Origin: Deltaproteobacteria bacterium
GTDB taxonomy: Bacteria; Myxococcota; B64-G9
DNA: 51,323 nt
Reading direction: 5' to 3'
Assembly: GCA_019307065.1 (NCBI GenBank)
Contig: JAFDKH010000009.1
Location: 1 to 51,323, forward strand
Shown: piece by piece, positions 1 through 51,323 of the stretch
Layout of the letters: every line of letters starts with the position of its first letter
How positions within the stretch are numbered: position 1 is the stretch's first letter
Position numbers and translations under genes: made by a program
The notes under the pieces: model-generated
The model's input: only the letters and a program-made list of their open reading frames with translations
Database searches by the model: none
What the model was told of the DNA's origin: nothing

Positions 1-186
1 GCCTTCAAAGAACTGACCGCCAATCCCGATCTGTCCAAACTCGACACAAAGGACAAGTCGACCCAGCAGACTATCGCGGTGGCAATGCGCTTTTTACGCG
101 AAGCCAAAATCACCGGGAAACTGGAGCATCCCAATATTATCCCGGTCTATGAGCTCGGCCAGCGTCCCAACGGGAAGCTCTATTAG
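1..186 (+). pseudogene. N-lobe fragment of Ser/Thr protein kinase, ended by in-frame TAG
   Basis: Frame 1 is open from the window edge and encodes kinase N-lobe sequence. An AFKEL stretch may hold the VAIK-type lysine. It is followed by REAKITGKLEHPNIIPVYEL, a typical alpha-C/beta-4 region of bacterial Hanks-type kinases. The frame stops at TAG 184-186, just where related kinases read L-Y-[YF]-T-M. After the stop the same frame continues with TMRRVRGKTL and the rest of the kinase, with no shift. A single TAT/TAC-to-TAG change would restore one continuous gene. The fragment is therefore the 5' part of the downstream kinase, broken by a nonsense change, an assembly error or rare readthrough. 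Its true start lies outside the window. Confidence 0.75.
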
Positions 187-189
187 ACC

Positions 190-3120
190 ATGCGCCGGGT
201 GCGCGGGAAAACTCTGGCCAACGCTATGTCTGCCCATACAGACCTGGCCGGCCGAATGACTTTGCTCGGCCATTTCTTGGATCTGTGCAACGCGATCGCC
301 TACGCCCACAGCCACGGCGTAGTGCATCGCGACATCAAACCGGCCAACGTCATGGTCGGAGAATTCGGCGAAACCGTCGTGCTCGACTGGGGCATCGCCA
401 AAGTTCGCGGAAAAGAGGATCGTCGCGGCCAAGAACTGGCCCGCGAACTCGAGCAGCTTCAGGCGACTTCGATCAACCAGACCATTAACGGAGTCGCCCT
501 GGGGACACCGGCCTATATGAGCCCCGAGCAGGCCAGCGGGCTTATCGAGGAAATCGGTGAGCGCTCCGACATCTGGAGCCTGGGAGTCATGCTCTATGAA
601 CTGCTTACCGGCCAGCCGCCCTTCAAAGCGCCGACTCCAATGGCTGTACTGGTCAAGGTCCGCTCGGCCGAACCCCAACCGGTACTCGAGCTGCGCCCCG
701 ATGCACCACCCGAACTGGCCGCAGTCGTCCACAAGGCCCTGCAAAAGGACAAGCAAGATCGCTATCAGAGTGCCCAGCAACTAGCTAAGGACGTGCGCGC
801 CTACATGACCGGTGAACGCGTGCTGGCTTACGAGTACACTTCTTGGGAATTGCTCAAGCGCTTTGCGCGCAAAAACAAACGCATCATAGCAGTTGCGGCT
901 CTGTTGTTAATCACTGTCCTGGTTTCTCTGGTAGTGGTTTCGGTTTCTTACAAAAACGAATTGACCGCCCGCCAGAACGAAACTCAGGCCCGCAAGCGAG
1001 AGGAGCAGGCCCGCAACTTGGAACGCAGCGAACGGCTAAAAGCCTCTTACCACCTGGCCCAGGCCTACACTCGCGAAGCCGATCGCTTGCTGGAGAAAAG
1101 AATGTTTCTGTCCGGGAGGATCTACGCGGCCGCCGCACTGATCCATAACCCGGCCAATCCCAAGAGCCCCAACTATCAGGCGGATGTCACCGAGCAATTA
1201 CCCGGCAGTCGGGTTTTGACGGTTGATGCGGTTTCTCAAGTCTACCGCAGCGACCAGCGCCTGATTACCGGGCTGGTCCACAGTTTCCGATCGAGCGAGG
1301 CCGTCGCCCAGGCGGTCTTCTCGCCCGACGGCAAGGCCCTGGCGGTGGCCGACATGGCCGGCTACCTGACAGTCCGGAACGTACAAGAGACCAAGCAGAT
1401 CTACCAAGTCAAGGGCCATGACGACCGCATACAGGCAGTCGCCTTTTCGCCGGACGGCCGCCGACTGGCCACCGCCGGGCGCGAAGGTACAATCAAAGTC
1501 TGGAAATTCGGCCGGGACAAACCACTCTGCCAATCCAGGAAATCCGGGGTTTCATTTAGTTCACTGGCATTCTCACCAAACGGTAAGTGGATGGTATCGG
1601 GCGACAGCAAACGACAGGTGCTGCTTTGGGATTCCGCCCGCTGCAGGCTGAAATCCCGGCTGACTTTGCATAACGACCTGGTAAGCCAGGTGGCCTTCTC
1701 GCCGGACGGCCGCTGGGTGGCGAGTGCCTCCTGGGACAAAACCGCCCGAGTGCTTGATGCACGAACCGGCAAAGTGCGCCTGAAGCTGACCGGTCACACC
1801 GATGCGGTCCACAGCGTTGCCTTTTCGCCGGACGGCAAACGCCTGGCGACCAGCTCTTTCGACAAGACCGTGCGCATCTGGAACAACTCAGACGGTGTCC
1901 TGCAAGGAATTCTCAAAGGACACTTGGACGCAGTTTCATGCGCCGTGTTTTCGCCCGACGGCCGGCGGATTGCCACGGCCGGCCAGGATTCGACCGTAAT
2001 GATCTGGGATTCGAAGGCGGCCCGGCTGCTGGACGCCGTCCAGGCTCACCGCGAATCGGTCAATACGGTGGCCTTCTCGCCCGATGGCGGATTGCTGGCC
2101 TCGGCCAGTCTGGATCGGACTACCAAGCTTTGGTGGATCGCCGAGAAGCGAGCTCTGATCCGCCTCGATCACGACGACTGGGCTTACGGCATCGATTTTT
2201 CGGCTGATGGCCGTGTCATCGCGACCGGCAGCTGGGATAAAACGGTTCGCCTTTGGGACGCCAGGAGCGGCAAGCAACTCAAACTGTTGCGCGGCCATGC
2301 CTACGGCGTCTGGGCCGTGGCGTTTTCGCCGGACGCCAAGCGCCTGGCTTCCGGCGGATTTGACGGAGGCATCCACTTCTGGACTCTCGCCAGCGGCAAG
2401 TCGATCAAGGTTAAAAATGGCCAACCCGGCGGCCTGTATGATCTGGCCTACTCGCCGGACGGCAAGCTGGTAGCCACCGCAGGACGCGACAAGACCGCCC
2501 GACTCTGGAACCCGCAAAACGGCAAACTCGTCAGGGTCCTGGCCGGCCACGGAGATTGGGTTTACGGAGTAGCTTTCTCGCCCGACGGTAAGCGCCTGGC
2601 TACCGCCAGCGGCGATAAACTTGTCCGCATCTGGGAAGTCGCCAGCGGCAAACTGCTTGAAACTCTGGCGGGTCACAGCGACTGGGCAACCGGGGTGGCT
2701 TTTTCGTCCGACGGCAAGCTCTTGGCTTCGACCGGCAAGGACCGCCTGGCGATCCTCTGGGACCTCGAGACAAAAAAAGAGATCCGGCGCTTTAGCGGCC
2801 ACACCCAATGGGTCAATAGCGTTCGCTTCTCGCCCGATGATCGCTGGCTGGCTACCGTCGGCGACGACCGACTGATCGTCATCTGGGAAACCGCCAGCGC
2901 CAGACCCTTGCTGCGGCTCAGGGCGCTGCAAGGAGCCACCCGGGCGGTCTTCGCGCCAGATGGCCAGCGCCTGGCGGTCACCGATCATACCGCCATATTA
3001 ATATATCCGCTTAAAGATTCCTTCGAGGTAGCCGAACCCCAGACACTCTTAAGGGAGACCGAACGAGTATCCGGCCTGAAACTTACAGGGTTCGATCTTA
3101 AAGTGGTCTCGGGCCATTAG
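190..3120 (+). CDS. Ser/Thr protein kinase C-lobe, TM segment and 14 WD40 repeats
   Basis: This is the C-terminal part of a membrane-anchored Hanks-type Ser/Thr kinase. Visible kinase motifs are HRDIKPAN (residues 46-53), DWG in place of DFG (66-68) and GTPAYMSPEQA. A hydrophobic segment near residues 233-256 should cross the membrane, followed by a charged, coiled-coil-like stretch. The rest is 14 WD40-type repeats, each with a [AV]FSPDG motif and an ending like VRLWD, enough for two seven-bladed propellers. ATG 190 is only the first start after the TAG at 184-186. Starting there omits the ATP-binding N-lobe, so the product would probably be catalytically dead unless the TAG is read through or is an error. 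The substrate is unknown. The propellers are probably a sensor or scaffold. Confidence 0.8.
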   Translation: MRRVRGKTLANAMSAHTDLAGRMTLLGHFLDLCNAIAYAHSHGVVHRDIKPANVMVGEFGETVVLDWGIAKVRGKEDRRGQELARELEQLQATSINQTINGVALGTPAYMSPEQASGLIEEIGERSDIWSLGVMLYELLTGQPPFKAPTPMAVLVKVRSAEPQPVLELRPDAPPELAAVVHKALQKDKQDRYQSAQQLAKDVRAYMTGERVLAYEYTSWELLKRFARKNKRIIAVAALLLITVLVSLVVVSVSYKNELTARQNETQARKREEQARNLERSERLKASYHLAQAYTREADRLLEKRMFLSGRIYAAAALIHNPANPKSPNYQADVTEQLPGSRVLTVDAVSQVYRSDQRLITGLVHSFRSSEAVAQAVFSPDGKALAVADMAGYLTVRNVQETKQIYQVKGHDDRIQAVAFSPDGRRLATAGREGTIKVWKFGRDKPLCQSRKSGVSFSSLAFSPNGKWMVSGDSKRQVLLWDSARCRLKSRLTLHNDLVSQVAFSPDGRWVASASWDKTARVLDARTGKVRLKLTGHTDAVHSVAFSPDGKRLATSSFDKTVRIWNNSDGVLQGILKGHLDAVSCAVFSPDGRRIATAGQDSTVMIWDSKAARLLDAVQAHRESVNTVAFSPDGGLLASASLDRTTKLWWIAEKRALIRLDHDDWAYGIDFSADGRVIATGSWDKTVRLWDARSGKQLKLLRGHAYGVWAVAFSPDAKRLASGGFDGGIHFWTLASGKSIKVKNGQPGGLYDLAYSPDGKLVATAGRDKTARLWNPQNGKLVRVLAGHGDWVYGVAFSPDGKRLATASGDKLVRIWEVASGKLLETLAGHSDWATGVAFSSDGKLLASTGKDRLAILWDLETKKEIRRFSGHTQWVNSVRFSPDDRWLATVGDDRLIVIWETASARPLLRLRALQGATRAVFAPDGQRLAVTDHTAILIYPLKDSFEVAEPQTLLRETERVSGLKLTGFDLKVVSGH

Positions 3121-3150
3121 GCACCAGACCCGCAACTGCAAGGAAGGCAA

Positions 3151-4380
3151 ATGAGCAAAGTCGAACGGATCGAGTTGTATCATGTGAATGTCCCCCTGGA
3201 CGAACCGTTCTACCCCTCCTGGATTCCGGGCTATCCCCAAACGCATGTGCGTTTCACCGTAATCCGGGTAACCAGCGACGACGGAATTTCGGGAGTCAGC
3301 GCCGGGACCGCTTTTTCAAAAGAACGCGCGGGCTTGGGCGATCTAATTGGCGGGTTTCTTATCGGAGTCCAGGCCGATGACCTGGTGACAGTCCGCAAAC
3401 GACTTCGCGAGGCATCCTATCTCGGCTGGCGCAACTGGTGGATTGAGGGCGCTTTCTGGGACCTGCTCGGCAAGCTCAAGGGCAAACCGGTTTACAAGCT
3501 GTTACAAGACAAAGAAGAAACAGTCCGGCAGGCTAAGATATACGCTTCCAGTGGAGAAGTTCGCACAATCGCCGACCGGCGTCCTTATCTCAATGATATT
3601 CGCGACAAGGGAATCCAGGCCGTAAAAATCAGGGTCAAAGATCCGGCCCGCCGCGATGACGTGACTATATTAAAGGAGGTCCGTAAAGAACTCGGCGATG
3701 ATTTCATCATCGGAGTTGACGCCAACCAGGGCTGGCCGGTCTCCTTGTTCGACGAGACTCCAATCTGGGATCTCGAATACGCTACCGAATTCGGCAAGGC
3801 TTGTGATGATCTGGGCCTGGCCTGGATCGAAGAGCCACTCGACATGCACGACTTCGACGGCATGGCCGCCTTGAGAAAAAGAATCAAAACCCCGATCGCC
3901 GGCGGCGAACTACACGGCGACTGGCACGAAATCCGGGCCCTGTTCGATCACGAGTGCCTCGACAAATACCAACCAGATGCAACTTTCTGCGGCGGGCTGA
4001 CCGTCGCCAAGCAAGTCATGGCCGAATGCAGGCTGCGCAAACTGAAATACTCGCCGCATACCTGGACTTGCGGTATCGGCTTGCTTGTCAACCTGCATGC
4101 CTTTGCCGCCTGGGAAAACCGCGAGTTGCTCGAATATCCCTACGAACCGCCCGGCTGGGTGCCGGCTAAACGAGAAGGCATCATCCCGCCGATTGAAGTC
4201 AATCCGGACGGCACGCTCGACGTCCCCCAGGAATCCGGGCTGGGCATCCATATCAACGAACGCCTGCTGCGCAAGTACGGTAAGCGTTTTTACCTGGCTA
4301 CTCCGCTCAGGATTGCCGTCAAGACAATCCGAGAAAAGGGCCTCAAGACGGCTCTCGAGCTCAAACGCAAGAAATCTTGA
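3151..4380 (+). CDS. Mandelate racemase/muconate lactonizing enzyme family protein (enolase superfamily)
   Basis: A cytoplasmic enolase-superfamily enzyme of 409 aa, the normal length. The N-terminal capping domain spans about residues 1-125, followed by the TIM-barrel domain. Candidate catalytic residues are visible: K159-x-R161 (AVKIRVKD), metal ligands D190 (GVDANQGW), E227 (WIEEPLD) and E253 (GGELHG), and H303 (SPHTW). These enzymes abstract a proton alpha to a carboxylate with Mg2+. The substrate (acid sugar, dipeptide or other) cannot be assigned from sequence alone. The start is supported by an AAGGAAGG ribosome site just upstream. It follows the WD40 kinase by 30 bases and may be co-transcribed with it. 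Confidence 0.85.
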   Translation: MSKVERIELYHVNVPLDEPFYPSWIPGYPQTHVRFTVIRVTSDDGISGVSAGTAFSKERAGLGDLIGGFLIGVQADDLVTVRKRLREASYLGWRNWWIEGAFWDLLGKLKGKPVYKLLQDKEETVRQAKIYASSGEVRTIADRRPYLNDIRDKGIQAVKIRVKDPARRDDVTILKEVRKELGDDFIIGVDANQGWPVSLFDETPIWDLEYATEFGKACDDLGLAWIEEPLDMHDFDGMAALRKRIKTPIAGGELHGDWHEIRALFDHECLDKYQPDATFCGGLTVAKQVMAECRLRKLKYSPHTWTCGIGLLVNLHAFAAWENRELLEYPYEPPGWVPAKREGIIPPIEVNPDGTLDVPQESGLGIHINERLLRKYGKRFYLATPLRIAVKTIREKGLKTALELKRKKS

Positions 4381-4424
4381 TGTCGGTCGAGACCGGCACC
4401 ACTTCTTAATTGGAGGTTTTATAA

Positions 4425-5411
4425 ATGCTTGGCGACCTCGACTTGAAACGAATAAAGGACGGACTCGGCAATCTGGAAGTACCTTTGGAAATCATCTTCC
4501 ATCCCGATCAGCAAGATTCAGATCTTTCGAAGGAACTACTTAAAACCGCTAAGCAAATCGAACAAGCCGCGGCCGGATCGGTGACCGTCAAACATGGCTC
4601 GGGCGAAGGCCTGCCGGCCAGACCCGGATTGAGTCTGGCCTACCGCGGCAAGAGCAATATTCATTATCTGGCTATTCCCGAAGGACCCGAAGTGATCCCT
4701 TTCATCGAAGCCTGCCTCGACTTACCCAAGGGGGCCGTTGGTCACGACCAGGCCTGGGCCCAAACGTTGGCCGGCCTGAATCAGCCGGCCCAAGTGTATG
4801 TCTTCATGGCCACGACCTGCCCCAACTGTCCCAAGGCAGTCCAGGCAGCTATCAAGCTCTCTCAAATCAGTCATCAGATCGAATCTTTCATTATCGATGC
4901 CCAGCGTTATCCGGAGTTGGCCAAGCTTTACAAGGCCCAGTCGGTCCCTCTAACGGTCATCGATCAAGGTTTTTCTAAAATCGGAGTCATGCCGCCGGCC
5001 AGCCTGGCCGAGATCATCCTTGGCCGGGATCATGTGCAGTACCAAAGCCAGGTGTTTACATCGCTGGTTGAAACCAGTCGGCTCGAAGATGCCGCTAAGC
5101 TGGTCGTCGAAAAGGGTGCCGTTGGTTTCGTAGGCGCCTGGAACAAGAGCACGACTTCATCGCGAATGGGCCTTTTGCTGGTTGTTGAAAACGTCCTGGG
5201 CCAATCAGCGGATGCATTCAACGAGATCATCTCAGAGCTAGTAGCCGCAACCAAGAGCGAAGACGCAGCATTAAGAGGCGATACAGCTGACCTGTTGGGC
5301 CAGATTGGTCATGCCGACTGTGTCGCAATTCTAAAAACCCTGCTCGACGATCCCAACCCGGATGTGGCCGAGATCGCCCAGGACGGCCTGGACGAAATCT
5401 CGGCTGGCTGA
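4425..5411 (+). CDS. Two-domain thioredoxin-fold protein with C-terminal HEAT-like region
   Basis: A 328-aa cytoplasmic protein. Residues 1-115 look like a thioredoxin fold without a CxxC. Residues 120-205 form a second thioredoxin/glutaredoxin fold with the redox motif CPNC (132-135) and a typical cis-proline segment (SVPLTVID). This layout recalls protein disulfide oxidoreductases and the AhpF N-terminal domain. Residues 250-328 read as a HEAT-like helical repeat (LRGDTADLLGQIGHADCVAIL, then LLDDPNPDVAEIAQDGL), a protein-binding fold. Start ATG 4425 has GGAGG about 9 bases upstream. It probably acts as a dithiol-disulfide exchange protein; the partner is unknown. It stands 44 bases after the enolase-superfamily gene. 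Confidence 0.75.
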   Translation: MLGDLDLKRIKDGLGNLEVPLEIIFHPDQQDSDLSKELLKTAKQIEQAAAGSVTVKHGSGEGLPARPGLSLAYRGKSNIHYLAIPEGPEVIPFIEACLDLPKGAVGHDQAWAQTLAGLNQPAQVYVFMATTCPNCPKAVQAAIKLSQISHQIESFIIDAQRYPELAKLYKAQSVPLTVIDQGFSKIGVMPPASLAEIILGRDHVQYQSQVFTSLVETSRLEDAAKLVVEKGAVGFVGAWNKSTTSSRMGLLLVVENVLGQSADAFNEIISELVAATKSEDAALRGDTADLLGQIGHADCVAILKTLLDDPNPDVAEIAQDGLDEISAG

Positions 5412-5421
5412 CCGGCTTCCT

Positions 5422-5464
5422 GTGTCAACTCTCTGAAAAAATACAATAAAAAAGCTGTTGACAC
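5422..5464. promoter_or_regulatory. 8-bp inverted repeat GTGTCAAC...GTTGACAC upstream of the efflux operon
   Basis: GTGTCAAC (5422-5429) and GTTGACAC (5457-5464) are perfect inverted copies 27 bases apart. The right arm contains the -35 hexamer of the tetR promoter. The loop is too long and too A-rich for a good terminator, so a regulator site is the more likely reading. This is inference. Confidence 0.4.
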
Positions 5465-5485
5465 TTTTTCGAAGATTAGTAGAAT
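5458..5485 (+). promoter_or_regulatory. Sigma70-type promoter of the tetR-efflux operon
   Basis: TTGACA (5458-5463, 6/6 match) is followed after 16 bases by TAGAAT (5480-5485, 5/6 match). Transcription should start near 5492. Two TTCGAA palindromes (5468-5473 and 5489-5494), centred 21 bp apart, overlap the promoter and are candidate operator half-sites for autorepression by the TetR protein. Confidence 0.55.
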
Positions 5486-5536
5486 ATGTTCGAATCATCG
5501 AAAGCGTTAGTTCTTCAGACTATGGGAGTAGATTCA

Positions 5537-6154
5537 ATGGGCCGCCAAAAAGAAGAGAAAAAAGAAGCCATTCTCAACGCAGCTTTTGAGATCTTCAAGA
5601 AATACGGTTTGAAAAAGGCAACCCTGGACGATATCGCCCGGGAAGCCGGAATGGCCAACACATCTCTGTACTACTATTTCAGCAACAAAGATGACCTGTT
5701 CCAGGCGTTGATTCGAAGAGAATGCGAGTCGATGCTCGAACAGGAAAAAAAAGCGATTGCCGAAGCCCACAACCCTAAAGACAAGTTCAGTGCCAGTTGG
5801 ACAACTTTTAGATCAATGCTCGAGTACCATTTCGACTCTCTGTCGACTAACGAGTTTAAAAACCTGCGCGAATCGATCTGGGAGGCGCATGAGTTCGTAA
5901 ACAAATATCAAAATGAACACGAGCAGTTGATTAAGCAAGTGCTCCAGGCCGGAATCGAACAATCCGTTTTTAAAAAGTGTGACGTCGGCCTGGTGGCTAC
6001 ATCTGTTTCGGCCTGCCGCAAAGGCCTGTTTCAAGAGTTCATCGAAAGTGAAATGCCAATAGATCGCATGTCGAAAGTGATGGACTCGCTTTTGGACTTG
6101 ATCCTGCATGGCCTCGAAAACACAAGAGTGGGAAGAGTGGGGACGGAGGAGTGA
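5537..6154 (+). CDS. TetR/AcrR-family transcriptional regulator
   Basis: A 205-aa regulator. The N-terminal helix-turn-helix (residues about 5-55) shows the classic TetR pattern: AILNAAFEIFKKYGLKKATL, then DDIAREAGMANTSLYYYFSNKDDLF. The C-terminal ligand domain is divergent, as is usual. The longer reading from ATG 5486 is unlikely because that codon overlaps the -10 region. ATG 5537 has GGAG 8 bases upstream and gives a normal TetR N-terminus. The stop overlaps the start of the outer-membrane channel gene (TGATG), so it belongs to the efflux operon and probably represses it, with release by a pump substrate. Confidence 0.88.
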   Translation: MGRQKEEKKEAILNAAFEIFKKYGLKKATLDDIAREAGMANTSLYYYFSNKDDLFQALIRRECESMLEQEKKAIAEAHNPKDKFSASWTTFRSMLEYHFDSLSTNEFKNLRESIWEAHEFVNKYQNEHEQLIKQVLQAGIEQSVFKKCDVGLVATSVSACRKGLFQEFIESEMPIDRMSKVMDSLLDLILHGLENTRVGRVGTEE

Positions 6155-7563
6155 TGAAATCAGCATCTTGGTCGATCATGATAGTTCTAGTCTTTATCAG
6201 CTGGCCGGGCCCTGGCCTGAGCGAAGAAGGCCAGCCAAGCCAGCTGACGATTGAACAGGCGGTTGGCCTGGCCCTGAAACAAAGCCCCCAGATTCGCGGG
6301 GCTGATTTCGAAATCGCCGCTTTTGATGCTCAGCGCAAGATCGCCCGTTCGAGATTCGGCCCGGTCTTACAGCTCGAATTGCGGGCTCTATTCTACAATG
6401 CCCCGCCCTCAATCGGCGGGGGCAGCATGAGCGAAGAAGATCTGGCCGGCTTACAGCAGCTGGCCGGGACCGACCCTTTCGACAACGCCATGATTCAAAT
6501 GTTCAATGGATTGCCGTCAATGTTCGAAAGCGAGAAATACGATTTCAACACGACCGTCCGGGTCGTTCAGCCGCTGACCCAGCTTTATGCAATCTATCAC
6601 GGCTACAAGCTATCCGAGTTGGGCGTCGATGTAGCCCAGGTTGCCAAGACTCGCGCAGAAGACGACCTGGCCTACCGCGTTCGCGAAACCTGCCTTAGAA
6701 TCTTGCAAGTTCAGGCCGGTGTGCGCGCGCTCGAACAGGCCGAGCAGACGGTCGCCGTGCATGTCGAACGGGCCGGTCATTTTCTCGACTCGGGCCTGAT
6801 CGGACGCAATGATGTGCTCCAGGCCAAGGCCAGGCTGGCCGGCCTGCGCGGCGACTTGCTGGCCGCCCGCCATGGCGCCAAGCTGGCCCGGGCCAACCTG
6901 GCCATGCTGCTGGCCATGCCGGCCGACAGCCAAATCGAGGTTACCGAACCTTCTTTAAACCTGGATACTCACCAGAGCCTGAGCCTGGCCAAAGCTCAGG
7001 CCCTGGCCGCAGCTCAACGTCCCGAGCTTCAAGAATTGAATCTGAGAATGAACCAGGCCGATCACGGAGTCAAAGCCGCCTGGTCGGGGCACATCCCGCA
7101 GGTGAGCGCCATAGCCATGTATCAGCACAATGAAGGTTCGCTGATGAAACCGCCGGCCTGGACGGGCGGGCTGATGCTGACATGGAATGTCTGGGAGTGG
7201 GGAGCAACTCATTACGGGATCGAAGCAGCCGAAGCCAATCGTATGCGAGTCGCGACGGCCAAAGAAGAACTGATCCGCGGAATCCAGCTGCAAGTCCATA
7301 GCGCCTGGCTGAAAATCCAAGAAAGCCGCGAAAGGATCGAGATCGTCAAAACCGAACTGACCCAGGCCGAGGAGCAACTTAGAATTGAACAGGAACTATA
7401 CGAACAGCAACAGAACACTTCCACCGATGTGCTCGACGCGCAATCGCGTTTGACCGGGGCCCTGGTCAAGCGCGACAGCGCTCAGTACGAATACATGATC
7501 GCCCTGGCTGCTTTGCACAAAGCTCTGGGCCGTCGCGAAGCAATGTTTGGCGGGCCTGAGTAA
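6154..7563 (+). CDS. TolC-family outer membrane efflux channel
   Basis: A 469-aa outer membrane efflux protein with two OEP repeats. It starts with a Sec signal peptide (MKSASWSIMIVLVFISWPGPGLSE). Long amphipathic coiled-coil helices follow (about residues 150-260 and 340-460), for example the TELTQAEEQLRIEQELYEQ region and the C-terminal DVLDAQSRLTGALVKRDSAQ motif typical of TolC. It forms the trimeric exit duct for the adaptor and RND pump encoded next. ATG 6154 overlaps the tetR stop and has GGAGGA directly upstream. The in-frame GTG at 6151 is possible but sits too close to the ribosome site. Confidence 0.88.
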   Translation: MKSASWSIMIVLVFISWPGPGLSEEGQPSQLTIEQAVGLALKQSPQIRGADFEIAAFDAQRKIARSRFGPVLQLELRALFYNAPPSIGGGSMSEEDLAGLQQLAGTDPFDNAMIQMFNGLPSMFESEKYDFNTTVRVVQPLTQLYAIYHGYKLSELGVDVAQVAKTRAEDDLAYRVRETCLRILQVQAGVRALEQAEQTVAVHVERAGHFLDSGLIGRNDVLQAKARLAGLRGDLLAARHGAKLARANLAMLLAMPADSQIEVTEPSLNLDTHQSLSLAKAQALAAAQRPELQELNLRMNQADHGVKAAWSGHIPQVSAIAMYQHNEGSLMKPPAWTGGLMLTWNVWEWGATHYGIEAAEANRMRVATAKEELIRGIQLQVHSAWLKIQESRERIEIVKTELTQAEEQLRIEQELYEQQQNTSTDVLDAQSRLTGALVKRDSAQYEYMIALAALHKALGRREAMFGGPE

Positions 7564-7631
7564 TCCGGCCGTGGAAGAAACTCATGCCAACTATATATTT
7601 TGCAAAACAAATTAATCAAAGGAACAAACGG

Positions 7632-8771
7632 ATGAAAACCACTACGGCATTGAAAAATACAACCCAGATTGTAACCAGGCTGTCGACTATCTTGATGGCA
7701 ATTGCTATGTCACTCTACGCTTGCCAGTCATCCAATCAAGCAACTGGGCAGGCAACCCAAGCCAAAAAGTCAGGTGCTAAGCCGGCCAAAGAGGTTAGCA
7801 CTGTCAAGATCGATAAGACTAAGTTCATTTCAACTCTCAAGGCAACCGGGGTAGCTCTGCCGGTGCGCGAGAGCTATCTGTCTTTTTCTGTGCCCGGTCA
7901 TTTAAAAACCGTCCTGGTGGCCCCCGGCGACCGGGTCACCAAGGGCCAGGCACTCATGCGCCTCGACCGCGAAGGCTTCTCCCTTGGTGTCTTGCAAGCC
8001 GAAGCCGCCGTAGCGGCCGCCCAGGTCGGCCTGGATCAACTCAAGATCGAGATGGGGCGCTATGACCGTTTGATCAAGAGCAAGTCGATCCCGCGCGCCG
8101 CCTATGACAAAGTCAAAGCCCACCATGACGGAGCCGCCGCCCAGCACACCATGACCGAAGTTGCCGTCAAACGGGCCCGCAAAGCCCTGCGCGATTCCGA
8201 ATTGCGCGCGCCCTATGATGGAGTGATCAACGACGTTTTGAAAGAAGTCGGCGAGTACATACCCTCGATGCCCCCGACCATGGTGGCCAAAATCGTCGAC
8301 TCCTCGTCGCTGGAGGTTCAAATATTCCTGCCCGAAGCTGAAGCACCTTTTGTCAAGGTCGGCCAGCAAGCCAAAATCATGATCGACAGTGCTCTGGTAA
8401 AAACCCACGGCGAAGTAATTTTCGTATCAGATCGCATTCAACCGATGACTCTCAACTTCGAGGTTCGCATCCGGCTCGACAATCCCGAGGGTCAGATCAA
8501 GTCCGGAGCCTATACGCGCGTTGAGATCGAGCGCTCGGCTAAAGACGATGCTATCTTCGTGCCGCTGCGCGCAGTCATGCACGAATCCGACGGACAAGCC
8601 TTCGTTTTCGTTGAAAAGCTTGGCAAGGCAAGCCGCATCAAAGTCGAGTTGGGCGAATCGCGTGGCGACCAGACCTTGGTTACCTGCTGCCTCAAAGCCG
8701 GCCAGCAAGTTATCACATCCGGGCTGGCGGATATCTCAGACGGAGACCCAGTCACCGTCGAGACCAACTGA
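7632..8771 (+). CDS. RND efflux periplasmic adaptor (membrane fusion lipoprotein)
   Basis: A 379-aa HlyD/AcrA-type adaptor. From ATG 7632 the N-terminus has a lipoprotein signal with lipobox LYAC (Cys31), so it is probably anchored by lipid in the inner membrane. The family order is visible: a lipoyl half-motif (SVPGHLKTVLVAPGDRVTKG), an alpha-helical hairpin (about 130-200), the second lipoyl half (LRAPYDGVINDVLKEVGEYI), then beta-barrel and membrane-proximal domains. It bridges the RND pump and the TolC-type channel. AAAGGA lies 8 bases before ATG 7632. The upstream ATG at 7584 would add a polar extension before the signal and is less likely. Confidence 0.88.
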   Translation: MKTTTALKNTTQIVTRLSTILMAIAMSLYACQSSNQATGQATQAKKSGAKPAKEVSTVKIDKTKFISTLKATGVALPVRESYLSFSVPGHLKTVLVAPGDRVTKGQALMRLDREGFSLGVLQAEAAVAAAQVGLDQLKIEMGRYDRLIKSKSIPRAAYDKVKAHHDGAAAQHTMTEVAVKRARKALRDSELRAPYDGVINDVLKEVGEYIPSMPPTMVAKIVDSSSLEVQIFLPEAEAPFVKVGQQAKIMIDSALVKTHGEVIFVSDRIQPMTLNFEVRIRLDNPEGQIKSGAYTRVEIERSAKDDAIFVPLRAVMHESDGQAFVFVEKLGKASRIKVELGESRGDQTLVTCCLKAGQQVITSGLADISDGDPVTVETN

Positions 8772-8787
8772 GCCCGGGAGCCAAACT

Positions 8788-11700
8788 ATGTTTTTATCCG
8801 ACGTATCAATCAAGCGACCGGTTTTCGCCAGCATGCTGATGGCCGCTATAGTTGTTTTCGGCCTGGCTGCTTATCCAAGCATTGGCCTGGATATGCTGCC
8901 GGAAGTCGACGTCCCGGTGGCCACTATTTTCACGATCTATCCGGGTGCCGATCCAGAAACAATCGAGAAAGAAGTTTCCGAGAAAATCGAAGACGCGGTC
9001 AGTACGGTCAGCGGGATCAAGACCCTGCGTTCAATCAATGTCGAAAACGTGTCACAGATCGTGATCGAGTTCGAACTCGAGGTGGATGTCAACCAGGCCA
9101 TACAAGATGTGCGCGACCAGGTCAGCCGGGCAATCCCCAACCTGCCCAGTGATGTCGAAGCGCCGATAATCTCCAAATTTGATATAGGCGCGGCGCCGAT
9201 TCTGACCCTGGCGGTCAGCGGTCCCGGCAGCGTCGATCAAGTCACCCGCTTCGCGCGTAAACGAGTCAAAGAACCGCTCCAGGCCCAGGCCGGGGTCGGG
9301 GCGGTCGACGTGATCGGCGGCCAGGAACGCGAGATCAAGGTCTGGATCGATCCGGGCAAACTGCGGGCTCATAACCTTACGGTCAATGAAGTCGCCGGCG
9401 CGCTGGCCGCCAATAATCTCGATTTTCCCGGCGGGCGCCTGACTTCCGGCAACACCGAATTCTCGGTCAAAGTCCGCGGCCGCTTCGATCAGATCAGCCA
9501 AATTAAGCAGATGAAAATCATGGAGGTCATGGGACAGAGCGTCCGCATAGCCGATGTAGCCCGCGTAGAAGACGGCCTCGAAGAAAGGCGCACGTCCGCT
9601 AACCTGGACGGCGAGCGGGCCGTGACTCTGGTGGTCAAGAAACAGTCAGGCACCAACACGGTCGAGGTCGGCGAACGAGTCAAGCAGCGCATAGTTGAAC
9701 TGCAGCAAGGTTTTCCGGCCGGCTGGAAAGTCACCCTGGTGGCCGACAAGACGGTCTTCATTCGGACTTCTTTCGAACATGTCCTGTTCGATTTGATTTT
9801 CGGCGCATTTTTGGCTGTAATTATCGTCTTTCTGTTCTTGCGCAATGTGCGCTCGACCATGATTGCGGCAGTCGCCATCCCGGCCTCGGTGATCGGGACC
9901 CTGACCTTCATCAATATTATGGGCTTTACCTTCAACACCATGACTCTCTTAGCCTTGTCGCTTTCGATCGGGATCCTGATCGACGACGCGATCGTAGTGC
10001 TCGAAAACATCTACCGTCACATGGAGCTCGGGAAATCGCCCAGACAAGCGGCCGGTTTTGCGACCGGTGAAATCGGCCTGGCTGTCTTAGCAACTACCCT
10101 GTCGATTGTGGCGGTTTTCGTTCCGGTCGCATTTATGAAAGGCATGATCGGGCGAATGTTCTATCAGTTTGGCCTGACCGTGGCGGTGGCTGTCTTGATT
10201 TCCCTGTTCGTGTCTTTCACTTTGACGCCGATGCTCTGCTCGCGCTACCTGGTCACCGGCGGGAACAACGCCTTCTATCGTTTCATCGAAAGAATACTGA
10301 AAGCCCTCGACTCGGGCTGTCGGGTAATCATCGGTTGGGCGCTTAAACACCGTTGGTCCACCGTCGGCATCGCCCTGCTGATCTTCGTCGGCAGCTTAAA
10401 GTTGGCCGGCCAGATCGAAAACGAAATGTTTTCCCCGATGGATACCTCTGAAATCGAAGTAACCGTCGAGCTGCCGACCGGGACCACGCTCGTTAAAACC
10501 GAACAGGTCGCCACCAAAATCGCCAAGCGCGTCCGCCGCCACGAGATCGTGCTCTCGACCGTAACTTCGGTCGGCTCAGACGCCCAGAAAAAACAAAACC
10601 TGGCCAGCATTTTTGTCAGCCTGACACCCAAAACCGAACGGCAGATGTCGCAGTTCACCTTGATAGCCAAGTTGCGCAAGGAACTGGCCGACATAAAAGA
10701 GGCCGAGGTCCAGGTATCCTCGGTCGATATCGTCTCCGGCGGTGAAACCGGTATGAAGGGCAATGCCGTCCAGCTCAACCTGCGCGGCGGAAATTTGTCC
10801 GAACTCGATCGCTATAGCCGCCGAATTGCGGCCGAGCTCAAAAGCCAGCCGGGCTTCACCAACATCGACACAACCTACCAGGCCGGCAAGCCCGAGGTGC
10901 GCGTGCTGGTCGACAGCGACCGGGCCGCTCACCACGGGGTAGTAACCGCGGCCATCGGCCAGACAATCAACGCCCTGGTCGGCGGAATGGAAGCTTCCAA
11001 GTTCCGGGCCGGCGGTGATGATCACCCTATCCGGCTGCGCCTCGAAGAAGGCGCCCGCAGGCAGGCCGAGCAAATTCGTGCCTTGCGAGTCCGTGGGGCT
11101 GGCGGTCAGACAGTCGAGTTGGCCCAAATGGTCAAAGTCGCAACCGGCACCGGCCCGACTCAGATCGACCGCCAGGACCGCATGCGCCAGGTGACTATTT
11201 TCGCCGGCTATGAAAAAGGCATGCCGATGGGCCTGGCTTTGAAAAAGGTCCAGGAGGCGTCCGCCAAGATCGTGCCCGATAAGATCGTGACCGATTTCGG
11301 CGGCCAGGCCAAGATGATGAAAGAATCTTTCGAGAGCATGTTCTTCGCCCTGATCCTGGCGATTCTAATCATCTACATGGTCTTGGCCAGCCAATTCGAA
11401 AGCTTCTTGCATCCATTTACGATTATGATCGCGCTGCCGCTGTCGCTCCCGGGCGCTCTGGGCGCGCTGTTGATAAGCGGCGAGGCCTTTAGCATCTTCG
11501 CCATGATTGGGGTGATCATGCTGATGGGCCTGGTTACCAAGAATGCTATCCTGCTGGTCGACTACACCAACGTGTTGCGCCGCCGGGACAAAATGGAGCG
11601 GACGGCGGCCCTGCTCAAGGCCGGGCCGACCCGGCTGCGCCCGATCTTGATGACTACCGGGGCAATGGTTTTCGGCATGCTGCCAATTGCCTTGAGCAAC

Positions 11701-11877
11701 GGCTTCGGTTCCGAAATGCGAACACCCATGGCGGTCACCGTAATCGGCGGTCTGATCGTCTCGACCTTGCTAACTCTGGTAGTCGTGCCGGTTATTTACT
11801 CCCTGGTGGACGACCTGGGCGGATTGTTCAAACGCAAGAAGATAGTCGCTCCCGCGGCCCAATCGGCCAATTCTTAA
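8788..11877 (+). CDS. RND multidrug efflux transporter, HAE1-like inner membrane pump
   Basis: A 1029-aa pump, normal for AcrB/MexB relatives. It begins with the typical [18 protein letters not shown]. It has the porter-domain [19 protein letters not shown] motif, TM4 with the proton-relay Asp pair ([19 protein letters not shown]) and TM10 with the conserved Lys ([15 protein letters not shown]). Two homologous halves of six TM helices, each with a large periplasmic loop, are apparent. It exports hydrophobic compounds using the proton gradient with the adjacent adaptor and channel. The reading frame is open well upstream (from 8521) but that part lies over the adaptor gene. ATG 8788 has CGGGAG 7 bases upstream. 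The substrate is not predictable. Confidence 0.92.
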
Positions 11878-12033
11878 ATGAGCCATGCGTTTCGTGAGCG
11901 TTTCGTAGAGTGTAGCGTTTCCGGACACCCCGACTGAATTTCAAAATCTTTGAAAATATGTCATTCCTGGTTTCTCAACCACTTGCGTAGCGGCACGATG
12001 GCTGGCATCATTCCTGCTTACACTAAAGAGACC
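11878..12033. other. Intergenic region between the RND pump and recQ with short GCGTTTC repeats
   Basis: No gene is supported here. Three copies of a short GCGTTTC word occur (GCGTTTCGT at 11887-11895 and 11898-11906, GCGTTTCC at 11915-11922). A small A/T-rich hairpin TTTCAAA-ATC-TTTGAAA lies at 11939-11955. Either could be regulatory or a remnant; no function can be assigned. Confidence 0.4.
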
Positions 12034-13860
12034 ATGTATAGACAAGCCCTGAAGAAATATTTCAACTATGACAGCTTCCGAGAGGGCCAGGAGGCCATCA
12101 TTCAGGCCGTTTTACGGGGTGAGAACACCCTGGCGGTTCTGCCCACCGGGGCCGGAAAGTCCTTATGCTTCCAGCTTCCAGCCCTGCTGAGGCCGGGCCT
12201 GACCCTGGTGGTCTCGCCCCTGATCTCTCTGATGAAAGACCAGGTGGACGCCCTGACGCAGAACGGAATCCCGGCGACTTTCGTCAATTCTTCGCTGGGC
12301 TGGACCGAGATGCGGCGGCGTTTGGCAGACATGAACCGCTACCGCCTGGTTTACATTGCTCCGGAGCGTTTCAATAACGAATGGTTCCTCGCCTCCCTTA
12401 GACGCATCAACGTCTCGCTCTTCGTGGTCGACGAAGCGCATTGTGTCAGCATGTGGGGCCACGACTTCCGTCCCGATTACCTCAAACTGAAAGACACCTT
12501 GGATCTGCTCGGCCGGCCCCAGGTGATGGCCTGCACCGCCACGGCCACTGAGGAGGTTCGAAAAGACATCACCTGCCAACTGGGCCTGACCGATCCGACC
12601 GTGATCGTGCGCGGATTCAGCCGCGAAAACCTCAGCCTGGCCGTCCGGCGTACGACAACCCACTTAGACAAGCTCGCCCGCACCATGGAGATCCTTCGCG
12701 ATCACCCAACCGGGATAGTCTACTGCGCTACGCGTGCCAACGTGGACAGGCTGGCCGCCAAGCTGAAAAGCGAGGGCATATGTTGCATCGCCTACCATGG
12801 CGGCCTGGAAGACGCAGAGCGTAAGCACGCCCAGGAACTCTTTATCCGCGCTGAGGTACCGGTTGCCGTGGCCACCAATGCGTTTGGTATGGGAATCGAC
12901 CGCCCGGATCTGCGCACCATCATCCACTGGGACGTGCCCGGCAGCATCGAAGCTTACTATCAGCAGGCCGGCCGCGCTGGCCGCGACGGCCGGCCCGCTC
13001 ACTGCGAACTCCTGTTCAGCCACGCCGATGTTTACACCCAGAAGTTCTTCATTCAGAAGAGCAATCCCCAGATCGCCGAGCGCGAACGCTCGCGCCTGCG
13101 GCGCCTGCTGGCCTATGTCAACTCGCCCAACTGCCGCCATGCAACCATCCTGCGTTACTTCGGCGATCCGGCCGGCCAGGAGATGCAGGCCTGCAAACAG
13201 TGCGACAACTGCCAACGCAATTTAACAGCCAGCAGCCAAGCCCGCCGTCCTGCCACGCCTGAAGAAAGCCAGGAGATCCACAAGACGCTTAGCTGCATCT
13301 CAAATATGAACGGCCGCTTCGGCCGCACCCGAATCTGCCAGACCCTATGCGGCTCTCGCGACCAACAAATCCTGCGCTTTGGCCTCAACCGTAGTTTGCT
13401 TTACGCAAGCTTGCAGAATCAAACACAGAGCTACGTGATGAAATTGATCGACACCCTGCTCGACGAGGGTTGCCTGGAAGTCACCGGCGACGAGTACCCC
13501 ACAATCCAACTGACTCCCAGCGGCTACTCCGTGCTCTCAAAAGAGAAATCCATCAGCCTGCCCTTGTCCGCTCCCCGTCCCCCGGCAAAACCCAAGCAGC
13601 CGGACCCCCAAACCGCGTCCGCATCTTTGCTGGACACAAGCTTGTTGGATGCCCTGCGCTCCATGCGCGCCCGGCTGGCAAAAGAACGCAAAGTCCCCGC
13701 ATACCTGATCCTCCACAATAAAACCATCGAAGAAATCGCCCGCAACCCACCCCACGACCTGACCTCCCTCCTCGCCAGAAAAGGTATCGGCCCGGCCAAA
13801 CTGGCCGACATCGGCGAGCACATCCTGGAAGTTGTCCGCTGTCACGTAATAAATAAATAG
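12034..13860 (+). CDS. recQ: ATP-dependent DNA helicase RecQ
   Basis: A 608-aa 3'-5' DNA helicase, matching classical RecQ length. Domains in order: helicase core with Walker A PTGAGKS (K42), DEAH box in VVDEAHCVSMWGHDFRPDY, and motif VI QQAGRAGRDG. A RecQ-C-terminal zinc site follows with four cysteines (CRHATILRYFG, then CKQCDNC), then winged helix, and a C-terminal HRDC domain (LRSMRARLAKERKVPAYLIL, then LTSLLARKGIGPAKL). It acts in recombination repair and replication-fork rescue. Earlier in-frame starts exist (from 11950), but MYRQALKKYFNYDSFREGQE is the usual N-terminus. It is not functionally linked to its neighbours. Confidence 0.92.
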   Translation: MYRQALKKYFNYDSFREGQEAIIQAVLRGENTLAVLPTGAGKSLCFQLPALLRPGLTLVVSPLISLMKDQVDALTQNGIPATFVNSSLGWTEMRRRLADMNRYRLVYIAPERFNNEWFLASLRRINVSLFVVDEAHCVSMWGHDFRPDYLKLKDTLDLLGRPQVMACTATATEEVRKDITCQLGLTDPTVIVRGFSRENLSLAVRRTTTHLDKLARTMEILRDHPTGIVYCATRANVDRLAAKLKSEGICCIAYHGGLEDAERKHAQELFIRAEVPVAVATNAFGMGIDRPDLRTIIHWDVPGSIEAYYQQAGRAGRDGRPAHCELLFSHADVYTQKFFIQKSNPQIAERERSRLRRLLAYVNSPNCRHATILRYFGDPAGQEMQACKQCDNCQRNLTASSQARRPATPEESQEIHKTLSCISNMNGRFGRTRICQTLCGSRDQQILRFGLNRSLLYASLQNQTQSYVMKLIDTLLDEGCLEVTGDEYPTIQLTPSGYSVLSKEKSISLPLSAPRPPAKPKQPDPQTASASLLDTSLLDALRSMRARLAKERKVPAYLILHNKTIEEIARNPPHDLTSLLARKGIGPAKLADIGEHILEVVRCHVINK

Positions 13861-13863
13861 GGC

Positions 13864-13882
13864 AAAGGGTCAGACACCCTTT
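13864..13882. terminator. Hairpin after recQ (possible terminator or REP-like element)
   Basis: AAAGGGT (13864-13870) pairs perfectly with ACCCTTT (13876-13882) around the loop CAGAC, four bases after the recQ stop. The T tract is short (TTTATAT), so termination may be weak. The GGGTCAGAC core resembles REP hairpins seen in other bacteria, but only one copy is present here. Confidence 0.45.
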
Positions 13883-13889
13883 ATATCAT

Positions 13890-13925
13890 GACAAACCTGT
13901 GACACAAGCAGACAAGCCTGTGACA
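13890..13925 (+). promoter_or_regulatory. Phased GACA direct repeats upstream of hemE, candidate response-regulator site
   Basis: GACA occurs at 13890, 13901, 13911 and 13922, with spacings of 11, 10 and 11 bases. The larger unit GACAAACCTGTGACA / GACAAGCCTGTGACA is repeated with one mismatch at a 21-bp period. Direct repeats on one helix face are typical of OmpR/PhoB-type binding sites. An OmpR-type regulator is encoded inside this heme cluster. The link is inference. Confidence 0.45.
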
Positions 13926-13976
13926 TTAATTGCCCGCCCTGATTGTAGTCTGGTAAAGCAACCTTTGGAGGAAGGC

Positions 13977-15002
13977 ATGAACTCGTTAGAACGTCTGATG
14001 GCTGCCTGTGATTCAAAGCCAGTCGACCGGCCGCCGGTCTGGTTGATGCGCCAGGCCGGGCGCTATTTGCCCGAGTATCGCAAACTGCGAAAGCTCCACG
14101 AATTCTGGGAAATGATGCGCAATCCCGAGTTGGCCGCCGAGGTCACTATGCAGCCGCTGCGCCGTTTCGGCGTTGACGCTGCGATCTTGTTCTCCGATAT
14201 TCTGATTGTACTCGACGCCATGGGAGTCGAAGTTCGCTACAAAAAGGGTGGGCCGATCATTCACCCGCTGATCAACGACGAAAGCGGATTGACCAGGTTG
14301 GAAACTGTCGATGCCGATAAGCAGTTTGCCTATCTGGCCGAGACAATCGGCCGCCTGGCCGAGCAGCTCCACCCCCAGGTCGGCTTGATCGGATTCGCGG
14401 GTGCGCCGTTTACCCTGGCTTCATACTTGATTCAGAAGGGTCCTTCCAAAAACCTTACGGCTCTAAAGAAGCTGGCCGCCAAGCGTCCAGAGATTTACGA
14501 AGAGATCCTCGAGCGGATTTGCGACGTGGTTGTCGATCTGCTGCGCCTGCAAGCTCGAGCCGGGGCCGACCTGCTGCAAATTTTCGATACCTGGAGCGGC
14601 AAGCTCAATCTGGAAGAATATCTTCAACTGGCCCAGCCCTACTCAGAGCGGGTGATCGAACGCCTGGCCGATCTGAAAATACCAGTCACCCTGTACATTC
14701 GCAACGCCAGCCAGTTGGCCAAAGCAGCGGCTTCGACCGGCTGCCGGGTTTTGTCAATCGATTGTAGTCTGCCGATTGGCGAGGCTCGCGCCCGGCTGGG
14801 TGACTACCTTGCTTTACAAGGCAACTATGACCCGGCCCGCCTCAAGGGCGACCCGGCCGTCATTCGCCAAGAAGTGCAGGCGATGATCGAGTCGGTTCGG
14901 GGCACCGGGCTGATCGTCAATCTCGGACAGGGTCTGACACCAGACACTCCGGTCGCCGGCGTCGAGGCTTTCGTTTCGGCCGTCAAGGAGTGGTCGCAGT
15001 GA
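13977..15002 (+). CDS. hemE: Uroporphyrinogen III decarboxylase
   Basis: A 341-aa cytoplasmic enzyme that decarboxylates the four acetate side chains of uroporphyrinogen III to coproporphyrinogen III. Signature motifs are PPVWLMRQAGRYLPEYR near the N-terminus and the GFAGAPFTLASYLI region. Start ATG 13977 follows a strong GGAGGAAGG. The longer frame from GTG 13899 would run through the repeat-containing upstream region and is less likely. It is the first gene of the heme cluster and its stop overlaps the hemN start by four bases. Confidence 0.95.
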   Translation: MNSLERLMAACDSKPVDRPPVWLMRQAGRYLPEYRKLRKLHEFWEMMRNPELAAEVTMQPLRRFGVDAAILFSDILIVLDAMGVEVRYKKGGPIIHPLINDESGLTRLETVDADKQFAYLAETIGRLAEQLHPQVGLIGFAGAPFTLASYLIQKGPSKNLTALKKLAAKRPEIYEEILERICDVVVDLLRLQARAGADLLQIFDTWSGKLNLEEYLQLAQPYSERVIERLADLKIPVTLYIRNASQLAKAAASTGCRVLSIDCSLPIGEARARLGDYLALQGNYDPARLKGDPAVIRQEVQAMIESVRGTGLIVNLGQGLTPDTPVAGVEAFVSAVKEWSQ

Positions 15003-16411
15003 ACGCCAAGGAAAAATCAACCGAACCGGTCGCCGATCCCCGAAGGATCGACCCCAGGCTAAGAAAGAAATATGACGTACGCGGTCCGCGCTACACCAGC
15101 TACCCGCCGGCTACTCACTTCGGTCCGATCGACAGCCGGCAACTATTCGAACGCTGGCAGGCACGCAACCAACTCAAAGACGATCCCGGTCTGTCGTTGT
15201 ATTGCCACATTCCTTTCTGCCGCAAGCGTTGCTTATTTTGCGGTTGCCACACTTACGCTGCCAAGCAACCCGCAGTGGTCGATGCCTATCTGGAAAGCCT
15301 GATCAATGAAATACAGCTGGCGGCCAGGCAGGTCAGCCCGACTCGACCTGTCCACCAGGTAGCCCTGGGCGGCGGTACGCCCAACTTCCTTACCTCTAAG
15401 CAACTCGAGCGGCTGCTATCTGCAATGCAGTCGACTTGGCAGGTTGCCGCCGGGGCCGAACTCTCGGTCGAGATTAACCCGCGTACGTCGACAGCCGCAA
15501 AACTGGATGTCTTCATAAAGTATGGCTTCAATCGCTTCTCGCTGGGCATCCAGGATTTCTCGCGGACAGTTCTCGAAACAATCAAACGCGACCAGGGGCT
15601 GATGGAAGTCGATCAAGTCATCAGCTATCTGCGCCAAAATGAAATAAAGTCGATTAATTTCGATTTGATCTACGGCCTGCCCGGCCAGAGCCTGGCGAGC
15701 TGCCGGGAAACAATCGACCAGGTCATCGATCTGAGGCCGTCGCGAATCGCGCTGTATTCCTATGCCCACGTACCCTGGATACACGCCCACCAAAAAGCAC
15801 TCGAACGGGCCGGCTTGCCCGAACCTGACTTGAAGGCGGCCTTGTTTCTGTCCATGGCGGACCGCCTGGTTGAATCCGGTTATCAATTTATCGGCATGGA
15901 TCACTTTGCGCTACCCGACGATCCCCTGACGGTCGCCCTGGCCGAACGCCAACTACGCCGTAACTTCATGGGCTATACAACCGGCCGTGGATTGGATCTA
16001 TTGGCTTTCGGGGCCTCGGCCATCTCTTCAATCGGATCGGCTTATTCTCAAAACGACAAAGACCTTGCCGGCTACCAGACCCAGCTGGCCGACAACCGCT
16101 TGCCGGTCGTGCGCGGGTATTTGCTAAATAGCGACGACTTGATTCGACGTGAGCTGCTGATGGAGCTGTTCTGCAACTTCTTCGTCGACTTCAAGGCCCT
16201 GTCGCTGCAGTTCGATATTGAGGCAGCCGATTATTTTGCAAAAGATCTCGAAAAACTGGCTCCGCTGATCGCTGACCAACTGGTCAGCTGGACGAGAGAA
16301 GCAATCACCGTAAGCGACAGCGGGCGTTTCTTCATTCGCAACATTTGCATGACTTTCGATCGTCACCTCGAAAAAGACGATTCCCAGCGGGTCTACTCGA
16401 GGACAGTTTGA
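14999..16411 (+). CDS. hemN: Oxygen-independent coproporphyrinogen III oxidase (radical SAM)
   Basis: A 470-aa radical SAM enzyme that converts coproporphyrinogen III to protoporphyrinogen IX without O2. The cluster motif is C74-x3-C78-x2-C81-x-C83 in CHIPFCRKRCLFCGC. YTSYPPATHF near the N-terminus and the GGGTPNFLT and FDLIYGLPGQ motifs are characteristic of true HemN rather than HemW, as is the length. The start is GTG 14999, which overlaps the hemE stop (GTGA) with AAGGAG 8 bases upstream. Translational coupling to hemE is likely. Confidence 0.94.
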   Translation: MNAKEKSTEPVADPRRIDPRLRKKYDVRGPRYTSYPPATHFGPIDSRQLFERWQARNQLKDDPGLSLYCHIPFCRKRCLFCGCHTYAAKQPAVVDAYLESLINEIQLAARQVSPTRPVHQVALGGGTPNFLTSKQLERLLSAMQSTWQVAAGAELSVEINPRTSTAAKLDVFIKYGFNRFSLGIQDFSRTVLETIKRDQGLMEVDQVISYLRQNEIKSINFDLIYGLPGQSLASCRETIDQVIDLRPSRIALYSYAHVPWIHAHQKALERAGLPEPDLKAALFLSMADRLVESGYQFIGMDHFALPDDPLTVALAERQLRRNFMGYTTGRGLDLLAFGASAISSIGSAYSQNDKDLAGYQTQLADNRLPVVRGYLLNSDDLIRRELLMELFCNFFVDFKALSLQFDIEAADYFAKDLEKLAPLIADQLVSWTREAITVSDSGRFFIRNICMTFDRHLEKDDSQRVYSRTV

Positions 16412-17376
16412 GCGAAGACCAAAAAACAGGAGTAGTTCTGCTCAATCTGGGCGGACCCGAAAGTCTTGAAGCAATTGGCCGCTTCTTAGTCAATATGCTC
16501 TCCGACCCGGACCTGGTCCCAATCCCCTGGCCGCTGCGCCCGATCCTGGCGCGCCGAATTGCCAAGCGGCGCAGCGGCGTTGTGGCCGGACACTACCGGG
16601 CAATTGGAGGCAAGAGTCCGATCGGCGAGCAAACCAAGGCCCAGGTTACCGCCCTGGCAAAACAGCTCGGCCAGGGCTATCTGGTAAAACATGCCTTTCG
16701 TCATTCGCCTCCGGATGCCGTCCGGGTCGTCAAAGAATTGGTCACCCAGGGTGCCAGACGAATCGTGGCTTTGCCGGCCTACCCACAATGGTCGCAAACT
16801 ACGACCGGCTCGGCCTTGAAAGATCTAAAAAAGGCCTGCCGGCCCTACCCTCTCGACCTGCGGGCCACCCCGTCTTTTCCTGACGGCCCCGGGTACATCC
16901 AGGCCCTGGCAGAAGAAGCCTACGACTTGCTCGAAGAGAACACCCATGTGATCGTCAGTGCGCATGGCCTGCCTCAGCGAATCGTCAACAAGGGCGATCC
17001 ATACCTGGCTGAAGTCGAACGAACATTTGCCGCCCTCAAGGCCGAATTGCCTCGCGGAGTCACTTGTTCACTGGCATTCCAGAGTCGCCTCGGCCCGATT
17101 GAGTGGACCCGTCCGTACTTGACCGACGAAATTCGGCGTCTGGGTCAAGCCGGCACCAGGTCGCTGATGGTCGTTCCAGTTTCTTTTGTTTGTGAGAATC
17201 TCGAAACCCTCTATGAACTCGACCTGGAAACTGCCCAACTGGCCAAAGAATGCGGAATCGCAACTTACCGGCGCGCCGCAACGCCGGGAACTCATCCGGC
17301 CTTCATCGACGAGTTGACAGGCCTTGTCCTGCGGACCGTAAAACTTGCTGGATGGGAGACGACTAGTGGCGGATAA
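16408..17376 (+). CDS. hemH: Ferrochelatase
   Basis: A 322-aa ferrochelatase that inserts Fe2+ into protoporphyrin IX. It shows the N-terminal VVLLNLGGPES motif and the catalytic-loop signature SAHGLPQRIVNKGDPY with H186. Conserved Glu residues follow (SFVCENLETLYELD). The preferred start is TTG 16408, overlapping the hemN stop (TTGA), with CGAGGA a few bases upstream. The ATG at 16345 would overlap hemN by 67 bases and add an unconserved extension. It is part of the tightly packed heme operon. Confidence 0.93.
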   Translation: MSEDQKTGVVLLNLGGPESLEAIGRFLVNMLSDPDLVPIPWPLRPILARRIAKRRSGVVAGHYRAIGGKSPIGEQTKAQVTALAKQLGQGYLVKHAFRHSPPDAVRVVKELVTQGARRIVALPAYPQWSQTTTGSALKDLKKACRPYPLDLRATPSFPDGPGYIQALAEEAYDLLEENTHVIVSAHGLPQRIVNKGDPYLAEVERTFAALKAELPRGVTCSLAFQSRLGPIEWTRPYLTDEIRRLGQAGTRSLMVVPVSFVCENLETLYELDLETAQLAKECGIATYRRAATPGTHPAFIDELTGLVLRTVKLAGWETTSGG

Positions 17377-18757
17377 AGTGATCATCATCGGTGGCGGAAT
17401 TGCCGGTCTGGCTTGCGCCTGGCGATTGCGCTCAGCCGGCTGCCCAATCGAATTGCTGGAAGCCGCCGGGCAGGCTGGCGGCAACATTCGCACCGAAATG
17501 ATCGATGGATTCAGGATCGAACGCGGTCCGCACACTTTTTTACCTTCGTCCGACGATATTTTCTCGCTGGCGACAGAAGTCGGCCTTGAATCAGAAATAG
17601 TGGTTAGCAACAAGTCGGCCAAGAAAAGATTCATCGTTCGTGACGGCAAGCTGCATAAAGTCTTCAGTGGCCCGGGTTCTTTTGTCGCTTCGCGGCTTTT
17701 GAGTTTGCGGGGCAAACTCAAACTGATCGGCGAGCCGTTCAGGACAAAGCTCAGAGGCGCGCCCGACGAAAGCGCAGCTACTTTTTTCGAACGCCGCTTC
17801 GGCCCCGAAGCCGCCCGGATCCTGGCCGGGGCTTTCATTTCCGGAGTCTATGCCGGCAATCCCGAAAAGCTGTCGGCCAAAGCCGCCTTTTCCTTGTTCT
17901 GGGGATTCGAACAAGAAACCGGCAGCATGATTCGGGGAGCCCTGCGCCTTCGAAAGCAACGCAAGGCCGAGCGCCGGGCTAAGGGGTTGCCCAAGTTGAA
18001 ACGCCCCAAGGGCCTGTGTTCATTCAAAGAGGGCCTCGGCCAATTGAGCTCGAGGTTGGAAGCCATGTTGGGCGCCCACTGTCACACCAACTCTGAAGTT
18101 CGCAAAATCGAATACCGCGATCATAACTTCGTTGTAAAAACAGATTCAGCCGAGTTTTCGTCCTCGCGGGTCGTCCTGGCAACGCCGCCCCAGGCCGCGG
18201 CCGAGGTGCTCAGGGATCTCGACTCCAGCCTGGCCGACTCGTTTAGCGAAATTCCGATGGCACCCATGGCGGTTGTCCACATGGGACACGCCCAAAAAGC
18301 AAGCCAGATCCCGGACGGGTTCGGGTTTCTGGCCCCGCGCAATCAAGGCGTGCGTACGCTGGGAGTCTTGTTTCCGGCCCGCCTGTTCAACGGCCGGACA
18401 CCCGCGGGCGGCGATCTGTTGACCGGATTTGTCGGAGGAATGCTGGACAACCAGGTACTGGATCTGGATGACCAGGCTCTGCTGGGAATCGTCAAAAACG
18501 ACCTCGAGCTCCTGACCGGCTTTAGCGCCCCGCCCGATTTTGTCAAAGTCGCCCGTTATTCAGCCGCCATTCCGCAACTGACCCTTGGACATCTTGAGCG
18601 CCTGCAGAATATAAACACCCGCCGACAGAAATTTACGGGTCTGTATTTTGCCGGCAACTATTTGCGCGGGGTCGGAATGAAGGATGCGGTCGCTTCGGGA
18701 TTCGAGGCCGCTGCCGAGGTGAGCGCCAGTTTCGAGAAAGGAATACCAACTTGTTGA
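17366..18757 (+). CDS. hemG: FAD-dependent protoporphyrinogen/coproporphyrinogen oxidase
   Basis: A 463-aa flavoprotein of the HemY/PgoX type. An N-terminal FAD-binding Rossmann motif (VIIIGGGIAGLACAWRL) and a second conserved stretch (GFRIERGPHTFLPSS) are visible, with the C-terminal FAGNYLRGVGMKDAVASG motif that closes the FAD site. It oxidises protoporphyrinogen IX to protoporphyrin IX, normally with O2. Being next to hemN and hemH, it probably serves the protoporphyrin branch. GTG 17366 has GGGAG 7 bases upstream and overlaps hemH by 11 bases. The TTG at 17345 is a less likely start. The symbol follows deltaproteobacterial usage; hemY is the alternative name. Confidence 0.9.
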   Translation: MADKVIIIGGGIAGLACAWRLRSAGCPIELLEAAGQAGGNIRTEMIDGFRIERGPHTFLPSSDDIFSLATEVGLESEIVVSNKSAKKRFIVRDGKLHKVFSGPGSFVASRLLSLRGKLKLIGEPFRTKLRGAPDESAATFFERRFGPEAARILAGAFISGVYAGNPEKLSAKAAFSLFWGFEQETGSMIRGALRLRKQRKAERRAKGLPKLKRPKGLCSFKEGLGQLSSRLEAMLGAHCHTNSEVRKIEYRDHNFVVKTDSAEFSSSRVVLATPPQAAAEVLRDLDSSLADSFSEIPMAPMAVVHMGHAQKASQIPDGFGFLAPRNQGVRTLGVLFPARLFNGRTPAGGDLLTGFVGGMLDNQVLDLDDQALLGIVKNDLELLTGFSAPPDFVKVARYSAAIPQLTLGHLERLQNINTRRQKFTGLYFAGNYLRGVGMKDAVASGFEAAAEVSASFEKGIPTC

Positions 18758-20013
18758 ACAATGGTTCAAACGATCTTGGCCTGGCCGTGGTCGGCTGTGA
18801 TTTCCGGGTGGCATCTTCACATTGGCGATCATTGATGGTTCTCGACGATAGCCAGGCAACCAAGTTGGCGGCCGACTTGAAAAGAAACCAGGCGGCCGAT
18901 GGGTTCGTCGATCTGAACACCTGCAACCGCAACGAGTGGATTGTGTCCGGACCGGATCCCCGCTGGGCAGCCGAATTGCTGAAAAGCCGCATGCTGCAAC
19001 GGGTCGGGGAAAAAGCTCAGCAACACATTGAACCATATGTTTACCTTGGCGAAGCAGCCGCCCGACACATTTTCAGGGTGGCCATTGGACAGGAATCATT
19101 GGTAACCGGCGAGCGCCAGATAGCCGGCCAGCTTTACCGGGCCCTGGAGGTTTCACGCCAACGAGGTACCTCTTCCAGGATCATAAACGGTTTGGGATCG
19201 ATTGCCGGTAGACTGGTTCGGATTGCACTCCGGCGTGGCTGCATTGAAAGTGCCGCGGTCGGGGTTCATAGCCTGGCGCTAGCATACCTGAACAAAAATC
19301 TCGAAGACAAGCCGACCCGGGTGGCAGTCATCGGCTTGGGACGCATCGGGCGCCGGGTCCTCGGCGTACTCGAAGACGCTCGCCAACTCGAACCAATCGC
19401 TTTAAATCGCACGCTTACTCCGGACAACCAAGATCGAGTGCGCCCGCTTACGGCCCTCGAGGAAGTTCTCGATCAGGTCGACGCTGCGATTATCTGTACC
19501 GGCGCCCGGGATAAAATCATTACGAGTTCGCAACTGAAGCCGCGCTCGGCTACCCGGCCGCTATTGTTGATTGACATCGGGATACCCGAGCAAGTCGAGC
19601 GAGTCGGGCTACCGGCCAATGTAAGCCTGGCTGGACTAGATCAACTGGTCGAGTTTCATCAGGCCAATCAGGTCAACCAGGCCAGCAACAAGAATCAGGC
19701 CCGCGAATTAGTCGACCGGGCCGTTTTCGAATTCAAGGCTTTCTGCAATGAGCAAGCCTATTCAGGCATTCTCGACGCAATTCAAAAAAACCACCGTCAG
19801 CTGGTCGGTGAAGAAATCCCTCATTTAATTGCCCGGCGACTCGACTACTTGCCGGACGAGGCCCGTGACCGACTCGAATCTGATTTGAAAAATATTGTTC
19901 TCGAATATACTTCTGAAGTGTTTCGTTCAATCAAGGAAACCGCAGTTCGCGAAGCCCAGGAGGCCAGCGGCCCGGTCCGGGAGAGCCAGTGTCAAGACGA
20001 GTCCTCAAAATAG
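18751..20013 (+). CDS. hemA: Glutamyl-tRNA reductase
   Basis: A 420-aa NADPH-dependent enzyme that makes glutamate-1-semialdehyde from glutamyl-tRNA, the first step of the C5 heme pathway. The catalytic cysteine is C58 in LNTCNRNEW. The GERQIAGQ stretch and the NADPH site VAVIGLGRIGRR are conserved, and the C-terminal dimerisation helix is present. The start is TTG 18751 (or TTG 18754), with AAAGGA 8 bases upstream, overlapping hemG by 7 bases. The N-terminal motif is more divergent than usual but all active-site features are present. Confidence 0.93.
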   Translation: MLNNGSNDLGLAVVGCDFRVASSHWRSLMVLDDSQATKLAADLKRNQAADGFVDLNTCNRNEWIVSGPDPRWAAELLKSRMLQRVGEKAQQHIEPYVYLGEAAARHIFRVAIGQESLVTGERQIAGQLYRALEVSRQRGTSSRIINGLGSIAGRLVRIALRRGCIESAAVGVHSLALAYLNKNLEDKPTRVAVIGLGRIGRRVLGVLEDARQLEPIALNRTLTPDNQDRVRPLTALEEVLDQVDAAIICTGARDKIITSSQLKPRSATRPLLLIDIGIPEQVERVGLPANVSLAGLDQLVEFHQANQVNQASNKNQARELVDRAVFEFKAFCNEQAYSGILDAIQKNHRQLVGEEIPHLIARRLDYLPDEARDRLESDLKNIVLEYTSEVFRSIKETAVREAQEASGPVRESQCQDESSK

Positions 20014-20939
20014 GAACCCGCGGTAGCAAATTAGCCATGGAACAGGCCCGCCGGGTGGCTGAAAAACTTCCCGGCCCCAGCCAGGTCACGGTAGTTCGAA
20101 CTTCCGGCGATCGTTTCAAAGACATTCCCCTGGCCGAGCAGTCCGGGATTGGCTTCTTCACCAAAGAAATCGAAAACGAGCTGCTCGCAAAAAATATCGA
20201 CCTGGCTGTGCACTCATTAAAAGATCTACCGACTGGGCTGGCACCCGGACTGAGGCTGGCTGCAATTCTCGAACGCGACGAAGCCTCTGATCTATTGCTG
20301 ATCCGACCGGATGCGCAGCATAGAGAAAACGAACTGCCCTTGAAGAACGGCTCACGGGTCGGCGCCTCGGCTATGCGCCGCAAGGCCTTGCTAAAAGTAT
20401 ACCGAGAAGATCTAATCGCCGCACCAATCAGGGGCAATGTACCCACTCGGGTCGACAAGGCCCGCCACGGCGACTACGACGCCGTGATTCTTTCACGGGC
20501 CGGTCTGGCCCGCTTAGCTTACAAAGTAGACCCGCTGCTGGCTTTCGATCTCAACCCGCGGCGCTGGATATGTGCGCCCGGCCAGGGAGTCATTGCAGTT
20601 GAAGCACGCGCTGAAGACGAGCAAGTATTGCAGCGCCTGGCCGGTCTGGATCATATGGAAACTCGGGCGTGTGTTACAGCCGAGCGGGCCTTGCTGGTGA
20701 CTTTCGGCGGAGGTTGCCACGCCCCTTTCGGGGCCTGGGCCCGTCGTCAAGATGACGACTACCAGGTCATGGTTGCCGCTCCGGGTAATCAAGCCGACTA
20801 TCAGGTCGAGCATTTCAGAGCCGGCTCTTTAGACCAGGCCCAAAAACAAGCTGAACAATGGATTCGCGCCGGTTGCCCGGCCATCTCTAACGAAAAGAGT
20901 CAAGAATGGATTTGCCGACCGGCCCGGCCGTGGTGCTGA
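19989..20939 (+). CDS. hemC: Hydroxymethylbilane synthase (porphobilinogen deaminase)
   Basis: A 316-aa enzyme that joins four porphobilinogens into hydroxymethylbilane. Conserved elements are the N-terminal KIGTRGSKLA, VHSLKDLPT with catalytic D79, and GGGCHAPFGAW with C243, the attachment site of the dipyrromethane cofactor. GTG 19989 lies within the end of hemA (25-base overlap) behind GGGAGAG. The overlap, like others in this operon, suggests coupled translation. Confidence 0.94.
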   Translation: MSRRVLKIGTRGSKLAMEQARRVAEKLPGPSQVTVVRTSGDRFKDIPLAEQSGIGFFTKEIENELLAKNIDLAVHSLKDLPTGLAPGLRLAAILERDEASDLLLIRPDAQHRENELPLKNGSRVGASAMRRKALLKVYREDLIAAPIRGNVPTRVDKARHGDYDAVILSRAGLARLAYKVDPLLAFDLNPRRWICAPGQGVIAVEARAEDEQVLQRLAGLDHMETRACVTAERALLVTFGGGCHAPFGAWARRQDDDYQVMVAAPGNQADYQVEHFRAGSLDQAQKQAEQWIRAGCPAISNEKSQEWICRPARPWC

Positions 20940-21652
20940 CCCGCGAGCCCGAAGACAATCTCGAATTGGCACTGGCCTTGAGACAGCGCAATATTGTCGT
21001 CAGAGAAATACCTTGCCTGGCGACTAACTACCTCAGCCAGACGCACTTACCCAAAGGGCCGTTCGACGCAATCACATTCTCCAGCCGCCGGGGAGTGCGT
21101 GGATTTACAAAACTCGATCCGGTTGAGCAAATTGTGGCTGGTGACGAATCAAGTCTAGTCGGCGCCGTCGGTCAGGCGACGGCCGACGAGCTGACTGCCG
21201 CCGGATTCAAGGTTGATCTGGTTGCCGATCCACCCGAAGGTAAAGTCCTGGCCGAAATGTTGATTAGCCGGCTGAAACAAAACGCGCGAATCATGACCGT
21301 GCGCGGAAACTTACGAGCCGGTAAAATGGATACTCTCCTTCAACATGCCGGCCACCAGCTCGAACCCGGCATTGTCTATGAAAACCTGGCACCCGAGATT
21401 GCGTCTTGGCAGCCTTTCGAGGTAGCCGCTATTTTTATAGCTTCACCTTCGGCGGTCAAACGACTGCTTGAAAAAAACCCGTGGATGAAAGAAAAATCAT
21501 TCTTAGCGATCGGCTCGACTACTATTGCAGCCTTACAAGAGCTGGGAGTCGAGTCGTACGAAATGATCGGCACGCAATTCGACAGCTGGCTGGACAGTCT
21601 GACGCGAGCCGGCCAGCGCTCGACCGAATCGGAGAGACCATGCGAAGAGTAA
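20906..21652 (+). CDS. hemD: Uroporphyrinogen III synthase
   Basis: A 248-aa protein placed between hemC and hemL. It has the weakly conserved HemD pattern: VVLTREPEDNLELALALRQR at the N-terminus, then FDAITFSSRRGVRGF and AVGQATADELTAAGF, and a second domain with FIASPSAVKRLL. It closes hydroxymethylbilane to uroporphyrinogen III with inversion of ring D. Sequence conservation is low in this family, so position supports the call as much as motifs. The start ATG 20906 overlaps hemC by 34 bases and has only a weak ribosome site. Confidence 0.87.
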   Translation: MDLPTGPAVVLTREPEDNLELALALRQRNIVVREIPCLATNYLSQTHLPKGPFDAITFSSRRGVRGFTKLDPVEQIVAGDESSLVGAVGQATADELTAAGFKVDLVADPPEGKVLAEMLISRLKQNARIMTVRGNLRAGKMDTLLQHAGHQLEPGIVYENLAPEIASWQPFEVAAIFIASPSAVKRLLEKNPWMKEKSFLAIGSTTIAALQELGVESYEMIGTQFDSWLDSLTRAGQRSTESERPCEE

Positions 21653-22923
21653 CCCAAAAGTCCGAAACGCTTTATCAAAAAGCCTGCCGCCTGATGCCCG
21701 CCGGAGTATCCAGCCCGGTCAGAGCCTTCAAGAGTGTCGGCGGCACACCCCTTTATTATTCCAGGGCAGCCGGTTCGCGTTTCTTTGATGCCGATGGAAA
21801 TGAATACGTCGATTACTGCCTGTCCTGGGGCCCGCTCATTCTGGGTCATGCCCACCCAGCAGTAGTTGAGGCGGTCAAGCGAGCGGCCCGGGACGGGTTG
21901 AGTTTCGGGGCCTGCTGTGAAAAAGAAATCGAATTGGCCGAGCGAATCCTGTCGGCTTTCCCGAGCATGCAACAGGTGCGCTTCGTCAGTTCGGGCACCG
22001 AGGCAGTCATGACGGCCATCCGTCTGGCTCGAGGAGTGAGCGCCCGGCCGAAGATCCTCAAATTCGAGGGCGGCTACCATGGTCATTCCGATTCTCTGCT
22101 GGTCAAGGCCGGCTCCGGGCTGGTCACTTTTGGCAGATCCTCTAGTCAGGGCGTCCCGGAGTCCTTCGCTGCCGAGACAATCGTTTGTCCGCTCGATGAC
22201 GAAGAGGCCCTGGCAAAAATCTTCGAATCCCATGGCAAAAATCTGGCAGCCGCAATTGTTGAGCCGCTGCCGGCCAACAACGGGTTGCTTCAACAGCGGG
22301 TCGAATGGCTGCAGAAACTGCGCCAACTCTGCACTCAACATGGCAGTTTGTTGATCTTCGACGAAGTCATCTCCGGGTTCAGGCTTAGTTTTGGCGGTTA
22401 CGCCGATTCGCTCGGCGTCCGGGCGGACATTATCACTCTGGGCAAGATAATCGGCGGCGGCATGCCGGTCGGGGCACTTTGCGGCTCAAAAGAAATCATG
22501 CAAGCGCTGGCCCCTCTGGGCGGTGTTTACCAGGCCGGCACTCTCTCGGGCAATCCGGTTTCGTTAGCGGCCGGGATCGCCACCTTAGAGATCCTGGCCG
22601 ACGATGAGTGCTACGTCAAACTCGAGTCGCTTGGTCAGACTTTCGATGAAACCCTCAAGAAAGAAACTGCCAAGTTGACCTTCGTCAACTGGCGCCGGCT
22701 GGGTTCGGTGCTTTGGCTGCATCTGGCCGAGGGAGAGCTGCCCCGAACAGCTGATGCAGTTCGTCCCGAAGCGGCCGAGCGTTTCAACCGGATGCACCCG
22801 GCCCTGCTCGATCGCGGAATCTATCTGGCACCTTCGGCCTATGAAGTCACTTTCCTGTCGACTGCTCACACAACCCAAGAGGTAGGTGATCTGGCGGTTG
22901 AGATCGCCCGGGCCCTGAAGTAA
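21640..22923 (+). CDS. hemL: Glutamate-1-semialdehyde 2,1-aminomutase
   Basis: A 427-aa PLP enzyme of aminotransferase fold type I that converts glutamate-1-semialdehyde to 5-aminolevulinate. The PLP lysine is K269 (TLGKIIGGGMPVGAL) and the cofactor Asp is D241 (IFDEVISGFR). The N-terminal MPAGVSSPVRAF is a family signature. ATG 21640 has GGAGAG just upstream and overlaps hemD by 13 bases. The longer frame from 21481 runs inside hemD and is rejected. Together with hemA it gives the C5 route. Confidence 0.95.
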   Translation: MRRVTQKSETLYQKACRLMPAGVSSPVRAFKSVGGTPLYYSRAAGSRFFDADGNEYVDYCLSWGPLILGHAHPAVVEAVKRAARDGLSFGACCEKEIELAERILSAFPSMQQVRFVSSGTEAVMTAIRLARGVSARPKILKFEGGYHGHSDSLLVKAGSGLVTFGRSSSQGVPESFAAETIVCPLDDEEALAKIFESHGKNLAAAIVEPLPANNGLLQQRVEWLQKLRQLCTQHGSLLIFDEVISGFRLSFGGYADSLGVRADIITLGKIIGGGMPVGALCGSKEIMQALAPLGGVYQAGTLSGNPVSLAAGIATLEILADDECYVKLESLGQTFDETLKKETAKLTFVNWRRLGSVLWLHLAEGELPRTADAVRPEAAERFNRMHPALLDRGIYLAPSAYEVTFLSTAHTTQEVGDLAVEIARALK

Positions 22924-22934
22924 CCTGTAGCTGT

Positions 22935-24074
22935 ATGAAGCGCATATTAAAATACCATTTTCTTTTCGGTCTGACCTTGCTGGCTCTGGCGGCCCTGGGA
23001 ACCTGGTGGACGATCTTTTTCATGCGCTCGGTCGAGCTCGAAAAGAAAACCCAGCTGAACGAGTTGGTGCATGGCTGCGTAGTGACCGCCCTGATGCTCG
23101 GCCACGGCAATCAAAAACCCGAGCTCGGTCCACTGGCCGGTCCGATGCCTTTGGAAATCATCGCGGCTGAATCTTTCGAAAAAAACATGATTTTCGCGCC
23201 GGCCGTGCCCAACTTTCCCTCAATCGGCGTGCGCGTCAAACCAGCCGCCCTGGCCAAGATTGAAACCAGACTTCAACGCCGCCGTCTGATGTTGATCGGC
23301 GAAGGCGGCTTGCTGGTTATTCTTCTGGCTGTCCTGACATTCATGCTCTACCGCCTGGTCGGCCAGGAACGAAGGCATATGCGCCGCATGGAAGCCTTCG
23401 TCGCCTCGGTCTCTCACGAAATGAAAACGCCCTTGACGGGCATCAAGTCCATGCTACAGACCTTTGCCGAAGACCGGGTACCCCAGGCCGAAGCCCAGCG
23501 CTTGTATGGCCTGGGAATCAAGGAGGCCGAGCGGCTCGAGCATATGATTGAGAACGTCCTCATTTCGGGCCATCTACGGCGGACAGGCTTTCAACTACAG
23601 CTCGAGCCAATCGAGCTTCGCCAACTACTCGACGGCTTTATCGAACACCGCCGACGCTACTTGATTGAACATCCCGATGCGATCCGTCTCGAGTGGCAGG
23701 CTGCCGATCCAGGCCTGAGTGTAACCGGCGATGGCAACGCGCTACATCTCATCCTCGAGAATCTTACCGACAACGCATTCAAGTACGGCGGGCAGTCACC
23801 CCAGGTTACTTTGCGAGTCAGTCAGACTGATCAGACCGTCGAAATCTCGGTTGAGGATCAAGGCATCGGTTTTTCGCCGGAAAAGGCTGCTAAACTTTTC
23901 ATACCCTTCAAACGTGCCCTGGATGAAAAAGCCGCCGCCCAACACGGCACTGGACTGGGACTCTCAATTGCTTTTGCCCTGGCCCACCGCATGGGAGGCA
24001 ACTTAACCGCAAAAAGCGATGGACCAGGGACGGGCAGCCGGTTTACTCTCTCTCTCAGGGAGGCTGGTAAATGA
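22935..24074 (+). CDS. Membrane sensor histidine kinase embedded in the heme cluster
   Basis: A 379-aa sensor kinase. TM1 spans about residues 8-30 and TM2 about 118-140, enclosing a periplasmic domain of about 85 residues with no recognised fold. The HisKA domain has the phospho-acceptor H161 in SVSHEMKTPLTG. The ATPase domain shows the N box (LTDNAFKYG), G1 (EDQGIGFS) and G2 (HGTGLGLSIAF). Its stop overlaps the next gene's start (ATGA), so it pairs with that response regulator. It begins 11 bases after hemL. The location suggests a role in controlling heme synthesis or sensing a related signal such as heme, redox or envelope stress; this is inference. Confidence 0.9.
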   Translation: MKRILKYHFLFGLTLLALAALGTWWTIFFMRSVELEKKTQLNELVHGCVVTALMLGHGNQKPELGPLAGPMPLEIIAAESFEKNMIFAPAVPNFPSIGVRVKPAALAKIETRLQRRRLMLIGEGGLLVILLAVLTFMLYRLVGQERRHMRRMEAFVASVSHEMKTPLTGIKSMLQTFAEDRVPQAEAQRLYGLGIKEAERLEHMIENVLISGHLRRTGFQLQLEPIELRQLLDGFIEHRRRYLIEHPDAIRLEWQAADPGLSVTGDGNALHLILENLTDNAFKYGGQSPQVTLRVSQTDQTVEISVEDQGIGFSPEKAAKLFIPFKRALDEKAAAQHGTGLGLSIAFALAHRMGGNLTAKSDGPGTGSRFTLSLREAGK

Positions 24075-24760
24075 GTCCGAAGGCTTTGCTGGTTGAGGAT
24101 GAAGAACTGGTCGGCACCATGGTTCGCATGAACTTAGAAAGCGCCGGTTACGAAGTAGTCTGGCAGCGCAGAGGAAGTCAGGCGGTCGAACTCGCCAGCC
24201 AGGGCACCTTCGATGTGATCTTGTTGGACATCAGCCTGCCGGAGAGAGACGGAATGACGATTCTCGAAGAGCTCCGCCAAAACAATGTCAACACGCCGGT
24301 CATGATGTTGACCGCTCGCGGCGATACCGCCACCAAGGTCCAAGCCCTCGAAATTGGCGCCGATGATTATCTGCCCAAGCCTTTCGATGTGGCCGAGATG
24401 ATCGCCAGGGTCAATGCGCTAGTCAGGCGTTCACAGTCTGATCGCGAGCTTCCCTCGGACCACGTTGTCAAACTAGGCAATTTCCAGATCAACGTAGAAA
24501 CTCGGGAAGCCACCTGCAATGAGGGTGACATTATTCTGGGCGAGAAAGAAGTCGATATTATCAAGCTGCTGGTCAAGGCCCGCGGCAAGACATTGACCCG
24601 CTCGGACATTCTCGAAGATGTCTGGGGCATGGACGTCTCACCCACCGAACGAACAGTCGACAACTTCATTATGCGTCTGCGCAAGCTCTTCGAGCCGGAC
24701 CCCGACCGGCCCCGACACATCTTGACCGTCAGGGGCAGCGGCTATCGTCTCGTACTCTAG
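24071..24760 (+). CDS. OmpR-family response regulator
   Basis: A 229-aa response regulator. The receiver domain (1-118) has the acidic pair E9/D10, phospho-acceptor D53 (ILLDISLPERDG), T81 and K103 (YLPKPFD). The winged-helix DNA-binding domain (about 130-229) shows the TRSDILEDVWG and TVDNFIMRLRKLFEP motifs of the OmpR/PhoB group. It is translationally coupled to the histidine kinase. Such regulators bind direct repeats on one DNA face, which fits the phased GACA repeats at 13890-13925 upstream of hemE; that link is untested. Confidence 0.93.
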   Translation: MSPKALLVEDEELVGTMVRMNLESAGYEVVWQRRGSQAVELASQGTFDVILLDISLPERDGMTILEELRQNNVNTPVMMLTARGDTATKVQALEIGADDYLPKPFDVAEMIARVNALVRRSQSDRELPSDHVVKLGNFQINVETREATCNEGDIILGEKEVDIIKLLVKARGKTLTRSDILEDVWGMDVSPTERTVDNFIMRLRKLFEPDPDRPRHILTVRGSGYRLVL

Positions 24761-24774
24761 CGTAAGGAGGTAAA

Positions 24775-25743
<969 letters not shown>

Positions 25744-25767
25744 ATTAAATAAAACTACTGGAGTTGG

Positions 25768-26091
25768 TCAGCAACTGCAGCTGCCGCAGGCATCCGATCC
25801 GGCATCGGCCGAGAGCGGGTTGGCCGATTCGATCTTGAACCCTCCCCCGAATGGGTTCTGGGTGTACTCGATCTTTATTTCACCGGTTTTAGTCAACAGC
25901 TCTTCTTCGATCACAAACTTTATTTCGTCAATATCGAACGTTTTGTCAGTGTCTTTTGGCTCATCCAGAGCCAAACCCAAAGAGGGGCCGCCTCAGCCAT
26001 AGGCCAGATAAATTCTCAACGGCGCGCTCTCTTTGCGCTCCTTCATGAAAATACTAAGCTTTTCACGGGCTTCTGGAGTTATGTCCAACAT
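25768..26091 (-). CDS. HesB/IscA-like selenoprotein (Sec33 encoded by in-frame TGA)
   Basis: Reading leftward from ATG 26089-26091 gives a 107-aa protein with one in-frame TGA at codon 33 (25993-25995). The text around it is IYLAYG-U-GGPSLGLALDE, where U falls at the first conserved Cys of the HesB/IscA domain. The downstream part continues the fold and ends in the Cys-rich tail CGSCSC, then a real TGA stop. A near-ideal bacterial SECIS hairpin follows the TGA. GAGG precedes the ATG. HesB-like selenoproteins are a known family (TIGR01911). These proteins are thought to act in Fe-S cluster assembly or thiol/selenol redox chemistry. An ordinary gene caller would report only the 70-residue tail. 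Confidence 0.9.
25955..25975 (-). promoter_or_regulatory. Bacterial SECIS element
   Basis: On the minus strand, UUUGGCUC pairs with GAGCCAAA (8 bp, no mismatch) around the 5-base loop UGGAU. The loop has G at its second position, and 26 bases separate the UGA from that G. This fits the bacterial SECIS model bound by SelB (short stem, G in the first loop positions, 16-37 bases from UGA). The element lies in the coding sequence, as is usual in bacteria. Confidence 0.88.
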
Positions 26092-26212
26092 AGCTTACCT
26101 CACTTCCTAAGTTTCGTTGCCCGCCCCTATTTCAGTGGTAATCTAAGCAAGTTTTACGCAAGTGTCAATCGTTACAGGCTTTAAAATCAGAAATCCTCAA
26201 GGAGAAATGAAC

Positions 26213-26629
26213 ATGAAAATCAACAAAATCGACCATATTAGCATCGCAGTAAAGAACCTCGCAGAAGCCAAGAAAGTCTGGGAGCCGATCTTGGGCAAAG
26301 ACAAGCCCGATGATGCCTACATCGACGAATCCGAAAAAATAAACGTCGCCCGCTACTGGCTTAGCGGAGTCGGCTTCGAATTGATGGAATCGACGACTCT
26401 CGACGGTGAGGTCGCTAAATTCATAGAAAAACGCGGTGAAGGCATCATGCTGATCTCGCTCAACGTCGACAACACCCGTGCAGCCATAGACGAGCTTGAA
26501 GGCAAAGATTACCCTTTCATCGGTGGGGCTCGCAAATTCCAAGACTGCGAATTCGCATTCATCCATCCCAAAAAAGTCAACGGCGTACTCCTCGAATTGA
26601 TCGACTACAAGTGGGATGAGCTGAAATAG
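26213..26629 (+). CDS. VOC-superfamily protein related to methylmalonyl-CoA epimerase
   Basis: A 138-aa glyoxalase/VOC-fold protein with the epimerase-like opening KINKIDHISIAVKNLAEAKK and ending VLLELIDYKW. First-metal-ligand-like H8 and the C-terminal Glu are present. The central HH motif usual in methylmalonyl-CoA epimerases (GxHHxAFxV) reads GIMLISLNV here, so one metal ligand is missing. It may have another activity, or bind metal differently. Start ATG 26213 has AAGGAG 8 bases upstream; the ATG at 26207 is too close to it. It is divergent from the HesB-like selenoprotein, and no mutase genes are nearby to support an epimerase role. Confidence 0.75.
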   Translation: MKINKIDHISIAVKNLAEAKKVWEPILGKDKPDDAYIDESEKINVARYWLSGVGFELMESTTLDGEVAKFIEKRGEGIMLISLNVDNTRAAIDELEGKDYPFIGGARKFQDCEFAFIHPKKVNGVLLELIDYKWDELK

Positions 26630-26690
26630 GCCGGTCTATTGACATTTATCCCCTGGTATCAGATAAGATACCCACAGGAGGGGTAAGATA

Positions 26691-27890
26691 ATGACCTACA
26701 ACAGCCTTCTCGAAGCCTTTAACTCTCTCAACCTCCGCAAGCATGAAGATCCCCAGAGCTTGTCAGCCAATGAGCGTCAAGACTGGAAAACTCTGCGCAA
26801 CGAGATTGAGCACGTCTTGTTTCAGCAGTCTCCCGATCTCGAAGCAGATCGGCGTGAGTTCATCAGAGCCCCCTCGACGCTTTCGGCCCGCTATTGGACC
26901 AGCAATGAATTCAAGGACCGCTACATTCCAGTGATGGGAGAAGGCGGTCTGTTCATCTCGACAATCAACCCGTTGCCAGTCGGGGAGAAGATTGATATCG
27001 AAATCGTTCTGGCTAAAAAGCGGTTCTCTTTCGACGTCAAGGGAGAAGTAGTCTGGATAAACCAAGGCAAGCGGATCGACAAACAGGGCATGGGCATCAA
27101 GTTTATCGATCTGACCTATGATCAAAAAGCCACAATTTATAATCTGGTCAATGATTGTGTTCGCGGGCGTCTGCTAGAGCGCCGCCAGTATTCGCGGCTC
27201 GACAGCCAACTGGCGGCTGAATTCTTGTACCAGGAAGGTTCTTTCGAGCTACCGACCGCCGACCTGAGCGCCGACGGTATGTTTGTAGCCAGCGAACACC
27301 TGCTGGATGAAGGCGAGCGCATCAAGGTCGCTCTCCAGATCCCGGGCACTACCGATCCGGTAAGAATTGTGGCCAAGGTGATCCGGTCTGAAGAGTTTCC
27401 CGCGCCGGGCCTGCCGGTCGGAGTCGGCCTTCATTTTCTGATGATAGATGAAAAGGGCAAGCAAGCCATTCTGGATTACATGGTCAAGAAAGTCGCCAAC
27501 CCTCGCAACGAATCGGAATCAATCGACGAGCACCGCTTTCACCCGCGCATCAAACGCCGAATCAAAGTCAAATACACCTCGGCCGAACAGGCCGGCACTA
27601 GCTACTGCCGCGACATATCCCGCAACGGCGTCTTCATTCAGACACACGAGCCGCCAGTCATCGACTCCAACCTGGCAGTCACAATCGAGCACCCGACCAC
27701 CCGGCAGTCGTTGCCATTGAGCGGTAAAATTGTCCGGGTGGTACACGCGGATCCGTCCCGCCCGCACGTTATGCCCGGGGCCGGCGTTGTTTTTTCTAAA
27801 ATCTCCGAGACTAAAGAAAAAATGTTGACTGAATTCTTAAAAGAGTTCGTTTTACTCGAAGGCCCGCCCGCCCAGCCCGACAAGAATTAA
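26691..27890 (+). CDS. Protein with three PilZ-type domains
   Basis: A 399-aa cytoplasmic protein. Three PilZ-like units follow a short helical N-terminus: about residues 48-150 (RREFIRAP, then GGLFIST), 162-270 (RRQYSRLD, then SADGMFVAS) and 282-390 (RFHPRIKRR, then SRNGVFIQT). Each has an Arg-rich start and a D/N/S-x-[SR]-x-x-G-[ML]F-like element, which in PilZ domains contact cyclic di-GMP. The G-x-F-I/V pattern matches the Myxococcus-type PilZ subfamily. It probably senses c-di-GMP for motility or surface behaviour, though binding by each unit cannot be judged here. AGGAGGGG precedes the ATG. Confidence 0.82.
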   Translation: MTYNSLLEAFNSLNLRKHEDPQSLSANERQDWKTLRNEIEHVLFQQSPDLEADRREFIRAPSTLSARYWTSNEFKDRYIPVMGEGGLFISTINPLPVGEKIDIEIVLAKKRFSFDVKGEVVWINQGKRIDKQGMGIKFIDLTYDQKATIYNLVNDCVRGRLLERRQYSRLDSQLAAEFLYQEGSFELPTADLSADGMFVASEHLLDEGERIKVALQIPGTTDPVRIVAKVIRSEEFPAPGLPVGVGLHFLMIDEKGKQAILDYMVKKVANPRNESESIDEHRFHPRIKRRIKVKYTSAEQAGTSYCRDISRNGVFIQTHEPPVIDSNLAVTIEHPTTRQSLPLSGKIVRVVHADPSRPHVMPGAGVVFSKISETKEKMLTEFLKEFVLLEGPPAQPDKN

Positions 27891-27997
27891 GCAACCCAAT
27901 TTAGACGCAAGCATTGCAGATCTGTACTGTTTGAGGCTAGTATTCGAACCTGGCTTTTTGATAGCAACTTCAAACTTTCCAGAATCGGGTCCCAACC

Positions 27998-29713
27998 ATG
28001 AACAAAAAGATCATCTCAACCTCAGCGGCAGTCAGCTTGTATTTTTACTTGTTTTGTCCGGCCGTTTTAGCCTGCACCAATTTTCTTGTATCCAAGGGCG
28101 CCTCGGCCGATAGCTCAACCATGATCACCTATGCTGCCGATTCTCACGTTTTGTACGGTGAGTTGTATTACACCCCGGCCATGACACACGCTCCCGGCAA
28201 AATGCTGACTATCTACGAATGGGACACCGGCAAACGTCTCGGACAGATCCCCGAGGTACCGCGGACGTATTCGGTGGTCGGCAACATAAACGAATACCAG
28301 GTAGCCATCGGTGAAACAACCTGGGGTGGACGCAAAGAGCTCAAAGATCCCAAGGCGATCATGGACTACGGCAGCCTGATGTACATCGCCCTGCAAAGGG
28401 CCCAGACCGCCCGCGAAGCTATTTTGATCATGGGCGATTTAGTCGCCAAGTACGGTTATTACAGTTCGGGCGAATCGCTGTCGATCTCCGACTCGCTCGA
28501 AGTCTGGATAATGGACATCATCAGCAAGGGCCCGGACGACAAGGGTGCCGTCTGGGTAGCCCGCCGAGTCCCCGACGGCTATGTTACCGCGCACGCCAAT
28601 CAGGCCCGCATCAATAAGTTTCCCTTGAACAACAAGAAAAACACGCTGTATGCCAAGGACGTGATCAGCTTCGCCCGCAAGAAAGGGTACTTCAAGGGCA
28701 AAGACAAAGATTTTTCCTTTGCGGCTGCCTACGCCCCGATGGACTTCACCGGGCTTAGAATCTGTGAAGCCCGGGTCTGGAGCTTTTTCAGAAGAATCGC
28801 TCCCTCGCTCAAGCTGTCGCCTGATTACGCCATGGGTGTCGAGGGCGCCAAGCCGATGCCTTTGTGGATCAAGCCCGACAAGAAACTTTCGGTCCATGAT
28901 GTAATCGAATTGATGCGCGATCATTTCGAAGACTCGCCGATGGATCTGACCAAAGGTGTCGGGGCCGGCCCATATAACCTGCCCTACCGCTGGCGGCCGC
29001 TAATCTGGGAAATGGACGGCAAGAAATATTTCAACGAGCGTTCGACTTCAACCCAGCAAACCGGTTTTTCTTTCGTGACCCAGTCGCGTTCCTGGATGCC
29101 CAACCCGATCGGCGGCATTCTCTGGTTCAGCGTCGATGACACTTTCAGCACCGTCTATGTGCCGATGTATTGCGGTATCCGCAAGATATCCAAGCCGTAT
29201 GCCGTCGGCACGGGCGATTTCAACACCTTCACCTGGGACTCGGCCTTCTGGGTATTCAACTTTGTATCCAACTGGGCCTACACCCGCTACGTTGACATCA
29301 TCAAAGACATCCAGGTTGTTCAGCGTGAGCTGGAAGGCGGTTTCTTTGCCCGGCAACCCGAGATCGAAAAGGCGGCCATGAATCTCTACAAGACCGCGCC
29401 CGAATTAGCCCGCGATTACCTGGGCAACTACTCGGCCAAGCAGGGTGAAATGGTGACTGATCGCTTCCGCAAGCTGGGCCTCGAACTACTGGTCAAATAC
29501 CTAGACGGCAACGTCAGGGATGAACTCGGCAAGGTCACCCACCCGGGTTACCCCAAACATTGGTATAAACGCATCATCAAAAACCGCGGCAAGCACTATG
29601 AAATGAGACGCATCAAGGGCGAACCCGCGCCGGCACCCGAAGAAGACAAGAAAAAAGGCTGTCCCAAGCAGGTCTGCCCACCCTGCCCCAAGCAACCCGC
29701 AACGACTCAATAG
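27998..29713 (+). CDS. Secreted C69-family peptidase (Ntn-hydrolase dipeptidase)
   Basis: A 571-aa exported protein. The N-terminal signal peptide (about 1-25) ends in AVLA, directly followed by C26 in CTNFLVSKGAS. In this family (peptidase C69/U34) the cysteine exposed by cleavage is the N-terminal nucleophile. Conserved surroundings include TYAADSH and VAIGETTWGGRKEL. An LAC lipobox reading is possible but would block the nucleophile. The C-terminus ends in an unusual Cys/Pro/Lys tail (KKKGCPKQVCPPCPKQ), perhaps for disulfides or surface attachment. It probably acts as a dipeptidase or amidase in the periplasm. The ribosome site is weak. Confidence 0.82.
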   Translation: MNKKIISTSAAVSLYFYLFCPAVLACTNFLVSKGASADSSTMITYAADSHVLYGELYYTPAMTHAPGKMLTIYEWDTGKRLGQIPEVPRTYSVVGNINEYQVAIGETTWGGRKELKDPKAIMDYGSLMYIALQRAQTAREAILIMGDLVAKYGYYSSGESLSISDSLEVWIMDIISKGPDDKGAVWVARRVPDGYVTAHANQARINKFPLNNKKNTLYAKDVISFARKKGYFKGKDKDFSFAAAYAPMDFTGLRICEARVWSFFRRIAPSLKLSPDYAMGVEGAKPMPLWIKPDKKLSVHDVIELMRDHFEDSPMDLTKGVGAGPYNLPYRWRPLIWEMDGKKYFNERSTSTQQTGFSFVTQSRSWMPNPIGGILWFSVDDTFSTVYVPMYCGIRKISKPYAVGTGDFNTFTWDSAFWVFNFVSNWAYTRYVDIIKDIQVVQRELEGGFFARQPEIEKAAMNLYKTAPELARDYLGNYSAKQGEMVTDRFRKLGLELLVKYLDGNVRDELGKVTHPGYPKHWYKRIIKNRGKHYEMRRIKGEPAPAPEEDKKKGCPKQVCPPCPKQPATTQ

Positions 29714-29867
29714 AACTTAGTTGCTCCCAACCAGGCGATGTCGGCCGGGAAACACCACTCAAATTTCCATTGCGACCATAGAAACCCAGATTCACTGGCG
29801 TTGACAACCATCAATCAACCTGCAATCTTTTACTTTACGTTGGGGTGGCATTATTTTGCGAGGTCAG

Positions 29868-32800
29868 ATGGCTAACCAATCGACAGATCCGCTCCTGATT
29901 GATATCCAGGGACACACCGAATGTCTTTTGGGCAACGAAGCAATCGTGCGCGGAGCGCTCGAAGCTGGAGTGGCTTTTGCGGCCGGGTACCCGGGCACGC
30001 CTTCTTCTGAGATAACCGATTCGTTCGCCCGGGTGGCAGATAATGCCGGGATTGTTTTCGAATACTCGGTCAATGAGAAGATCGCTTTAGAAATGGCCTT
30101 TGCCGCCTCACTGGCCGGGGCCCGTTCGATTTGCGCCATGAAACATCTCGGTCTGATGTATGCCGGCGACCCGCTCTCGACTATACCTTACGTGGGAACT
30201 GTGGCCGGAATGGTGATTGTTTCGGCCGGGGATCCCTCATGTCGGACCAGCCCTAATGAGCAAGATCAGCGCCTGCTGGCTCCCATGCTGCACATCCCGG
30301 TCCTCGATCCCAGTACGCCGGCTGAGGCCTACGAAATGTGCCGCTTTGCATTCGAGCTTTCGGAGAAATGCCAGCTGCCGGTAATCATGCGACCGACCAC
30401 CCGGGTCTGCCACTCGCGAGCCGTGATCGAGTACGGCCGCTTGAAAAGACCGCAGGTCAAGGGCTTTACCAAGGACCCCAAACGCTTCGTCCCGATTCCG
30501 GTAAACGCCCGCCGACTTAGAGGTGATCTAAAAAGACGCCTGAGCCTGGCCGAGCAGGAAATCGCCCAATCGGAATTCATCCGGGACAGCGGTCAAGGCA
30601 AATTGGCCATTCTGGCATCCGGTGCCCCGGCTGGCACCACGGCTGATTTGCTGAACGAACGCGGACTGATTGATCAACTCAAGTTTATAGTAGTCGGGGC
30701 AGTCTATCCCCTGCCGACCGAGCGCTTACTTTCGGCCCTCGCCGGTGTCGAACGAGTACTCATAGTCGAGGAGCTGTCACCTTACTTGGAAGATGCGATC
30801 CTCGCGCTGTGTGCTCGGCACAAGACCGCCACCGAGGTGATCGGTAAGCGCAGCGGACACCTGCCGGTCGAGTTCGAATACGAGCCGCGCCAGATCCAAA
30901 AGGCAATTTACACCGGGCTCGGGTTGGGTCCCGAGCCGGTCAGGCTCGACGAACCCGAATTTGTTCCGCCGCGGCCGCCCTCGTTGTGCCCCGGCTGCCC
31001 GCACCGGGCTTCACAATATGCCCTGCGAACAGTCTTCGGAGAGGAAGGCCTGTATTTCAACGACATCGGCTGCTACACGCTCGGCTACGGCCCGCCCTTG
31101 AATACGGCTGATGCTCTGTTGTGCATGGGTGCCGGATTCTCCCTGGCGGCCGGAGTGGCCCGGGTAACCAAGCAACGCACTGTCGGTATCATGGGTGATT
31201 CGACTTTTTTCCACTCGGGCATGCCGGCTCTTTTGAATGCAATTAAAGAAAACGTCAACATGGTGGCGGTCATCCTCGACAACCATGTCACCGGCATGAC
31301 CGGTTTTCAGGACAGCCCGTTGGTTAAGCGCGAGGGTGATCATTTCAGCCGCGATGTTCCGCTCGAGTCTTTAGTCAAGGCCCTGGGTGCCCGCAAGGTC
31401 GAAACTGTCGACCCCAATGACCTGCCGGCTTGCCTGGCCGCCTTCGAGCGCGCCCGCGACGCTCAGGGTGTCAGTGTGGTGATTTGTGAAAGAACTTGCC
31501 CGGTTCACCTGGCCCGCGAAACCAAACGACCCTACCAGGTCGGTACCTACGAAATCGATCAGGCGCTTTGCCAGACATGTTCTAGAGAAGATTGCGGTCT
31601 GCGCTGTCAACAGGAGATTAGCGAAGGTTTTGAACGGCACCTGGCGCGTTGCCGGGCGATGGAGACAAACAAGAGCGAGGCCTCGCTTCCCAGCAAGGCG
31701 CCTTGCAGCCTCAAGTGTCCCTTGGGACTTTGCATTCAGGGTTACACCGGACACATTGCGGCGGGTGAGTATCAGGCAGCCTTCGAGCAAATCATCCGAC
31801 TCGTGCCGCTCCCGGAAAGTGTTTGCCGGGTCTGCCACCACCCCTGCGAATCGGTTTGCGTACGGGCCGAGTTAGACGAACCGGTGGCGATCAACGAACT
31901 CAAGCGTTTCGTAATAGACTGGGCCAGGCGTGAAAATATCGCCTATCAACCCAGGCGTGAACCGGCCAATGGCATGAAAATAGCCGTGATCGGCTCCGGC
32001 CCGGCCGGTCTGGCGGCTGCCCACGATCTTGCCCTGCGCGGCTACCAGGTCGACCTGCTCGATGCTGATCACAAAGCGGGTGGGCTCTTGCGCAGCGGTA
32101 TTCCCGCCTACCGCCTCCCGCGAGAGGCTCTAGAGCGCGACATCGAGCGCATTCTTTCGCTGGGCATAAACTTCATCGGCGGCCAACGCCTGGGAGTCGA
32201 CTTTCAGATCGACGGCTTGTTGGCCCAAGACTATCAAGCAGTCTTTGTGGCAGTTGGTGCCGGCCTGGGGATTAAACTCCAGGTCGAAGACCCGGCCCAG
32301 CCCGATTATCCCGAGATTGTCGATGCTCTTGAATACCTGCAACAAGCCAACCTCGGTAAGTCAGCCGGCAAGCCCAAGCGGGTGGTTGTGATCGGCGGAG
32401 GCAACGCCGCCCTGGATGCCGCCCGGGTTGCCAAAAGGCTTTCAGCCTGTGAAGTCACGATTGCCTATCGGCGGCGGCTCGAAGAAATGCCGGCCATCAA
32501 GGAAGAAATCGCGGCTCTCGAGCAAGAAGGCATCCTGCTCCGAACTCAACTGGCCCCGCACAGAATCGAACAAGCCGGCCTGGTCTGTGTCAGGACACAA
32601 CCCGGCCAGCCGGATGAATCCGGCCGGGCGCGGCCGGTCGTGGTGGCCGACTCCGAAACCCTGCTCGCGGCTGATCAAATAATTGCGGCGATCGGCCAGA
32701 CTCCTGCGCCCGATCTGTTTTCCGGCGGCCAGCCTGTCCCGGCGGCTGATTCGAGCGGTTTACTTCAAATTGATCCGGCAACCTGTCAGACTTCAATTGA

Positions 32801-33341
32801 TAAAGTTTTTGCCGGTGGAGATCTGGTCGCCGGTGAACGTACGGTAACTGACGCGATCGCCACCGGAAGACGAGCGGCCTGGGGAATCGACAGCCGCCTG
32901 CGCGGAGCCAAAGCCGCCGATTGGTTAGCGGTACCCCCACCAGTCACTCAAGACTGTCCCGCCAGCCGAACAGGTGTCAGCCGGGCGGATCGGGTCGAGC
33001 GCCAACGACCGAAGCAACTCGAAGCCGAACAACGCCTGGATGGGTTCGCCGAAGTTGTGGCCGGCCTGACTGAAAGTCAGGCTCAAACCGAAGCCCGGCG
33101 CTGCATGGTCTGCGGCACGTGCGGCAACTGCCGAATCTGCCTCGATCTGTTTGGCTGTCCGGCATTTTTCGTCAAAGATCAACAGATCTTCATTGATCCG
33201 GAATTATGCATGGGCTGTGGGGTTTGCGCCGAGCTATGTCCCAATGGGGCGATTAAAAAAGTAAGCCAGCCGATCCAGGCCGCATCCAACGAACCGGCCT
33301 TGGGCCCGCTCGAAGCGCCGGCCGAGGAGATGGAAGAATGA
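29868..33341 (+). CDS. iorA: Indolepyruvate ferredoxin oxidoreductase alpha subunit with internal GltD/NfnB-like flavoprotein module
   Basis: A 1157-aa multidomain enzyme. Residues 1-560 are IorA: the pyrimidine/core domain, CPGCPHR (about 374) and the TPP site GIMGDSTFFHSG (about 439). Residues 567-690 hold Cys clusters, including CSLKCPLGLCIQGY and CRVCHHPCESVC, like the Fe-S domain of GltD, NfnB and dihydropyrimidine dehydrogenase. An FAD site follows at about 703 (VIGSGPAGLAAAHDL) and an NAD(P) site at about 838 (VVIGGGNAALDAARV). The terminal ferredoxin has CMVCGTCGNCRIC (about 1078) and CMGCGVCAELC (about 1113). Ordinary IorA is about 600 aa. The fusion could move electrons between 2-oxoacid oxidation, ferredoxin and NAD(P)H. 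ATG 29868 is preferred over TTG 29856. It overlaps iorB. Confidence 0.88.
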   Translation: MANQSTDPLLIDIQGHTECLLGNEAIVRGALEAGVAFAAGYPGTPSSEITDSFARVADNAGIVFEYSVNEKIALEMAFAASLAGARSICAMKHLGLMYAGDPLSTIPYVGTVAGMVIVSAGDPSCRTSPNEQDQRLLAPMLHIPVLDPSTPAEAYEMCRFAFELSEKCQLPVIMRPTTRVCHSRAVIEYGRLKRPQVKGFTKDPKRFVPIPVNARRLRGDLKRRLSLAEQEIAQSEFIRDSGQGKLAILASGAPAGTTADLLNERGLIDQLKFIVVGAVYPLPTERLLSALAGVERVLIVEELSPYLEDAILALCARHKTATEVIGKRSGHLPVEFEYEPRQIQKAIYTGLGLGPEPVRLDEPEFVPPRPPSLCPGCPHRASQYALRTVFGEEGLYFNDIGCYTLGYGPPLNTADALLCMGAGFSLAAGVARVTKQRTVGIMGDSTFFHSGMPALLNAIKENVNMVAVILDNHVTGMTGFQDSPLVKREGDHFSRDVPLESLVKALGARKVETVDPNDLPACLAAFERARDAQGVSVVICERTCPVHLARETKRPYQVGTYEIDQALCQTCSREDCGLRCQQEISEGFERHLARCRAMETNKSEASLPSKAPCSLKCPLGLCIQGYTGHIAAGEYQAAFEQIIRLVPLPESVCRVCHHPCESVCVRAELDEPVAINELKRFVIDWARRENIAYQPRREPANGMKIAVIGSGPAGLAAAHDLALRGYQVDLLDADHKAGGLLRSGIPAYRLPREALERDIERILSLGINFIGGQRLGVDFQIDGLLAQDYQAVFVAVGAGLGIKLQVEDPAQPDYPEIVDALEYLQQANLGKSAGKPKRVVVIGGGNAALDAARVAKRLSACEVTIAYRRRLEEMPAIKEEIAALEQEGILLRTQLAPHRIEQAGLVCVRTQPGQPDESGRARPVVVADSETLLAADQIIAAIGQTPAPDLFSGGQPVPAADSSGLLQIDPATCQTSIDKVFAGGDLVAGERTVTDAIATGRRAAWGIDSRLRGAKAADWLAVPPPVTQDCPASRTGVSRADRVERQRPKQLEAEQRLDGFAEVVAGLTESQAQTEARRCMVCGTCGNCRICLDLFGCPAFFVKDQQIFIDPELCMGCGVCAELCPNGAIKKVSQPIQAASNEPALGPLEAPAEEMEE

Positions 33342-33940
33342 CCCTTCCGATCAAGCGCTTGAAGCTATTGATTGCCGGGGTCGGCGGCCAGGGTGCCCTG
33401 ACGGCGGCCCGCTTCCTGGGCGAAGCCGCCTTGTCTTCGGGTATGCCGGTTATCGTCGGTCAACTGCATGGTATGTCACAACGCGGGGGTTCAGTTGAGT
33501 GCTCGGTAATCTTCGGAAAGGGCTACAGCTCACATATCGGTGAAGGTGAAGCAGATGTTGTCCTGGGCCTCGAGCCGCTCGAGGTCAAGCGCGCCTTGCC
33601 CAAGATTTCCAAACACACCAAAATCGTCCTCAACCTGGGCAAAATTGTGCCCTTGAGTCTGGCGATTGCAGGTAAAAGTTATCCGCCGCTCGAAGGAATT
33701 CTTGAAGCCATCCGCGAGGTGACCCCCCACCTGTTCGAAGTCGACGGCCCCGACCTGGTCAAACAGACCGGCTTGCCGCGCGCGCTGAATGTCGCCTTGC
33801 TCGGGGCCCTGGTCGGTCTGGAGATCTTGCCCTTTGGCCGTGAGGTTCTCTGGCAGGCGATTGTGAAAAAAATCCCCCTCCGCTTTTTAGAAGCCAATCG
33901 ACAGGCTTTTGAACTGGGAATCAGCGCAACTCACGCTTGA
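33338..33940 (+). CDS. iorB: Indolepyruvate ferredoxin oxidoreductase beta subunit
   Basis: A 200-aa gamma-type subunit of the 2-oxoacid:ferredoxin oxidoreductase family. It has the N-terminal LLIAGVGGQGALTAARFLGEAAL and the GQLHGMSQRGGSVECSV motif typical of IorB. With IorA it oxidatively decarboxylates aryl pyruvates from aromatic amino acids to aryl-acetyl-CoA, reducing ferredoxin. Its ATG overlaps the iorA stop (ATGA), so the subunits are made in balance. It converges on cpaB with a 15-base gap. Confidence 0.93.
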   Translation: MTLPIKRLKLLIAGVGGQGALTAARFLGEAALSSGMPVIVGQLHGMSQRGGSVECSVIFGKGYSSHIGEGEADVVLGLEPLEVKRALPKISKHTKIVLNLGKIVPLSLAIAGKSYPPLEGILEAIREVTPHLFEVDGPDLVKQTGLPRALNVALLGALVGLEILPFGREVLWQAIVKKIPLRFLEANRQAFELGISATHA

Positions 33941-33955
33941 CAGACGGGCTGGCTG

Positions 33956-34756
33956 TTATTGAGTACCCTTGGGCGTCAGATAGATTACGTCAGGCAGTTT
34001 CTCGCGCAGTTTCCAAATAGTCTTCATTCGCTCTCCGGTCATCAGAGTGTGAAGAGTGGCGCGATTGCGTTTTTCCATGGTGGCCATGTCCGATTCGTTT
34101 CTGAGAGTCAATCGTAATGAACCCAGTTCAGCAGCCAGAGTGAGAATCTCGGCCTCCTCAGGCAATACCATAAGAGTAACCGACTTGTACCCACGATCTT
34201 GCTTGCGGAGCACATCGACGTTGGTGGCCCCGGAAATTGCCCCGGTCGCCAGGACAACGACGTTCTGAAGCAAGGTCACTGAAGCAATTTGGTCGTCCTT
34301 GGGATCGGTGAAAGTGCCCAAGATATCTACGTGATCACCGGGGCGCAACCAGCCGGCAAGACCGTTGCTGCCTGAGAAATCCAGGCTGATCGCCCGGCCG
34401 CGTTCCCTGACAATCCGGCTCATCCGTTCAACTGTTCCTTCCGAGTAGAAATGACTCCACAGGATCGGATCACCTCGCCGTAAGGGAGCCATGACCGTCT
34501 GACCGACTACGCGCTCGATCTGATCGGGCTTGACTATCGAGCCGGTCACGAACTGGGTTGGTGACTGCATCCTGGCCACCATATTAAAATCCAGCTGGGA
34601 GCCTTCATCGATGTCTTGACTGGCGACAACAATCGGAACCAGGGCCCAGTCTTTGGTAAATCGGTCTTCGGTCTGTTTTATAGTTTTATAAGCCAACAGC
34701 GCGCCTACCAAACCAAGGCACAACGCAATAATTAGAGGAGTCTTTCCTTTCAACAT
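33956..34756 (-). CDS. cpaB: CpaB/RcpC-like Flp pilus assembly protein (SAF domain)
   Basis: A 266-aa inner-membrane protein. One N-terminal TM helix (TPLIIALCLGLVGALLAYKTI) is followed by a SAF domain (about 30-95: VPIVVASQDIDEGSQLDFNM). The CpaB core contains RAISLDFSGSNGLAGWLRPGDHVDILGTF. CpaB helps assemble Flp/tight-adherence pili and secretins. No other pilus genes lie near, so it is an orphan copy within this window. ATG 34756 follows GGGAGGTG; the upstream frame start at 34780 would precede that ribosome site and is rejected. Confidence 0.87.
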   Translation of the reverse strand: MLKGKTPLIIALCLGLVGALLAYKTIKQTEDRFTKDWALVPIVVASQDIDEGSQLDFNMVARMQSPTQFVTGSIVKPDQIERVVGQTVMAPLRRGDPILWSHFYSEGTVERMSRIVRERGRAISLDFSGSNGLAGWLRPGDHVDILGTFTDPKDDQIASVTLLQNVVVLATGAISGATNVDVLRKQDRGYKSVTLMVLPEEAEILTLAAELGSLRLTLRNESDMATMEKRNRATLHTLMTGERMKTIWKLREKLPDVIYLTPKGTQ

Positions 34757-34813
34757 CGCACACCTCCCTGGGCAAACCAAGCCGAAGGTTCATTCATCTC
34801 TTCTTGGCCTTCT

Positions 34814-34822
34814 ATTTTAGCA
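34814..34822 (-). promoter_or_regulatory. Extended -10 promoter element of cpaB
   Basis: On the minus strand TGCTAAAAT is an extended -10 (TGn plus TAAAAT, 5/6 match to TATAAT). It would start transcription about 50 bases before the cpaB start. No good -35 hexamer is seen, which is acceptable for extended -10 promoters. Tentative. Confidence 0.35.
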
Positions 34823-34854
34823 TATTGTCCCGCGTTTGTGGGGACCTTGTAAAT

Positions 34855-36570
34855 CTAACTTGTCCGGGCCTTTCTCAACTTTTCGGTCGCGGCGGAGTCG
34901 ACTTGCCCGCTGTCCGGATCGATCACGACCCCGTATTCGTCACGGGCTTTTTCGTAACTGACATAGCCGTCGATCACATCCTGTGCAACCAGCTCGGCAT
35001 CGCGTTCATAGGGGTTGCCATAGCCGCCGCCGCCGGCCGCGTCCATGACCAGCCGGTCGCCAGGCTTGAGCTGAGTAAGCCCGTAGGGATTTCCTGGTTT
35101 ATCGTTGACTACAAAGCCGGCCTTGGCCCCGTCTTTACCACCGAAAAGACCCTGGGGTGGATAGCGAAAGCGGCCGCTCTGAATTCCCAGATTAACCGGC
35201 CCGCTCGGGGCAGTCACACCGGTCGGCACCTTGAAGACAACCCGCCGACCCAGTCCGCCTTTTGATTTGCCGGGCCCGCCCGAGTCGATCAACAACTCGC
35301 GGCTCTCGACGATTAGGGGTGTATCACTTTCGAGTATTTCAACCGGCGTGTTGGCCCCGTTGGCCGGAAAGATATAATTATAATAGCCATCGTTAGCCGA
35401 ACTAGCTCCCATCCCCCCGCCCCTGATAATCACCGAATGCCATGGACGACCGTCGTGCCACTTACCGTAAAAAACGTTCATGGTCGCCGGAGTGCCTCCG
35501 CTGCCGGCGATGACTCGATCGGGTACCACCTGGCTCAGGGCCCGGTAAATTATTTCGGTCAAGAAATGTCCGATCTGCATCCGGGCCGCAACCGCCACCG
35601 GAAAAGTGCAATTAACCACCGAATCTTTGGGGGCCTTCAACGAAATTGGCGCCGAGCAACCGTCATTATTAGGCACGTCCGGATCTAACATGCTTTTAAT
35701 CGCCATGAACACATAGGCATAGGTAAAGTTGAAAACGACATTGCCGCCCCATTCGACATGGGCCGAGGAACCTTCCAGGTCGACTAAAATGTTACTGCCG
35801 TCAATTTCAACCGCCGCTTTGATAACGACGTCGGCCCGGCCGGGAATCTGTTCGATGATTCCTTCTGCCCGATAGACGCCGTCGGGGGTCTGTTCGATTG
35901 CCGCCCGCATGCTCTTGGCCGTTCGATCAATAATCTCATCGGCCAGGTCGTCCAGGCTGTCCAGCTTGTACTCGGCCAGCATCTGACAAACTTGCTCGGC
36001 ACACACGTGATTGGCGGCTATCTGCGAACGGATATCCCCGATAACTTCGTCGGGTGTCCGGACGTTATAACGAATCATTTCGAAAACCGCCTGGTTGGGT
36101 TCCGAGCGCGAATAGAGTTTGACCAGGGGGATAAAGAGACCGTCTTCGAATACGTCGCGATTGTCGGACGCGACTCGTCCGCCGATGTCGGAGTGATGAA
36201 AAACGCAGGCAGTAAAACCGGTCAGGCTGTTTTTGTAAAAGATCGGACTGAACACGCAAATGTCGTTGAGATGTCCGGCCAGCGCCCAGGGATCGTTGGT
36301 AATGAATACGTCACCGGGCCCGAGGTCGTCAGCCGGCAGCTTGTGGACCAGATTCTTGATCCCCAGAGACATGGCCCCCGATTGGCCGGGAGTCGCAAAA
36401 GAACCTTGAGCAAGTTCGCGGCCTTTTTTGTCGGTAAACATGCAGGTGTAATCGTGAGCATCACGCAACAAGCTCGAAAATGCGGTCCGGGCCACGGTAC
36501 TGTCGGCTTCGTCAACAATCGAAATCAGTCGACGCCAGAGTATCTCGAGAGTGATCGGATCGAACTTCAT
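34855..36570 (-). CDS. hyuB: Hydantoinase B/oxoprolinase family protein
   Basis: A 571-aa HyuB-type subunit. Family motifs are MKFDPITLEILWRRLISIVDEADSTVARTAFS at the start (positions 36570 leftward), GDVFITNDPWALAGHLND, and the Gly-rich end VMDAAGGGGYGNPYERD. With the HyuA-type ATPase subunit it forms an ATP-dependent hydantoinase, 5-oxoprolinase or acetone/acetophenone carboxylase-like enzyme. The substrate cannot be assigned. Its start overlaps the hyuA stop (ATGA), so the two are coupled. Confidence 0.9.
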   Translation of the reverse strand: MKFDPITLEILWRRLISIVDEADSTVARTAFSSLLRDAHDYTCMFTDKKGRELAQGSFATPGQSGAMSLGIKNLVHKLPADDLGPGDVFITNDPWALAGHLNDICVFSPIFYKNSLTGFTACVFHHSDIGGRVASDNRDVFEDGLFIPLVKLYSRSEPNQAVFEMIRYNVRTPDEVIGDIRSQIAANHVCAEQVCQMLAEYKLDSLDDLADEIIDRTAKSMRAAIEQTPDGVYRAEGIIEQIPGRADVVIKAAVEIDGSNILVDLEGSSAHVEWGGNVVFNFTYAYVFMAIKSMLDPDVPNNDGCSAPISLKAPKDSVVNCTFPVAVAARMQIGHFLTEIIYRALSQVVPDRVIAGSGGTPATMNVFYGKWHDGRPWHSVIIRGGGMGASSANDGYYNYIFPANGANTPVEILESDTPLIVESRELLIDSGGPGKSKGGLGRRVVFKVPTGVTAPSGPVNLGIQSGRFRYPPQGLFGGKDGAKAGFVVNDKPGNPYGLTQLKPGDRLVMDAAGGGGYGNPYERDAELVAQDVIDGYVSYEKARDEYGVVIDPDSGQVDSAATEKLRKARTS

Positions 36571-38672
36571 TTTCGAAGACCTGCTTTAATGTCGATCCAT
36601 AAAAAGCCAAATTCATCCATCCTAACCGAGGCATCTTCGCCGACTACGACCGTCGACTCGCGTTCTTCGATGATTGCCGGCCCCTTGAATTTGGCGCCGG
36701 GAAACAGTTTGTAACGATCATAGACGGTGTGCCCGATGAAATCAGAGGCCAGGACCGAGTAGGCCTGGCGTTCGCCTTTAATGGCCGAATCGAGAGATTT
36801 GCATTGCTGACTGGCCCGCGGCAATTGCAGCAGGCGTTCGGGCAAACGGGCACGGACTTTGAAGTTGATGAATTCAATCGGTGAGTCGGGATATGTGCGG
36901 CCGTACAGCTTTTCGTAGATTTCATCAAAACGCCGGCGAATTTGCTCTTTGTTGATCTTGCTAAAATCGCGTTCAGGAACCGGCAGGTTGGTTTCGGAAC
37001 CCTGGCCGATAAAACGCACGTCGACAGTCCGGTCAAAATCGATTTCTTCCTCGGCCGCCCCGGATTCTTTCAGCGTATTGGCTCCATCGGTTTCCATGTC
37101 CGAAAAAATGCGCTCGATTTCCGAAAAGTCGGCCTCGCTCAGGGCGACCTTATGGCTTCTGACCAAATCAAACGCCCGGGGAGCCGTGAAGAATCCCAGG
37201 GCCGACCCAACTCCGGCATTCGGTGGAACAATCAAGCGCGGTGCCCCGAGCTTCTTGGCCAGACCATAGGCGTGGACCGGACCAGCCCCGCCGAAGGCGG
37301 CCAGGGTGACTACTTTAGGATTGCCGCCTTTTTCGGCAATGTGTGTCTTGGCTGCGGCGGCCATGGTTTCGTTGATTAGATCGTGAATTCCCCAAACTGC
37401 CTGAATGAAAGAAACTCCGAGCGGCTTGGCAATTTTATCTTCGACCCCGGCCTTTGCGCTACGGGCATCGAGTTTCATCTCGCCGCCTAAAAAGTAATTC
37501 TCGTCCAGATAACCCAATAACAAGTCGGCGTCGGTAACGCATGGTCCTTCCCCGCCCCGAGCGTAACAAATCGGACCCGGGTCAGCGCCCGAACTTTCCG
37601 GTCCGACCTGCAAGGTCCCCATTTTACTGACTTTGGCGATACTACCTCCGCCAGCCCCGATTTCCATCAGATCGACGACCGGCACCTGGATCGAAAGACC
37701 GCTGCCTTTCATAAAGCGTTGTACGCGACCAACCTCGAATGTTGGAACTACTCCGACCTGGCCGTTTTGGATCAGGCATGACTTGGCAGTCGTGCCGCCC
37801 ATGTCGAAACAAAACATCTCGGGTAAATCGAACATTTTACCGTAGAACTGACCGGCAATGACCGCCGCGGTAGGCCCCGATTCGATGATTCTGACCGGAA
37901 ACTTAGAAGCGGTCTTAATTGATGTGATTCCCCCGCTCGAAAGCATAATAAAAAGTTTGCCGCGTGAACCAAGCGAGTGAAGCCTCTCGGACAGGCGCGT
38001 CAGGTACCTACCGGTCAAAGGTTTGACATAGGCGTTGGTGACAGTCGTGCTGGTTCTTTCGTATTCTCGGATTTGGGGCAGAACTTCGTACGAAATGGAG
38101 ACCGAAATATCCGGGGCCAGCTGTTGAATAATATCCCTGACCAACATCTCATGGGTTGGGTTTTCGAACGAATTAATCAGGCAAACGGCAATCGATTCAA
38201 CGCCCAGGCCAATCAACTCCTCGACAACTTCTTTGACCTGATCGAGGTCGAGCGGCTTGAGTACTGAGCCGTCGCTTCTGATACGCTCGTCGACTTCCAA
38301 GCGGAACCGTCTGGGGACCAGGGGCTTCGGAAATTCGGCAAAGACATCATAGGGCGCATAACGAATCTCGCGACCAAGTTCGAGTACATCCCGAAATCCC
38401 CTGGTCGTGATTAGCCCGGTCTTGGCGCCCTTGCGTTCGATAATCGAATTAATAACAAGGGTGGTACCGTGGATAACCTCGTCGAGCTGCTCGACAAAAC
38501 CGGGCAGATCAGCCTGCAACTCTTTAATCCCGTTTTCAACCGCATCGGATGGGTCATGCGGAGTTGTCAGGCATTTATTAATATGAATATCGCCGGTGCG
38601 ATCGTTCAGCAGTACGAAATCGGTGAAGGTGCCGCCGATATCACAGCCTAAACGGTAAGACTTCGAAGACAT
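36567..38672 (-). CDS. hyuA: Hydantoinase A/oxoprolinase family protein
   Basis: A 701-aa HyuA-type ATPase subunit of the ASKHA fold. It opens with YRLGCDIGGTFTDFVLL, the phosphate-binding motif, and has the central CFDMGGTTAKSCLI and GAGGGSIA motifs and a FGGAGPVHAYGLAKKLG stretch. It provides ATP-driven activation of the substrate ring or carbonyl for HyuB. AGGAGG lies just before ATG 38672. It is transcribed away from the sigma54 activator gene, with 118 bases between the two starts. Confidence 0.92.
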   Translation of the reverse strand: MSSKSYRLGCDIGGTFTDFVLLNDRTGDIHINKCLTTPHDPSDAVENGIKELQADLPGFVEQLDEVIHGTTLVINSIIERKGAKTGLITTRGFRDVLELGREIRYAPYDVFAEFPKPLVPRRFRLEVDERIRSDGSVLKPLDLDQVKEVVEELIGLGVESIAVCLINSFENPTHEMLVRDIIQQLAPDISVSISYEVLPQIREYERTSTTVTNAYVKPLTGRYLTRLSERLHSLGSRGKLFIMLSSGGITSIKTASKFPVRIIESGPTAAVIAGQFYGKMFDLPEMFCFDMGGTTAKSCLIQNGQVGVVPTFEVGRVQRFMKGSGLSIQVPVVDLMEIGAGGGSIAKVSKMGTLQVGPESSGADPGPICYARGGEGPCVTDADLLLGYLDENYFLGGEMKLDARSAKAGVEDKIAKPLGVSFIQAVWGIHDLINETMAAAAKTHIAEKGGNPKVVTLAAFGGAGPVHAYGLAKKLGAPRLIVPPNAGVGSALGFFTAPRAFDLVRSHKVALSEADFSEIERIFSDMETDGANTLKESGAAEEEIDFDRTVDVRFIGQGSETNLPVPERDFSKINKEQIRRRFDEIYEKLYGRTYPDSPIEFINFKVRARLPERLLQLPRASQQCKSLDSAIKGERQAYSVLASDFIGHTVYDRYKLFPGAKFKGPAIIEERESTVVVGEDASVRMDEFGFLWIDIKAGLRK

Positions 38673-38790
38673 GGGCCTCCTACTCAGAGTATCTCAAATC
38701 AGGTACAAGAGTAGTTAGTTTTCCTTCAATTTTTCAAGTAAAAGAGTCAGGGAGATTGACGGGCAGGCAAAAGAAGACCATATTTCTCTT

Positions 38791-40134
38791 ATGAGCACTC
38801 CCGCGGACACTCCACCCGGCTCGAGGTGGCGCGACAGCATCTTGGACTCCATTGCCGACGGAGTTTTTACAGTCGACCAAGACTGGAATGTTACCTACTT
38901 CAATCGGGCCGCAGAAGAAATCACCGGAATCAGCAGACAGAATGCCCTGGGCCGCAAATGTTTCGAGGTTTTCAAGGCCAACGTCTGTGAAGAAGGTTGT
39001 TATCTTCGAAAATCCCTGAAGACAGGCCGGCCCAATGTTCATCAAGCGGCTTACATAATTCGCGGCGATGGAAAACGGATTCCGATCAGTATTTCAACGT
39101 CAGTATTGTACAACGAAGATGAACAAATCGTCGGTGGGGTCGAAACCTTCAGGGATCTGCGCCTGGTTGAAACGCTGCACAAGGAACTAAAAAAGCGCTA
39201 CACCTTCCACGACATCGTCAGCAAGAACATCAAAATGCATAAACTGTTCGACATCCTGCCCCAGATAGCCCTTTCCGATTCGTCAGTCCTAATCCAGGGG
39301 CAGAGCGGCACCGGCAAGGAGCTCTTTGCTCAAGCCATCCACGATTTGAGCGGCCGCCGCCAGGGTCCTTTGGTAACGGTCAATTGTAGCGCCTTGCCCG
39401 ACACACTTCTTGAATCAGAGTTGTTCGGTCATGTGGCCGGAGCCTTTACCGACGCCCGCAGTGATCATCCCGGCCGTTTTGCCCGGGCTGACGGGGGCAC
39501 CATATTCCTCGACGAGATTGGTGATATTTCGCCGGCACTTCAGGTTCGCCTGCTGCGTGTCCTCCAGGAAAAAACATTCGAACCGCTCGGCAGTACCCAG
39601 ACGCATAAAGTCGACGTACGTGTAATTGTTGCTTCGAACAAAGAGCTTCATAAATTAGTTAAAGACGGGACATTCAGAGAAGATCTCTTTTACCGGATCA
39701 ACGTGGTGTCTTTAACCATACCTCCTTTACGCGAACGCCGCGGCGACATTCCGCTGCTGGTCGATCACTTCATTGATCATTTCAATCAGCTCAAGGGCAA
39801 GGAGATCTCACGAATTTCTCACCAGGCCCTGGCCATTTTGATGAAACACACCTTCCCGGGCAACGTGCGCGAACTGATCAACACCATCGAACACGCTTTC
39901 GTTTTATGTCCGGGCGGGATCATTTTACCCGAACACCTTCCGGATAGTCTGCTGGACAAGAGCCTGCCAGCTGTACTCAGTACACCTCAAAGCTTACAGG
40001 AGCTAGAGAGCGAGATGATTCTGGCTGCTTTGCGACGCAACGATTTCGATCGTACCAAGACCTCCCAGGAGCTTGGAATTCACAAAACGACCCTCTGGCG
40101 CAAGATCAAAAAGCTCAAAATAGATCTCGGTTGA
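38791..40134 (+). CDS. Sigma54-dependent activator, PAS-AAA+-Fis (ORP-type regulator)
   Basis: A 447-aa enhancer-binding protein. Residues about 12-125 are a PAS domain with three closely placed cysteines (C57, C66, C70 in CFEVFKANVCEEGC), which could sense redox state or metal. The AAA+ domain (about 140-375) has Walker A GQSGTGKE, the sigma54 loop as GAFTDA rather than GAFTGA, and the DEIGD Walker B. The Fis-type HTH (about 405-445) is typical: LRRNDFDRTKTSQELGIHKT. It sits beside an ORP-like operon whose leader has a sigma54 promoter and paired upstream sites, matching the known pairing of such a regulator with orp operons in Desulfovibrio. It probably activates that operon. Confidence 0.92.
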   Translation: MSTPADTPPGSRWRDSILDSIADGVFTVDQDWNVTYFNRAAEEITGISRQNALGRKCFEVFKANVCEEGCYLRKSLKTGRPNVHQAAYIIRGDGKRIPISISTSVLYNEDEQIVGGVETFRDLRLVETLHKELKKRYTFHDIVSKNIKMHKLFDILPQIALSDSSVLIQGQSGTGKELFAQAIHDLSGRRQGPLVTVNCSALPDTLLESELFGHVAGAFTDARSDHPGRFARADGGTIFLDEIGDISPALQVRLLRVLQEKTFEPLGSTQTHKVDVRVIVASNKELHKLVKDGTFREDLFYRINVVSLTIPPLRERRGDIPLLVDHFIDHFNQLKGKEISRISHQALAILMKHTFPGNVRELINTIEHAFVLCPGGIILPEHLPDSLLDKSLPAVLSTPQSLQELESEMILAALRRNDFDRTKTSQELGIHKTTLWRKIKKLKIDLG

Positions 40135-40146
40135 CAACACCAACTA

Positions 40147-40162
40147 ATTGCATAACCGCAAT
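40147..40162. promoter_or_regulatory. Upstream activator site 1, ATTGC-N6-GCAAT
   Basis: An imperfect palindrome ATTGC-ATAACC-GCAAT centred at about 40154.5. It shares both half-sites and the 6-base gap with the palindrome centred at 40185.5, exactly 31 bp away (about three helical turns). It probably binds a dimer of the adjacent sigma54 activator. Confidence 0.6.
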
Positions 40163-40172
40163 CCTGTGCCGC

Positions 40173-40198
40173 GTACGATTGCATATATGCAATCGTAC
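40173..40198. promoter_or_regulatory. Upstream activator site 2, 26-bp perfect palindrome
   Basis: The arm GTACGATTGCAT (40173-40184) is followed by AT and the mirror of its complement to 40198, with no mismatch over 26 bases. It contains the same ATTGC-N6-GCAAT core as the site at 40147-40162. Its centre is about 120 bp upstream of the expected sigma54 transcription start, a normal enhancer distance. Confidence 0.7.
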
Positions 40199-40279
40199 TT
40201 GTTTCCCGGAAACCAGGTCTGTTTAACTTATATACGTTAATTCAACTACTTATATCATAATAGGCTATGATTTAGTTCT

Positions 40280-40295
40280 CGGCATGAATCGTGCT
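40280..40295 (+). promoter_or_regulatory. Sigma54 (-24/-12) promoter of the ORP-like operon
   Basis: CGGCATGAATCGTGCT matches the TGGCAC-N5-TTGCW consensus. GG (40281-40282) and GC (40293-40294) are at the required 12-base interval, with CA after GG and T before GC. Transcription should start near 40306, leaving a 17-base leader with AAGGAG at 40307-40312. This rules out the upstream ATG at 40284 as the start of the first gene. Confidence 0.75.
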
Positions 40296-40322
40296 TTACC
40301 ATGGGCAAGGAGCTACATAAGG

Positions 40323-40745
40323 ATGTATATTGCAATCGCAACCTGGCGCAATAGAATTTCACCGGTATTAGACAATGCCCGTACATTGCTAATAATCCAG
40401 CTCGAGAACAACGCTGAACAACTGCGCTTCGAAATCAGGTTGCCCGGGCAACTTCCCGCTCTGGGGGTCCTGCGCATGCAGGAGTACGGCGTCGAAGTCC
40501 TGATTTGCGGTGCAATTTCTCAAAAACTGTTCGGCCTGTGTGAGCGAGCCGGGATCAAGACGATTCCCTGGATATCCGGCCCGCTGGACAAGGTCCTGGA
40601 CTCGTATCTGGCAAAAGATCTTCCCAATCCAGATCTCAGTATGCCAGGCTGCTGCGGCAGGCGTCGCGCAAAAAGACAGCGCCGGAGTCGTCGCAGTCAA
40701 GGAACCCAAACAGGTAGCAAAATCAAAGAAAGGAGCAAGACATGA
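40323..40745 (+). CDS. NifX/NifB-type dinitrogenase iron-molybdenum cofactor domain protein (ORP-like)
   Basis: A 140-aa protein with the short RNase-H-like NifX/MTH1175 fold: MYIAIATWRNRISPVLDNARTLLIIQ at the start (positions 40323-40400) and a VLICGAISQKLFGLCERAGI stretch. It keeps cysteines in the second half and has an odd tail: a GCCG motif followed by a strongly basic Arg/Lys stretch. Proteins of this fold bind metal-sulfur clusters; the orange protein of Desulfovibrio binds a Mo-Cu cluster. It is the first gene after the sigma54 promoter. ATG 40323 is chosen because the promoter places transcription start downstream of ATG 40284. It overlaps the next gene (ATGA). Confidence 0.8.
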   Translation: MYIAIATWRNRISPVLDNARTLLIIQLENNAEQLRFEIRLPGQLPALGVLRMQEYGVEVLICGAISQKLFGLCERAGIKTIPWISGPLDKVLDSYLAKDLPNPDLSMPGCCGRRRAKRQRRSRRSQGTQTGSKIKERSKT

Positions 40746-41101
40746 AGATTATAGTTACATCTGAAGGCCAGCAGAATTCCTCCCAGGTCGATCCCCGCTT
40801 CGGAAGAGCACAGTGGTTCATCTTATACGACACCGAATCTCAGGCCTACGAATCATTCAGTAACGAAAAAAACCTGAATCTAGCTCAGGGCGCCGGCATA
40901 CAGGCAGCCCAGCAGGTTGTTAATCACAATGCCGAGGTAGTTATTACCGGTCACTGCGGACCCAAGGCCTTCGATACTCTTTCGGCCGGCGGAGTCAAAA
41001 TTGCGACCGGTGCCAAGGGCACAGTCGTCGATGCAATCAAGTCTTTCCTCAGCGGAGAACTTAAATTCGTCGATTCAGCGGATGTCCAGGGGCATTGGTA
41101 A
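40742..41101 (+). CDS. NifX/ORP-like cofactor-binding protein
   Basis: A 119-aa protein of the same NifX/dinitrogenase Fe-Mo-cofactor fold, closer to the canonical orange-protein pattern: KIIVTSEGQQNSSQVDPRFG, then RAQWFILYDTESQAYESFSN. The QAAQQVVNHNAEVVITGHCG segment contains the conserved GHCGPKAF motif, with a Cys that may take part in cluster binding. It is translationally coupled to the preceding paralogue, and its own ribosome site AAAGGAG is good. A role as a metal-sulfur cluster carrier or scaffold is inferred from the family and operon. Confidence 0.87.
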   Translation: MKIIVTSEGQQNSSQVDPRFGRAQWFILYDTESQAYESFSNEKNLNLAQGAGIQAAQQVVNHNAEVVITGHCGPKAFDTLSAGGVKIATGAKGTVVDAIKSFLSGELKFVDSADVQGHW

Positions 41102-41143
41102 GACTTTAGAAAGTGCAAGATTGCAAAAACAAGGAGGTGTGAA

Positions 41144-41380
41144 ATGCCACGAGGAGACGGAACAGGCCCGCAAGGCAAAGGCCCGCGAACGGGTAAAGGT
41201 ACAGGTCCCTGCAACAAGGGTAAACCTGGCGGCGGCGGTCAGGGCGGTGGCGGTCAGGGCGGCGGCGGTCAGGGCGGCGGCGGTCAGGGCGGTGGCGGTC
41301 AGGGCGGTGGCGGTCAGAGCGGCGGCGGTCAGGGCGGCGGCGGCAAGGGCGGTCGAAGGCGTAACCGTGCCGACAACTAG
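41144..41380 (+). CDS. Glycine-rich repeat protein with DUF5320-like head
   Basis: A 78-aa protein. The head MPRGDGTGPQGKGPRTGKGT resembles the short DUF5320-type proteins that accompany NifX/MinD-ferredoxin genes in anaerobes, including a single Cys (C23). Residues 29-68 are eight pentapeptide units, mostly GGGGQ, made by a 15-bp DNA repeat. A basic tail follows (RRRNR). AAGGAGGTG precedes the ATG, so it is probably expressed. Its function is unknown; the Gly/Gln linker suggests a flexible or disordered region. Repeat number may vary between strains. Confidence 0.75.
   Translation: MPRGDGTGPQGKGPRTGKGTGPCNKGKPGGGGQGGGGQGGGGQGGGGQGGGGQGGGGQSGGGQGGGGKGGRRRNRADN
41228..41347 (+). repeat. 15-bp coding tandem repeat, 8 units
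   Basis: Eight in-frame copies of a GGCGGCGGTCAGGGC-type unit, varying mainly between GGC and GGT codons, with one unit starting in AGC (Ser) and the last ending in AAG (Lys). It is a likely slippage site, and copy number should be checked in the assembly. Confidence 0.85.
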
Positions 41381-41410
41381 AACTCCAGACAAAAACAGGC
41401 AGGTACCTAC

Positions 41411-43276
41411 ATGAAAATCGCTATAGCCAGCGGCAAAGGCGGCACCGGTAAGACTCTCATATCTACGAATCTGGCAATCGCCCTGGCAAGTCGGGGTGAA
41501 AAAGTCGTCTATCTCGACTGCGACGTCGAAGAGCCCAACGGGCATATATTTCTGAAACCGGTCCTCAACGATCAAGCCGAGGTAACCATCCCGGTTCCCG
41601 AAGTTGATGAATCGCGCTGTACCTATTGCAGAAAATGTAGCGATGCCTGCCGCTTTTCTGCCATTTTGGTCCTGAAAGACAAGGTTCTCACCTTCCCCAA
41701 GCTCTGCCATGGCTGCGGGGCCTGTTCGCTGGTCTGCCCGGAAGATGCAATTCGAGAGGTGCCCCGCCCGATCGGGGCCGTCGAGCAAGGCTTGGCCGTT
41801 ACCGAGACCGGCCCGACCGGCGGTCAGGTCAAATTCATCAGAGGTCATTTGACTGTCGGTGAAGTCATGTCACCTCCGGTAATCAGGGCGGTCAAGGCAA
41901 AACTCGACGACATTCCGGCAGAACAGACCATCTTGATCGACTCTCCCCCGGGCACCTCATGCCCGGTCATTGAGTCAGTCAAAGACGCTGAGGCCGTTTT
42001 ACTGGTCACTGAACCAACACCCTTTGGCTTGAACGACTTGAAACTGGCAGTCGAGATGGTGCGCGTGCTGGGATTGCCATTCGGGGTTGCCGTCAACCGG
42101 GTCGGCATAGGCGATACCGGGGTGTTTGACTATTGCCAGCGCGAAGACATACCGATTTTATTCGAACTGAGCGATGATCGTCGAATAGCAGAATGTTATT
42201 CACGCGGTGAATTAATCTTTCACATGATGCCCGAGTACAGATCGGCCTTTTTCGATCTGGCCCAGGAACTAAGCAGTCTGGCAAAAAGTTCACCAAAACA
42301 AGCCCGCTTGAAATCCGAACCGGAGCCGGAACTTCAAGAACCTCATGTCGAATCAGCCTTCCCCTCGCAAGAGCTACCGCAGGCCCAGACTGTAGACCTT
42401 ACAGAACTGGTAGTAATAAGCGGCAAGGGCGGAACCGGCAAGACAAGCATCGTGGCTTCGTTTTTCGCATTGGCCGACAAAGCAACTGTGGTTGACTGTG
42501 ACGTTGACGCGGCCGACCTGCATCTGGTTCTCGACCCTAAAATTCAAAAACGTTGGCCTTTCTCGGGAGGCCATGATGCCCAGATTGACCCGCTAAGCTG
42601 CGACGGTTGCGGGCTCTGCCAGCCAGTCTGTCGCTTCGAAGCGATCAATTCCCTTCAAGTTGAAGATCGAACGATTATGCAGGTTGATCCGATTCTGTGC
42701 GAAGGTTGTGGGGCCTGTACCCATGTCTGCCCCGTCGAGGCAATCAACATGTGTCCGACAATCAACGGCGAGTGGTTCACATCGGAAACCAAGTACGGCC
42801 CGATGGTGCATGCCCGCCTGGGCATCGCCCAGGAAAACAGCGGCAAGTTGGTCTCACTGATTCGGCGCGAGGCGCGGGCAATAGCCGCGGCCGAGGAGCG
42901 TAACCTGATAATCGTGGACGGTTCGCCCGGCATCGGCTGTCCGGTGATCGCCTCGCTCACCGGAGCAGACATGGTCCTGGTGGTGACCGAGCCGACCCTG
43001 TCGGGAATGCATGATCTATTTCGAGTGGCCGAGTTGACCAGGCACTTCAACATTAAAACCGCGGTGTGCATAAACAAGGCCGACATCAATCCCGGGCTTA
43101 CCGAGCGCATAAAGTCCGAGGCCGAGAAGCTGGATATGCCGGTCCTTGGAAACATTCACTACGATGAAGAAGTTACCCGTGCTCAAGTTGCCGGCCAGGC
43201 GGTAGTTGAAATGACAACCTGCCAGGCGACCGATGACATCAGAGCCCTGTGGGAACGCGTAAAAAATATCATCTAA
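41411..43276 (+). CDS. Fused tandem MinD/ParA-type ATPases with ferredoxin inserts
   Basis: A 621-aa protein made of two related halves. Residues 1-295: Walker A SGKGGTGKT (K14), then two [4Fe-4S] motifs inserted in the fold (CTYCRKCSDAC and CHGCGACSLVC), then IDSPPGTSCPV. Residues about 330-621: Walker A SGKGGTGKT, CDGCGLCQPVC and CEGCGACTHVC, then VDGSPGIGCPV. The halves correspond to two adjacent separate genes in known orp-type operons of sulfate reducers, joined here by a Glu/Pro-rich linker (about 295-330). Each half should bind ATP and two clusters. They probably act in Fe-S or mixed-metal cluster delivery, or in localisation of the complex. Confidence 0.9.
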   Translation: MKIAIASGKGGTGKTLISTNLAIALASRGEKVVYLDCDVEEPNGHIFLKPVLNDQAEVTIPVPEVDESRCTYCRKCSDACRFSAILVLKDKVLTFPKLCHGCGACSLVCPEDAIREVPRPIGAVEQGLAVTETGPTGGQVKFIRGHLTVGEVMSPPVIRAVKAKLDDIPAEQTILIDSPPGTSCPVIESVKDAEAVLLVTEPTPFGLNDLKLAVEMVRVLGLPFGVAVNRVGIGDTGVFDYCQREDIPILFELSDDRRIAECYSRGELIFHMMPEYRSAFFDLAQELSSLAKSSPKQARLKSEPEPELQEPHVESAFPSQELPQAQTVDLTELVVISGKGGTGKTSIVASFFALADKATVVDCDVDAADLHLVLDPKIQKRWPFSGGHDAQIDPLSCDGCGLCQPVCRFEAINSLQVEDRTIMQVDPILCEGCGACTHVCPVEAINMCPTINGEWFTSETKYGPMVHARLGIAQENSGKLVSLIRREARAIAAAEERNLIIVDGSPGIGCPVIASLTGADMVLVVTEPTLSGMHDLFRVAELTRHFNIKTAVCINKADINPGLTERIKSEAEKLDMPVLGNIHYDEEVTRAQVAGQAVVEMTTCQATDDIRALWERVKNII

Positions 43277-43303
43277 TAAATTTACAGAAGAAAGGAATAA
43301 GCA

Positions 43304-44563
43304 ATGACAAACGAAACGGAGTGTGCAGCCTGTAATGACAGTCAGTGCTCGGCGCAGAGCAAAAAACCCGGTGAGCAGGATGCCGAGTTTATCGAGCGCC
43401 AGGCTATCGCCGCCAGGATGTGCCGGATCAAGCACAAGCTGGTGGTTCTTTCGGGCAAGGGCGGCGTGGGCAAGAGTACGGTAGCCGTAAACCTGGCGGT
43501 CGCGCTTTCGATGGCCGGCAAGAAGGTCGGCCTGCTGGATGTCGATATTCATGGTCCGAGTATTCCCAAACTGCTTAATATCGAGGGAGCCAAAGTCGAG
43601 GGTACCGAGGCAAGCATTTTCCCGGTCAAGGCCGGAAAAAACCTGAGCGTCATGTCGATCGGTTTGTTGCTGCATGGCAAAGACGAAGCGGTCATCTGGC
43701 GCGGCCCCAGGAAATACGGTGCTATCAAACAGTTCATCAAAGACGTTGAATGGGACGATCTGGATTATTTGATTATCGACTCTCCTCCAGGGACCGGGGA
43801 TGAGCCGCTTTCGGTCGTCCAACTGATTGAGCAGCTCGACGGGGCTATCATCGTCACAACTCCTCAGGAAGTCGCAGTCCAAGATGTTCGCCGCTCGATC
43901 ATGTTTTGCCGGGAACTCAATCTGCCCGTAGTCGGAGTGATCGAGAACATGAGTGGTTTTATTTGCCCGAATTGCAAAGAAAAGATAAATATCTTCACGG
44001 CCGGCGGCGGCGAATCCATGGCGAAAGATATGAGCGTGCCCTTTCTGGGGACCATTCCGATCGACCCGCAGGTGGTCACCGCGGGCGACACAGGAAAACC
44101 AGTCATCCAGGCCCAACCGCACTCGGAAACTTCGATGGCTTTCGGTCGGGTTGTACGTTCGTTGCTCGATCCGGAAATCAAAGCTGCTCAAGAACAATAT
44201 CTTGTCAAGCCGTCAGGTGCCACGACCAAAATCGCCGTTCCCGTGGCCCAGGGGGCTATGTGTTTACATTTCGGTCACTGCGAACAGTTTGCTGTTTTCG
44301 AGATCGACCTGGAAAGTAAAACCATCCAGGACAAAAAAATGCTCACTCCGCCGCCCCACGAACCGGGCGCTTATCCCAAGTGGCTTAACCAGCAGGGCGC
44401 CAAGGTAATCATCTCGGGCGGTATGGGTTCGCGCGCCCAAAGCCTGTTTACCGACAATAACATCCAGGTGATTGTCGGCGCGCAACCCGGAGATCCCGAA
44501 AAAGTCGTCCAAGAATATCTGGACGGCAATCTGCAGACCGGGTCGAATATCTGCGACCATTGA
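43304..44563 (+). CDS. Mrp/NBP35-family ATPase with C-terminal NifX-like domain
   Basis: A 419-aa protein. A short Cys-bearing head (CAACNDSQC) is followed by the Mrp/NBP35 P-loop domain: LVVLSGKGGVGKSTVAVNLA, then LLDVDIHGPSIPKLL and the cluster-binding CPNC in GFICPNCKEKI. Residues about 305-419 form a NifX/dinitrogenase-cofactor domain (KIAVPVAQGAMCLHFGHCEQ). Mrp proteins carry and insert [4Fe-4S] clusters in an ATP-dependent way. The fused NifX domain suggests transfer to the ORP-like proteins of the same operon. AAAGGAA precedes the ATG. The same fusion is known in anaerobes. Confidence 0.92.
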   Translation: MTNETECAACNDSQCSAQSKKPGEQDAEFIERQAIAARMCRIKHKLVVLSGKGGVGKSTVAVNLAVALSMAGKKVGLLDVDIHGPSIPKLLNIEGAKVEGTEASIFPVKAGKNLSVMSIGLLLHGKDEAVIWRGPRKYGAIKQFIKDVEWDDLDYLIIDSPPGTGDEPLSVVQLIEQLDGAIIVTTPQEVAVQDVRRSIMFCRELNLPVVGVIENMSGFICPNCKEKINIFTAGGGESMAKDMSVPFLGTIPIDPQVVTAGDTGKPVIQAQPHSETSMAFGRVVRSLLDPEIKAAQEQYLVKPSGATTKIAVPVAQGAMCLHFGHCEQFAVFEIDLESKTIQDKKMLTPPPHEPGAYPKWLNQQGAKVIISGGMGSRAQSLFTDNNIQVIVGAQPGDPEKVVQEYLDGNLQTGSNICDH

Positions 44564-44622
44564 CTTCACCACTCCCGACAGGCAAGCTAGCTTTCTAGCC
44601 CACGCTCAACCGGGAGGAAAAT

Positions 44623-44943
44623 ATGTCACTGGCTTTGGGAATGGTCGAAACACGTGGTTTGGTGGCTTGCCTGGAGGCAGCCGATGCCATGCTGAAAAGC
44701 GCCCGGGTATCGGTGGTCGGCTTGCAAAAAATTGGCGGCGGCCTGGTAACCGTGATGGTGCGCGGCGATGTTGGGGCAGTCAGAGCGGCGGTCGATGCCG
44801 GCGCCGAAACCGCCGGTAAGCTTGGTCAAGTAAACGCAGTTCATGTCATCCCCGGTCCCCACGAAGAACTGGAAGATATTTTAGACACGCTCAAATCCGG
44901 CGGGTTGCCGGGCCAGGGCGCCGTCCGTAAATCGCAACAATAG
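44623..44943 (+). CDS. Bacterial microcompartment shell protein (BMC-H)
   Basis: A 106-aa single-domain BMC protein close to PduA/Eut[21 protein letters not shown] at the start, the pore-region loop [18 protein letters not shown] and the conserved [16 protein letters not shown]. It should form hexamers that tile protein shells or tubes. GGGAGG lies before the ATG. It starts 60 bases after the Mrp gene, with a small hairpin (GCTAG-CTTT-CTAGC, 44586-44599) between them, so co-transcription is plausible. No other shell gene and no signature microcompartment enzyme is present in the window. Confidence 0.93.
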
Positions 44944-44982
44944 AACCTGGCCGTACGATTTGCAGCACCCCCGTTTCTCAAT

Positions 44983-46752
44983 ATGAAAGAAGATCAGACA
45001 CATCAGAGTGTTACTCCACCGGCTGTCCTGAAGTGGATCAGCGGCATAATTCTTCTGGTGATTGTCGGCGCCTATCTCTACCAGGTCATCCATTACTGGC
45101 ACCAGATCAACGACGATGCATTCATAACGTTTAGATACAGCCGTTTCCTCTCCACGGGTCACGGGCCCTATTTCAATCCTGCCCAGCACGTGGAAGGCTA
45201 CACCAACTTCTCCTTGATGTTGCTGATGTCACTGGTATTTTCCTTGTTTGGCGAGAGCGCCGTACCGTTGGCGGCCAAGGGCCTTGGCGCAACCTGCGGC
45301 GTGCTGAGCATTCTGATCTGTTTTTTCCTGGTCAAACGTCTGCTTCACGAGCATTTGCCTTTTTCGCTCACGGCCGTCTGGTCGCTCGCTGCGGCGGGAT
45401 TCATCGCCGCCGACCCGGGCTACGCAATCAACAGCACCAGTGGACTGGAAACCACCATGTTCGGTCTATTCCTGCTGGCGGCGGTTGTCCTGGCAACCAA
45501 AGAGACAACCAGACAAAAGTGGCTGGGGTCCGGTCTCGTCTTCGGGGCCGCGGCCCTGACCAGACCGGAGGGCTTCGTCCTGTTCGCGGTGTTCTGGTTG
45601 GCTAATGCGTCAGGCGTCATCCTGCACCTGATCAGAGACCTTAAGCACAGCCGCCCGGCAACGCTGGCTAAAGTGGTATTTGCATCAAAGATTTTTCGTA
45701 TTCTCGTGGTTAACGGGGCCATCCTGACGGCGGTATTAGTCTCGCAGCTGATCTTCCGCCTACTGGCCTACGACGGCGAGTGGTTGCCCAACACCTATTA
45801 TGCAAAATCGGGAGGGTTCTGGTCCGCGCCTTGGCCATATGTCTCTTCGGGAATCCTGGCGCCCTTCTTCGGAATCGTCGGAATCGCCTTGGCTGTGGCG
45901 GGACTCTTCCTGGACGGGGTCCCCAGGGCCTTTATTCCAATCGCAGCCATTGCCTTTGCCGGGGCCGGGCTTCCCTTCATCACCGGCACGGACTGGATGT
46001 TGGGTTACAGACTGGTCGTTCCGTATCTTCCCTTGATGGCATGTGTTGTGGTCGTGGGCTGGAGTTTGCTTTTACTAAAAATCGCCGGACTGAAGCCCTG
46101 GCTACCCATGTGCCTGGTACCCTTGGCCCTGTTGGCCATGTGGACCTTGCGCGAGGATCTGCGCAAGAACTTCTATCAGAAATCAATAATACGCTCCATC
46201 GGCTATAAGACCGGGCATGTTGTACTGGCCAAACATCTTTGCGATGGGGTCGCCAAAAAAGACGATACGATCGCCCTGATGGACATCGGCATCATTGGAT
46301 ATCTATGTCATGAGCAGAGGATCCTCGATATTTCCGGTCTGACCGATCGAACTATCGCCAAGAGTCCGGGTTTGTTTCTCAATAAGTCCTACGATCCGGG
46401 ATATGTTCTGAGTCAGAAGCCCGAGTTCATCGTCTTGGTCATTACGGCAGCCGGGACGCCCTACAAGACTCCGCGCCCTAATACCAGGTTCGATTTCTGG
46501 ACGAAGATGGAGAAGAAGATCTACAACCATCCTGAATTTCAGAAACACTACGTTCGGCGATACTCGTTGCCTGACAAGCGCAGTATGCCTGACTGGACAT
46601 ACCGCCTGGCAGGCAAGTTAGGTGCCGAGAAGATCTTCCAGCACGCCCATCCGGGAAGGCACTACTTGCTGGCTCTGTTTCGCTATCAGTCTGCCGACAG
46701 CCAGACGGCCGCCGCTAGCCATTCGGCACCAGTTACAGAACCTGATCGATGA
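44983..46752 (+). CDS. Integral membrane GT-C-like glycosyltransferase
   Basis: A 589-aa polytopic membrane protein with about ten hydrophobic helices. The first periplasmic loop has a paired-acid motif, INDDAFITFRYSRFLSTGHG followed by HVEGYTNFSLMLL, the signature of a GT-C family related to ArnT/arabinofuranosyl- and mannosyltransferases that use lipid-linked sugars. The C-terminal part is soluble and periplasmic. It probably decorates a cell-surface glycan or protein. Start ATG 44983 has no strong ribosome site. Its 3' end overlaps the convergent GMC gene by 20 bases. The substrate is unknown. Confidence 0.78.
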   Translation: MKEDQTHQSVTPPAVLKWISGIILLVIVGAYLYQVIHYWHQINDDAFITFRYSRFLSTGHGPYFNPAQHVEGYTNFSLMLLMSLVFSLFGESAVPLAAKGLGATCGVLSILICFFLVKRLLHEHLPFSLTAVWSLAAAGFIAADPGYAINSTSGLETTMFGLFLLAAVVLATKETTRQKWLGSGLVFGAAALTRPEGFVLFAVFWLANASGVILHLIRDLKHSRPATLAKVVFASKIFRILVVNGAILTAVLVSQLIFRLLAYDGEWLPNTYYAKSGGFWSAPWPYVSSGILAPFFGIVGIALAVAGLFLDGVPRAFIPIAAIAFAGAGLPFITGTDWMLGYRLVVPYLPLMACVVVVGWSLLLLKIAGLKPWLPMCLVPLALLAMWTLREDLRKNFYQKSIIRSIGYKTGHVVLAKHLCDGVAKKDDTIALMDIGIIGYLCHEQRILDISGLTDRTIAKSPGLFLNKSYDPGYVLSQKPEFIVLVITAAGTPYKTPRPNTRFDFWTKMEKKIYNHPEFQKHYVRRYSLPDKRSMPDWTYRLAGKLGAEKIFQHAHPGRHYLLALFRYQSADSQTAAASHSAPVTEPDR

Positions 46753-48301
46753 TGTAATCCGCGGATCGAATCGCCAGGGCCGTCATTGTCAAAGTCGGAT
46801 TGATGGCACCGGGTGTGCCGACATACATACTTCCCCCAATCACGAATACATTGGGCACAGCATGTAGCTTGCCGAACTGGTCGACGACGCTGTCGCTCTC
46901 AGTCTGGCCCATCCGGCAAGTCCCCAGGTGATGGCAGCCCGAGTCGTACTGCTCGCTCTTGGGAAAACGGGTATGGGCGGGTTTCAGGGCGCGGGAAAAC
47001 CGGTCAAACAGCTCGCTGGCGAAGCGATAGGTAGCCTGGTTGAAATCCGATGACAAATAATGAACCAGCGCCACCGGATCACCGAATCGATCGATTTTCT
47101 TCGACAGCGCTATGTAGTTGTCGGGACTCGGCACCGATTCGGCGTGGAAGGCGATCTCGCGCATGTGGCGAACAGAGCGCTTGCGCTTGACGATTTCTTT
47201 AGCGCTCAGCCTCTTCTTTATCGACACTCCACCGAAAGAGCTTCGCTCGGAGAACTCGATCTTGATGCCCCCGACTTTTCCCCTGTTTTCGGGATCGCGA
47301 AACTGCATGCTCTGACCAGTCCAGCCCCCGAAGCGTCCCAAAAAAACGGGTTGCTTGAACTTGAAATAACCTCGCCAGATATGATTCATACAGAAATTTC
47401 TTCCCACCTGCCCAGCGTTGTTTCCCAGCCCGTTCGGATGACCAGTGCTCTTGGACAGCAACAGCAGGCGCGGAGATTCCAATCCACCCGCGGCGACGAT
47501 TACCGCTTTGGCTGGTAACTCTTTCGGCTTCGAAGCATCGTTCGACTGGTAGAGGACAGCCCTGGCCGCCCCGGACGAATCCAGAATGATACGTCTTATA
47601 GAGATGTTCGGCCGGACCCTGCACAGACCGGTCTGTATAGCCAGCAGAAGATGGTAGTTGGGAGAGTAACGGGCGCCGATCGGACACACCCAGCATCGTT
47701 TGTAGTTTACACACCCCGGCCGATCCTGGTAACTGGTGCGGGTCCTGGCCTGAGGTGTGCTGTGCAGATGGATGCCCTGCAACTTCAAGCTATCTCTGAA
47801 TATCTTGTCAGAATGACTCAGTTCAAAGGGAGGCAGAGGATACGGCTTCGAACGAGGGGGAGCAAAGGGATTGTCGCTGTCGGTTCCCGAAACTCCCAGC
47901 AGCTGTTCTGCCCGACAATAGTAAGGCTCAATATCACTGTAGCCAATCGGCCAGTCGTCGCCGAAGTTGTACAGACTCTTCAGTTTAAAATCGTTGGCAA
48001 CCATTCGCAATGTTATGGCTTCCCATTTCGTAGAACTCCCGCCGACCAACATGTAGCGCTCGTGCTCCAGGTTCTTTGGATAGTTGCCCGAGAACTCATG
48101 CATCTTTACATCGGGAGGCGGGTTGTAGCCAGGAGCGGCTGGATTGAAAAACATCATGTTTTTAAATTGGGGAAGGTGGGGATAGGGATATTCCGGACCT
48201 TTCTCGAAGACGGTTACACGGTGCCCTCTCTTGGTCAGAAGGTAGGCTATCGTAGCGCCAACAATACCGGAGCCGATCACAACAACGTCGTCTTCAGGCA
48301 T
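46733..48301 (-). CDS. GMC-family oxidoreductase, catalytic subunit of a periplasmic dehydrogenase
   Basis: A 522-aa FAD enzyme. The N-terminal Rossmann motif is VVVIGSGIVGATIAYLL and the catalytic region is GCHHLGTCRMG (H457/H458), with the closing PNVFVIGGSMYVGTPGAINP. C197, C203 and C206 in GCVNYKRCWVCPIGARY align with the [3Fe-4S] ligand region of bacterial FAD-glucose dehydrogenase (CCGNNNCMPICPIGA). It has no signal peptide; related catalytic subunits are exported by riding with a Tat-signal small subunit, encoded just upstream here. It probably oxidises a sugar or sugar acid and passes electrons to the multiheme cytochrome. The substrate is not predictable. Confidence 0.87.
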   Translation of the reverse strand: MPEDDVVVIGSGIVGATIAYLLTKRGHRVTVFEKGPEYPYPHLPQFKNMMFFNPAAPGYNPPPDVKMHEFSGNYPKNLEHERYMLVGGSSTKWEAITLRMVANDFKLKSLYNFGDDWPIGYSDIEPYYCRAEQLLGVSGTDSDNPFAPPRSKPYPLPPFELSHSDKIFRDSLKLQGIHLHSTPQARTRTSYQDRPGCVNYKRCWVCPIGARYSPNYHLLLAIQTGLCRVRPNISIRRIILDSSGAARAVLYQSNDASKPKELPAKAVIVAAGGLESPRLLLLSKSTGHPNGLGNNAGQVGRNFCMNHIWRGYFKFKQPVFLGRFGGWTGQSMQFRDPENRGKVGGIKIEFSERSSFGGVSIKKRLSAKEIVKRKRSVRHMREIAFHAESVPSPDNYIALSKKIDRFGDPVALVHYLSSDFNQATYRFASELFDRFSRALKPAHTRFPKSEQYDSGCHHLGTCRMGQTESDSVVDQFGKLHAVPNVFVIGGSMYVGTPGAINPTLTMTALAIRSADYIIDQVL

Positions 48302-48302
48302 G

Positions 48303-48914
48303 TTAGCGTCCCGTCTTCCCAGCCCTAGGGGCTTTTATAGGCAGCGGCTTGGTATAGCGGTCGAGACCCGCTGGACTGCCGGGCCAGGATTCGTAGCCCA
48401 GCAGCAGCCATGCATCGGTCTGGGAAAAGACCCGCAATATTTCCAGAATGATTCTTTTTTGAAACCGGGTCAGATACTTTTTTTGCACGGGCGACAAAGA
48501 AGACTGCGCTAGCGCCTCCTCACTGATCTCATTCAGTATGCTTGCCTGCACGGTCCGCTCACAGTTGCTAAAGTCAGGCAGCCTGCGCAGCTTGGCCCGG
48601 CGATTCAAGAACGCACCGAACTCCACGTACAGCTCATGATAGCCGGGCACGTTCTCGGCGCGAAAGCGGAAGAATTCCTGGTAGTGACTCTCTTCGATAG
48701 GGGCCTGTAGCAAAACGTGGGTCACGTCGATCAGGGTCGCGATTGTCTCGTCGCGCACCTTTCCTGTATAGCTATCGGGGGCGTTTTGGCTGTCGGCCCG
48801 GGCGGCTGCCGTGAAGAAAAAAGAACGGGCCGTGCCACTCAGGGACTCCAAGCATCCAAGGACTGCCCCGCCCAGTGTAATTGCCAAAGAAGTAAGAAAT
48901 GTTCTGCGCTTCAT
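48303..48914 (-). CDS. Tat-signal small subunit, gluconate 2-dehydrogenase subunit 3 family
   Basis: A 203-aa protein with a twin-arginine signal at the N-terminus (MKRRTFLTSLAITLGGAVLG, then hydrophobic and Ala-rich to about residue 42). The mature part is helical, as in the gamma/small subunits of FAD-dependent gluconate, glucose and fructose dehydrogenases (GYHELYVEFGAFLNRR region). These chaperone and export the GMC subunit. An alternative GTG start at 48923 overlaps the cytochrome stop (GTGA); ATG 48914 gives the more usual short Tat n-region. It lies between the cytochrome and GMC genes. Confidence 0.83.
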   Translation of the reverse strand: MKRRTFLTSLAITLGGAVLGCLESLSGTARSFFFTAAARADSQNAPDSYTGKVRDETIATLIDVTHVLLQAPIEESHYQEFFRFRAENVPGYHELYVEFGAFLNRRAKLRRLPDFSNCERTVQASILNEISEEALAQSSLSPVQKKYLTRFQKRIILEILRVFSQTDAWLLLGYESWPGSPAGLDRYTKPLPIKAPRAGKTGR

Positions 48915-48919
48915 GATTG

Positions 48920-51220
48920 TCACGCCGAATCCCGTTTTGCCCGAGTCTTGCGTCTGCGCCTCAAAAGCAACAGCGCTAATCCGAGAGCCAACAACAAGGG
49001 TGCCGCCAGGGTGTAAGTCCAGGCATGTGTCATAAGAACCCGATGAATGAGTGAGCTGTGCTTCTGGGCCGAATCAAAATTGATGCCTGCCAGATCGCCG
49101 ATCCAGTTCAGGTATCCGACGGCCAGCGACTGATCGGGGATTTCACTGTGACAGGCTATGCAAACACCCTTGCGTTCGATTAGTTCTTGCTCTTGCTTGC
49201 TAAGGGGCCTCGAGCGCCGGTGTAGTCCGCCCCCGACCTGCAACCCGGTTCCATCCTGATCGACAAGACGCGTCCAATCCGGCTCGAGAGCAGGATTTAG
49301 GTACCCGAGAATTCTGGCGTGCTCGTCAGAGAAGCGTTCCTTCGATCTGACTAAATCTCCAGCTGCGCCTTTGCCCAGCGCCCAATTAGACATGTGACAC
49401 GAACTACAGCTCCGGGCTGTCCCAATCGTGTGCGGCTGAAGCGGGTTGAAACTCCCTGCTGACACGTCCTTGCTTGCGGGCGGTGAAGATCCGTAGCCGG
49501 AATCGCCGGCCACCAGTTTAACCGGCAGGATCGGGATGACCGGAGAGATCCTTCCCTCGCCATTGATGGCCAGCGGAGGAGCGGCCAGGGTAGTCAAACC
49601 AACCTGCTCGCTCCAAGTTCCGGCAACATAGGTTTGGAAAGTCGACTCGCTATGTGGGTAACCTTGCTGGCCATGGGCAACTCCTGCGGCCACCCAGTCG
49701 AAGGACTTTTTTCCCTCTGTGTAATCGACTGAGATCGAACGACCGTATTCCTGTGGCGCCCAGCTAGCATGGCAGGCATAACACTCCATCTTCTCCAGGT
49801 GGCTTTTAGCCAAAACCATAGCCACTCTGGCGTCGCCTTGCAGCTTGCCGCTGGCCTTTTGTAACTTCAGCGGCGTAAGCAAAAGGGCCTCGCCTCTGGC
49901 GCTATGGACCACCACCTTGTCACCCTTGCGCACAACGTTAAAGAACGGGTTTCCACGAGCCGTAACCAGGTAGCCATCCTCGGGTGGAAAAGTCGTTCTC
50001 TGTCTCATGAACAGGTAGGGCTCGACTAGTTGATCCAGGTGCTGCAGCGTTCCGCGCGAGGTTTCGTTCTGCGGGATTTCTGCCAGGCTGTCTGCGTAAC
50101 CCAAGGGCAATTCCCAAGGGTATGAGTTCGGTGTTCCATGGCAATCCGTACATTCCACCTCAACCTGGGACAACGTCGTGCCGGATAGATTGCCGTCGCC
50201 GTGGACGTCAGTTGATGTATGACAATCCTGGCACAACATGCCCTCGTTGTAGTGAACGTCTCCGCCTAGAGTGGCCAGGCTAGTCTGATTGACCAATCCG
50301 CGATACGAAAGGGCCGTCTTCTTGCTGTAGTTGTGGCAAGCTGCGCAAGTCTGGATCGGGATTCCCCGAAAACCGTCCGATCCGATCTTCACCCTGATGC
50401 GCTGTGTCGATTGAATCGAATGAACCAGCATGTGCCCCGTTTCTGATCGGGGAATGCTCTTGTCGCCGCCTCGATATTTACCATCCATGGCATAGGGAAT
50501 GTGGCAGGCCGAGCAACCCATGCCGCGCTGCGTACCGCCCAAAGTGCGACCCTTGACCCCAAGATGGCACCGCGAGCAATGGCTTCGCAGTACGGTCAAG
50601 GCAATCTTCCCGGGAGCAGCAGCAATCTCGTCCCATTTCTGAGGCGCCTGGGGAAGCTGGGCCAGCAGCATCGGATATGTGCTTGGCTCCAGGGTTTCGA
50701 GGGCACTCATGTATGCACGATAGGTTTTACTACCCAGATATCTTTGTCCCGGGTTGTGGGATCGATAGTAGGCCAACCATTGATCGGAATCCGTTGACAG
50801 GCCGAAAACCCTCGCCAGCATCTGGACCATTCCAGCCCCAGTCATCATCGGGCTTCTGGTCTGGGCAAAGACGTGGGTCTGGTGGCACCTGCCACAAGTG
50901 TAGCGGTTCACCCACGGGCTTCCGGGGTCCGGATAGAAACCGGTAGAAACCGGTGGGTTTTCGACTGTCCCCTTGACCTTGCGGTGCGCCCTATCTTTAC
51001 TCTTGGCGCGAGGATCTCCACCATGGCAAACTACGCAACCGGCTGGATCATTCATTTCGCGACCCAGAGCCTCGATGATCTTCATTTTCTCGGAGCCGGG
51101 CAGGTAGATTGGCTCGATGCCCTGATGACATTTTGGGGCAATACAATTCGATTTGGAGATCCTCGCGAATCCCACCAGGACGCTGAGAAATGCGACCCAG
51201 GTCATGATCTGTACGACCAT
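48920..51220 (-). CDS. Membrane-anchored multiheme c-type cytochrome (about 11 hemes)
   Basis: A protein of about 766 aa with ten CXXCH heme sites (CVVCH, CGRCH, CSRCH, CSACH, CAACH, CQDCH, CTDCH, CYACH, CSSCH, CIACH) and one CX4CH (CIAPKCH) near the N-terminus. A hydrophobic N-terminal segment (MTWVAFLSVLVGFA) acts as signal or anchor, and a C-terminal TM helix (LAAPLLLALGLALLLL) with an Arg/Lys tail fixes it in the inner membrane. The frame is open to the window edge (TTG 51322), so the exact start is uncertain; ATG 51220 is the most reasonable. It probably takes electrons from the GMC dehydrogenase and passes them to a periplasmic or quinone acceptor. The gene heads the three-gene set. Confidence 0.85.
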   Translation of the reverse strand: MVVQIMTWVAFLSVLVGFARISKSNCIAPKCHQGIEPIYLPGSEKMKIIEALGREMNDPAGCVVCHGGDPRAKSKDRAHRKVKGTVENPPVSTGFYPDPGSPWVNRYTCGRCHQTHVFAQTRSPMMTGAGMVQMLARVFGLSTDSDQWLAYYRSHNPGQRYLGSKTYRAYMSALETLEPSTYPMLLAQLPQAPQKWDEIAAAPGKIALTVLRSHCSRCHLGVKGRTLGGTQRGMGCSACHIPYAMDGKYRGGDKSIPRSETGHMLVHSIQSTQRIRVKIGSDGFRGIPIQTCAACHNYSKKTALSYRGLVNQTSLATLGGDVHYNEGMLCQDCHTSTDVHGDGNLSGTTLSQVEVECTDCHGTPNSYPWELPLGYADSLAEIPQNETSRGTLQHLDQLVEPYLFMRQRTTFPPEDGYLVTARGNPFFNVVRKGDKVVVHSARGEALLLTPLKLQKASGKLQGDARVAMVLAKSHLEKMECYACHASWAPQEYGRSISVDYTEGKKSFDWVAAGVAHGQQGYPHSESTFQTYVAGTWSEQVGLTTLAAPPLAINGEGRISPVIPILPVKLVAGDSGYGSSPPASKDVSAGSFNPLQPHTIGTARSCSSCHMSNWALGKGAAGDLVRSKERFSDEHARILGYLNPALEPDWTRLVDQDGTGLQVGGGLHRRSRPLSKQEQELIERKGVCIACHSEIPDQSLAVGYLNWIGDLAGINFDSAQKHSSLIHRVLMTHAWTYTLAAPLLLALGLALLLLRRRRKTRAKRDSA

Positions 51221-51323
51221 AGTCTGGTGTTGATTCGGCAACCTGAAAAGAATGTGACGCGTAGGAAAAATAAACGACCTTTCTCTACTGCAGTTCGTAG
51301 CACTAATACCAATATGGAACAAA

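Follow-up and report, generated by a model that had tools for sequence, protein, structure and literature searches.

The window, a 51,323-nucleotide stretch of DNA, carries on its minus strand a short gene of the hesB/iscA type, in which the reading frame is continuous when an in-frame TGA at codon 33 is read as selenocysteine (Sec). The features of the locus are as follows.

25768–26091, minus strand: probable hesB/iscA-type selenoprotein gene of 107 codons plus a terminal TGA stop, with its ATG start at 26091–26089
26098–26101, minus strand: GAGG, a likely Shine–Dalgarno site 6 nt before the ATG, from reading the sequence
25993–25995, minus strand: in-frame TGA, codon 33, the predicted Sec codon
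25955–25975, minus strand: SECIS-like hairpin with an 8-bp stem (5′ arm 25975–25968, loop UGGAU 25967–25963, 3′ arm 25962–25955)
25771–25788, minus strand: CGSCSC C-terminal tail, residues 102–107, likely partner ligands of Sec33
25768–25770, minus strand: terminal TGA (25770–25768 in reading direction), an ordinary stop

With TGA translated as Sec (U), the product reads MLDITPEAREKLSIFMKERKESAPLRIYLAYGUGGPSLGLALDEPKDTDKTFDIDEIKFVIEEELLTKTGEIKIEYTQNPFGGGFKIESANPLSADAGSDACGSCSC. The initial annotation of this DNA had given the correct span for the gene but omitted its strand; the plus-strand reading of 25768–26091 yields no family-like protein. It had also warned that standard annotation would miss or truncate the gene, and the standard ORF listing indeed reports only a 70-residue fragment here, from a TTG start (25980–25768). 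Both the frame and the family match continue intact beyond the TGA of codon 33. The terminal TGA was considered as a second Sec codon and rejected, because three homologues (L003, L006 and L010) stop with a non-TGA codon at this position or within one residue of it.

The gene is convergent (tail to tail) with hemB, beyond which lie a class-III aminotransferase gene (probably hemL), hemD, hemC and a glutamyl-tRNA reductase gene. On its other side are genes for a glyoxalase-family protein, a PilZ protein and a C69 peptidase. The gene had been described as standing beside the heme operon, and its adjacency to hemB holds, but the convergent orientation means that it is not part of an operon with hemB. 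The convergent hemB–hesB pair recurs in G002, and the neighbours differ in most of the other loci compared: hemB and a kinase gene adjoin the homologue in that one other genus (L100, G002), and a C69 peptidase gene does so in another (L099). A heme-related role deduced from the neighbourhood is not supported in general, since among the loci compared hemB is a neighbour in only one other genus. Two further observations concern the window itself. Between the probable hemL and hemB lie genes for a histidine kinase and for a response regulator (22935–24760, plus strand), and a homologue of the kinase likewise adjoins hemB in G002 (L100). Farther away, a 1161-residue ORF (29856–33341, plus strand) resembles by eye the alpha subunit of indolepyruvate ferredoxin oxidoreductase fused to an NAD(P)-dependent oxidoreductase-like part and a ferredoxin-like part; it is followed by a gene with a match to the POR family (33338–33940).

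The curated family that recognises the protein is NF038090 (IscA_HesB_Se, NCBIfam), with a score of 102.8 bits against a cut-off of 85 and residues 1–102 aligned to positions 1–99 of the 101-position profile. The match thus spans both sides of the TGA, as the initial annotation had it, and shows no essential difference from the family, of which the window protein is a divergent member. Most homologues of the same family, as well as the Cys homologues tested, also pass this cut-off. Three related profiles fall short of theirs: TIGR01911 (HesB_rel_seleno) with 46.1 of 66.35 bits, PF01521 narrowly with 24.0 of 26.3 bits, and TIGR00049 with 39.6 of 58.8 bits. The proposal of a HesB-like selenoprotein was therefore right in family type but not in naming TIGR01911, relative to which the window protein belongs to a sister subfamily. 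It nevertheless resembles the HesB-like selenoproteins of the TIGR01911 type, which carry a UxGP motif (PMC13188914, PMC9312934, PMC1794560): it is a short HesB-like protein with Sec in the same place and UGGP at residues 33–36. Lists of bacterial selenoproteins have included a HesB-like family since the mid-2000s (PMC1794560, PMC1088965, PMC9312934, PMC13188914), and the window gene adds a member to it. Our literature search found no HesB selenoprotein from Myxococcota and no paper that mentions NF038090.

The predicted structure has a mean pLDDT of 82.6 and a disordered C-terminal tail. Its best Foldseek match is an IscA with a [2Fe-2S] cluster (PDB id: 1x0g, E 9.7e-7, TM 0.72), and further matches in the Protein Data Bank (1r94, 1s98, 2d2a) include IscA and SufA of E. 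coli. The protein shares with IscA, SufA and ErpA the fold, the position of the first conserved Cys and the presence of cysteines in the C-terminal tail. Unlike them, it has Sec in place of the first ligand and GUGGP rather than GGCSG at this site, and it stays below the PF01521 and TIGR00049 cut-offs. A canonical ErpA/IscA-like gene (L092) is present separately in the same genome.

Homologues were sought in 58 genomes, including the genome of the window, and the search was then widened to 195 genomes of the phylum. In the 58-genome search each of the ten best-scoring relatives that cover codon 33 has one in-frame TGA there, and the 195-genome search added more divergent relatives with the same TGA. 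Altogether the TGA is kept in 14 homologues, 13 of the same phylum and one in a deltaproteobacterial MAG (L052). A further 27 homologues carry TGC or TGT at the Sec codon. Almost all of them belong to Desulfobacterota or to deltaproteobacterial MAGs, with L068 as the one representative of Bacillota; they come from a contig scan that used patterns with Cys in place of Sec, so that Sec homologues are undercounted relative to them. Homologues ending at the TGA had been named as a finding that would speak against a selenoprotein; the homologues instead read on past it, with TGA or Cys at the position. Residue 33 aligns with the Cys of these 27 proteins and, in IscA-type proteins of solved structure, with the first conserved Cys, and this bears out the placement of the TGA (25995–25993) made from the sequence alone. 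Of the tail cysteines, C102 is nearly invariant across the alignment, and the others are common. L003 is the sister of the window protein in the phylogenetic tree (support 98/90), and this pair sits near a mixture of Sec genes of the phylum and Cys genes of Desulfobacterota, an arrangement that needs several changes between Sec and Cys. Four divergent relatives (L083, L085, L086 and L089, with matches that start at 1501 in each locus) have the in-frame TGA and the hairpin, with scores of 35–50 bits, far under the NF038090 cut-off. Three of these (L083, L086 and L089) have a single C-terminal Cys, in a GAC or GSC context, and no CxC tail. The four are possibly a separate Sec-containing subgroup of the IscA fold with a redox role.

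A bacterial SECIS element is expected as a hairpin shortly after the UGA, with a small apical loop containing a guanosine (PMC1088965). The perfect 8-bp stem with the loop UGGAU that the initial annotation had pointed out is present at its place, with all eight pairs formed and a measured distance of 25 nt between the TGA and the loop. The folding energy of this one sequence does not stand out (z = −0.68; matched by 45 of 200 shuffles), and the hairpin was therefore tested by its evolution instead. None of 2000 synonymous recodings of the same peptide contains an 8-bp stem. At least six contiguous pairs surround a UGGAU or UGGAC loop in 14 of the 15 TGA genes, the window gene included, where synonymous recoding of the same peptides predicts a stem in 0.17 of 15; the sole exception, L086, has one internal mismatch. 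At least five pairs are found in one of the 27 Cys genes. Four pairs of the stem have changed on both sides, and neither the covariation score nor the count of double-changed cells is reached in any of 500 shuffles, and sliding the 3′ arm destroys the pairing. These covariation counts are inflated by shared ancestry, on which the independent compensations in separate lineages (GGUUC/GAACC in L004, GUCUC/GAGAC in L085 and GACUC/GAGUC in L089) do not depend. An Rfam search for a SECIS family gave no match. The exact 15-mer of the hairpin has no second copy in the genome, and its one-mismatch copies (four, versus two in the reversed control) give no sign of a shared element elsewhere in it. One of the Cys genes, L064 (6001–6195), has TGC at the Sec position and still carries a 6-bp stem that encloses UGGAU, apparently the remains of a SECIS that outlasted a switch from Sec to Cys. 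A Cys-type HesB-like member with a remnant SECIS was known earlier from Desulfitobacterium hafniense.

The complete set of Sec genes predicted from the TGA (selA, selB, selC and selD) was found above the respective cut-offs in the same assembly, which consists of 471 contigs with 5.7% contamination and has these genes on contigs other than that of hesB. The tRNA-Sec scores 75.8 bits and has the anticodon TCA, SelB scores 337.7 bits and SelD 376.2 bits. The selA gene is in two pieces, each of which ends at the end of its contig (L037 on C314 and L038 on C254); apparently this is one gene cut by the assembly. The genome contains at least two further genes of the Sec type: selD itself (L039, contig C448) has an in-frame TGA in the context AGUAAKLGPGD, and the gene for the formate dehydrogenase alpha subunit FdhA (L094, contig C332) has one in the context CARLUHSS. 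Among the genomes of eight other family members, seven have a tRNA-Sec above 73 bits. The match is marginal (47.9 bits) in G002, which is 70% complete and has a TGA homologue, and the best hit in G037, a distant genome that is 92% complete and has a TGA gene, is 37 bits, below the cut-off; both cases are provisionally taken as gaps in draft genomes.

Taken together, the locus is best explained as a gene for a selenoprotein of the HesB/IscA family in which UGA codon 33 is read as Sec (probability about 0.95), and on the sequence evidence Sec is very likely inserted at this codon. Insertion of Sec at a UGA by SelB and a hairpin is an established general mechanism (PMC1088965). Here, SelB carrying Sec-tRNA(Sec) would bind the hairpin just downstream and the ribosome would then read the UGA as Sec. 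The product would be a 107-residue protein with the fold of an A-type Fe–S carrier and with Sec in place of the first of three conserved cysteines that bind a cluster or iron, and the CGSCSC tail would supply the remaining ligands. Most likely it is a Sec-containing A-type Fe–S carrier or a redox variant of one, a biochemical role that we infer. Judging by the fold and the positions of the ligands, the balance tips modestly towards Sec33 and the C-terminal cysteines handling an Fe–S cluster or iron as opposed to a purely redox function.

A somewhat less likely alternative is that the selenoprotein is no Fe–S carrier at all but a redox or selenenylsulphide enzyme with the IscA fold, whose reactive residue would be Sec33, partnered by a tail Cys. 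Consistent with this are the separate ErpA/IscA-like gene, which is canonical, the replacement of GGCSG by GUGGP, the divergent Sec relatives with one C-terminal Cys and no CxC tail, and the expectation, stated in a review, that most uncharacterised selenoproteins have redox roles (PMC13188914). The IscA-like fold itself and the retention of a multi-Cys tail in the closest members argue for the carrier. Both readings include the selenoprotein part, so that the confidence placed in one overlaps with that placed in the other. A pseudogene or a sequencing error, in which a Cys codon became or was misread as TGA and truncated an ordinary HesB/IscA gene, would take a single base change (TGC or TGT to TGA) in a draft assembly, but it is highly improbable given that 14 homologues in different genomes share the TGA, that a matching hairpin is maintained through compensatory changes and at synonymous positions, and that frame and family match are unbroken past the TGA. 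General recoding of TGA as a sense codon (e.g. as Trp), for which only the readthrough of TGA in three genes speaks, can be dismissed with similar assurance: TGA ends this very gene where relatives have TAA or TAG, it stands at Sec positions alongside a hairpin and Sec machinery, and the surrounding NCBIfam and Pfam proteins read normally under table 11.

As a discovery the HesB/IscA-family selenoprotein of the window is modest, because such proteins have long been on lists of selenoproteins. Its description restores to full length a gene that would be cut to 70 residues in ordinary ORF calls, and brings with it further homologues whose SECIS clearly covaries. That the Sec33 selenolate is a native ligand of an Fe–S cluster or iron, and that naturally Sec-ligated carriers function beside ordinary Cys-type IscA/ErpA proteins in the same cell, is a tentative and rather doubtful extension of this reading. 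With Sec and Cys alternating among its homologues, and with one Cys gene that still has a hairpin, the family is well suited to asking why Sec is kept at the ligand site of an Fe–S carrier.
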